The notes under the pieces: generated by a model
The model's database searches: none
Told to the model about the DNA's origin: nothing
The model's input: the letters and a program-made list of their open reading frames with translations, nothing else
NCBI GenBank assembly: GCA_949299505.1
Contig: CASGAS010000011.1
Coordinates: forward strand, 1-33,333
Origin: an uncultured Eubacteriales bacterium
GTDB taxonomy: Bacteria > Bacillota > Clostridia > Oscillospirales > Acutalibacteraceae
DNA length: 33,333 nt
Reading direction: 5' to 3'
Shown here: one piece after another, positions 1 through 33,333 of the stretch
Numbering within the stretch: position 1 is the first letter of the stretch
Layout: each line of letters starts with the position of its first letter
Position numbers and translations under genes: made by a program

Positions 1-2
1 AA

Positions 3-926
3 AACCTGATTGCCCCGCTGGAAACGCGCGGCATTCCGTTTGTTTTCGTGTTCGGCAACCATGACGACCAGGCGTTCGGCATTTCCAAGGAGAAACAGCT
101 GGCGCTTTATAAGGCGCACAAAAACTGCCTGTCCGTGGCGGGGGATGAGACGCTTGCCGGTCTTTGCAATCAGTACGTCAATATCCTTTCCGAAGACGGC
201 GCGCGCATTGTGTTTAACCTCTATTTGCTGGATTCGCTGTCCACGACGCTCGACGGCAAATGCGCAAGCGTGACGCCCGGTCAGTTGGACTGGTACCGGT
301 CGGTGCGCGACTGCCTGCGCGAACAGGCCGGCGACTATGTGCCCTCCATCGTGTTCCAGCACATCCCCGTGCCGGAAATGTGGGAGGTGCTCAAGGAGGT
401 TCCGAAGTCCCATAAGCCGCATGCGCCGGGCTTCCGCGACCATGCCGGAAAATTCTACGACATCGACGAGCGGTATCTGCAAAAGGGCAACTGCGATTTT
501 CTTTTGGAAACGCCCGCCACGCCGGCTGAAAACAGCGGGGAATTCGCGGCGTTTTCGGAAAAGGGCGACACGCTCGCCATGTTCTTCGGACACGACCACA
601 ACAACAGCTTTGTGTCGCGCCATGGGAATATGCTGCTCGGCTACACGCAGGGCTGCGGCTTCAACGTCTACGGTCCGCGCCTGAACCGCGGCGTGCGCAT
701 TTTTGATTTGTCCGAAGAAGACCCGCGGCATTTTACGACCTACACGCTTTTGTACCGCGATTTGTTCACGGTGAAGGATATTCAGAACAAGGCGAAGTAC
801 CTGCTGTATTCGTACGCCCCGCCAAGCGTCGAATCCGTTTTGCCGACGCTCAAAAAGCTCGGCGCGGCGGCTGCCGCTGCGGCGGTCGGCGGCGCGGCGT
901 ACGCGCTTTGGAAAAAACGCAGATAA
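3..926 (+). CDS. Metallophosphoesterase with C-terminal membrane tail (5' partial)
   Basis: The reading frame is already open at base 3, so the true start lies before the window. The first visible residues lead into FVFGNHDD (about bases 39-68), the metal-binding GNHD/E signature of calcineurin-like phosphoesterases. Later ligand-type motifs are FQHIPVPE (about 352-375) and FFGHDHNN (about 583-606). These support a binuclear-metal phosphoesterase; the substrate cannot be told from sequence, and the nearest general resemblance is to purple-acid-phosphatase-like phosphodiesterases. The protein ends with an alanine/glycine-rich hydrophobic stretch followed by WKKRR, which looks like a single C-terminal membrane anchor with positive residues on the cytoplasmic side. 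A secreted, tail-anchored enzyme is therefore likely, though the signal peptide is outside the window. A GTG at base 48 is inside the motif and is not a real start. Confidence 0.85.
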   Translation, partial: NLIAPLETRGIPFVFVFGNHDDQAFGISKEKQLALYKAHKNCLSVAGDETLAGLCNQYVNILSEDGARIVFNLYLLDSLSTTLDGKCASVTPGQLDWYRSVRDCLREQAGDYVPSIVFQHIPVPEMWEVLKEVPKSHKPHAPGFRDHAGKFYDIDERYLQKGNCDFLLETPATPAENSGEFAAFSEKGDTLAMFFGHDHNNSFVSRHGNMLLGYTQGCGFNVYGPRLNRGVRIFDLSEEDPRHFTTYTLLYRDLFTVKDIQNKAKYLLYSYAPPSVESVLPTLKKLGAAAAAAAVGGAAYALWKKRR

Positions 927-934
927 AGCGAACA

Positions 935-966
935 AACGCCCCGGTATTGCGAAATACCGGGGCGTT
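935..966. repeat. Perfect 14-bp palindromic hairpin, copy 1
   Basis: AACGCCCCGGTATT (935-948), loop GCGA, then its exact reverse complement (953-966). It lies 9 bases after the phosphoesterase stop but has no T-run on the plus strand, so it is a weak intrinsic terminator at best. The same 32 bases recur at 1243-1274. Confidence 0.8.
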
Positions 967-990
967 CGAGACGGACAGGAATTCCGCCCA

Positions 991-1166
991 AGGAAAACAA
1001 TAAAAAGTTTTCGGCCGCCTTTTTCAAAAGGCGGCGGGGTCGAGGGGCAGCGCCCTCGTCGCGTCCCGCAGGACGCGAAATGCTTTACTTTTTATAGCGC
1101 AGGAGGGGCGGAAAAACATCCCGGTGGGATGTTTTTTCGGTGGGGAACCCTCGCAGGGGGTTCCCC
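991..1166. repeat. Cluster of tandem hairpins in a gene-free gap
   Basis: The gap between the phosphoesterase and thyX (927-1298) has no credible gene. It holds successive inverted repeats: GCCGCCTTTT/AAAAGGCGGC (1014-1023/1026-1035); CGAGGG/CCCTCG (1041-1046/1053-1058); TCGCGTCC/GGACGCGA (1059-1066/1071-1078); an 11-bp stem at 1112-1136; and GGGGAACCC/GGGTTCCCC (1142-1150/1158-1166). Their density suggests a structured dispersed intergenic element or a non-coding RNA. From memory, hairpin-rich intergenic repeats of this general style are common in Ruminococcaceae genomes, but I cannot test copy number here. Confidence 0.6.
1112..1137. terminator. Terminator-like hairpin, symmetric
   Basis: AAAAACATCCC (1112-1122), loop GGT, GGGATGTTTTT (1126-1136), plus one more T. 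An 11-bp stem with an A-run before and a T-run after could stop transcription in either direction. It is the best intrinsic terminator for plus-strand transcription leaving the phosphoesterase gene. Confidence 0.6.
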
Positions 1167-1242
1167 GAGGCGGCGCGCGAACGCGGCTGAAAAAGGCGGT
1201 TATGTAAATTGTTCATATAAAGTAGGCTCTTTTATGAAACAA

Positions 1243-1274
1243 AACGCCCCGGTATTGCGAAATACCGGGGCGTT
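1243..1274 (-). terminator. Palindromic hairpin copy 2, likely thyX terminator (bidirectional)
   Basis: This is an exact second copy of the 32-base palindrome at 935-966. It lies 25 bases beyond the thyX stop on the minus strand, where the stem is followed by TTTTGTTTC. On the plus strand it is followed by CCTG and seven T residues. It therefore fits a bidirectional terminator better than copy 1 does. Confidence 0.65.
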
Positions 1275-1298
1275 CCTGTTTTTTTGTACGGCCGCCGC

Positions 1299-2684
1299 TT
1301 ACAGGGCGGAAAAAATATCGTGCATGTCCTGCATGCGCCCGCAGGAGAATTTTCCCTCCGGACAGCGGTCCAAAAAGCAGCTCGGCCCGTAGTACCGGAA
1401 AATTTCGGGCGACGCCTGGCGCAGAAGCCGCAGCGCTTCAATGGCGTGGGCGCGGATTTCCCATTGCGCGCGCGTGCAGGTGCGCAGCCGCAAAAAGAGC
1501 AGCAGCTCGCGCGCGTTCATGGTTGTTACAATATCCACGGTGTTGCCGCTGAGCTGGTAGTAAACAAGCGTTTCCTCCGGCACGCCGGCGGCTTTGAGCG
1601 CTTCGTATTCACGCTGCATTTTCGAGAATGCGTCGGTATATTGCTGCAAAAGCGCCTTGTCCTTTGCAACGGACGGCGGCAGGATGTGGCGCGCGCGGTC
1701 GGTTTGCAGCAGGGAGGTAACCTCGATGGACTGCATGCGGTGGCGCGTGAAATGCGTCAGGCCGGACAGCGAAACGCTGTTGAAGCGCAGGGTGTAGACG
1801 GCGCTTTCCAGCGCGCGCGGGCGGCTGGAACGGATAAGCGCCTCCAGAACCGCGCGGACGGTTTCTTTGTCCTGCGCCGCGGCCGCGGCAGCCGCCGTCG
1901 AACAGCCAGTAGCCTCTATGAGCGCGGTCTGCGTTACAAGCTGCGCCGCGTCCGGCGTGTACCGCAAAAGCTCGACGGGCTCGCCGCCGCTTTGCGCTTC
2001 CGGCAGCTTCAGCGCGGAAAAATCCGGTACGTCCGGCCGCATTTCGGCGCTGCGCATTTCAAAATCGTGCAAAATGCCGGGCGTGCGTTCGCGCACCTGC
2101 GAAAGCAGCATTTCGCCCAGACCGCGGATTTCCGCAAAACGGCTTCCGCGGCCGAAAAGCATGGCGCGCAGCATGTGCAAAAGCTCCCGGCCGTTTACGC
2201 TGCAAAAGAAGTTGCTGAAAAGACAGTAGGGCAGCAAAAACCGCGCGTCCTCTTTCGGAACGCCCGCTTCGGTAAATTCGGTGTACAGATTAAAAAACGA
2301 CGCCATGTGCGCGCGGTACCGGTCCGCAAGCGCCGGGTCTTCAAACGCCGGCACATAAAAGCCCGCGTCCGAAAAATCGACGTACCGGCGCGACTTTACC
2401 GTAAACGACGCAAGCCGGAATTCAATAATGAACTGCTCGACGACCGCAGAGACGTTCTGGAACGCCAGGTTGTAATAGGTGTGCTCCACGACGGAATTGT
2501 GGCCCGAACGCGTGACCTTGTCAATCAGGCTCGCGTTTTTTTCGGCGTCCTGGCTTTTCTCCCAGATGCCGAGCGCCGTGCCGGGCTGGGTCGAAACACG
2601 GCCGCCCGCCGCGGTAACCTTTTCCCCGCAATCGGAAAGGCCGATTAAGAAGACGCCGTGCGCCTGCAGGTCGTAAGCTGCCAT
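1299..2684 (-). CDS. thyX: Tandem-domain flavin-dependent thymidylate synthase (ThyX family)
   Basis: This 461-residue protein is about twice the usual ThyX length and appears to contain two ThyX-like halves. ThyX makes dTMP from dUMP using FAD and methylene-tetrahydrofolate. The first half has SGHNSVVEH (60-68), SFTVKSRRYV (93-102) and VNGRELLHML (163-172), but EFR (88-90) stands where RHR is expected. The second half has RHRMQSIEVTS (314-324), MNARELLLFL (389-398) and AQWEI (406-410), but lacks the downstream RY. An alanine-rich linker (264-270) lies between. The C-terminus carries cysteines 436, 441 and 448 in a CPEGK...SCG context that I associate with some bacterial ThyX proteins. The start at 2684 is chosen because AAGGGAG lies about 8 bases upstream; a longer frame to 2741 would overlap the promoter. 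It is divergent from the thymidylate-kinase-like gene. Family assignment is secure; full activity is not. Confidence 0.88.
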   Translation of the reverse strand: MAAYDLQAHGVFLIGLSDCGEKVTAAGGRVSTQPGTALGIWEKSQDAEKNASLIDKVTRSGHNSVVEHTYYNLAFQNVSAVVEQFIIEFRLASFTVKSRRYVDFSDAGFYVPAFEDPALADRYRAHMASFFNLYTEFTEAGVPKEDARFLLPYCLFSNFFCSVNGRELLHMLRAMLFGRGSRFAEIRGLGEMLLSQVRERTPGILHDFEMRSAEMRPDVPDFSALKLPEAQSGGEPVELLRYTPDAAQLVTQTALIEATGCSTAAAAAAAQDKETVRAVLEALIRSSRPRALESAVYTLRFNSVSLSGLTHFTRHRMQSIEVTSLLQTDRARHILPPSVAKDKALLQQYTDAFSKMQREYEALKAAGVPEETLVYYQLSGNTVDIVTTMNARELLLFLRLRTCTRAQWEIRAHAIEALRLLRQASPEIFRYYGPSCFLDRCPEGKFSCGRMQDMHDIFSAL

Positions 2685-2712
2685 TTGCAAGACTCCCTTC
2701 AGCTTTTGGCTC

Positions 2713-2741
2713 ATTTTAACATATTTTTTACCGAACCGCAA
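2713..2741 (-). promoter_or_regulatory. Sigma-A-type promoter for thyX
   Basis: On the minus strand TTGCGG (2741-2736) and TAAAAT (2718-2713) are separated by 17 bases. The -10 element is 28 bases before the chosen ATG, and a ribosome binding site lies between. Confidence 0.6.
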
Positions 2742-2783
2742 CGGAATTGTTCGGTTTTTCGCCGCTGAATTTCGGTTTTATGA

Positions 2784-2812
2784 TTGTAAAAAAGGAAAAA
2801 ATTTGTTATACT
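2784..2812 (+). promoter_or_regulatory. Sigma-A-type promoter for the tmk-led operon
   Basis: TTGTAA (2784-2789), a 17-base spacer and TATACT (2807-2812) in an AT-rich block, about 40 bases before the kinase ATG. It is back to back with the thyX promoter, so the two dTMP-pathway genes share a 167-base control region. Confidence 0.65.
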
Positions 2813-2851
2813 ACCGTTGTATGTGATTTTCTCAAAAACGGGGGTGGGCGA

Positions 2852-3526
2852 ATGCAAAACCGTCTAATCGTGATAGAAGGGCTTGACGGCAGCGGCAAGT
2901 CTACGCAGGTCGCCGCCCTGCGCGAACGCCTTGCGGGGCTGGGCGTGCCTTTTCGCCAGATTAAGCTGCCCGACTACGACGACCCGTCGAGCACGCTTGT
3001 GCGCATGTATTTGGACGGCGCGTTTGGCAAGGACCCGTCGGACGTCAACGTGTACGCCGCGTCCTCCTTTTACGCGGTGGACCGGTACGCAAGCTTTGCG
3101 CGCCATTGGCGTGCGGATTATCTTTCCGGCAAGCTTATCCTGGCCGACCGCTACACGACCTCCAACGCCGTGCATCAGACGGTCAAGCTGCCCAAGGCCG
3201 AATGGGACGCCTATCTTTCGTGGCTTGCCGATTACGAATACGGAAAGCTCGGGCTGCCAAAGCCCGACGCGGTCGTGTTCCTGGACATGCCCGTCCAGGT
3301 GTCGCAGACGCTTTTGTCCGCGCGCTACCACGGGGCGGAAGAAAAAAAGGATGTGCACGAGGCGAACGTCGCCTATTTGCACGCCTGCCGCGAGGCGGGG
3401 CTGTATGCGGCAAAAAAGCTCGGCTGGTCCGTCCTTTCCTGTGCGGAAAACGGCGCGCCGCTGCCGATAACGGATATTGCCGACCGCGTGTTTGGCATCG
3501 TTTCCGAAGTTTTGGGTATCGGGTGA
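2852..3526 (+). CDS. tmk: Thymidylate kinase-like protein
   Basis: This 224-residue P-loop nucleotide kinase probably phosphorylates dTMP to dTDP. It begins MQNRLIVIEGLDGSGKST, giving a Walker A loop (GLDGSGKST) directly after the first strand as in Tmk. ADRYTTSN matches the DR motif that contacts the nucleotide base, and AVVFLDMPV is the Walker-B-like strand. The lid region (EEKKDVHEANVAYL) lacks the usual arginine-rich pattern, so this is a divergent branch. The start at 2852 follows a GGGGGTGGG ribosome binding site; an upstream frame extension would overlap the promoter. Its stop overlaps the next gene's GTG by four bases (GTGA), implying translational coupling. The divergent neighbour thyX makes its substrate, which supports the dTMP kinase reading. 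Confidence 0.82.
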   Translation: MQNRLIVIEGLDGSGKSTQVAALRERLAGLGVPFRQIKLPDYDDPSSTLVRMYLDGAFGKDPSDVNVYAASSFYAVDRYASFARHWRADYLSGKLILADRYTTSNAVHQTVKLPKAEWDAYLSWLADYEYGKLGLPKPDAVVFLDMPVQVSQTLLSARYHGAEEKKDVHEANVAYLHACREAGLYAAKKLGWSVLSCAENGAPLPITDIADRVFGIVSEVLGIG

Positions 3527-4419
3527 AGCTTGTGTTGGATTTTCGAGCGCCGCGTCTTGCCGACAAGCCCTGGGTCAGCGCCATTCTGCGCGCGTCCGGT
3601 GAGCTTGCGTGCGAGTATTGTTTCGGCAATCTCTATATGTGGTGCACCGTGTACGGCAACACCATCGCGCGTATGGACGACCTGTTTTTCGCGCGGGATT
3701 CGGTCGGGCAACCGGCTTACCTGTTCCCGTGCGGGCAGGGCAGCAAGAAAAAAGCGGTTGACGCGCTTTTGGAAATGGAAAAAGAGGACGGCTGTCCGCT
3801 GACGCTTTACTGCCTGACGCCGAAAAAGGTACGCGAGCTGGAGAGCCTGTATCCCGGGCAGTTTGTGTATACCCCGACGCGCGAATACTACGATTACATT
3901 TACAACGCCTCCGATTTAATCGAGCTTGCGGGACGCCGCTACCACGGCAAGCGCAACCATATCGCCTATTTCAAAAAGACGTTTGACTGGCGCTACGAGC
4001 CGCTGACACAGCGCAATATGGCGGACTGCCTTGCGATGAACGACGCCTGGGAAGCGCGCAACCGCGAGAAAAACCCGCAGGACATCGACAACGAGGCCGT
4101 CGCTATTTCCCGTGCGTTTGCGCACTATTTCGAGCTGGATTTCACCGGCGGGGTGCTGTATGCCGACGGGCGGGTCGTCGCCTATACCTTTGGGGAAGCG
4201 CTGCACGAGACCGCGTTCTGCACGCATGTGGAAAAGGCGTTTGCCGACGTGCGCGGCGCGTACCCGGCCATTAACCGTGAATTTGCCGCAAATGCGCTTT
4301 CGTCCTTTCGGTATATAAATCGCGAGGAGGATGCGGGCAGCGAGGGGCTGCGCAAGGCGAAGGAATCGTACTGCCCGGCGCTGCTGCTGCCCAAATACAC
4401 GGCGGTTCACAAGGGGTGA
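3523..4419 (+). CDS. DUF2156 family protein (phosphatidylglycerol lysyltransferase C-terminal-like)
   Basis: This 298-residue soluble protein matches the DUF2156 pattern, the double-GNAT fold also seen in the catalytic part of MprF/LPG synthases. Visible family features are an early aromatic-rich EYCFGNLYMW segment, YIYNASDLIELAGRRYHGKRNHI in the middle (about 124-146), and a C-terminal half with GGVLYADGRVVAYTFGEAL (about 207-225) and INREFAANAL. There is no membrane domain, so it is not a full MprF. A role in aminoacyl transfer to lipid or another acceptor is possible but unproven. The start is GTG at 3523, overlapping the kinase stop by four bases, and the next gene begins four bases after its stop. 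I am confident of the family and not of the substrate. Confidence 0.8.
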   Translation: MKLVLDFRAPRLADKPWVSAILRASGELACEYCFGNLYMWCTVYGNTIARMDDLFFARDSVGQPAYLFPCGQGSKKKAVDALLEMEKEDGCPLTLYCLTPKKVRELESLYPGQFVYTPTREYYDYIYNASDLIELAGRRYHGKRNHIAYFKKTFDWRYEPLTQRNMADCLAMNDAWEARNREKNPQDIDNEAVAISRAFAHYFELDFTGGVLYADGRVVAYTFGEALHETAFCTHVEKAFADVRGAYPAINREFAANALSSFRYINREEDAGSEGLRKAKESYCPALLLPKYTAVHKG

Positions 4420-4423
4420 GCGG

Positions 4424-5284
4424 ATGCTGCTGCGAACTGCGCGCGGGGACGACCGCGCCGCGCTGTATGCGCTGTGGGAAGAAGCGTTCGGCGACGAAAG
4501 GCCGACCATTGACGCGTTTTTTGAGACCTGCTTTATGCCGGAAAACACGCTGGTCGCCGTCGAGAAAAACCGTCTTCTTTCGGCGCTGTACTTGATTCCG
4601 GCGGCTTACCGCCGGGGCGCGCAGACGCTGTCTGCCGCCTATGTTTTCGCCGCCGCCACGCACCACGCCGCGCGCGGGCGCGGCCTTATGACCGCGCTTT
4701 TGCGCTTTGCAGAAGAAACGGCGCGCAAGCGGGGGCTGGATTTGCTGTTTTTGGTTCCGGCAAGGCCGGAGCTGTTTGCCTTTTACCGCGCCCGCGGATT
4801 TTCAGACGGGTTTCAAAAGACCGTTTACACCGTGTCCGGCAAAACGCTCGGTGCGGCGCACGGCGGTCTGCCGCCGCAAAACGCTGCGCCGTCGGACTTT
4901 GCGGCCGCGCGGGAGGCGGCGCTGTCGGGCGTGCCGCATATCGTCTGGGGCGAGAACGCCCTGCGGCTTGCGCTGCGGTACGACGCGCTGTTCGGCACGC
5001 GGACCTGCGTTTTGCAAAACGGGTTTTTCACCGCGGAAGCGGACGGGGACGCTGCTGCGGCTTCGGAATTCTGCTCGGCGCCGGCGGACTTTCCCGCGCT
5101 TTGCGGCCGGCTCGCCGCTTTCGGCGCAAAGGCCTACACGCTGTGCACGCCCTGCGGCATGCCGGTCCCCGTGGCTTTCCAAGCGGGCAAGACAGCTGTA
5201 ACCGGGCTTTACTTGCCGGTCAGCAAGCGCGCCCGCGCAGCGAAACTGCCAAGCGACGCCTATTTGGGCATTACGTTCGGATAA
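4424..5284 (+). CDS. GNAT family N-acetyltransferase with C-terminal extension
   Basis: This 286-residue protein carries a GNAT domain in its first 150 residues. The acetyl-CoA binding motif is visible as ARGRGLMTALLRFAEE (about 86-101), followed by FLVPARPELFAFYRARGF, the typical end of the fold. The remaining 130 residues form an extension resembling those of Eis-like acetyltransferases, but I cannot assign a substrate. ATG at 4424 follows the previous stop by four bases. It is the second GNAT-fold protein in a row, after the DUF2156 gene. Confidence 0.82.
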   Translation: MLLRTARGDDRAALYALWEEAFGDERPTIDAFFETCFMPENTLVAVEKNRLLSALYLIPAAYRRGAQTLSAAYVFAAATHHAARGRGLMTALLRFAEETARKRGLDLLFLVPARPELFAFYRARGFSDGFQKTVYTVSGKTLGAAHGGLPPQNAAPSDFAAAREAALSGVPHIVWGENALRLALRYDALFGTRTCVLQNGFFTAEADGDAAAASEFCSAPADFPALCGRLAAFGAKAYTLCTPCGMPVPVAFQAGKTAVTGLYLPVSKRARAAKLPSDAYLGITFG

Positions 5285-5296
5285 CGGAGGCTTTCC

Positions 5297-5839
5297 ATGA
5301 TTTATGTTTTCTTAGCAGACGGCTTTGAAGAAGTCGAGGCGCTCGCGCCGGTTGACCTGCTGCGCCGCGCGGGGCTTACGGTACAGACCGTCGGCGTGAC
5401 GGGCAAGGTCGTGACAGGCAGCCACGGCGTGGCCGTTGCGGCGGATATTCTGCCGGAAGCGGTTGTTTTGGACGACGCCGTGGAAGCGGTCGTGCTGCCC
5501 GGCGGAATGCCCGGTGCCTCCAATCTGGACGCGTCGCCGGTTGTGCAGGCAGCCATTGACTTTGCCGCGCAGAACGGCAAGCTGGTTTGCGCCATTTGTG
5601 CCGCGCCGTTTATTTTGGGCAAAAAAGGCCTGCTTTCCGGCAAACGGGCGACCTGCTTTCCCGGCTTTGAAGAACAGCTTTGCGGCGCGCGCGTCACGGG
5701 CGAGTTCGTCTCCCAAGACGGGCAGTACATTACGGCCAAGGGTATGGGTGCGGCGGTCGATTTCGGGCTTGCCGTTGTAAAGGCGCTCTGCGGGGCGGAA
5801 GCCGCCGCGCAGCTGCGCGCGGCCATTCAGGCGCCGTGA
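5297..5839 (+). CDS. DJ-1/PfpI family protein
   Basis: This 180-residue protein is full length for the DJ-1 (PARK7/YajL/ThiJ) family. The nucleophile is Cys101 in VCAICAAPFILG, matching human DJ-1 Cys106. Glu14 in FEEVEALAPVDLLRRAG matches the conserved Glu18 that lowers the cysteine pKa. Members are linked to protein or metabolite deglycation, glyoxal handling and oxidative-stress protection; which applies here is unknown. The ribosome binding site GGAGG (5286-5290) lies six bases before ATG. Its stop overlaps the next start (GTGA), coupling it to the folate gene. Confidence 0.92.
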   Translation: MIYVFLADGFEEVEALAPVDLLRRAGLTVQTVGVTGKVVTGSHGVAVAADILPEAVVLDDAVEAVVLPGGMPGASNLDASPVVQAAIDFAAQNGKLVCAICAAPFILGKKGLLSGKRATCFPGFEEQLCGARVTGEFVSQDGQYITAKGMGAAVDFGLAVVKALCGAEAAAQLRAAIQAP

Positions 5840-6423
5840 CGGGCGTCCAAAGCGAAAAGGCGCGTTTGCGCGCCGAACACCTTGCGCTGCGCCGCGCGCT
5901 GCCGCCCGAGCAAAAACAGGCGCTGGACCGTGCGGTGACGCAGCGCGTCCGCGCACTGCCGCAGTACCGCGGGGCAAAGGTCCTGCTTTGCTATGTGTCG
6001 ACCGGCAAAGAGGTCGATACGCGCGCTTTGATAGAGGCCGCCCTGCAAGACGGCAAGACCGTAGCGGCGCCGCGCTGCCTGCCCGGCAAGCCGGAAATGT
6101 CGTTTCACACCATCGAATCGCTTTCTGCGCTTCAGCCGGGCGCATACGGGATTTTGGAGCCGCCAAAAACGTCTCCGCCGCCCGCGCTTTCCGGCGCGCT
6201 GTGCGTGGTCCCCGGTCTTTGCTGGGATGCGGCGGGCTTTCGCGTCGGGTACGGCAAAGGCTACTACGACCGCTTTTTAGCGCAGTTTTCCGGCGAAACC
6301 GTCGGGCTCGCTTACGATTTTGATGTTTTGACGCACATTCCGCACGATGGCTTTGACCGCCGCGTCGCGTGCGTCGTGACCCCGCAGCGCAAGCTGCAAA
6401 CGAAGCCGTCGCGTGACGGCTGA
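5836..6423 (+). CDS. 5-formyltetrahydrofolate cyclo-ligase
   Basis: This 195-residue protein converts 5-formyl-THF to 5,10-methenyl-THF with ATP. The family signature GFRVGYGKGYYDRFL (134-148) is intact, and YVSTGKEVDT (53-62) matches the folate-binding region around the conserved glutamate. Length is normal for the family. The start is GTG at 5836, overlapping the DJ-1 stop by four bases. Its product feeds the methylene-THF pool that ThyX uses, giving a loose metabolic link to the start of the operon. The commonly used symbol varies (ygfA/fau/yqgN), so none is given. Confidence 0.94.
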   Translation: MTGVQSEKARLRAEHLALRRALPPEQKQALDRAVTQRVRALPQYRGAKVLLCYVSTGKEVDTRALIEAALQDGKTVAAPRCLPGKPEMSFHTIESLSALQPGAYGILEPPKTSPPPALSGALCVVPGLCWDAAGFRVGYGKGYYDRFLAQFSGETVGLAYDFDVLTHIPHDGFDRRVACVVTPQRKLQTKPSRDG

Positions 6424-6446
6424 GTAGAAAGGAGGCGCTGACCGCC

Positions 6447-8132
6447 ATGCGCAGTCGAGATGATGATTTGCGAAATTTCTTTGACGAGGACGCATACAAT
6501 GAGCTTTTGGCGGAATACGCCGAACGTGATCGAAAGGAAACGCCGCAGCCCAAGCAGGCGGAAACGCCGGAGGACCAGGCGCCGGTAAGCCGCCGTGCGC
6601 CGCGCCGCACCGAGCAGTCCTCCGCCGCGCGCCGTGCGCAGCAAAAGCCGAAGTCCGCGCAGAGCGCTGCGCGCAGCGCCGCGCAACAAAACGAGCAGGC
6701 GGCTAAGCCGCCGGCAGCGTCCGAATCCGCTTTGCGCAGCCATCCGGACTATGCGCGCATCGACGACGCGCCCATCCGGCCGCTTGAACCGGCCGCGCCG
6801 CCGCTGAGCAAGGAGAATTTCAAGCTGCAAATCGACGGTCTGGACGATGAGTTTTCCCCAGGGACGCGCCGGCCGCGCCGCGTCGCGCGGAACGTGCAGG
6901 GCGGGACGTTTGCCGCCTTCCCCGAGATTATCAAAAAGCGCACCGTGCAGGCCGAGCAGGACGAGCAGGCGGACATGCCCGCGCCCGACGCCGGCGGTAC
7001 GGCGGTCAAAAAGCGGTTCCGAATTCCGACCAAGGCCGAGGTCCGTGCGTTTTTCATGCAGAATAAGAAAGCATGGATTCTTCTGGGCGTTTGCGCGGCG
7101 GTCGCCATACTGCTTTCGACCTATACCATCAGCTGCATCAACGATGTGCTGGCTATTAACCGGGACAGCGAAACGATTGTGACCGTCAGCATCCCGGCGG
7201 AGGCCGACACCGGTACGGTCCTTAAGATTCTGAAGGACAACGGGCTTATCAAGCATCGCTTTTTCTGCGAGGCGATCGCCTCGATTATGCGCTTCCGCGA
7301 CGATAACTATTTAACCGGCATTTACTATGTCACGGCCTCTATGGGCGTCGAAAAGATGCTCAGTACCTTTAAGATCGCGCCCAACAGCGGGGAGACCGTT
7401 ACGCTGACCTTCCCCGAAGGGTATACGGTCGACCAGATTGTGCAGAAGCTTGCGCAGTACGAGGTCTGTTCGGCGGACGTCATGTACCAGACGATGCGGG
7501 AGGTCGATTTCAGCAGCGAGTACAGCTTTATCCAGTCGATGGACAATAAGGCGGACCGGTTCCGCTTGCTGGAGGGGTATCTGTATCCGGACACCTACGA
7601 GTTCTATATCGGCGAAAATCCGTCGAGCGTTATCCGCAAGTTCTTAAACAACTTCCAGAAGCGCTGGACCGAGGAATACGCCCAGCAGGCGGAGAAGCTC
7701 AACATGTCGGTCGACGATGTGATTACGCTGGCCTCCATCATTCAGAAGGAGGCGTACGGCGAGGACCAGTCGCCGCTTGTGTCGTCGGTTCTGCATAACC
7801 GCCTCGACAACGCCGGGCTCTATCCGTCGCTGCAATGCGATTCCACAACGGAATATATCAACGAATATATTGCCGCCGAAATTACGGACGCCGCCGAGCT
7901 TTCGCATTACACGGAGCTCTACAGCTCCTACCGCTGCGTCGGGCTTCCCGTCGGCGCCATCTGCAACCCGGGCGACGACGCCATTAACGCCGCGCTGTTC
8001 CCGGAGGATACGAACTACTACTTCTTTGCGCACGATGTGAACCGTAAGCTTTACCTTGCGCGCAACGACAGCGAGCGCCGAAAGAACAACCTGACGATTC
8101 TGACGGTCAACAACCAGGCGGAATCGGAGTAA
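6447..8132 (+). CDS. mltG: Endolytic murein transglycosylase MltG
   Basis: This 561-residue protein has a cytoplasmic, low-complexity N-terminus of about 208 residues rich in Ala, Arg, Gln and Pro. A single transmembrane helix (about 209-231) follows, then an extracytoplasmic YceG/MltG domain. The catalytic glutamate is Glu435 in ASIIQKEAYGEDQ, followed by the family's HNRL, LQCDST and VGLPVGAICNPGDDAINAAL motifs. MltG cuts nascent glycan strands and sets their length. The N-terminal region is much longer than in Escherichia coli MltG; long cytoplasmic tails are seen in other Gram-positive MltG proteins. AAGGAGG lies at 6427-6433, with a rather long 13-base spacing to ATG. The nearby class B penicillin-binding protein fits a cell-wall role for this part of the operon. 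Confidence 0.95.
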   Translation: MRSRDDDLRNFFDEDAYNELLAEYAERDRKETPQPKQAETPEDQAPVSRRAPRRTEQSSAARRAQQKPKSAQSAARSAAQQNEQAAKPPAASESALRSHPDYARIDDAPIRPLEPAAPPLSKENFKLQIDGLDDEFSPGTRRPRRVARNVQGGTFAAFPEIIKKRTVQAEQDEQADMPAPDAGGTAVKKRFRIPTKAEVRAFFMQNKKAWILLGVCAAVAILLSTYTISCINDVLAINRDSETIVTVSIPAEADTGTVLKILKDNGLIKHRFFCEAIASIMRFRDDNYLTGIYYVTASMGVEKMLSTFKIAPNSGETVTLTFPEGYTVDQIVQKLAQYEVCSADVMYQTMREVDFSSEYSFIQSMDNKADRFRLLEGYLYPDTYEFYIGENPSSVIRKFLNNFQKRWTEEYAQQAEKLNMSVDDVITLASIIQKEAYGEDQSPLVSSVLHNRLDNAGLYPSLQCDSTTEYINEYIAAEITDAAELSHYTELYSSYRCVGLPVGAICNPGDDAINAALFPEDTNYYFFAHDVNRKLYLARNDSERRKNNLTILTVNNQAESE

Positions 8133-8164
8133 GTCCAAACACATTCGTTCAACGCAAAGCTCAA

Positions 8165-8198
8165 AAGCGCCGGACCTGCAGCTGCGGGTTCGGCGCTT
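8165..8198 (+). promoter_or_regulatory. Long near-perfect hairpin ahead of the U32 gene
   Basis: The 34 bases fold end to end into a 16-bp stem with two G-U pairs and essentially no loop; AAGCGCC pairs with GGCGCTT at the ends. No T-run follows, so it is not a classic intrinsic terminator. It lies in the 85-base gap after mltG and before the U32 ribosome binding site, and could be an RNA processing or stability element within the operon. Confidence 0.45.
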
Positions 8199-8217
8199 CG
8201 GAAATCGGAGGACAGGT

Positions 8218-9450
8218 ATGGAGAAACGACCGGAGCTGCTTGCGCCTGCCGGCGACGCCGAGCGGCTGGCGGCGGCGCTCTATTACGGTGCGGACGCCGT
8301 GTATCTCGGCGCCGAAGCGTTCGGGATGCGCGCTTCCGCCCAAAGCTTTGGCGGGGAAGCGCTGCAAAAGGCCGTCGCAGACGCGCATGCGGCCGGCGCG
8401 AAGGTGTACCTGACCTGCAACACGCTGCCGCGCAACGATGAAGTCGCGCGCCTGCCTGCTTTTTTGGAGCATGCGGCGGCTTGCGGTGTCGACGCGTTTA
8501 TTGTCGCCGACATCGGCGTGCTGGCCCTTTGCAAGCGGTATGCGCGGCAAATTCCCGTACATATTTCCACGCAGGCCGGTATCGTGAATTATGAAGCCGC
8601 GCGTGCGTTTTACGAGCTTGGTGCGTCGCGTGTGGTGCTTGCGCGAGAGCTTTCTCTTGCCGAAATCGCTGAGATTCGGCAGAAGACCCCGTCTGCGCTG
8701 GAGCTGGAATGCTTTGTACACGGCGCGATGTGCGTTTCCTTTTCGGGGCGCTGCCTGCTGTCCAACTATCTGACCGGGCGCGACGCGAACCGCGGCGCCT
8801 GCGCGCAGCCGTGCCGCTGGGCGTTCGCCCTGACGGAAAAATCGCGCGACGGGCAGTATTTTCCCATTTCTGAGGAGCCGGACGGCACCTATATTCTCAA
8901 TTCCAGGGACCTGCGCATGATTACGCATATCCCCGAGCTTGTCGAAGCGGGCGTGGACAGCTTCAAAATCGAGGGGCGCGCCAAGTCCGCCTACTATACG
9001 GCGGTGATTACAAATGCATACCGCACCGCCTTGGACGGGTATCTGCAGGCGCCGTCGCCCGACTACCGCCCGGCGCCCTGGGTGGTTGCGGAAACGGAGA
9101 AAGTGAGCTTTCGCGCATATTCGACCGGCTTCTATTTTAACGCGCCCGACAGGGAAGCGAACATCGACCTTGCGGGCGGGTACCGCCGGCCTTGGGAGGT
9201 TTCGGCGGTGGTGCTCGGATATGCGGACGGGTACCTTTTCTGCGAACAGCGCAACAAATTCTCGGTCGGCGACACCTTGGAGGCGCTTGAGCGCGGCAAG
9301 CCGCCGTTTTCCTTTACGGTTGCGGAACTGCTGGATGCGGACAAAAATCCCGTTGACGCCGCGCCGCACCCGACCGAGCGCGTGTATATCCGCACGCCGC
9401 ATGCGCTTGCGGCCGGCAGCCTTTTGCGAAAGCAGGTGGAGAAGGGATGA
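8218..9450 (+). CDS. Peptidase U32 family protein (TrhP/RlhA-like)
   Basis: This 410-residue protein begins with the family's PELLAPAGDAERLAAAL and GADAVYLGAEAFGMRA. It holds the U32 signature ECFVHGAMCVSFSGRCLLS (about 162-180), with further cysteines in RGACAQPCRWAF. These cysteines are thought to bind an iron-sulfur cluster. Despite the peptidase name, characterised relatives act in 5-hydroxylation of tRNA uridine 34 (TrhP) or of 23S rRNA (RlhA), which is the likelier role; this is family knowledge and not shown by the sequence. Length fits the shorter U32 class. GGAGG precedes ATG at 8218, and the stop overlaps the next start by four bases (ATGA). Confidence 0.92.
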   Translation: MEKRPELLAPAGDAERLAAALYYGADAVYLGAEAFGMRASAQSFGGEALQKAVADAHAAGAKVYLTCNTLPRNDEVARLPAFLEHAAACGVDAFIVADIGVLALCKRYARQIPVHISTQAGIVNYEAARAFYELGASRVVLARELSLAEIAEIRQKTPSALELECFVHGAMCVSFSGRCLLSNYLTGRDANRGACAQPCRWAFALTEKSRDGQYFPISEEPDGTYILNSRDLRMITHIPELVEAGVDSFKIEGRAKSAYYTAVITNAYRTALDGYLQAPSPDYRPAPWVVAETEKVSFRAYSTGFYFNAPDREANIDLAGGYRRPWEVSAVVLGYADGYLFCEQRNKFSVGDTLEALERGKPPFSFTVAELLDADKNPVDAAPHPTERVYIRTPHALAAGSLLRKQVEKG

Positions 9451-10340
9451 CGGCGTTTCCGGCTGCGCTCTGTGAACAAATCGGCCTGGAGGGCCCCGCG
9501 CTTTCGGCGGCTATGACGGCGTTCCGACGGGAGCAAAGGACGCTCGGCTCACTTTTGAAAAATCCGCGGGCGCGCTTTCTGCCCCTGTGCGGGCGCGCGC
9601 TGCTGCGGGATAAAGCCGCAGGCGCAGCGTTTGCTTTAGCGGCGGCGCTGGCGGTCGCCGACACATATACGCGCGCGCAGTACCGCAAACGCGGGATTCC
9701 GGACACGGTCTATATCGCTTCTCTGCGGGACATCGTGCTGTGGGTGCGCGACGCCGAATGGGCGGACGGCGTGGCGGGGCTTTGCAATGCGCCCTGGATT
9801 GCGCATACGCTGTTTTTGGAGCTGTTTTGGATAGGGCGGCTGCAATTTGAATTTTCCAAAACGGATTACCGGCAGGCGCGCCTGCCCAAAAGCGCACGCA
9901 AAACCGCACCGTTTCCGGACGGCGCGCCGGTGCTGAACGTCCACATTCCGGCAAGCGGCCCGCTGTGCCTGCCGGATGCAATCGCGTCGTTTGCGGCGGC
10001 GCAGGATTTTTTCTGTTCCTATTTCCCGGAATATGCCTTTGCAGGCTTTGTCTGCGACAGCTGGCTTTTGGACGAGCGAAACCGGAGCTTTATGCGGCCG
10101 GATTCCAATATCCTGCAATTCTTTTCCGCCTTTGACCTTGTTGTGCAGACGCGGCGCAAAAACCGCGAGCTTTTGCGCCGGCTTTGGGGCAAACGCCGCG
10201 CCGGGAAACGAACGCTTGCCGCGCTCGAAGAGAAAACCAGCCTGCAGCGCGCGGCAAAGGCGTATTTGCTGTCCGGCGGCAAAAGCTATAACGGCTACGG
10301 CTTTCGGATGCCGCAAAAAAGCGGCATAAACCCCGGTTGA
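9447..10340 (+). CDS. Acyltransferase domain protein (NAT_N/GNAT_C, DUF5596-like)
   Basis: This 297-residue soluble protein fits the Firmicutes NAT_N/GNAT_C acyltransferase type. It has a helical N-terminal half, DTVYIASLRDIVLWV (about 90-104), FWIGRLQFEF (about 128-137), VLNVHIPASGPL (about 160-171) and FVCDSWLLD plus RPDSNILQFF in the C-terminal half. That pattern is my basis for the family name, recalled without a search. Substrate and biological role are unknown. It overlaps the U32 stop (ATGA), so the two are probably co-translated. It is the third GNAT-related protein in this operon. Confidence 0.7.
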   Translation: MTAFPAALCEQIGLEGPALSAAMTAFRREQRTLGSLLKNPRARFLPLCGRALLRDKAAGAAFALAAALAVADTYTRAQYRKRGIPDTVYIASLRDIVLWVRDAEWADGVAGLCNAPWIAHTLFLELFWIGRLQFEFSKTDYRQARLPKSARKTAPFPDGAPVLNVHIPASGPLCLPDAIASFAAAQDFFCSYFPEYAFAGFVCDSWLLDERNRSFMRPDSNILQFFSAFDLVVQTRRKNRELLRRLWGKRRAGKRTLAALEEKTSLQRAAKAYLLSGGKSYNGYGFRMPQKSGINPG

Positions 10341-10354
10341 ATTTCCAAAAACCG

Positions 10355-10374
10355 CCCATACTAAACGGTATGGG
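10355..10374 (+). promoter_or_regulatory. Hairpin overlapping the PBP ribosome binding site
   Basis: CCCATAC (10355-10361) pairs with GTATGGG (10368-10374). The 3' arm shares its GGG with the ribosome binding site GGGAGGG (10372-10378), so folding could partly hide it. The stem is only 7 bp, and a regulatory role is speculative. Confidence 0.35.
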
Positions 10375-10385
10375 AGGGAACAAAG

Positions 10386-12002
10386 ATGCAAAGCCGGGTC
10401 GTCGCGCTGTTTTCCGTATTCGCTTTGTGCATGGGGCTGTTGTGCGTGCAGATGCTGACCATCTGCGGCAGCACCGCCGTGCAGGGCCGCGCCGAAGCGA
10501 CGTCTTCCGTCTCGACAGCGGTCGGGACAACGCGCGGGTACATCTATGACCGAAACCGCCGGCCGCTTGTCAACTGCGACCGGGAGCTGGTCGCGGCGGT
10601 GCGCCCGACGCTTGCGGCGCTCAACGAGGCGGGCGGTATTTTGGCGGCGGACGACCCGGACGCGCTGTATGAGACGGTGCAAAGCGGAAAAATTGCCGTC
10701 GCGCCCGCCGTTTCCACCCTGCAGACGGACAATGTGCAAACGACCATGCGCATTGTGCGCTACGGCGAGCACGCGCTGGCGCCCCATGTGACCGGCTATA
10801 TCAACGCGGACGGCGAAGGCGTCAGCGGCGTGGAAAAATATTATGATACGCTGCTGCAAAACGCTTCGGGCACGCTTTGGGCACGGGTGGGCGCGGACGC
10901 GCTGGGGCGGCTTTTAGACGGCGCGCCGTTGGAAATAGCCGCCGACCACTACGATTCTCCGGCCGGCGTGATGCTGACGCTGCAATATGACATACAGCAG
11001 ATTGCCGAAAACGCCCTGGAAAAATTCGAGGTGGGCGCGGGCGCGGTCGTGGTGCTCGATACGGCGACTTCGGAGATTCTCGCCATGGCGAGCACGCCGG
11101 TCTTTGACCGCAACGACCCGGCAAAGAGCCTGGATGCGACGGACGCGCCGTTTTTGAATCGCGCCGCAGAGCCGTATGCGGTCGGCTCGGTGTTTAAGGC
11201 GGTCACGGCGGCTGCTGCGATTGAAAGCGGGCTTTCGGAAAGCTTCTCCTATACCTGCGCGGGCAGCATCACTTTGGGCGGTACGACGTTCGGCTGCCAC
11301 GACGAAGCGGGGCACGGGCGGCAGGAGATGGCGGAGGCCATGGCGAATTCCTGCAACCCGTATTTTATCCAGCTTGCGCTGCACACGGGAGCAGAAGCGG
11401 TTTGCTCGATGGGCGAAAACCTCGGCCTTGGCGAGCAGATTGAGCTTTGCGACGGCGAATTTACGCGCCGCGGCAATATGCCCGCGCCGTATGAGACGAC
11501 CGCGCCGCAGGACCTTGCCAATCTTGCGTTCGGCCAGGGGCAGCTGCTGGCGTCGCCCTTGCAGATGGCGGCCGTGTATGCTGCGATTGCCAATGGCGGG
11601 GTATACCGCGCGCCGAGCCTGATGAACGGCGTCGTGGACGAAGCGGGCGAGATTGTGCAGCGTGCGTTTTTGCCGTCGCCGCGCCGCGCGATGTCCGCCG
11701 ATACCGCCGCGCGCGTCGGCGCACTGCTGCATTACGCGACAGAAAACGGCAGCGGCAGCCGCGCAAAGCCCAAAAACACAACGGCCGCGGGCAAGACCGC
11801 CACGGCGCAGAGCGGCTGGCGGCGCGAGGACGGGAGCGAAATTACGCATGCGTGGTACTGCGGGTATTTCCCGTATGAAGCGCCGCGCTACAGCGTAGCC
11901 GTGCTCAAGGAGGACGGCCGGGGCGGGTCGGTGGACTGCGCGCCGATTTTCCAATATATTGCCGAGGAGATTACGAAGCTGTCGGACGTGGAAGCGTCCT
12001 AA
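10386..12002 (+). CDS. Class B penicillin-binding protein (transpeptidase)
   Basis: This 538-residue protein has one N-terminal membrane anchor (about 4-27), then TTRGYIYDRNRRPLVN, the class B N-terminal motif. A short dimerisation region and a transpeptidase domain follow. All three active-site motifs are present: SxxK as S268-VF-K271, SxN as S322-C-N324 and KTA at 470-472. It cross-links peptidoglycan and belongs to the FtsI/PBP2/SpoVD group, but it is short and lacks PASTA domains. Whether it serves division, elongation or sporulation cannot be decided from sequence. GGGAGGG lies 8-14 bases before ATG. With mltG in the same run it suggests coordinated wall growth. Confidence 0.9.
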   Translation: MQSRVVALFSVFALCMGLLCVQMLTICGSTAVQGRAEATSSVSTAVGTTRGYIYDRNRRPLVNCDRELVAAVRPTLAALNEAGGILAADDPDALYETVQSGKIAVAPAVSTLQTDNVQTTMRIVRYGEHALAPHVTGYINADGEGVSGVEKYYDTLLQNASGTLWARVGADALGRLLDGAPLEIAADHYDSPAGVMLTLQYDIQQIAENALEKFEVGAGAVVVLDTATSEILAMASTPVFDRNDPAKSLDATDAPFLNRAAEPYAVGSVFKAVTAAAAIESGLSESFSYTCAGSITLGGTTFGCHDEAGHGRQEMAEAMANSCNPYFIQLALHTGAEAVCSMGENLGLGEQIELCDGEFTRRGNMPAPYETTAPQDLANLAFGQGQLLASPLQMAAVYAAIANGGVYRAPSLMNGVVDEAGEIVQRAFLPSPRRAMSADTAARVGALLHYATENGSGSRAKPKNTTAAGKTATAQSGWRREDGSEITHAWYCGYFPYEAPRYSVAVLKEDGRGGSVDCAPIFQYIAEEITKLSDVEAS

Positions 12003-12012
12003 GGGAGAGCCT

Positions 12013-12762
12013 ATGCGCATTTTAGCGACGGATTTTGACAATACACTGTTTCGCAATCGCACCATTACCCGTGCGGATGCGGACGCCATCGCGCGGTTTC
12101 GCTTTTCCGGCAACCGCTTCGGTATTGTGACGGGCCGCCATCTTCCGAGCATTCGCGCAGAGCTCGAGCGCTGGGCGCTTCCCGTGGATTTTGTTGTGGC
12201 CTGCACGGGCGGAGTGCTTACGGACGGGGCGTTTCACGTCCTGCGCGAGCACCGCGCGCCGCGCGCCGGCCTTTTGCCGCTTTATGAGGCGGCTTTGCCG
12301 CTGGACCCGCTGTATTTCTGCGTATCGGTGGGCCTGGAGCGCTACTGGATAGAGGTTCCCGCCCCGCCGCCGGAGGGGGCAGAGGCAAGACTTCCAAAGG
12401 CGGCGCTTAAAACGCTGCCCGATTACCACGAAATGGGCACGGGTTTTGCGACGGAGGAAACGGCGGCCCGGTTTGCGGCAGACTGCAACGCGCGCTTTTC
12501 CGCGCTGCTGACCGCGCACCGAAACGGCATCCATGTGGACGTGTGCGCGCCCGGCACGAGCAAGGTCAGCGGGCTGTATGAGGTCCTGGGGCTTTACGGC
12601 GCAAAAAAGGACGACCTGTTTGTCGCGGGCGATAACTTAAACGACCTGTCGATGATTCGGGAATTTTCCTCCTTCGCCATGGAAAAGGGGCGCGACGAGC
12701 TGAAACGGTATGCGCGCGCCGCGGTCGGGAGCATTGCGGAAATCGTCGATATGCTGTTGTGA
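12013..12762 (+). CDS. HAD superfamily (Cof-type) phosphatase
   Basis: This 249-residue protein is a Cof/YbiV-like haloacid dehalogenase hydrolase. Motif I is DFDNTL (D7 nucleophile, D9 acid/base), Lys184 in PGTSKVSGL fits motif III, and GDNLNDLSM (206-214) is motif IV that holds magnesium. The central region is the variable cap domain. Such enzymes usually dephosphorylate sugar phosphates or nucleotides; the substrate here is unknown. The start at 12013 follows AAGGGAGAG and lies 10 bases after the penicillin-binding protein stop, so it is probably the last gene of the tmk-led operon. Confidence 0.9.
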   Translation: MRILATDFDNTLFRNRTITRADADAIARFRFSGNRFGIVTGRHLPSIRAELERWALPVDFVVACTGGVLTDGAFHVLREHRAPRAGLLPLYEAALPLDPLYFCVSVGLERYWIEVPAPPPEGAEARLPKAALKTLPDYHEMGTGFATEETAARFAADCNARFSALLTAHRNGIHVDVCAPGTSKVSGLYEVLGLYGAKKDDLFVAGDNLNDLSMIREFSSFAMEKGRDELKRYARAAVGSIAEIVDMLL

Positions 12763-12763
12763 T

Positions 12764-12792
12764 TTGCAGACGCGTTGAAAACGTGGTAGAAT
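12764..12792 (+). promoter_or_regulatory. Sigma-A-type promoter for hisH-hisF
   Basis: TTGCAG (12764-12769), a 17-base spacer and TAGAAT (12787-12792), starting just after the HAD stop codon. It would give a leader of about 120 bases before hisH. Confidence 0.55.
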
Positions 12793-12799
12793 ACCCTCA

Positions 12800-12835
12800 C
12801 GAAACACTACGGAAGTAAAATTTTCAAGTGTTTCG
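12800..12835 (+). promoter_or_regulatory. Inverted repeat in the hisHF leader
   Basis: CGAAACACT (12800-12808) and its perfect complement AGTGTTTCG (12827-12835) flank an AT-rich 18-base centre. The site lies about where transcription from the upstream promoter would start. It could be an operator or an RNA stem. There is no T-run and no histidine-rich leader peptide, so classical attenuation is not supported. Confidence 0.45.
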
Positions 12836-12920
12836 CAGAACATGGTATCATGTCCGCTTCGCACTTGCGCGCTGCGCGGAGATGGTATACGGTTGCATAT
12901 TTTAGGAACGGAGACACAAC

Positions 12921-13544
12921 ATGATTGCCATTGTGGATTACGGCGCAGGCAATTTGCAAAGCGTGCGCAAGGCATTGTCTTACATAGGCGCGGACAGCTG
13001 CATTGCCGCGACGCGCGAACAGATGGAGACCGCCGATGCGGTCATTTTGCCCGGCGTGGGCGCCTTTGGCCACGCGATGGCGCGTTTGCGTGAAAGCGGG
13101 CTTTACGACGCGGTGCGGGAGGCCGCGCTGTCCAAAAAACCGTTTCTCGGCATCTGCCTGGGGCTTCAAATGCTGTTCGAGGAAAGTGAGGAAAGCCCGG
13201 GCGTGCGCGGACTTTCCGTGCTTGAAGGCACGGTGCGGCGTTTCCCGGCGGACATGGGGCTTAAAGTTCCGCAGATTGGCTGGAACGCCATTTCGCCGAA
13301 GCCGGACTGTCCGCTGTTTGCGGGCGTACCGGACGAAGCGTACGTCTATTTCGTTCATTCCTATTACCTTTGCGCAAAACATGCGGAAAACGTCGCCGCG
13401 GCTTCGCAATACGGCGTTTCCTTTCATGCGGCGGCCGAGGACCGGGCGCGTAAGCTGTATGCGACGCAGTTCCACCCCGAAAAAAGCGGAGAAGTGGGAC
13501 TTCAAATTCTGAAGAATTTTGCCGCGATGCAAAAGGAGGGGTAA
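12921..13544 (+). CDS. hisH: Imidazole glycerol phosphate synthase, glutamine amidotransferase subunit
   Basis: This 207-residue class I glutamine amidotransferase supplies ammonia to HisF in histidine synthesis. The triad is visible as Cys79 in GICLGLQM, His185 and Glu187 in QFHPEKSG. It begins [19 protein letters not shown], typical of HisH. GGAG lies upstream of ATG at 12921. hisF follows after two bases, so the two subunits are made together. No other his gene is in the window. Confidence 0.97.
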
Positions 13545-13546
13545 CG

Positions 13547-14311
13547 ATGCTTGCCAAACGGATTATTCCGTGTCTGGACGTTAAGGACGGGCGCGTGGTC
13601 AAGGGCGTCAGCTTTGTCGGCCTGCGGGATGCGGGCGACCCGGTTGAATGTGCGAAAGCGTATGACAAAGCCGGCGCGGACGAGCTTGTGTTCCTGGATA
13701 TTACGGCGACGCACGAGGGACGCGGCACAATGGTGGACATCGTTTCCCGCGTAGCCGATTCCATCTTTATCCCGTTTACGGTGGGCGGCGGCATTCGCAG
13801 CGTGGAGGATTTTTGGCAGCTTTTGCGCGCGGGGGCCGACAAAATTTCCGTCAATTCCGCGGCGGTGCGCAGCCCGCAGCTTTTGACGGACGCCGCAACC
13901 CGCTTCGGCAGCCAGTGCGTGGTGTGCGCGATTGACGCCAAGCGGCGGGAAAACGGCGGTTGGGAAGTGTATCTCAACGGCGGCCGGCTGCCGACGGGCC
14001 TGGACGCCGTGGAATGGGCGCGCGAAGCTGCACGGCGCGGCGCGGGGGAGATTTTGCTGACGAGCATGGACTGCGACGGGCAGAAGACGGGCTATGACCT
14101 GGCGCTTACGCGAGCGGTTTCGGAAGCGGTGGATATTCCCGTTATTGCCTCCGGCGGCGCGGGGACGCTCGAGCATTTTTATGATGCGCTGACCGTCGGG
14201 CGCGCGGATGCGGCGCTTGCGGCGTCGCTGTTCCATTTTAACGAAATTCCCATCCCGGTTCTCAAAACGTATTTGACAAAAAAAGGCGTTCCGGTTCGGA
14301 CGACCCTTTGA
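13547..14311 (+). CDS. hisF: Imidazole glycerol phosphate synthase, cyclase subunit
   Basis: This 254-residue beta/alpha barrel forms imidazole glycerol phosphate and AICAR with HisH. Catalytic Asp11 ([14 protein letters not shown]) and Asp130 (CAIDAKR) are present, as are the phosphate-binding FTVGGGIRS and VIASGGAG loops. Length is standard. AAAGGAGGGG (13531-13540) lies upstream of ATG at 13547, at the end of hisH. Confidence 0.97.
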
Positions 14312-14364
14312 GCGGCGAAGCGGGCGGGCGCATGAAGCTTTTGCTTGCGGTCATACTAAAGGAA

Positions 14365-14383
14365 CGAACGCGTTTTGCGTTCG
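14365..14383 (+). promoter_or_regulatory. Small hairpin between hisF and the next gene
   Basis: CGAACGC (14365-14371), loop GTTTT, GCGTTCG (14377-14383), followed by GACTTTTC. It may be a weak terminator or processing site after hisF. Its position argues that translation of the next gene starts after it, at 14410. Confidence 0.35.
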
Positions 14384-14409
14384 GACTTTTCAAAGGACCG
14401 GGGGAAAGC

Positions 14410-15624
14410 ATGAAAGCCGTTGTTTTTGCAGGGGAGGGCGCGCAATCCGCCCACGGGAAGCCGCTGTTTACGGAAAAAGGCGTTTGTGTCCTGTCCGGCG
14501 CGCAGCTTGACCCGGCGTTTTTGGCGTCGCTTGGCGGCGCGGCCGCGCTGTGCGCGGCGGGCAGGCAGGTCGGCATCGCTTTCGACGGGCGGCCGCTGTC
14601 CCACGCCGTCGGCCGGATTCTTTCCGGCGCGATGGCCGCAAAAGGCAGCCGGGTCTACGCGTTTGGGGACGGCTTTTTGTCGCAGATGTATTTTTTCACC
14701 TCCTTCTGCTCGCTGCAGATGGGTGTGTTTGTCGCCTATGAGCACGGCTGTATACGGCTGTATTTTTGCGGTCCGGGCGGGCTGCCACTGCCGTTGGAAA
14801 CGGAAGCGGAAATCGAGCGGCGCTGTCAGAATGCGGATGCGGGCAAGGTGCTGCCCGATGCGTGCCGGGAGGTTTCCGACATGGCCGGGATGCACGCCAT
14901 GTACCTGCGCGCGCTCATTCGGGAGGCGGGCGGCGGGCTTGACCGGCAAATCGCCGGCGTGCAAAGCGCCAGCGACCGGGTGCAGACCCTGTTTGAAGAC
15001 GCGCTGTACCGAACGGGTGCAAAGCTCGGCGACGAGGTCCTTTTCCGCTTTGGCGCGAACGGCACGGCCGTCTGTGCGTATCACCGCGGCTGCGGCCAGA
15101 TTCGATACGACCGCCTGCTTGCCGTGTGCTGCTGCGCCGAGCTTGCGGCCGGGCGGGATTTGGCGCTGCCGGCGGAGGCGCCGTACATGTTGACGCGCCT
15201 TGCGGAAAAAAGCGGGCGCCGGGCGCTTCGCTACGGCTTTTCGCCGCCCTGCGGCCGGGAGACGGCCGCACGCGCGCTTGCAAAGGACCGGCTGTATCTG
15301 CGCGACGCGCTGTTTTTGAGCATGCGGCTTTTGTCGGTGCTGCAAAGCGCCGGAAAGCCGCTGGACCGGCTTGTGCGGGAGCTTCCGCCGTTTGCCGTGC
15401 GAAAGCGCACAATAGCCTTGCCGTTCCCGATGGAGGAGCTTTTTGAGCGCCTTCCCGAAGCGCGTCTTGTCGGGCGTGCGGCGGAGCTTGTTTCTAAGGC
15501 GGGCGCGGTGCGCGTCATACCGGGGAAAAACGGCGGCCGCGTGACGGTGCTTGCGGAAGCGCCTACGCCGAAGGCGGCTGAAAAACTCTGCGCCGGGGTG
15601 GAGGCGCGTTTGCACAGGCATTGA
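14410..15624 (+). CDS. Phosphohexomutase-like protein with degenerate active site
   Basis: This protein is 404 residues from ATG 14410; alternative in-frame starts are TTG 14308 and ATG 14332. The fold pattern follows alpha-D-phosphohexomutases (PGM/PMM/GlmM). VGIAFDGRPLSHAVGRILSG (54-73) matches domain I, LYFCGPGGLPLPLETEAEIE (117-136) matches the segment after the catalytic loop, and LYLRDALFLSMRLLSVLQSA (295-314) fits the end of domain III. VTVLAEAPTPKAAEKLC (378-394) fits domain IV. The key loops are changed: VAYEHG (108-113) replaces TASHNP with its phosphoserine, FGANGT (214-219) replaces the metal-binding DGDGDR, and PGKNGGR (371-377) replaces the phosphate-binding SGTEP loop. Domain II looks shortened. 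It is probably a non-catalytic relative whose function I cannot name. Family reading is by eye. Confidence 0.65.
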   Translation: MKAVVFAGEGAQSAHGKPLFTEKGVCVLSGAQLDPAFLASLGGAAALCAAGRQVGIAFDGRPLSHAVGRILSGAMAAKGSRVYAFGDGFLSQMYFFTSFCSLQMGVFVAYEHGCIRLYFCGPGGLPLPLETEAEIERRCQNADAGKVLPDACREVSDMAGMHAMYLRALIREAGGGLDRQIAGVQSASDRVQTLFEDALYRTGAKLGDEVLFRFGANGTAVCAYHRGCGQIRYDRLLAVCCCAELAAGRDLALPAEAPYMLTRLAEKSGRRALRYGFSPPCGRETAARALAKDRLYLRDALFLSMRLLSVLQSAGKPLDRLVRELPPFAVRKRTIALPFPMEELFERLPEARLVGRAAELVSKAGAVRVIPGKNGGRVTVLAEAPTPKAAEKLCAGVEARLHRH

Positions 15625-15649
15625 CACAAAACGGTTTTCGCGGTATCAT
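15621..15649 (+). promoter_or_regulatory. Near-consensus sigma-A promoter for the RNase J operon
   Basis: TTGACA (15621-15626), a 17-base spacer and TATCAT (15644-15649). The -35 box overlaps the stop codon of the preceding gene. This is the strongest promoter match in the window and probably drives rnj through ftsH. Confidence 0.75.
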
Positions 15650-15655
15650 ATTAAA

Positions 15656-15757
15656 ATCGGGAAATGGGCGTTTCCCTTAAGATTGGACTTTCGCTTGGGC
15701 GGCTGGGCCCGGGCGCTACATAAAAAACATAGTAAACCAAGGAGCGTATAGTAAGGA
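15656..15757 (+). promoter_or_regulatory. Structured 5' leader of the RNase J gene
   Basis: The predicted leader is a little over 100 bases. It contains GGGAAA/TTTCCC (15659-15664/15671-15676), close to the expected 5' end, and an 8-bp stem with G-U pairs (15693-15700/15707-15714). Two AAGGAG-like sites follow (about 15739-15744 and 15753-15758); the second is correctly spaced for ATG 15765. A 5'-terminal hairpin would be expected to affect RNase J access, so self-regulation is possible but inferred. Confidence 0.4.
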
Positions 15758-15764
15758 GTACAGA

Positions 15765-17666
15765 ATGGCAAACACCAACAAAGAAAACAAGAGAGGCTCT
15801 GCGCCAAGGACCGCTTCGCGCAAACAGGCGGCCGGCACGGAGACGGCGCGCCCCGGCCAAAAGGGCGGCGCAAAGGAAAAAAAGACGGCGAAAAAGGACG
15901 TGATGCAGGGCTTTTCGGAGTCCTCGGCCGGAAAGCAGCAGCGCCGGTATTACAACAGCTTGAAAAACAATGCGCGCAAAAACGCGGGCGGCCGCCGGAA
16001 AAAACCGTCCGTCCCGCTGAAGATTGCCTTTTTGGGCGGTCTTAACGAGATCGGCAAAAACATGACCCTTTATGAATGCGGCGGCGATATGCTGCTTGTG
16101 GACTGCGGGCTGGAATTTCCGGACCCCGAAATGCTCGGCGTGGACCTTGTGATTCCGGATTTCACCTATGTGATGGAAAATGCCGACAAAATCCGCGGCA
16201 TCCTCATTACGCATGGGCATGAGGACCACATCGGCGGCCTTGCGTATCTGCTTAAAAGCCTGAATATCCCGGTTTATTCCACAAAGCTGACGATCGGGCT
16301 TATCGAGGGTAAGCTGCGCGAGCACCGCATTTTGGACCGCTGCACGCTCAATGTCGTGAAGCCCGGCGACCGGGTGCAGCTGGGCTGCTTCAACGTCGAG
16401 TTTATCCACGTCAACCACTCCATTCCGGACGCGGTTGCGCTTGCCATCCGCACGCCGGCGGGCACGGTTGTGCAGACGGGCGACTTCAAAATCGATACCA
16501 CGCCCATTGACGGCGGCGTCATTGACCTTGCGCGGCTGGCGGAAATCGGCGAGGAGGGCGTTTTGTGCCTGCTTTCCGATTCGACCAACGCCGCGAAGCC
16601 CGGCTTTACCGAAAGCGAGCGCAAGGTCGGCGAGACGTTCGACGTCCAGTTCCACCGCGCGGGCAACCGGCGGCTTATCGTAGCGACGTTTGCGTCCAAT
16701 ATCCACCGCGTGCAGCAGATTATCAATTCTGCGGAAAAGCTCGGCCGCAAGGTCGCGCTGTCGGGCCGCAGTCTGGAAAATGTGGTCGCTGTCGCGGCGG
16801 AGCTTGGGTATATCCATGTCCCGGAGGGCATTTTGGTAGGCCTCGACAGCATCAATCGCTACCCGCCCGAAAAGCTGGTGCTTATTACGACCGGCAGCCA
16901 GGGCGAGCCGATGTCGGCGCTGTACCGCATGGCGTTTTCCGAGCACCGGCGCGTGGAAATCTGCCCGAACGACTATGTCATCATTTCGGCGACGCCGATT
17001 CCCGGCAACGAAAAAATGGTCGGCCGGGTCGTCGACGAGCTTTTGAAGCTCGGCGCGGAGGTCGTGTATGAAAAAATGTACGACGTCCACGTCTCCGGCC
17101 ATGCGTGCCAGGAGGAGCTCAAGCTGATGATGAGCCTGACGAAGCCGAAATACTTTATGCCCGTCCACGGCGAGCAGAAGCACTTGCAAAAGCATGCGGC
17201 GCTGGCGCGGACCATGGGAATTCCCGAACAGAACATTTTGATTGCGGACGTCGGCAAGGAGGTCGAGCTGACGGACGAAAAAATACGGATTTCCGGCGAA
17301 GTCCCGGCGGGCATGGTCTTTGTGGACGGCAGCGGCGTCGGCGACGTCGGCTCGGTCGTTCTGCGCGACCGCAAGCGGCTTTCCGAGGACGGGATTATCA
17401 TCATTGTCGCCTCCATCGACCGCGAGACCGGCGACGTGCTGTCCGGCCCCGACGTCGTTACGCGCGGCTTTGTGTATGTCCGTGAGTCCGAACAGCTGAT
17501 GGAGGAGTCCAGACGGCTGTGCGAAAATGTCCTGGCGGACTGCCTGGCGCACCACGCCTGTGATTTTTCCACCATTCGCAACCGCCTGCGCGACGAAATT
17601 TCCCGCCTGACCTATGCGCGTACCAAGCGTTCGCCGATGGTCCTTCCTATCCTCATGGGGGTATAA
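15765..17666 (+). CDS. rnj: Ribonuclease J
   Basis: This 633-residue metallo-beta-lactamase/beta-CASP ribonuclease degrades and processes RNA with 5' exonuclease and endonuclease activity. The zinc motif is THGHEDHIGG (149-158). FPDPEMLGVDLVIPDF (118-133), TGDFKID, LLSDSTNA and the C-terminal MPVHGEQKHL follow in the normal order. The first 80 or so residues are an added basic, Lys/Arg/Gly-rich and probably disordered extension before the usual start at LKIAFLGGLNEIGKN. Such extensions could bind RNA or ribosomes. It heads an operon with gdpP, rplI and dnaB, and gdpP begins three bases after its stop. Confidence 0.96.
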   Translation: MANTNKENKRGSAPRTASRKQAAGTETARPGQKGGAKEKKTAKKDVMQGFSESSAGKQQRRYYNSLKNNARKNAGGRRKKPSVPLKIAFLGGLNEIGKNMTLYECGGDMLLVDCGLEFPDPEMLGVDLVIPDFTYVMENADKIRGILITHGHEDHIGGLAYLLKSLNIPVYSTKLTIGLIEGKLREHRILDRCTLNVVKPGDRVQLGCFNVEFIHVNHSIPDAVALAIRTPAGTVVQTGDFKIDTTPIDGGVIDLARLAEIGEEGVLCLLSDSTNAAKPGFTESERKVGETFDVQFHRAGNRRLIVATFASNIHRVQQIINSAEKLGRKVALSGRSLENVVAVAAELGYIHVPEGILVGLDSINRYPPEKLVLITTGSQGEPMSALYRMAFSEHRRVEICPNDYVIISATPIPGNEKMVGRVVDELLKLGAEVVYEKMYDVHVSGHACQEELKLMMSLTKPKYFMPVHGEQKHLQKHAALARTMGIPEQNILIADVGKEVELTDEKIRISGEVPAGMVFVDGSGVGDVGSVVLRDRKRLSEDGIIIIVASIDRETGDVLSGPDVVTRGFVYVRESEQLMEESRRLCENVLADCLAHHACDFSTIRNRLRDEISRLTYARTKRSPMVLPILMGV

Positions 17667-17669
17667 CGC

Positions 17670-19637
17670 ATGACAGCAGGGCAAGCCATACGCACCTATC
17701 CGTTGACCTTTACCGCGCTTGTCGCGGCAGGGGTGTTTTGCGTTGCGACCGCGTTTTTCAGCCTTGTGGCCGCTGCGGTTGAATTTGGCGTGCTTCTGGT
17801 GCTGACGGCTGTTACTGCGGTGCGCATCCGGCGGGATTTCCGCACGATTCGCGCGACGGTGCTGGCATTAAGCGAGAGCTTTACGGCGGAGGAAAATTCC
17901 GCTTTGCAGAATTTCCCGCTTCCGGCCGTGGTGTTTGACAACGCCGATCGCGTGGTCTGGTACAACCTCAAGTTCAAAAACGAGCTTTTGCCGGCCGTTT
18001 CCGCACGCTCGGGGGATGTCCGCCAGTTTACGGGCGGGCTGGGCCTGCAGCAGATTCGCAAAAACGAACGGTTCGATGCGGTTGTCGGCGATAAAGCGTA
18101 TACCGTCTATTTCAGCCACATCCACTGCGCGGGCAGGCAGTCCTATGTTCTTTTGTATGCGGAGGACACGCGGCTTAAGCAGATTGCCCACGCCTATGAA
18201 ATGGAAAGGCCCGCCGTCGCCATGCTGGCCGTGGACAGTGCGGATGAGATTTACCGCGCCTATAAGGAAAGCGAATACGCGGAAATTTCCGCCGACATTG
18301 AGCGGATTACGGAAAGCTGGTTCAACCGGTATACCGGCCTGTTCCGCAAGCTCGGCAGCGGGCGCTTTCTTGCCGTATTCCCGGAAGAAACGCTGCAAAA
18401 AATGGTGGCCGAACGCTTCGAGGTGCTTGCGCTTGTGCGCAAGTATACATACCACGACGCTTCGGTCGGCGTAACGCTGTCCATCGGCGTCGGCCGCGGC
18501 GACAGCCTTTCCGACGCGGAAAGCAACGCCCGGCAGGCGCTGGATATGGCGCTAGGCCGCGGCGGCGACCAGGCGGCGCTTAAAAATGCAGACGAGACCT
18601 ACCGCTTTTTCGGCGGCGTGTCGAAGGGCGTCGAAAAACGGACGAAGGTGCGTTCCCGTGTTGTCGCCTCCGCTATTGGGGAAATGCTGCGCGGCAGTGA
18701 AAACGTGTTTATCATGGGACACCAGTTTTCGGATTTGGACTGCATTGGCGCGGCGATAGGCCTGTGCAAGGCGGCGCGCGACATGGGCGCTTCGGCTTTT
18801 GTTGTGACGGATCCGCACACCACGCTTGCATCGCCGCTTGTGGAATATGCTTCCGGCGCGGGGGCGGCGCAGTGGTTCATTTTGCCGGAGCACGCCCAGC
18901 GCCTGCTGACGGAAAAATCGCTGCTGATTGTCGTGGACACGCACAAGGCGAGCTTTACCGAAGCGCCGCAGCTTTGCGAAAAGGCGGCGCACATCATCGT
19001 CATTGACCACCACCGCAAAACGGTCGATTACATTCGCAACGCCGAGATTTTCTACCACGAACCGCACGCCTCCTCCACCTGCGAAATGGTGACGGAGCTG
19101 CTGCAATATATGGGCGGCAAGCCGTCGGTTACGCCGCTTTGCGCAAATGCGCTGCTGGCCGGGGTGATTCTGGACACCAAGGATTTCGTCCTGCGCACGG
19201 GTGTGCGAACCTTTGAAGCGGCGGCATACCTGCGTTCGCGCGGGGCGGACACCGTTGTGGTCACGCGGTTTTTCAACAGCAGCATGGAAAGCAAAAAGCT
19301 GCGCGGCAAGGTCGTGATGGATGCGGAAACGTACCGCCGGTGCGCCGTGTCCGTCGCCAACATAGACGCGCGTGACGTCCGCGTGATTTGCGCGCAGGCG
19401 GCGGATGAGCTGCTGACCGTCAGCGGCGTGGACGCGTCGTTTGTTCTGTTTGAAACGGATTCGACCGCCAACATTTCCGCGCGCTCCATGGGCGGGGTGA
19501 ACGTCCAGGTTATTATGGAAGCGCTCGGCGGCGGCGGGCACCAGACAATGGCGGCCGCCCAGCTTTCGGATACGACGCTGGCTTCGGCAAAGGAGAAGCT
19601 GCTTGCGGCCATCGACGATTATTTTGAAAATCAATGA
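17670..19637 (+). CDS. gdpP: Cyclic-di-AMP phosphodiesterase, GdpP type (DHH/DHHA1)
   Basis: This 655-residue membrane protein has two N-terminal transmembrane helices (about 11-30 and 33-51) and a PAS-like region. A degenerate GGDEF region follows, with LGSGRFLAVFPE at 228-239. The C-terminal DHH/DHHA1 phosphodiesterase has its metal ligands visible as H351, D355 and D357 in GHQFSDLDCIGAAIG, D423, and DHH at 446-448; GGGGHQ (620-625) belongs to DHHA1. The family cleaves c-di-AMP to pApA and so affects potassium, osmotic and wall homeostasis. Length and domain order are standard. The gdpP-rplI-dnaB order is widespread in Firmicutes and supports the call. Confidence 0.95.
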   Translation: MTAGQAIRTYPLTFTALVAAGVFCVATAFFSLVAAAVEFGVLLVLTAVTAVRIRRDFRTIRATVLALSESFTAEENSALQNFPLPAVVFDNADRVVWYNLKFKNELLPAVSARSGDVRQFTGGLGLQQIRKNERFDAVVGDKAYTVYFSHIHCAGRQSYVLLYAEDTRLKQIAHAYEMERPAVAMLAVDSADEIYRAYKESEYAEISADIERITESWFNRYTGLFRKLGSGRFLAVFPEETLQKMVAERFEVLALVRKYTYHDASVGVTLSIGVGRGDSLSDAESNARQALDMALGRGGDQAALKNADETYRFFGGVSKGVEKRTKVRSRVVASAIGEMLRGSENVFIMGHQFSDLDCIGAAIGLCKAARDMGASAFVVTDPHTTLASPLVEYASGAGAAQWFILPEHAQRLLTEKSLLIVVDTHKASFTEAPQLCEKAAHIIVIDHHRKTVDYIRNAEIFYHEPHASSTCEMVTELLQYMGGKPSVTPLCANALLAGVILDTKDFVLRTGVRTFEAAAYLRSRGADTVVVTRFFNSSMESKKLRGKVVMDAETYRRCAVSVANIDARDVRVICAQAADELLTVSGVDASFVLFETDSTANISARSMGGVNVQVIMEALGGGGHQTMAAAQLSDTTLASAKEKLLAAIDDYFENQ

Positions 19638-19679
19638 GCCGGCGCGGCGAAAAGCGCCCGGCGGAAAGGGGATCTCAGT

Positions 19680-20120
19680 ATGGAGGTCATTCTCAAGCAA
19701 GATGTGAAGGGACTCGGCAAGGCGGGTGAAAAGGTCAAGGCGTCCGACGGCTACGCGCGCAATTTCCTGTTCCCGAAAGGGCTTGCCGTTGAGGCGAACG
19801 CCCAGACGCTTACGGAGTATAAGAACAACGAGGCTTCCAAGCAGCACCGCGTAGACGTGGAGGTTGCCGCCGCCCGCGCCGCGCAGGAAAAGCTGTCCGG
19901 AAAGACCGTTCGCCTGACCGCCAAGGCCGGTCAGAACGGCCGTCTGTTCGGCTCCATAACCGCAAAGGATGTCGCGAATGCGATTGCACAGCAGCTCGGC
20001 GTCACGGTGGAAAAACGCAAAATTTCCATAGCGGACATTAAAAACTTCGGAACGTACACGGCGCAGATTAAGCTGTACACCGGGATTACCGCCGCGCTTT
20101 CCGTGGAAGTCGGCGAATAA
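19680..20120 (+). CDS. rplI: 50S ribosomal protein bL9
   Basis: This 146-residue protein is full length for bL9. The N-terminal rRNA-binding domain is plain: MEVILKQDVKGLGKAGEKVK, then DGYARNFLFPKGLAVEA. A connecting helix and the C-terminal domain follow (KTVRLTAKAGQNGRLFGSIT). AAAGGGG lies about ten bases before ATG. A G/C-rich inverted repeat (19638-19662) lies between gdpP and this start. Confidence 0.98.
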   Translation: MEVILKQDVKGLGKAGEKVKASDGYARNFLFPKGLAVEANAQTLTEYKNNEASKQHRVDVEVAAARAAQEKLSGKTVRLTAKAGQNGRLFGSITAKDVANAIAQQLGVTVEKRKISIADIKNFGTYTAQIKLYTGITAALSVEVGE

Positions 20121-20150
20121 AAGTCTGCCAACAAAAAGGGGAACACACCC

Positions 20151-21515
20151 ATGGACAATCTGATGCTTGAACGGCTCAACGAGCCTTACAGCCTGGAAGC
20201 AGAGCAGGCGGTGCTGGGCAGCATTTTGATGGACCCGGACTGCTTCGACCGCGTATCCGGCATTCTGCGGGGCGCGGACTGCTTTTATATTCCGCAGCAC
20301 CGGGAAATCTACGGTCTGATTGCAGAGCGTAAGCTTCTGAATCAGAAGGTGGACGCGCTTATTATTGCGGAGGCGCTTAAAACCGGCGGGAGCTATGACG
20401 ATGCGGGCGCGCGCAATTATCTTGCGCAGCTTGCGGCGGCGGTCCCAAGCGTGGCGAACGTCGAGTCCTATGCGAAAATCGTCAGTGAAAAATATTATCT
20501 GCGCACGCTTATGGACGCGGCCGCCGAAATGCTGAAAAATGCGGCGGAGGAAGAACTGCCCGCGGACAAGATTATGGATGCGGCGGAGCAGAAGATTTAT
20601 GACATCCGGCAGGGGACGCTGAAAAGCGGCCCGGTCAAATTGGCGGATATTATCACGGGCGACGTTTACGACACCTTGCAAAAGCTGTCGGACCCGGCCC
20701 TTGCGGAAGAGTACAAGGGTATTCCGACCGGCTTTTCGCGGCTCGACCAGTACATGACGGGCTTAAACCGTTCCGATTTGATTCTGATCGGCGCGCGTCC
20801 CGCGATGGGCAAGACGAGCTTTGCGCTCAATATTGCGCGCAACATCGCGGTGCAGGCGAAGAAAAAGGTCGTCTTTTTCTCGCTGGAAATGGGCCGCGAG
20901 CAGCTTGCCCAGCGTATTCTTTCAACGGAAGCGCGCGTGGAGGGGTATAAGCTTCGCACCGGAGAGCTTTCGGACGACGACTGGCAGCGCATTGCCGAGG
21001 CGACGGTCAATCTCAGCCGCGCGGAGCTGTATTTCGACGATACGGCGAACATCACTGTGCCGGAGATGAAATCCCGCATCCGCAAAATGCGCGACGTGGA
21101 CTGCGTCGTGATTGACTATTTGCAGCTGATGATCGGCAGCAAGCGCACGGAAAGCCGTGTGCAGGAGGTTTCGGAAATCACCCGCAGCCTGAAGCTGATG
21201 GCCAAGGACCTGCGCATCCCGGTCGTTACCTGTTCGCAGCTTTCGCGCTCCACGGAGGGCCGCGGCAAATCGCACAAGCCGCAGCTTTCGGACCTGCGCG
21301 AATCCGGCTCGATTGAGCAGGACGCCGACATTGTGCTGATGCTGTACCGCGAGTCTTACTATGATTCCGAAAAGGACGAGACCGTCGTGGTCGACAACGA
21401 CAAGGCGGAGGTTATCGTCGCCAAGAACCGCCACGGCAGCACAGGGAGCGTGGATTTGCACTGGAACGGGATGTATACGCTGTTTTCAACGCCGGAGCTG
21501 CACCGTGATGCGTGA
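20151..21515 (+). CDS. dnaB: Replicative DNA helicase DnaB
   Basis: This 454-residue hexameric helicase unwinds DNA at the replication fork. The N-terminal primase-interacting domain starts at PYSLEAEQAVLGSILMDP, and the RecA-like domain holds Walker A GARPAMGKT (214-222). FFSLEMGREQLAQRIL, Walker B VVIDYLQLM and SQLSRSTE follow. No intein is present. AAAGGGG lies upstream of ATG. Its stop is overlapped by tilS, whose ATG lies at 21508 inside the last codons. Confidence 0.98.
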   Translation: MDNLMLERLNEPYSLEAEQAVLGSILMDPDCFDRVSGILRGADCFYIPQHREIYGLIAERKLLNQKVDALIIAEALKTGGSYDDAGARNYLAQLAAAVPSVANVESYAKIVSEKYYLRTLMDAAAEMLKNAAEEELPADKIMDAAEQKIYDIRQGTLKSGPVKLADIITGDVYDTLQKLSDPALAEEYKGIPTGFSRLDQYMTGLNRSDLILIGARPAMGKTSFALNIARNIAVQAKKKVVFFSLEMGREQLAQRILSTEARVEGYKLRTGELSDDDWQRIAEATVNLSRAELYFDDTANITVPEMKSRIRKMRDVDCVVIDYLQLMIGSKRTESRVQEVSEITRSLKLMAKDLRIPVVTCSQLSRSTEGRGKSHKPQLSDLRESGSIEQDADIVLMLYRESYYDSEKDETVVVDNDKAEVIVAKNRHGSTGSVDLHWNGMYTLFSTPELHRDA

Positions 21516-22881
21516 CGGCGTGCTGGCGTTTCTGCAAAAGCAGGGCGTCCGGCCCGGCGCGCCGCTGGTTGTCGGCTTTTCGGGCGGGGCGGATTCGGTC
21601 TGCCTTTTGCATATTCTGGCCACGCTGCAAGGCGAGCTGCCCTTGTCGCTGACCGCCGTGCATGTCGTGCATGGAATCCGCAAGGCGGAGGCGGAGGCGG
21701 ACGCGGCGTTTTGCCGGGCGTTTTGCGAACGGTACGGCGTCCCCCTGCGCGTTGTGCGGGTGGACGTTCCCGCCGTCTGCAAGCAGACGGGTGAGGGGCA
21801 CGAGGCCTGCGGCCGCCGGCTGCGCTATGAAGCGTTCGAGGCCGCTGCGGGCGACGCGGGCTTTATTGCGACGGCGCACACCGCCGATGACAACGCCGAA
21901 ACCGTGCTTTTGCACCTGGTGCGCGGCGCGGGGCTTCGGGGCCTTTGCGGGATTCCGCCCGTGCGCGGACGCATTTTGCGTCCGCTGCTTTTGTATACGC
22001 GCGCGCAGGTGGAGGCGTATTGCGCGGCGCATCGGTTATCCTATAGGATGGACAGCACCAACCAAAGTCCGGAATACCTGCGCAACCGGATGCGCCACGA
22101 GGTGCTGCCGGTGCTGAAAACCATGAACCCCGCCGTGATTTCCGCCTTTTCCCGGCTGACCGCGGACCTGCGTGCGGACGAAGCGTATTTGGATTCGCAG
22201 ACCAAGGCGGCCGCAAAAGAAGCGGTCGGGCCAAACGGCATAGGGGAGGCCGCTTTTCTCAAACTGCCCGCGGCGCTGCGCCGCCGCGCAGCACAGAGCT
22301 GGCTTGCAAACGCGCTCGGCGTCGTGCCGGAGCACAAATGGATTGACGCGGTCTGCGCGCTTCCCAAAACCGGGAAAAGCGTGACCCTTTTCGGCAATAC
22401 CGTCGTGCGCAGCCGCGCGGGAGTTTTGGAGCTTGTCCGCGCGCCGGTACGCCCCTGGAAAATCGCGCTTTTGCTTCCCGACGCACCGGTTACGGTGCAG
22501 ACGCCGGCGGGCGCGGTGCGTTTGACGCCGCTTTCGCAAAAAGATTTACAAAATCTTCACAAAGCGGACTTGGCGAACGTCGTGGATTGTGCTACAATAA
22601 ATAGCAATTTGGTGCTGCGCTCCCGGCTTGCGGGCGACCGGTTTTCCGACCCGCGCCACGGCGTGACCAAAGAACTGCGAAAATGGTTCAACGAAAAAAA
22701 GATTGCGCCCGAACAGCGGGCTGCCGTGCCGCTGTTGGCCTGCGGTGCGCGCGTGCTTTGGGCGGGCGGCTTCGGTGCGGACGCTTCGGCGCGCGCTACG
22801 GCGCAGACCGCGCGCGGGCTGCTTTTGCAAATGGAGGGGGAGGGCCATGCGCCGTCGAACGACGAAAGCACAGGGGATTGA
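21508..22881 (+). CDS. tilS: tRNA(Ile)-lysidine synthetase TilS
   Basis: This 457-residue N-type PP-loop ATPase modifies C34 of tRNA-Ile(CAU) to lysidine so that it reads AUA. The PP-loop is VVGFSGGADSVCLLH (21-35), with ATAHTADDNAETVLLHLVRG and MDSTNQSPEYLRNRMRHEVLP typical of TilS. The C-terminal domain is present (LRSRLAGDRFSDPRHGVTKE). ATG 21508 is chosen; GTG 21505 is immediately upstream in frame. It overlaps dnaB by 8 bases and hpt by 35 bases. A promoter-like site lies inside the gene near 22570-22598. Confidence 0.96.
   Translation: MRDGVLAFLQKQGVRPGAPLVVGFSGGADSVCLLHILATLQGELPLSLTAVHVVHGIRKAEAEADAAFCRAFCERYGVPLRVVRVDVPAVCKQTGEGHEACGRRLRYEAFEAAAGDAGFIATAHTADDNAETVLLHLVRGAGLRGLCGIPPVRGRILRPLLLYTRAQVEAYCAAHRLSYRMDSTNQSPEYLRNRMRHEVLPVLKTMNPAVISAFSRLTADLRADEAYLDSQTKAAAKEAVGPNGIGEAAFLKLPAALRRRAAQSWLANALGVVPEHKWIDAVCALPKTGKSVTLFGNTVVRSRAGVLELVRAPVRPWKIALLLPDAPVTVQTPAGAVRLTPLSQKDLQNLHKADLANVVDCATINSNLVLRSRLAGDRFSDPRHGVTKELRKWFNEKKIAPEQRAAVPLLACGARVLWAGGFGADASARATAQTARGLLLQMEGEGHAPSNDESTGD
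22570..22598 (+). promoter_or_regulatory. Promoter-like site inside tilS, upstream of hpt-ftsH
   Basis: TTGGCG (22570-22575), a 17-base spacer and TACAAT (22593-22598) in a locally AT-rich patch within tilS. A small stem, AAGATTT/AAATCTT (22541-22547/22551-22557), lies just upstream. It could give hpt and ftsH extra transcription independent of the long operon. The hexamers may instead be chance within coding sequence. Confidence 0.45.
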
Positions 22882-23413
22882 CCGTGTTCTGTTTTCCGAG
22901 GCCGAGCTTCACACCATGGTCGAGCGGCTGGCCGGCGAGATTGCGGAAACCTACCGGGATATCGGCGAACCGCCGGTGCTGCTTGGCGTCCTCAACGGTT
23001 CGGTTCTGTTTATCAGCGACCTGATGCGCGCGCTGCCCATTCCCTGCGATGTGGATTTTGTCGCGGTGCAAAGCTATCAGGGCGAACGCTCGACCGGCGA
23101 CGCGCGGCTCCGGCTGCAGCCGAAAATCCCGCTTACGGGGCGGCATGTGCTGGTGGTGGAGGATATCCTGGACACCGGCGTAACGCTTCGGTACCTGTGC
23201 TCGGAATTTTTGCCGCAGCAAAAGCCCGCCAGCATCCGGGTTTGCACGCTTTTGGATAAGCCGTCGCGGCGGCGGCCGGGGGTGTTTGCGGCCGATTATA
23301 CCGGCGCGGAAGTCCCGGACGTATTTGTAGTAGGCTACGGGCTGGATTTGAACGAAGAATACAGGGACTTGCCCTATATCGGTGTTTTACGCGCACCGGA
23401 ACATAAGGAGTGA
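22847..23413 (+). CDS. hpt: Hypoxanthine phosphoribosyltransferase
   Basis: This 188-residue type I phosphoribosyltransferase salvages hypoxanthine and guanine with PRPP. The PRPP loop is [14 protein letters not shown] (101-114). [17 protein letters not shown] (45-61) and [10 protein letters not shown] match the family, and [22 protein letters not shown] is the usual C-terminal nucleobase-binding segment. The start at 22847 lies inside tilS and has a strong GGAGGGGGAGGG upstream. Earlier in-frame starts would overlap tilS further. tilS-hpt-ftsH is a common Firmicutes order. Confidence 0.96.
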
Positions 23414-23420
23414 AACGTCT

Positions 23421-25466
23421 TTGAAAAAAATCGATTGGAGAGCGGTGATTCCATATATTGCAATCCCGCTGGCCTTTGTGGTCTGCATCGCTTTGTATGC
23501 GACGATGGGGCAGAGCTCGCGCGAGCGTACGGAATATTACGAGATCGTCAACCAGTTCGACCAGCACCAGATTACCGCGTACTCGCTGAATCTCAGCAGC
23601 GGCCGTCTCGAGTACAAGGTCGCGGGGGACGATACGGTCTATGAGTACACCGTGCCGAACGTCAACCTGTTTTTGGAGGACGTGCACACGGCGGTTATGG
23701 CCTATAACCGCGAAAACCCCGACGCGCAGATTCAAGTGGATTATGAGTCCGGTTCCGCGAACTCCTGGTGGGTAAGCCTCTTGCCGACGATCGTCATCAT
23801 GGTGCTTTTGATGGTGGTCATGTTCGTCATGTTCCGCAAGATGAACCAGTCGGTCCAAAACGAGAATAACCGCGCCTTGTCGTTCGGCCGCGCGCGTGTG
23901 AAAAAGGGCGGCGACGAAAAGCACAAGACGACCTTTGACGACGTCGCCGGCGCGGACGAGGAAAAGGAAGAGCTCGAAGAAATCGTCGAATTCTTAAAGG
24001 ACCCGCAGGCGTTCAGCGCCCTGGGCGCGCGCATCCCGAAGGGCGTGCTGCTTGTCGGCCCGCCCGGTACCGGTAAAACGCTGCTTGCGCGCGCGGTTGC
24101 GGGCGAGGCGGACGTGCCGTTCTTTTCGATTTCCGGTTCCGACTTTGTCGAAATGTATGTCGGCGTGGGCGCGTCGCGCGTGCGCGATTTGTTTGACCAG
24201 GCCAAGAAAAATTCGCCGTCGATTATCTTCATCGACGAAATCGACGCCGTCGGCCGCCACCGCGGCGCCGGCATGGGCGGCGGGCACGACGAGCGCGAGC
24301 AGACGCTCAACCAGCTGCTTGTGGAAATGGACGGCTTCGGCGCAAACGAGGGTGTTATCGTCATTGCGGCGACGAACCGTCCGGATATTTTGGACCCCGC
24401 GCTTCTGCGTCCCGGCCGATTCGACCGTCAGGTCACGGTCAACTATCCGGACCTGCGCGGCCGCGAGGATATTTTGAAGGTCCACGCGCGCGGCAAGCCT
24501 TTAGCGCCCGACGTAAAGCTTGGCAGCATTGCGGGCGCGACGGTCGGCTTTACGGGCGCGGATTTGGAAAACCTGCTGAACGAGGCCGCGCTGCTTGCCG
24601 CGCGCCGCAGGAAAAAAGCGATTACCATGGCGGAGATTGACGAAGCGACCATGAAGGTCCTTGTCGGGACGGAAAAGCGTTCCCACCGCATGACCGAGCG
24701 CGACAAGCAGATTACCGCCTATCACGAGGCGGGCCATGCGGTCACGTCGTTCTATCTGAAGCACAAGGACCCCGTTACGCATATTTCCATTATTCCGCGC
24801 GGCATGGCGGGCGGCTTTACCATGTATCAGCCCGAAAAGGACGAAATGCACCTGATGCGCTCGCGGATGCTCGACGACATCGTGGGCCTTTTGGGCGGCC
24901 GCGTTGCCGAGCAGATCATTTTCAACGATATTTCCACCGGCGCGTCCAACGACATTGAACGCGCTTCGGACATTGCGCGCAAAATGGTCACGAAATACGG
25001 CATGAGCAAAAAGCTCGGCCCCATCGCCTTTGGCAAGGACAACGACGAGGTCTTCATCGGCCGCGACTACAACCATATCCGCAACTATTCCGAAGCGGTC
25101 GCCTCCGAGATTGACGAAGAGGTCGAAAAGATTGTCTTGGACGCCTACAACCGCACGGAAAGCATTTTGCGCGAGCATATCGATAAGCTCCATGTCGTCG
25201 CAAAAGCGCTTGTGACGCGCGAAAAGATTGACGCCGACGAGTTCTATATGCTGATGGACGGCAAGGAGCTGCCGGCATTGAACGCGGACGTACCGGCGGC
25301 TGAACCGACGCCGGAAGCGGCGGCACCTGAAGCACAAACGCCGCCTGCGCCGGAAACGCCGGACACGGTCGGCACCGCGGCAGGAGCCGAGCTGCCCGCC
25401 CCCGCTTCGCCCGCCGCAGAGAACGGCGAGCCGCAGCCCAACGAGAGCGACCCCACAAAGCAATAA
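23421..25466 (+). CDS. ftsH: ATP-dependent zinc metalloprotease FtsH
   Basis: This 681-residue membrane AAA+ protease degrades misfolded and short-lived membrane and cytosolic proteins. It has TM1 at about 8-30, an extracytoplasmic domain, and TM2 near [19 protein letters not shown]. Walker A is GPPGTGKT (213-220), Walker B region [12 protein letters not shown], and the zinc site HEAGH (435-439) with D511 as third ligand. The start is TTG at 23421, with AAGGAG (23405-23410) ten bases upstream; reading back to 23382 would overlap hpt. The last 75 or so residues are a Pro/Ala/Glu-rich tail of low complexity. A hairpin terminator follows the stop. Confidence 0.97.
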
Positions 25467-25470
25467 AAAG

Positions 25471-25502
25471 CAAAAGCCGGGCCCCGTTTGGACCCGGCTT
25501 TG
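25471..25502 (+). terminator. Hairpin terminator after ftsH
   Basis: AAAGCCGGG (25473-25481) pairs with CCCGGCTTT (25493-25501), with possible further CC/GG pairs inside. The T-run is short (TTT), so termination may be partial. The nitroreductase ribosome binding site follows directly, and some read-through into that gene is likely. Confidence 0.6.
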
Positions 25503-25526
25503 CGGTTTGGAAAGGGAGTATTTTTG

Positions 25527-26048
25527 ATGAATGAAGTGTTAAACGTCATCCGCACACGCCGCAGCGTCAAGCGGTACAAGCCCGACCTGCCCGACGAAGC
25601 GAGCATCCGCCAGGTCGCCGAGGCCGGGTCCTGCGCCGCGTCCGGGATGAACGCGCAGTCGCCGATTATCCTTGCGGTGACCAACAAAGCGCTGCGCGAC
25701 CGTCTTTCGGCTCTGAACGCCGGCGTTTTGGGCAGCGACAGCGACCCGTTTTACGGCGCGCCCGCCGTGCTTGTTGTGCTGGCCGACCAAAACCGCCCCA
25801 CGCACGTCTACGACGGCAGCCTTGTTATGGGCAATATGATGCTTGCCGCGCACGCGCTGGGGCTTGGCAGCTGCTGGATTCACCGAGCCAAGGAGGTCTT
25901 TGAAAGCGACGAAGGCAAGGCGATTCTCAAAGAACTCGGCGTAGAGGGCGAATACGAGGGGATAGGGCACCTGGTGCTCGGCTTCCCGGACGGCGAGCTG
26001 CCCGCCGAAAAGCCGCGCAAGGCGGATTATATCCGGTACATCCGGTAA
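25527..26048 (+). CDS. Nitroreductase family protein
   Basis: This 173-residue flavoprotein has the family N-terminus VIRTRRSVKRYKPD, where the arginines contact FMN phosphate. AGSCAASGMNAQSPIILAV, MGNMMLAAHALGLGSCWI and the C-terminal LVLGFPDGE pattern follow. It is probably an FMN-dependent NAD(P)H oxidoreductase; the substrate is unknown. ATG 25527 follows GGAAAGGGAG with good spacing. An upstream TTG at 25488 lies inside the ftsH terminator and is not used. No clear promoter of its own is seen, so it may rely on read-through. Confidence 0.92.
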   Translation: MNEVLNVIRTRRSVKRYKPDLPDEASIRQVAEAGSCAASGMNAQSPIILAVTNKALRDRLSALNAGVLGSDSDPFYGAPAVLVVLADQNRPTHVYDGSLVMGNMMLAAHALGLGSCWIHRAKEVFESDEGKAILKELGVEGEYEGIGHLVLGFPDGELPAEKPRKADYIRYIR

Positions 26049-26060
26049 GCATGGTGAAAA

Positions 26061-26095
26061 AAGGACGCGGGACACAGCCTGCGTCCTTCTTTTTG
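26061..26095. terminator. Bidirectional terminator between nitroreductase and MATE genes
   Basis: AAGGACGC (26061-26068) pairs with GCGTCCTT (26081-26088), flanked by an A-run on the left and TTCTTTTTG on the right. It therefore ends the plus-strand nitroreductase transcript and the minus-strand MATE transcript, which converge here. Confidence 0.8.
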
Positions 26096-26099
26096 TCTT

Positions 26100-27464
26100 C
26101 TATGCCGCGTCGGACGGCGTGCTGCTTCGGCGCATTTGCGGGTTTTGCTTCCGAAAGCGCAGCAGGATTCCTGCGGCGAGCAAAGCTGCAAGCAGGGCGG
26201 TTCCGGCATAATTGAGCCACAGCCCCGTAAGCTCCAGCCGCCAAAAGGCGGCGATGAGCAGCAGCGGGAAGAAAAACGCCGTTGAAACGGAAATAGCGCT
26301 TGCATACCCCGGCTTTTCAACGGAAAGCATAAAGCTTTGCGCCGCAAAGGAGAACCAACGCACCAAAAATCCAAGCCCAAACAGGCGCAGCGCATGGGCG
26401 GTTTCGGAAAGCAGCGCTGCGTTTTCGCCGCCGAGGAACAGCCGCCCGATTGCGCCCGGGCACAAAAACAGGATTGCCGCCGCCCCAACGGACAGGAGGC
26501 CGCTTGCCGAAAAACAGTACATTTCGATTGCACGCACACGCCGGAATTTCTGTGCGCCCCAGTTGCAGCCCACCGCCGGCTGCAAGGAATCGCACATCCC
26601 GTAAAGCAGCGGCAGGACGAAGCCTTCCACATACATCAGCACGCCGTATACGGAGACCGCCGCCTCGCCGCCGAAGCGTACAAGCAGGAGGTTCATCAAA
26701 ATTGACGTAAGGCGCCCCGCGATGTTGTTGAGAAAATTCGGGCTGCCGGCGGCAAAAATTTGCCGGAGCATCGGGCCGGAAAAGCGCGGCTTGCAAAAAC
26801 GCAGCTGCATATTTCCGCGTGCAAACGCAAAAAGCGCCAGCAGCGCGCAGACGCACATGCCAAGGCACGTCGCCAGCGCCGCGCCCCAAATGCCGAAGCC
26901 GAACACATATAAAAACAGAAATTCCAAGCCGCAGCTAAGCGCCGACATCAGCAAATTCAGCAGCATACTTTCCCGTACCTTGCCGCAGATGCGCAGGTAG
27001 TTGTCCACGGCAAATACAATGGTCGTTACCGGCGAGCAGACGGCGTAGACGCGCAGATACTGCACCGCAAGCGCGGCAAATTCACCGTCGGCGCCCATTG
27101 CCTCCATCAGCCGGGGCGCGGCTGCATACAGCAGCACGCCCATAAACAGGCCGGAGACGACAATGAGCAGGCAGGCGCAGGAAAAGATGTTGTTTGCCGC
27201 CTTGTCCTGCTTTTTGCCTAAGCAAATGGAAATGGGAACGGAGGAGCCGACGCCCACAAGGTCGGCGATAGCAAAATTGATAATGACGAACGGCATGGCG
27301 AGGTTGAGCGCCGCAAACGGCGTTTCGCCCAAAAACCGTCCGACGAAGACGCCGTCGATAAGCTGATACAGCGCCGAAGCGAGCATACTGACGGAGCCCG
27401 GCAGCGCGGCGCGGAAAAACAGCCTTGCAATCGGCGTTTTGGTGTACAGGGTATATGCGTTCAT
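26100..27464 (-). CDS. MATE family multidrug efflux transporter
   Basis: This 454-residue polytopic membrane protein has about 12 hydrophobic segments. It begins with a short cytoplasmic tail, then FFRAALPGSVSMLASALYQLIDGVFVGRFLG, the first-helix pattern of MATE exporters of the MepA/DinF type. ISICLGKKQDKAAN and the matching second-half SLQPAVGCNWGAQKFRRVRA show the internal repeat. Such proteins export drugs or metabolites using sodium or protons. The start at 27464 overlaps the marR stop by four bases (ATGA on the minus strand); frame reading further upstream runs into marR. Co-transcription with a MarR regulator suggests inducible efflux. Confidence 0.93.
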   Translation of the reverse strand: MNAYTLYTKTPIARLFFRAALPGSVSMLASALYQLIDGVFVGRFLGETPFAALNLAMPFVIINFAIADLVGVGSSVPISICLGKKQDKAANNIFSCACLLIVVSGLFMGVLLYAAAPRLMEAMGADGEFAALAVQYLRVYAVCSPVTTIVFAVDNYLRICGKVRESMLLNLLMSALSCGLEFLFLYVFGFGIWGAALATCLGMCVCALLALFAFARGNMQLRFCKPRFSGPMLRQIFAAGSPNFLNNIAGRLTSILMNLLLVRFGGEAAVSVYGVLMYVEGFVLPLLYGMCDSLQPAVGCNWGAQKFRRVRAIEMYCFSASGLLSVGAAAILFLCPGAIGRLFLGGENAALLSETAHALRLFGLGFLVRWFSFAAQSFMLSVEKPGYASAISVSTAFFFPLLLIAAFWRLELTGLWLNYAGTALLAALLAAGILLRFRKQNPQMRRSSTPSDAA

Positions 27465-27931
27465 GTGGGGTTCCCTTTTCTTTCGGAGTCCGGGCGAAGC
27501 TGTGCGAAGATTTCTGCTGCAAAGCAGTCGGCAAAATGGTCGTACGCGTCTAAAAAATCTGCACTGTAACGCGCGACCGTTCGCTCCATTGCGGCGCGTT
27601 CCGCGCGGTACAGCGGCTGCAGAAGCGCTTGCGCAAACGCTCGTCCGCTTTCGGTCAAGGCAAGCAGCTTTTCCCGGCTGTTTGTCTGCGAAATAAGCTC
27701 CAGGTGACCCGCTGCCCGCAGCTCGCGCACGACGGAATTTACCGTGGTTTTCGGCAGCAGCCAGTCGCTGCAAACCTGCTTTTGCGAATGCGGGAGACCG
27801 TCGTCCAGCGCGTACAGCAGCATTAGCATGTTTTCATTTACTTGTCTGCTGCGGGCAAAGTAGTAATATGCGCCGTCGCTTTTGGTGATGGCAAGCGTCA
27901 GACGGCGGATTTGTTGAAGTGTGGCCTGCAT
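27461..27931 (-). CDS. MarR family transcriptional regulator
   Basis: This 156-residue winged-helix protein has a recognition region SDWLLPKTTVNSVVRELRAAGHLEL and a wing NSREKLLALTESGRAFA, in the normal MarR order. The C-terminal helices would form the dimer. The start at 27931 follows AAGGAGGG; a longer frame to 27976 would cross the operator. It is the first gene of a two-gene operon with the MATE transporter. A perfect GTACGA-AA-TCGTAC palindrome lies between its promoter and its ribosome binding site, consistent with self-repression. Confidence 0.93.
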   Translation of the reverse strand: MQATLQQIRRLTLAITKSDGAYYYFARSRQVNENMLMLLYALDDGLPHSQKQVCSDWLLPKTTVNSVVRELRAAGHLELISQTNSREKLLALTESGRAFAQALLQPLYRAERAAMERTVARYSADFLDAYDHFADCFAAEIFAQLRPDSERKGNPT

Positions 27932-27944
27932 AGCGCCCTCCTTA

Positions 27945-27958
27945 GTACGAAATCGTAC
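27945..27958 (-). promoter_or_regulatory. Candidate MarR operator
   Basis: GTACGA (27945-27950), AA, TCGTAC (27953-27958): a perfect inverted repeat 8 bases downstream of the marR -10 box and 13 bases before its ATG, where a bound dimer would block transcription. Confidence 0.65.
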
Positions 27959-27966
27959 CATCTGGC

Positions 27967-27995
27967 AATATACCATATGCCGCCGGAACAGTCAA
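27967..27995 (-). promoter_or_regulatory. Sigma-A-type promoter for marR-MATE
   Basis: On the minus strand TTGACT (27995-27990) and TATATT (27972-27967) are separated by 17 bases. A small CCTGA/TCAGG repeat lies just upstream (27998-28010). Confidence 0.7.
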
Positions 27996-28039
27996 CCCCT
28001 GATTTTCAGGCGCACCGGCACTAAATACGCGAAATCAAC

Positions 28040-28069
28040 TTGACGAAACCGCTATATATCGTGTAAAAT
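28040..28069 (+). promoter_or_regulatory. Sigma-A-type promoter for the topoisomerase genes
   Basis: TTGACG (28040-28045), an 18-base spacer and TAAAAT (28064-28069), divergent from the marR promoter. The start point would be near 28076. Confidence 0.65.
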
Positions 28070-28118
28070 AGACTGAAACAGTATGGAAACGCAGGAAAAT
28101 CAAAGGACGGAAGACTGC

Positions 28119-30104
28119 ATGGCAAAAAAAGCGGCATATACGGAAGAAAGTATTTCCCAATTAAAAGGCGCGGACCGCGTGCGCAAACGCCCGGGCGTAA
28201 TTTTCGGCTCGGACGGTATCGACGGCTGTCAGCACGCGATGTTTGAAATTTTGTCCAACGCCATTGACGAGGCGCGCGAAGGGTACGGCGACAAAATCGT
28301 CGTCACGCGTTTTCTGGACAAGTCCATTGAGGTGCAGGACTTCGGCCGCGGCATCCCGATGGAATACAACGAAAAAGAGCAGCGCTACAACTGGGAGCTT
28401 GTGTTCTGCGAGATGTACGCCGGCGGCAAATACAATACGAACGACGGCGGCAGCTACGAATATTCGCTGGGGCTTAACGGTCTCGGCCTTTGCTCTACGC
28501 AGTATGCCTCGGAGTATATGGAGGCGGAAATCCACAAAAACGGCACCAAATACACCATGCAGTTCAAAGCCGGGGAGCCGGTCGGCGAGCTGCAGCGCGA
28601 GGCGTACACAAAGCGCGACACCGGCACGCGCATCCGCTGGAAGCCCGACTTAAAGGTTTTTACCGACATCGACATCCCGCTGACCTATTATCAGGACACG
28701 CTGCGCCGCCAGGCCGTTGTCAATGCGGGCGTGCGCTTTATTCTGCGCGACCAGACGAGCGCGAGCCACTTTGAGACCTACGAATACCTCTATGAAAACG
28801 GCATAGCGGACTACATCAAGGAGTTTGTCGGCGACGCCGCGCTTTCCGACCTCCAGGTCTGGCAGACCGAGCGCCGTGGCCGCGACCGCGCGGACAAGCC
28901 CGAATACAAGGTCAAAATCAACGCCGCGCTCTGCTTTTCCAACAAAAAGCAGCTCAAGGAATACTACCACAACTCGAGCTTCTTAGAGCACGGCGGCGCG
29001 CCGGAAAAGGCGGTGCGCAGCGCGTTCGTTTCGCAGCTGGACGCCTACCTCAAATCGAGCGGCAAGTATCTGAAAACGGACAGCAAAATCAGCTTCCAGG
29101 ATATCGAGGACTGTCTGGTGCTGGTCGTCTCCTCTTTCTCGACGCAGACCTCCTATGAGAACCAGACCAAAAAGTCCATCACCAACAAATTCATCCAGGA
29201 GGCGATGACGGAGTTTTTCCGCCACCAGTTGGAGGTCTATTTCATTGAAAACCCGCTCGACGCGGAAAAAATCGGCAACCAGGTGCTTATCAATATGCGT
29301 TCGCGCATCAAGGCGGAAACCACGCGCCAGAGCCTGAAAAAAACGATGCAAAGCGGCAACGATTTGACCAGCCGCGTCGAAAAATTCGTTGACTGTCGTT
29401 CCAAGGACGTTTCCGAGCGCGAAATCTTTATTGTGGAGGGCGACTCGGCACTCGGCGCGTGCAAGCAGGCGCGCGACAGCGCGTTTCAGGCGATTATCCC
29501 CGTGCGCGGCAAGATTCTGAACTGCTTAAAGGCCGAATACAGCAAAATTTTCAAAAGCGATATCATCGTGGACCTTATCAAGGTCCTCGGCTGCGGCGTC
29601 GAGGTGTCGGGTAAGGCCAATAAGGAGCTGTCGTCCTTTAACCTGGACAACCTGCGGTGGAGCAAGGTCATCATCTGCACCGACGCCGACGTTGACGGCT
29701 TCCAGATTCGCACGCTGATTCTCACCATGATTTACCGTCTGATGCCGACGCTCATCCGCGCGGGCAAGGTCTATATCGCCGAATCGCCGCTTTACGAGAT
29801 TCAGTCGAAGGGCGAGACGTGGTTCTGCTATACCGAAAAGGAAAAGCAGGAGGTGCTCGAGGCTCTGGGCGACCGGAAGTTCACCATCCAGCGCTCCAAG
29901 GGCCTTGGTGAAAACGAGGCCGATATGATGTGGTTGACGACCATGAACCCCGAAACGCGCCGCCTTATCAAGGTCGAGCCCGACGCATCGCCGGAGGCGG
30001 TCGCCGAAAAATTCGACCTGCTTTTGGGCGACAATCTGCAGGGCCGCAAGACGCATATCGCCGAAAACGGCCATATGTATCTGGAGCTGGCGGACATTTC
30101 GTAA
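28119..30104 (+). CDS. parE: Type IIA DNA topoisomerase, subunit B (ParE/GyrB-like)
   Basis: This 661-residue ATPase subunit has a GHKL domain: EILSNAIDEAREGY with the conserved Asn and Asp, DFGRGIP, and the ATP lid GLNGLGLCSTQYAS. A transducer and a TOPRIM domain follow. TOPRIM motifs are IVEGDSALGACKQARD (E440, D442) and TDADVDGFQIRTL (D522, D524, D526). Several motifs differ from standard gyrase (for example EMYAGGKYNTNDGG), so this is a divergent branch and may be additional to the cell's GyrAB. ATG 28119 is preferred because AAAGGACGG lies upstream; ATG 28083 has no ribosome binding site and would leave a leader of only about 7 bases. parC follows after 18 bases. Confidence 0.9.
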   Translation: MAKKAAYTEESISQLKGADRVRKRPGVIFGSDGIDGCQHAMFEILSNAIDEAREGYGDKIVVTRFLDKSIEVQDFGRGIPMEYNEKEQRYNWELVFCEMYAGGKYNTNDGGSYEYSLGLNGLGLCSTQYASEYMEAEIHKNGTKYTMQFKAGEPVGELQREAYTKRDTGTRIRWKPDLKVFTDIDIPLTYYQDTLRRQAVVNAGVRFILRDQTSASHFETYEYLYENGIADYIKEFVGDAALSDLQVWQTERRGRDRADKPEYKVKINAALCFSNKKQLKEYYHNSSFLEHGGAPEKAVRSAFVSQLDAYLKSSGKYLKTDSKISFQDIEDCLVLVVSSFSTQTSYENQTKKSITNKFIQEAMTEFFRHQLEVYFIENPLDAEKIGNQVLINMRSRIKAETTRQSLKKTMQSGNDLTSRVEKFVDCRSKDVSEREIFIVEGDSALGACKQARDSAFQAIIPVRGKILNCLKAEYSKIFKSDIIVDLIKVLGCGVEVSGKANKELSSFNLDNLRWSKVIICTDADVDGFQIRTLILTMIYRLMPTLIRAGKVYIAESPLYEIQSKGETWFCYTEKEKQEVLEALGDRKFTIQRSKGLGENEADMMWLTTMNPETRRLIKVEPDASPEAVAEKFDLLLGDNLQGRKTHIAENGHMYLELADIS

Positions 30105-30122
30105 CGCGGGGGAGGAGAGACT

Positions 30123-32357
30123 ATGCCGAGAAAACCGAGAAAGACCGAAGAAAAGCCGGAACTGCAGCCGAACGCGCATATTTTAGGCGCGGGCGAGGTC
30201 GTCGAGCAGGACATTACCGAAACGCTTGAGACAAACTACATGCCCTACGCCATGAGCGTTATCCTTTCGCGCGCCATCCCGGAAATTGACGGCTTCAAGC
30301 CGTCGCACAGAAAGCTTCTGTACACCATGTATAAAATGGGGCTGCTCTCCGGCGGCACCATCAAATCCGCCAACATCGTCGGCCGGACCATGCAGCTCAA
30401 CCCCCACGGCGACGGCCCGATTTATGAGACGATGGTTCGCTTGACGCGCGGCAACGAGGCGCTTTTGCACCCGTATATCCAGTCAAAAGGCAATTTCGGC
30501 AAGGCGTATTCGCGCAATATGCAGTACGCCGCCTCCCGGTATACGGAGGCGAAGCTCGAGCCCATTGCCGCCGAGCTGTTCGCCGACATTGACAAGGACA
30601 CCGTCGATTTTGTGGACAACTACGACAGCACCATGAAAGAACCGACGCTTTTCCCCGTGACGTTCCCTTCGGTGCTTGTCAACGCCAACACCGGCATCGC
30701 GGTCGGCATGGCGTCGTCGATTTGCTCGTTTAATCTGCGCGAGGTGTGCGAGGCGACGCAGGCGCTGATAAAAGATGCGGATTTTGACGTTTCCGAGATT
30801 TTGCGCGCGCCGGATTTTGTCGGCGGCGGGCAGATTGTCTATGACGAAGCGCAGATGCAGGAAATTTTCCGCACGGGGCGCGGGTCGTTTAAGGTCCGCT
30901 CCAAATATACGGTCGACAAAGCGAACCACTGCATCGACGTCACGCAGATTCCGCCGACAACGACGGCCGAAGCCATCATTGAAAAAATCGTGGAAAAGGT
31001 CAAAAGCGGCGCGGCGCGCGAGATTGCCGACGTGCGCGACGAGACCGACAAAAAGGGTCTTAAAATCACCATCGACTATAAGCGCGGCACGGACCCGGAC
31101 AAGCTGATGAAAAAGCTGTTCCGCTCGACGCCGCTGGAGGACTCCTTCGCCTGCAACTTCAACGTGCTTATCGCCGGCGTGCCGCGCGTGCTCGGCGTGC
31201 GCGACCTGCTGCTCGAGTGGATCGCGTTCCGTTCGGAATGCGTGCGCCGCCGCACCTATTTTGAGCTGGCGCGCGCCAAGGAACGCCTGCATTTGCTGGA
31301 GGGCCTCCAGAAGATTTTGCTCGATATTGACAAGGCGATTCGCATCATCCGTTCGACGGATGAGGAGGCCGAGGTCGTGCCGAACCTGATGATCGGTTTC
31401 GGCATTGACAAAACGCAGGCGGAGTACGTCGCCGAAATCAAGCTGCGCCATTTGAACCGGGAATATATCCTTAAGCGTACTGCCGACATCGCCCAGCTGC
31501 GCGAGCAGATTGCGGATATGGAGGATATTCTGCAAAGCCGTGCGCGCGTCAAGCGCATCCTTGTGTCGGAGCTGCGCGCCGTCGTGGAAAAATACGCCAT
31601 CCCGCGCCGCAGCGAGATTGTGTACGCCGAAGCCGGCGAGGACGAGGATGAGACGGAGGAAATCCCCGATTATCCCGTCCACCTGTTCTTTACAAAGGGC
31701 GGGTATTTCAAAAAAATCACGCCGCAGTCTTTGCGCATGAGCGGCGAGCAGAAGCTCAAGGAGGGCGACAGCCTGCTTTTGAGCATGGAGGCGACCAACA
31801 GCACGGATTTGCTGTTCTTTACCGATCGCTGCCAGGTGTATAAGGCGAAAGCGGCGGATTTTGAGGACACCAAGGCCAGCGCCCTGGGCGATTATGTGCC
31901 GACGAAGCTGCACATGGATCCGGGCGAAGCGGCCGTTTATATGGCGGTCACGACCGATTACCGCGGGTATATGCTGTTCTTCTTTGAAAACGGCCGCCTT
32001 GCCAAGGTCGACCTTTCCGCTTACGCGACCAAGACGAACCGCAAAAAGCTGATTAAAGCCTATTGCGAAAAATTCCCCGTCGCCACCATGCTGCAAATCG
32101 AAGCGGACCGGGAGCTTGTCGTGCAATCCTCCTCGGGACGCATATTGCTGCTGAACACCGGCGCCGTCGCGCCGAAAACGACCAAAGATACCCAGGGCGT
32201 TATGGTCATGACGCTCAAAAAGGGCCACCGCGTCGCGCTGGTGCGCGATTACCGCGAAGGGGAATTCCAAAAGCCGGCGCGGTACCGCACCCGCACGCTG
32301 CCCGCCGCCGGCGCGCTGCTGTCCGCCGAGGATGCCGGCGAGCAGCTGTCCTTATAA
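30123..32357 (+). CDS. parC: Type IIA DNA topoisomerase, subunit A (ParC/GyrA-like)
   Basis: This 744-residue DNA-cleaving subunit has its catalytic tyrosine at Tyr140 in AASRYTEAKLEPIAAELF. ETNYMPYAMSVILSRAIPEI and GFKPSHRKLLYTMY match the start of the breakage-reunion domain. PTLFPVTFPSVLVNANTGIAVGMA is the usual tower-region motif (seen in two overlapping parts). The C-terminal third is a beta-propeller-like DNA-wrapping domain, but I see no GyrA box (QRRGGKG), which points to a topoisomerase IV-like rather than supercoiling enzyme. In the quinolone region the sequence reads NPHGDGPIYE (93-102), with glycine where serine is usual. GGGGGAGGAGA lies before ATG. Confidence 0.9.
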   Translation: MPRKPRKTEEKPELQPNAHILGAGEVVEQDITETLETNYMPYAMSVILSRAIPEIDGFKPSHRKLLYTMYKMGLLSGGTIKSANIVGRTMQLNPHGDGPIYETMVRLTRGNEALLHPYIQSKGNFGKAYSRNMQYAASRYTEAKLEPIAAELFADIDKDTVDFVDNYDSTMKEPTLFPVTFPSVLVNANTGIAVGMASSICSFNLREVCEATQALIKDADFDVSEILRAPDFVGGGQIVYDEAQMQEIFRTGRGSFKVRSKYTVDKANHCIDVTQIPPTTTAEAIIEKIVEKVKSGAAREIADVRDETDKKGLKITIDYKRGTDPDKLMKKLFRSTPLEDSFACNFNVLIAGVPRVLGVRDLLLEWIAFRSECVRRRTYFELARAKERLHLLEGLQKILLDIDKAIRIIRSTDEEAEVVPNLMIGFGIDKTQAEYVAEIKLRHLNREYILKRTADIAQLREQIADMEDILQSRARVKRILVSELRAVVEKYAIPRRSEIVYAEAGEDEDETEEIPDYPVHLFFTKGGYFKKITPQSLRMSGEQKLKEGDSLLLSMEATNSTDLLFFTDRCQVYKAKAADFEDTKASALGDYVPTKLHMDPGEAAVYMAVTTDYRGYMLFFFENGRLAKVDLSAYATKTNRKKLIKAYCEKFPVATMLQIEADRELVVQSSSGRILLLNTGAVAPKTTKDTQGVMVMTLKKGHRVALVRDYREGEFQKPARYRTRTLPAAGALLSAEDAGEQLSL

Positions 32358-32398
32358 AGCCGTTTATTTGCCGTTCTTATAAAAAGGGAGGAACCGGT

Positions 32399-32416
32399 AT
32401 GAAACGAACGCTTTGA
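32399..32416 (+). other. Apparent start of the GH16 gene, cut by an in-frame TGA
   Basis: ATG at 32399 has a good ribosome binding site (GGGAGG, 32386-32391). It reads Met-Lys-Arg-Thr-Leu and then TGA (32414-32416), in the same frame as the GH16 protein. The next residues, KRCLALLFAAVLLVCACAC, complete a typical lipoprotein signal peptide. A one-base change from a sense codon such as TGG or CGA explains it. Confidence 0.8.
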
Positions 32417-32431
32417 AAACGCTGTCTTGCT

Positions 32432-33283
32432 TTGCTTTTCGCCGCCGTGCTTTTGGTTTGCGCCTGCGCCTGTTCGCGTGTGCAGACCCCGCAGGCGGAC
32501 AAAACGCTGGACTTAAGCGGCATGGAACTTGTCTTTGAAGAAAACTTCGACGGCCCGCTTGATGCGACGCGCTGGCGGACCACGCGCGGGGAAGGGGCGC
32601 GCCGCGGCGGCTACTGGGACCCGGCGCAGTGCTTTACGGAAGACGGGAACCTGATCATCCGCACCGAGTATAAGGAGGACGGCCCCAAGGGTCCGGGCTG
32701 GTACACCGGCACCTGCACGACCGACGGCCTGCAGGAGTTCACCTACGGCTATTTTGAGGCGCGCTGCAAGGCGCCCGCCGCCGGAGGACTGTGGAGCGCG
32801 TTCTGGCTGCAGTCGGAGACGATGGGCGACGAGACCGAGGGCGGCAAAAACGGCGCGGAAATCGACGTCATGGAGTCGCCGTACTACAACGACCCGAAAA
32901 AGGATACGGAAACCTACCGCAACACGACGATGCACACGATTCACATCGACGGCTACGGCGACAAGCATCAGTCGAAGGGCTCCGGCGAGTTCCGGGTCGA
33001 CCGCGACATGTACAACGAGTTCAACACCTACGGCGTTTTGTGGACGCCGGACGAGTACGTGTTCTACATCAACGGGCAGGAGACCTGGCGCACGGACTTC
33101 GGCGTGTCGCAGTCCCCGGAATTTCTGCTTTTGACCGTGGAAATCGCCGGTAAGGACGGCAGCGCGGACCCGGACAACCAAAACAACCGGTATTCCTGGT
33201 CGGGCGACATCCGCGACAACCCCGAGGGGACCTTCCCGGTCGATTTTGTTGTCGACTATGTGCGCGTGTACCAATTTGCCTGA
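32432..33283 (+). CDS. GH16 family glycoside hydrolase lipoprotein, N-terminus interrupted
   Basis: The uninterrupted frame gives 283 residues from TTG 32432. The mature protein is a GH16 beta-jelly-roll: LVFEENFDGPLDATRW near the start, FTYGYFEARCKAP, SAFWLQS, and the catalytic motif GAEIDVMES with E (32858-32860), D and E (32873-32875). A C-terminal VDFVVDYVRVYQF closes the fold. GH16 enzymes cleave beta-1,3 or mixed-linked glucans and some galactans; the EIDVME form fits laminarinase/lichenase-like subfamilies. A lipobox-like VCAC precedes CSRVQTP. The natural start appears to be ATG 32399, separated by an in-frame TGA, so the gene is a nonsense mutant, a sequencing error, or is read from a poor internal start. 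No promoter is seen after parC. Confidence 0.85.
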   Translation: MLFAAVLLVCACACSRVQTPQADKTLDLSGMELVFEENFDGPLDATRWRTTRGEGARRGGYWDPAQCFTEDGNLIIRTEYKEDGPKGPGWYTGTCTTDGLQEFTYGYFEARCKAPAAGGLWSAFWLQSETMGDETEGGKNGAEIDVMESPYYNDPKKDTETYRNTTMHTIHIDGYGDKHQSKGSGEFRVDRDMYNEFNTYGVLWTPDEYVFYINGQETWRTDFGVSQSPEFLLLTVEIAGKDGSADPDNQNNRYSWSGDIRDNPEGTFPVDFVVDYVRVYQFA

Positions 33284-33294
33284 ACCGCATAAAA

Positions 33295-33333
33295 AGCAGC
33301 CGCTTTCCGTTTTGGAAAGCGGCTGTTCGTTTT
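33295..33333 (+). terminator. Strong intrinsic terminator after GH16
   Basis: CAGCCGCTTTCC (33297-33308), loop GTTTT, GGAAAGCGGCTG (33314-33325), with A/T pairs extending the base and CGTTTT to the window end. A 12-bp perfect stem ends the parE-parC-GH16 transcript. Confidence 0.85.

Follow-up and report, generated by a model that had tools for sequence, protein, structure and literature searches.

A phosphohexomutase homologue without its catalytic loops, probably orphaned from a nucleotidyltransferase fusion, beside RNase J in Clostridia

In Bacillus and Staphylococcus, the phosphohexomutase GlmM acts on CdaA and c-di-AMP, and the vertebrate phosphoglucomutase-like protein PGM5 (aciculin), which is catalytically inactive, offers a precedent for a non-catalytic phosphohexomutase fold in a eukaryotic and unrelated context. 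Among sugar-1-phosphate nucleotidyltransferases, a non-catalytic member, GMPPA, is reported to regulate GMPPB (PMC11228364); GMPPA is a nucleotidyltransferase paralogue, whereas the gene described here encodes a predicted dead mutase. Clostridia, Streptomyces and Sulfuricurvum also carry fused proteins named 'sugar phosphate nucleotidyltransferase', whose C-terminal domain is homologous to our gene product and has the same loop losses. Within the order, these fused proteins mostly occupy the gene place of our gene, before rnj, and our gene differs from them in having neither the nucleotidyltransferase nor the beta-helix. Monoglobus pectinilyticus WP_320691336.1, a 'hypothetical protein', is a further mutase domain that stands alone and has no such loops, encoded immediately before the ribonuclease J gene; at ~17% identity to our protein and with other flanking genes, it represents a separate stand-alone lineage. 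In the open-access literature, the titles and abstract openings among the matches listed hold nothing about this dead mutase domain, fused or stand-alone, subscription journals and preprints lying outside this scope.

The gene, here called X, lies in a window of 33,333 nucleotides, the whole stretch of DNA analysed, from an uncultured Eubacteriales bacterium of the Candidatus Fimenecus lineage (GCA_949299505.1, contig CASGAS010000011.1). We consider it likely that X is a non-catalytic binding or scaffold protein, orphaned from a nucleotidyltransferase-helix-pseudomutase fusion and kept by selection. Its features and neighbours are collected in Table 1.

Table 1. Coordinates of gene X, its altered loops and its neighbours in the window.
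Feature	Positions	Strand	Basis
hisF, upstream neighbour	13547..14311	+	Pfam His_biosynth
Gene X, stand-alone pseudo-phosphohexomutase, 404 aa	14410..15624	+	ORF, profile searches, predicted model
Relic of lost nucleotidyltransferase N-terminus, MKAVVFAG	14410..14433	+	Alignment with fused orthologues; disordered segment 1-14
Pseudo-phosphohexomutase domains I-IV, residues 20-404	14467..15621	+	Alignment with fused orthologues, profile alignment, model
Replaced phosphoserine loop, VAYEHG, residues 108-113	14731..14748	+	Alignment; own GlmM has ISASHNP
Domain II contraction	15022..15033	+	About 31 residues of GlmM missing (profile alignment)
Replaced metal-binding loop, FGANGT, residues 214-219	15049..15066	+	Alignment; own GlmM has FDGDADR
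Replaced domain III sugar-recognition loop	15244..15309	+	Alignments against GlmM
Replaced phosphate-binding loop, PGKNGGR, residues 371-377	15520..15540	+	Alignment; GlmM has SGTEP
Promoter-like match, 11/12 consensus bases, end of X ahead of rnj	15621..15649	+	Consensus scan; 2 matches in 5 kb against 1.2 expected
rnj, RNase J; neighbour conserved over longest evolutionary distance	15765..17666	+	Pfam RNase_J_b_CASP, RNase_J_C
gdpP-like c-di-AMP phosphodiesterase	17670..19637	+	Pfam DHH, DHHA1, GGDEF_GdpP

The frame of X opens with an ATG and runs without an internal stop at exactly the coordinates of the original prediction, which had called it an intact phosphohexomutase-like frame. Pfam PGM_PMM_I matches the product at 24.9 bits (curated cut-off 22.5), and PGM_PMM_III, at 13.7 bits against a cut-off of 20.7, is suggestive at most. 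The top solved chain in a PDB sequence search is a phosphoglucosamine mutase (E 9.3e-5), and with the X-family profile A1, archaeal PGM/PMM is found at E 2.5e-34 and Bacillus subtilis GlmM at 7.7e-30. An AlphaFold2 model from an input of 37 sequences is confident (pLDDT 92.3, pTM 0.90), with pLDDT below 50 confined to residues 1-14, and its top solved Foldseek matches are phosphohexomutases (9du5, E 1.6e-21, TMq 0.75; 3pdk, E 2.5e-20); a PGM5 structure with glucose-1-phosphate, 6y8y, is also among the matches. Profile alignment and predicted model thus place X in the four-domain phosphohexomutase superfamily, as had been proposed, and it is evidently a genuine homologue with similarity beyond chance. 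Its scores lie far below the cut-offs for GlmM: TIGR03990 gives 41.8 bits (E 6.3e-11) against a curated cut-off of 439, and TIGR01455 gives 11.3 bits against 447.55. The genuine GlmM of the same genome (572 bits) is at G000:C43, G000 being the window's own genome. In the same assembly, a 792-aa frame (L037, G000:C54, minus strand, about 2-2377) has a phosphohexomutase start in GC-rich DNA (about 0.65-0.70) and then turns CBS-like, by eye, and AT-rich (0.36-0.43); it is probably a chimeric contig or a contaminant.

Set against this GlmM, X shares the four-domain fold and differs in all four active-site loops. The predicted replacement of the phosphoserine, metal and phosphate-binding loops is confirmed, and the sugar-recognition loop, which had not been listed, is replaced too: the genome's own GlmM has GGEQSG there, and its GEQSG aligns to RETAA or to a gap in X. 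The metal loop reads FGANGTA, every Asp of the three carried by an active enzyme being gone, and the phosphoserine, sugar-recognition and phosphate-binding loops of the enzymes are all missing from X. Domain II is indeed cut down, and the rest of it is present in the model. Within the X family, the lowest 3-8% of entropy falls on residues 95-105, 156-169 and 248-260. Residues 107-113, the phosphoserine-loop stretch, vary more than most (82nd percentile of entropy), and the remaining three loops are unremarkable (40th-65th percentile). Because the conserved stretches fall outside the old catalytic loops, the pattern suits a binding surface over chemistry; scaffold conservation could look alike.

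It had been implied that X itself lost these loops. That part failed, since the mutase half appears already dead in fused relatives, including those of Actinomycetota and Campylobacterota. Neither an intact phosphoserine loop nor a three-Asp metal loop was found in 43 relative rows aligned within the order (a single split gene supplies two of them, and a few have partial gaps), in 20 class places read out of 54, or in the fused proteins of two Streptomyces, Nonomuraea and Sulfuricurvum; G054, G056, G062, G066 and G078 were left out of this loop reading. The phosphate loop is partly recognisable in the wider class, for example as PDSEKP. As the relatives read likewise have no such loops, we reject a recent loss within X; by alignment, the dead mutase half is a standing feature of the fused family that came ahead of the window gene. 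The fused nucleotidyltransferase/dead-mutase genes on Streptomyces and Sulfuricurvum plasmids (L157 3001-5505, L158 3001-5538, L160 1019-3517) are annotated only as sugar phosphate nucleotidyltransferase.

Relatives of X are usually the C-terminal half of a nucleotidyltransferase/beta-helix protein of about 720-860 aa. A single-protein search matched X in 43 of 79 genomes, its own included, mostly in open frames of about 730-900 aa. The 766-aa relative in G012 combines an NTP_transferase match (158 bits), a hexapeptide beta-helix and PGM_PMM_I at 33.3 bits, and its nearest NCBI model is mannose-1-phosphate guanylyltransferase, with a score below cut-off. A second fold, of the fused protein, reached pLDDT 90.3 and pTM 0.70, and its domain packing was accordingly not interpreted. 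The fused orthologues stand at the same gene place as X, before rnj-gdpP-rplI-dnaB, and X shares their homologous C-terminal domain; alignment with them covers the C-terminus only, plus the first eight residues. The start common to fused orthologues is MKAVILAG, matched by MKAVVFAG in X and MKPVVSAG in its relative G037, and a purine-rich stretch lies just 5' of the X ATG (by eye). The nucleotidyltransferase motifs GGxGTRLxPLT and EKP are gone from X, leaving this start as the sole remnant. Because it matches the fused start while the remainder aligns to the C-terminus alone, some 370 residues separating the start from the mutase domain have evidently been deleted in frame in this Candidatus Fimenecus lineage. 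An assembly artefact is unlikely, as G037, a separate assembly, has the same deletion and neighbours.

We also weighed gene fission with a relocated nucleotidyltransferase. Searches with the lost half (the N-terminal 370 aa of the G012 protein) in five genus genomes without the nucleotidyltransferase, among them the 68% complete G036, returned only matches of 23-38% identity; the same query found 85% identity in the intact G019. The best of these matches is GlgC-like, 28% identical over most of the length, and also occurs in intact sisters. The window's own genome yields matches of only 28-38% identity, to GlgC-like and CBS-nucleotidyltransferase proteins and two short ones, of which the GlgC-like and the 294-aa proteins have counterparts in intact sisters. 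Weak matches of this kind, in part shared with intact sisters, lead us to reject fission for the genomes searched. Elsewhere, the window's genome and G035 hold what by eye resembles a nonulosonic-acid (sialic-/legionaminic-acid-like) synthesis cluster (L150 118-2971, L152 689-7408, minus strand).

Loss of the nucleotidyltransferase half recurs within the genus. A sensitive profile search of 39 genomes, mostly metagenome assemblies and including our own, found X in 24 and not in 15, three of the latter also being incomplete and without a strong rnj hit. Judged by motifs, the nucleotidyltransferase is intact in 12 of the 24, where small changes were tolerated (GGxGKRL in G029 and G034; SAD in G026). 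It is degenerate, half-deleted or gone in 11: degenerate in four (G014, G006, G022, G008), half-deleted in two (G023, G024) and absent in five (G000, G037, G001, G002, G036). The last gene, in G028, is split over contig ends and was placed in neither group. On an RNase J tree, and assuming no regain of lost motifs, the losses fall on seven separate branches, several of them near an intact relative. G000 and G037 cluster with the intact G012 and G019 (100/100), G001, G002 and G036 lost the nucleotidyltransferase separately, and the degenerate G008 sits beside the intact G035; the main groupings of an X-domain tree agree. Further afield, G204 and G138 of the class sample keep the beta-helix and have no NTP_transferase match. 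Stand-alone copies also occur outside the order, upstream of rnj in G094 and its near relatives G128 and G182 and away from it in G166; the Monoglobus protein is 47% identical to that of G094.

Stand-alone copies are kept under purifying selection. Pairwise NG86 dN/dS (w, with bootstrap) is 0.304 for X in the pair G000/G037 (95% bootstrap interval 0.226-0.395), 0.179 in the stand-alone pair G001/G002 and 0.037-0.049 in three f42 pairs (G094/G128/G182), alongside 0.056-0.191 in bootstrapped fused pairs; dS is saturated in G002/G036 and G001/G036. No bootstrap replicate reached w = 1, and all four domains of X fall at 0.25-0.39 in its own pair. Copies without the nucleotidyltransferase retain 39-43 of 49 family-conserved sites (80-88%; held-out fused copies, 70-100%). 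Our own lineage is the least constrained of those compared: X is 63% identical between G000 and G037, RNase J 96%, and dN of X relative to that of rnj is 12.5 there, 1.8 in G001/G002 and 2.0 for the fused sister pair, although one fused pair, G026/G033, comes to about 8. A fold kept open without catalytic loops, under purifying selection, makes selection for a non-catalytic role likely, in keeping with the original prediction.

Pfam confirmed the predicted location between hisHF and rnj/gdpP, with hisH a class-I glutamine amidotransferase (GATase), and also L9 and DnaB in the window. The expected position beside rnj is retained in most of the order: in 39 of 47 members, X shares the strand of rnj and lies at most 741 bases upstream, our own genome included and the partial places G062 and G074 and the fragment G028b left out. 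In the class, it lies within 3.5 kb upstream of rnj in 17 of 54 places (50 genomes, any without a listed rnj scored as non-adjacent), spread over eight other families. As eight genomes of the order and 37 places of the class lack this adjacency, the pairing may be no more than old gene order, and the promoter-like site ahead of rnj means that the two genes may be transcribed apart. The Monoglobus pair has different neighbours on either side. Between the fused gene and rnj of G099 stands a gene for a glycosyltransferase (Pfam Glycos_transf_1, Glyco_transf_4; L127 1222-2412, minus strand). Twelve genus members without X have a strong rnj hit, and in 11 an RNase HI-like gene precedes rnj (by eye; Pfam-checked as RNase_H in L083 only), the twelfth locus lying at a contig end. 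This divergent gene takes X's place beside RNase J in L083, L084 and L086-L094.

Loosened constraint in our own species makes residual decay the main rival: a domain of little use after nucleotidyltransferase loss, heading out as in other genus members. The quicker evolution in G000/G037 (w 0.30; fused sister pair, 0.13) and the 15 genomes without X, most of those with rnj carrying the RNase HI-like gene instead, fit such decay, and this absence marks X as dispensable. We nevertheless find decay unlikely, for w is far below one in all four domains, two species separated by a dS near 1 have both kept the frame open and other stand-alone lineages are under stronger constraint (w 0.04-0.18). Similarly improbable is service in trans, with X pairing as an allosteric subunit with another nucleotidyltransferase (GlgC, GlmU or similar) in the manner of GMPPA and GMPPB. 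The ancestral position in cis to a sugar-1-phosphate nucleotidyltransferase and the non-catalytic, regulatory GMPPA (PMC11228364) would suit it, as would G138, whose own N-terminus is degraded and which has a separate, divergent NTP_transferase gene adjoining X (38.3 bits; L146 4787-5689, plus strand); among the 19 window proteins scanned with Pfam, however, no nucleotidyltransferase was found, relatives of X aside. That X is still an enzyme, its old cleft turned to new chemistry, is scarcely credible. Stretches left unexplained despite their conservation, 248-260 and 95-105 among them, speak for it; against it stand the variable phosphoserine-loop stretch, the loss of all metal-ligand Asp and the failure to recognise a novel conserved acid-base set within the old loops.

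The original prediction had also floated a link to GlmM and c-di-AMP control; in one form of it, a GlmM-like X would bind CdaA or GdpP and tune c-di-AMP. In its favour, most family members have gdpP as the second gene after X, each of the 12 genomes tested for CdaA has it, and the helix equivalent to the one by which GlmM touches CdaA falls in the conserved residues 156-169 (5th percentile of entropy). The contacts themselves are mostly changed. In the B. subtilis complex, Arg126 of CdaA is contacted by GlmM residues D151, E154 and D195 (PMC8573169); the equivalents in X are D157, which is kept, G160 and R201, two of three acidic contacts being lost and one of them turned to Arg. By alignment, the genome's own GlmM is itself without acidic residues at both first-helix contact positions, with a Glu one position off. 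With the interface so altered at these contacts, a c-di-AMP route in the manner of GlmM is unlikely. The genes are also dispersed (cdaA on contig C9, X on C11, glmM on C43), and in Monoglobus and several other families X adjoins rnj without gdpP in the stretch read. RNase J, rather than GdpP, is the neighbour conserved longest; the link is unsupported, and we hold a c-di-AMP partnership of any kind very improbable. An ORF after cdaA that looked YbbR-like by eye had no Pfam match, and its identity was not used.

We therefore return to X as an orphaned, non-catalytic protein. In its fused ancestor, a phosphohexomutase-like domain already dead in catalysis was joined to a left-handed beta-helix and a sugar-1-phosphate nucleotidyltransferase. 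Comparison of orthologues shows that an in-frame deletion, in the ancestor of our species and its closest relative among the genomes compared, took the nucleotidyltransferase and helix and spared the original start with its first ~8 codons. The model predicts that what is left folds into a four-domain mutase, and the substitution rates show it kept by selection. It would serve in a binding or scaffold role, once exerted on its own nucleotidyltransferase and now in trans, and may report to a partner how much sugar phosphate or sugar nucleotide is available. RNase J, beside which X recurs, is the first candidate, and a sugar-enzyme-like partner is not far-fetched, because the degradosome-like network of B. 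subtilis is reported to include enolase and phosphofructokinase (PMC8152036). A bolder generalisation, which we consider quite doubtful, is that stand-alone bacterial pseudo-phosphohexomutases are metabolite-reading partners of RNase J that tie mRNA decay to the supply of sugar phosphates or cell-wall precursors, a role that would retain the dead domain through repeated enzyme loss across Clostridia.

Dead enzyme domains usually persist as regulators of a living partner. Here it is the living half that vanishes instead, on seven branches of a single genus and again in other Clostridia. A gene of this kind may be labelled 'sugar phosphate nucleotidyltransferase' or 'phosphomannomutase' and be neither. 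The lineages form a natural series, from fused and intact through fused with a dead nucleotidyltransferase, half deleted and stand-alone to absent, in which the function of the domain becomes testable, and the frequent adjacency to RNase J offers a first target for a widespread, unexplained domain.
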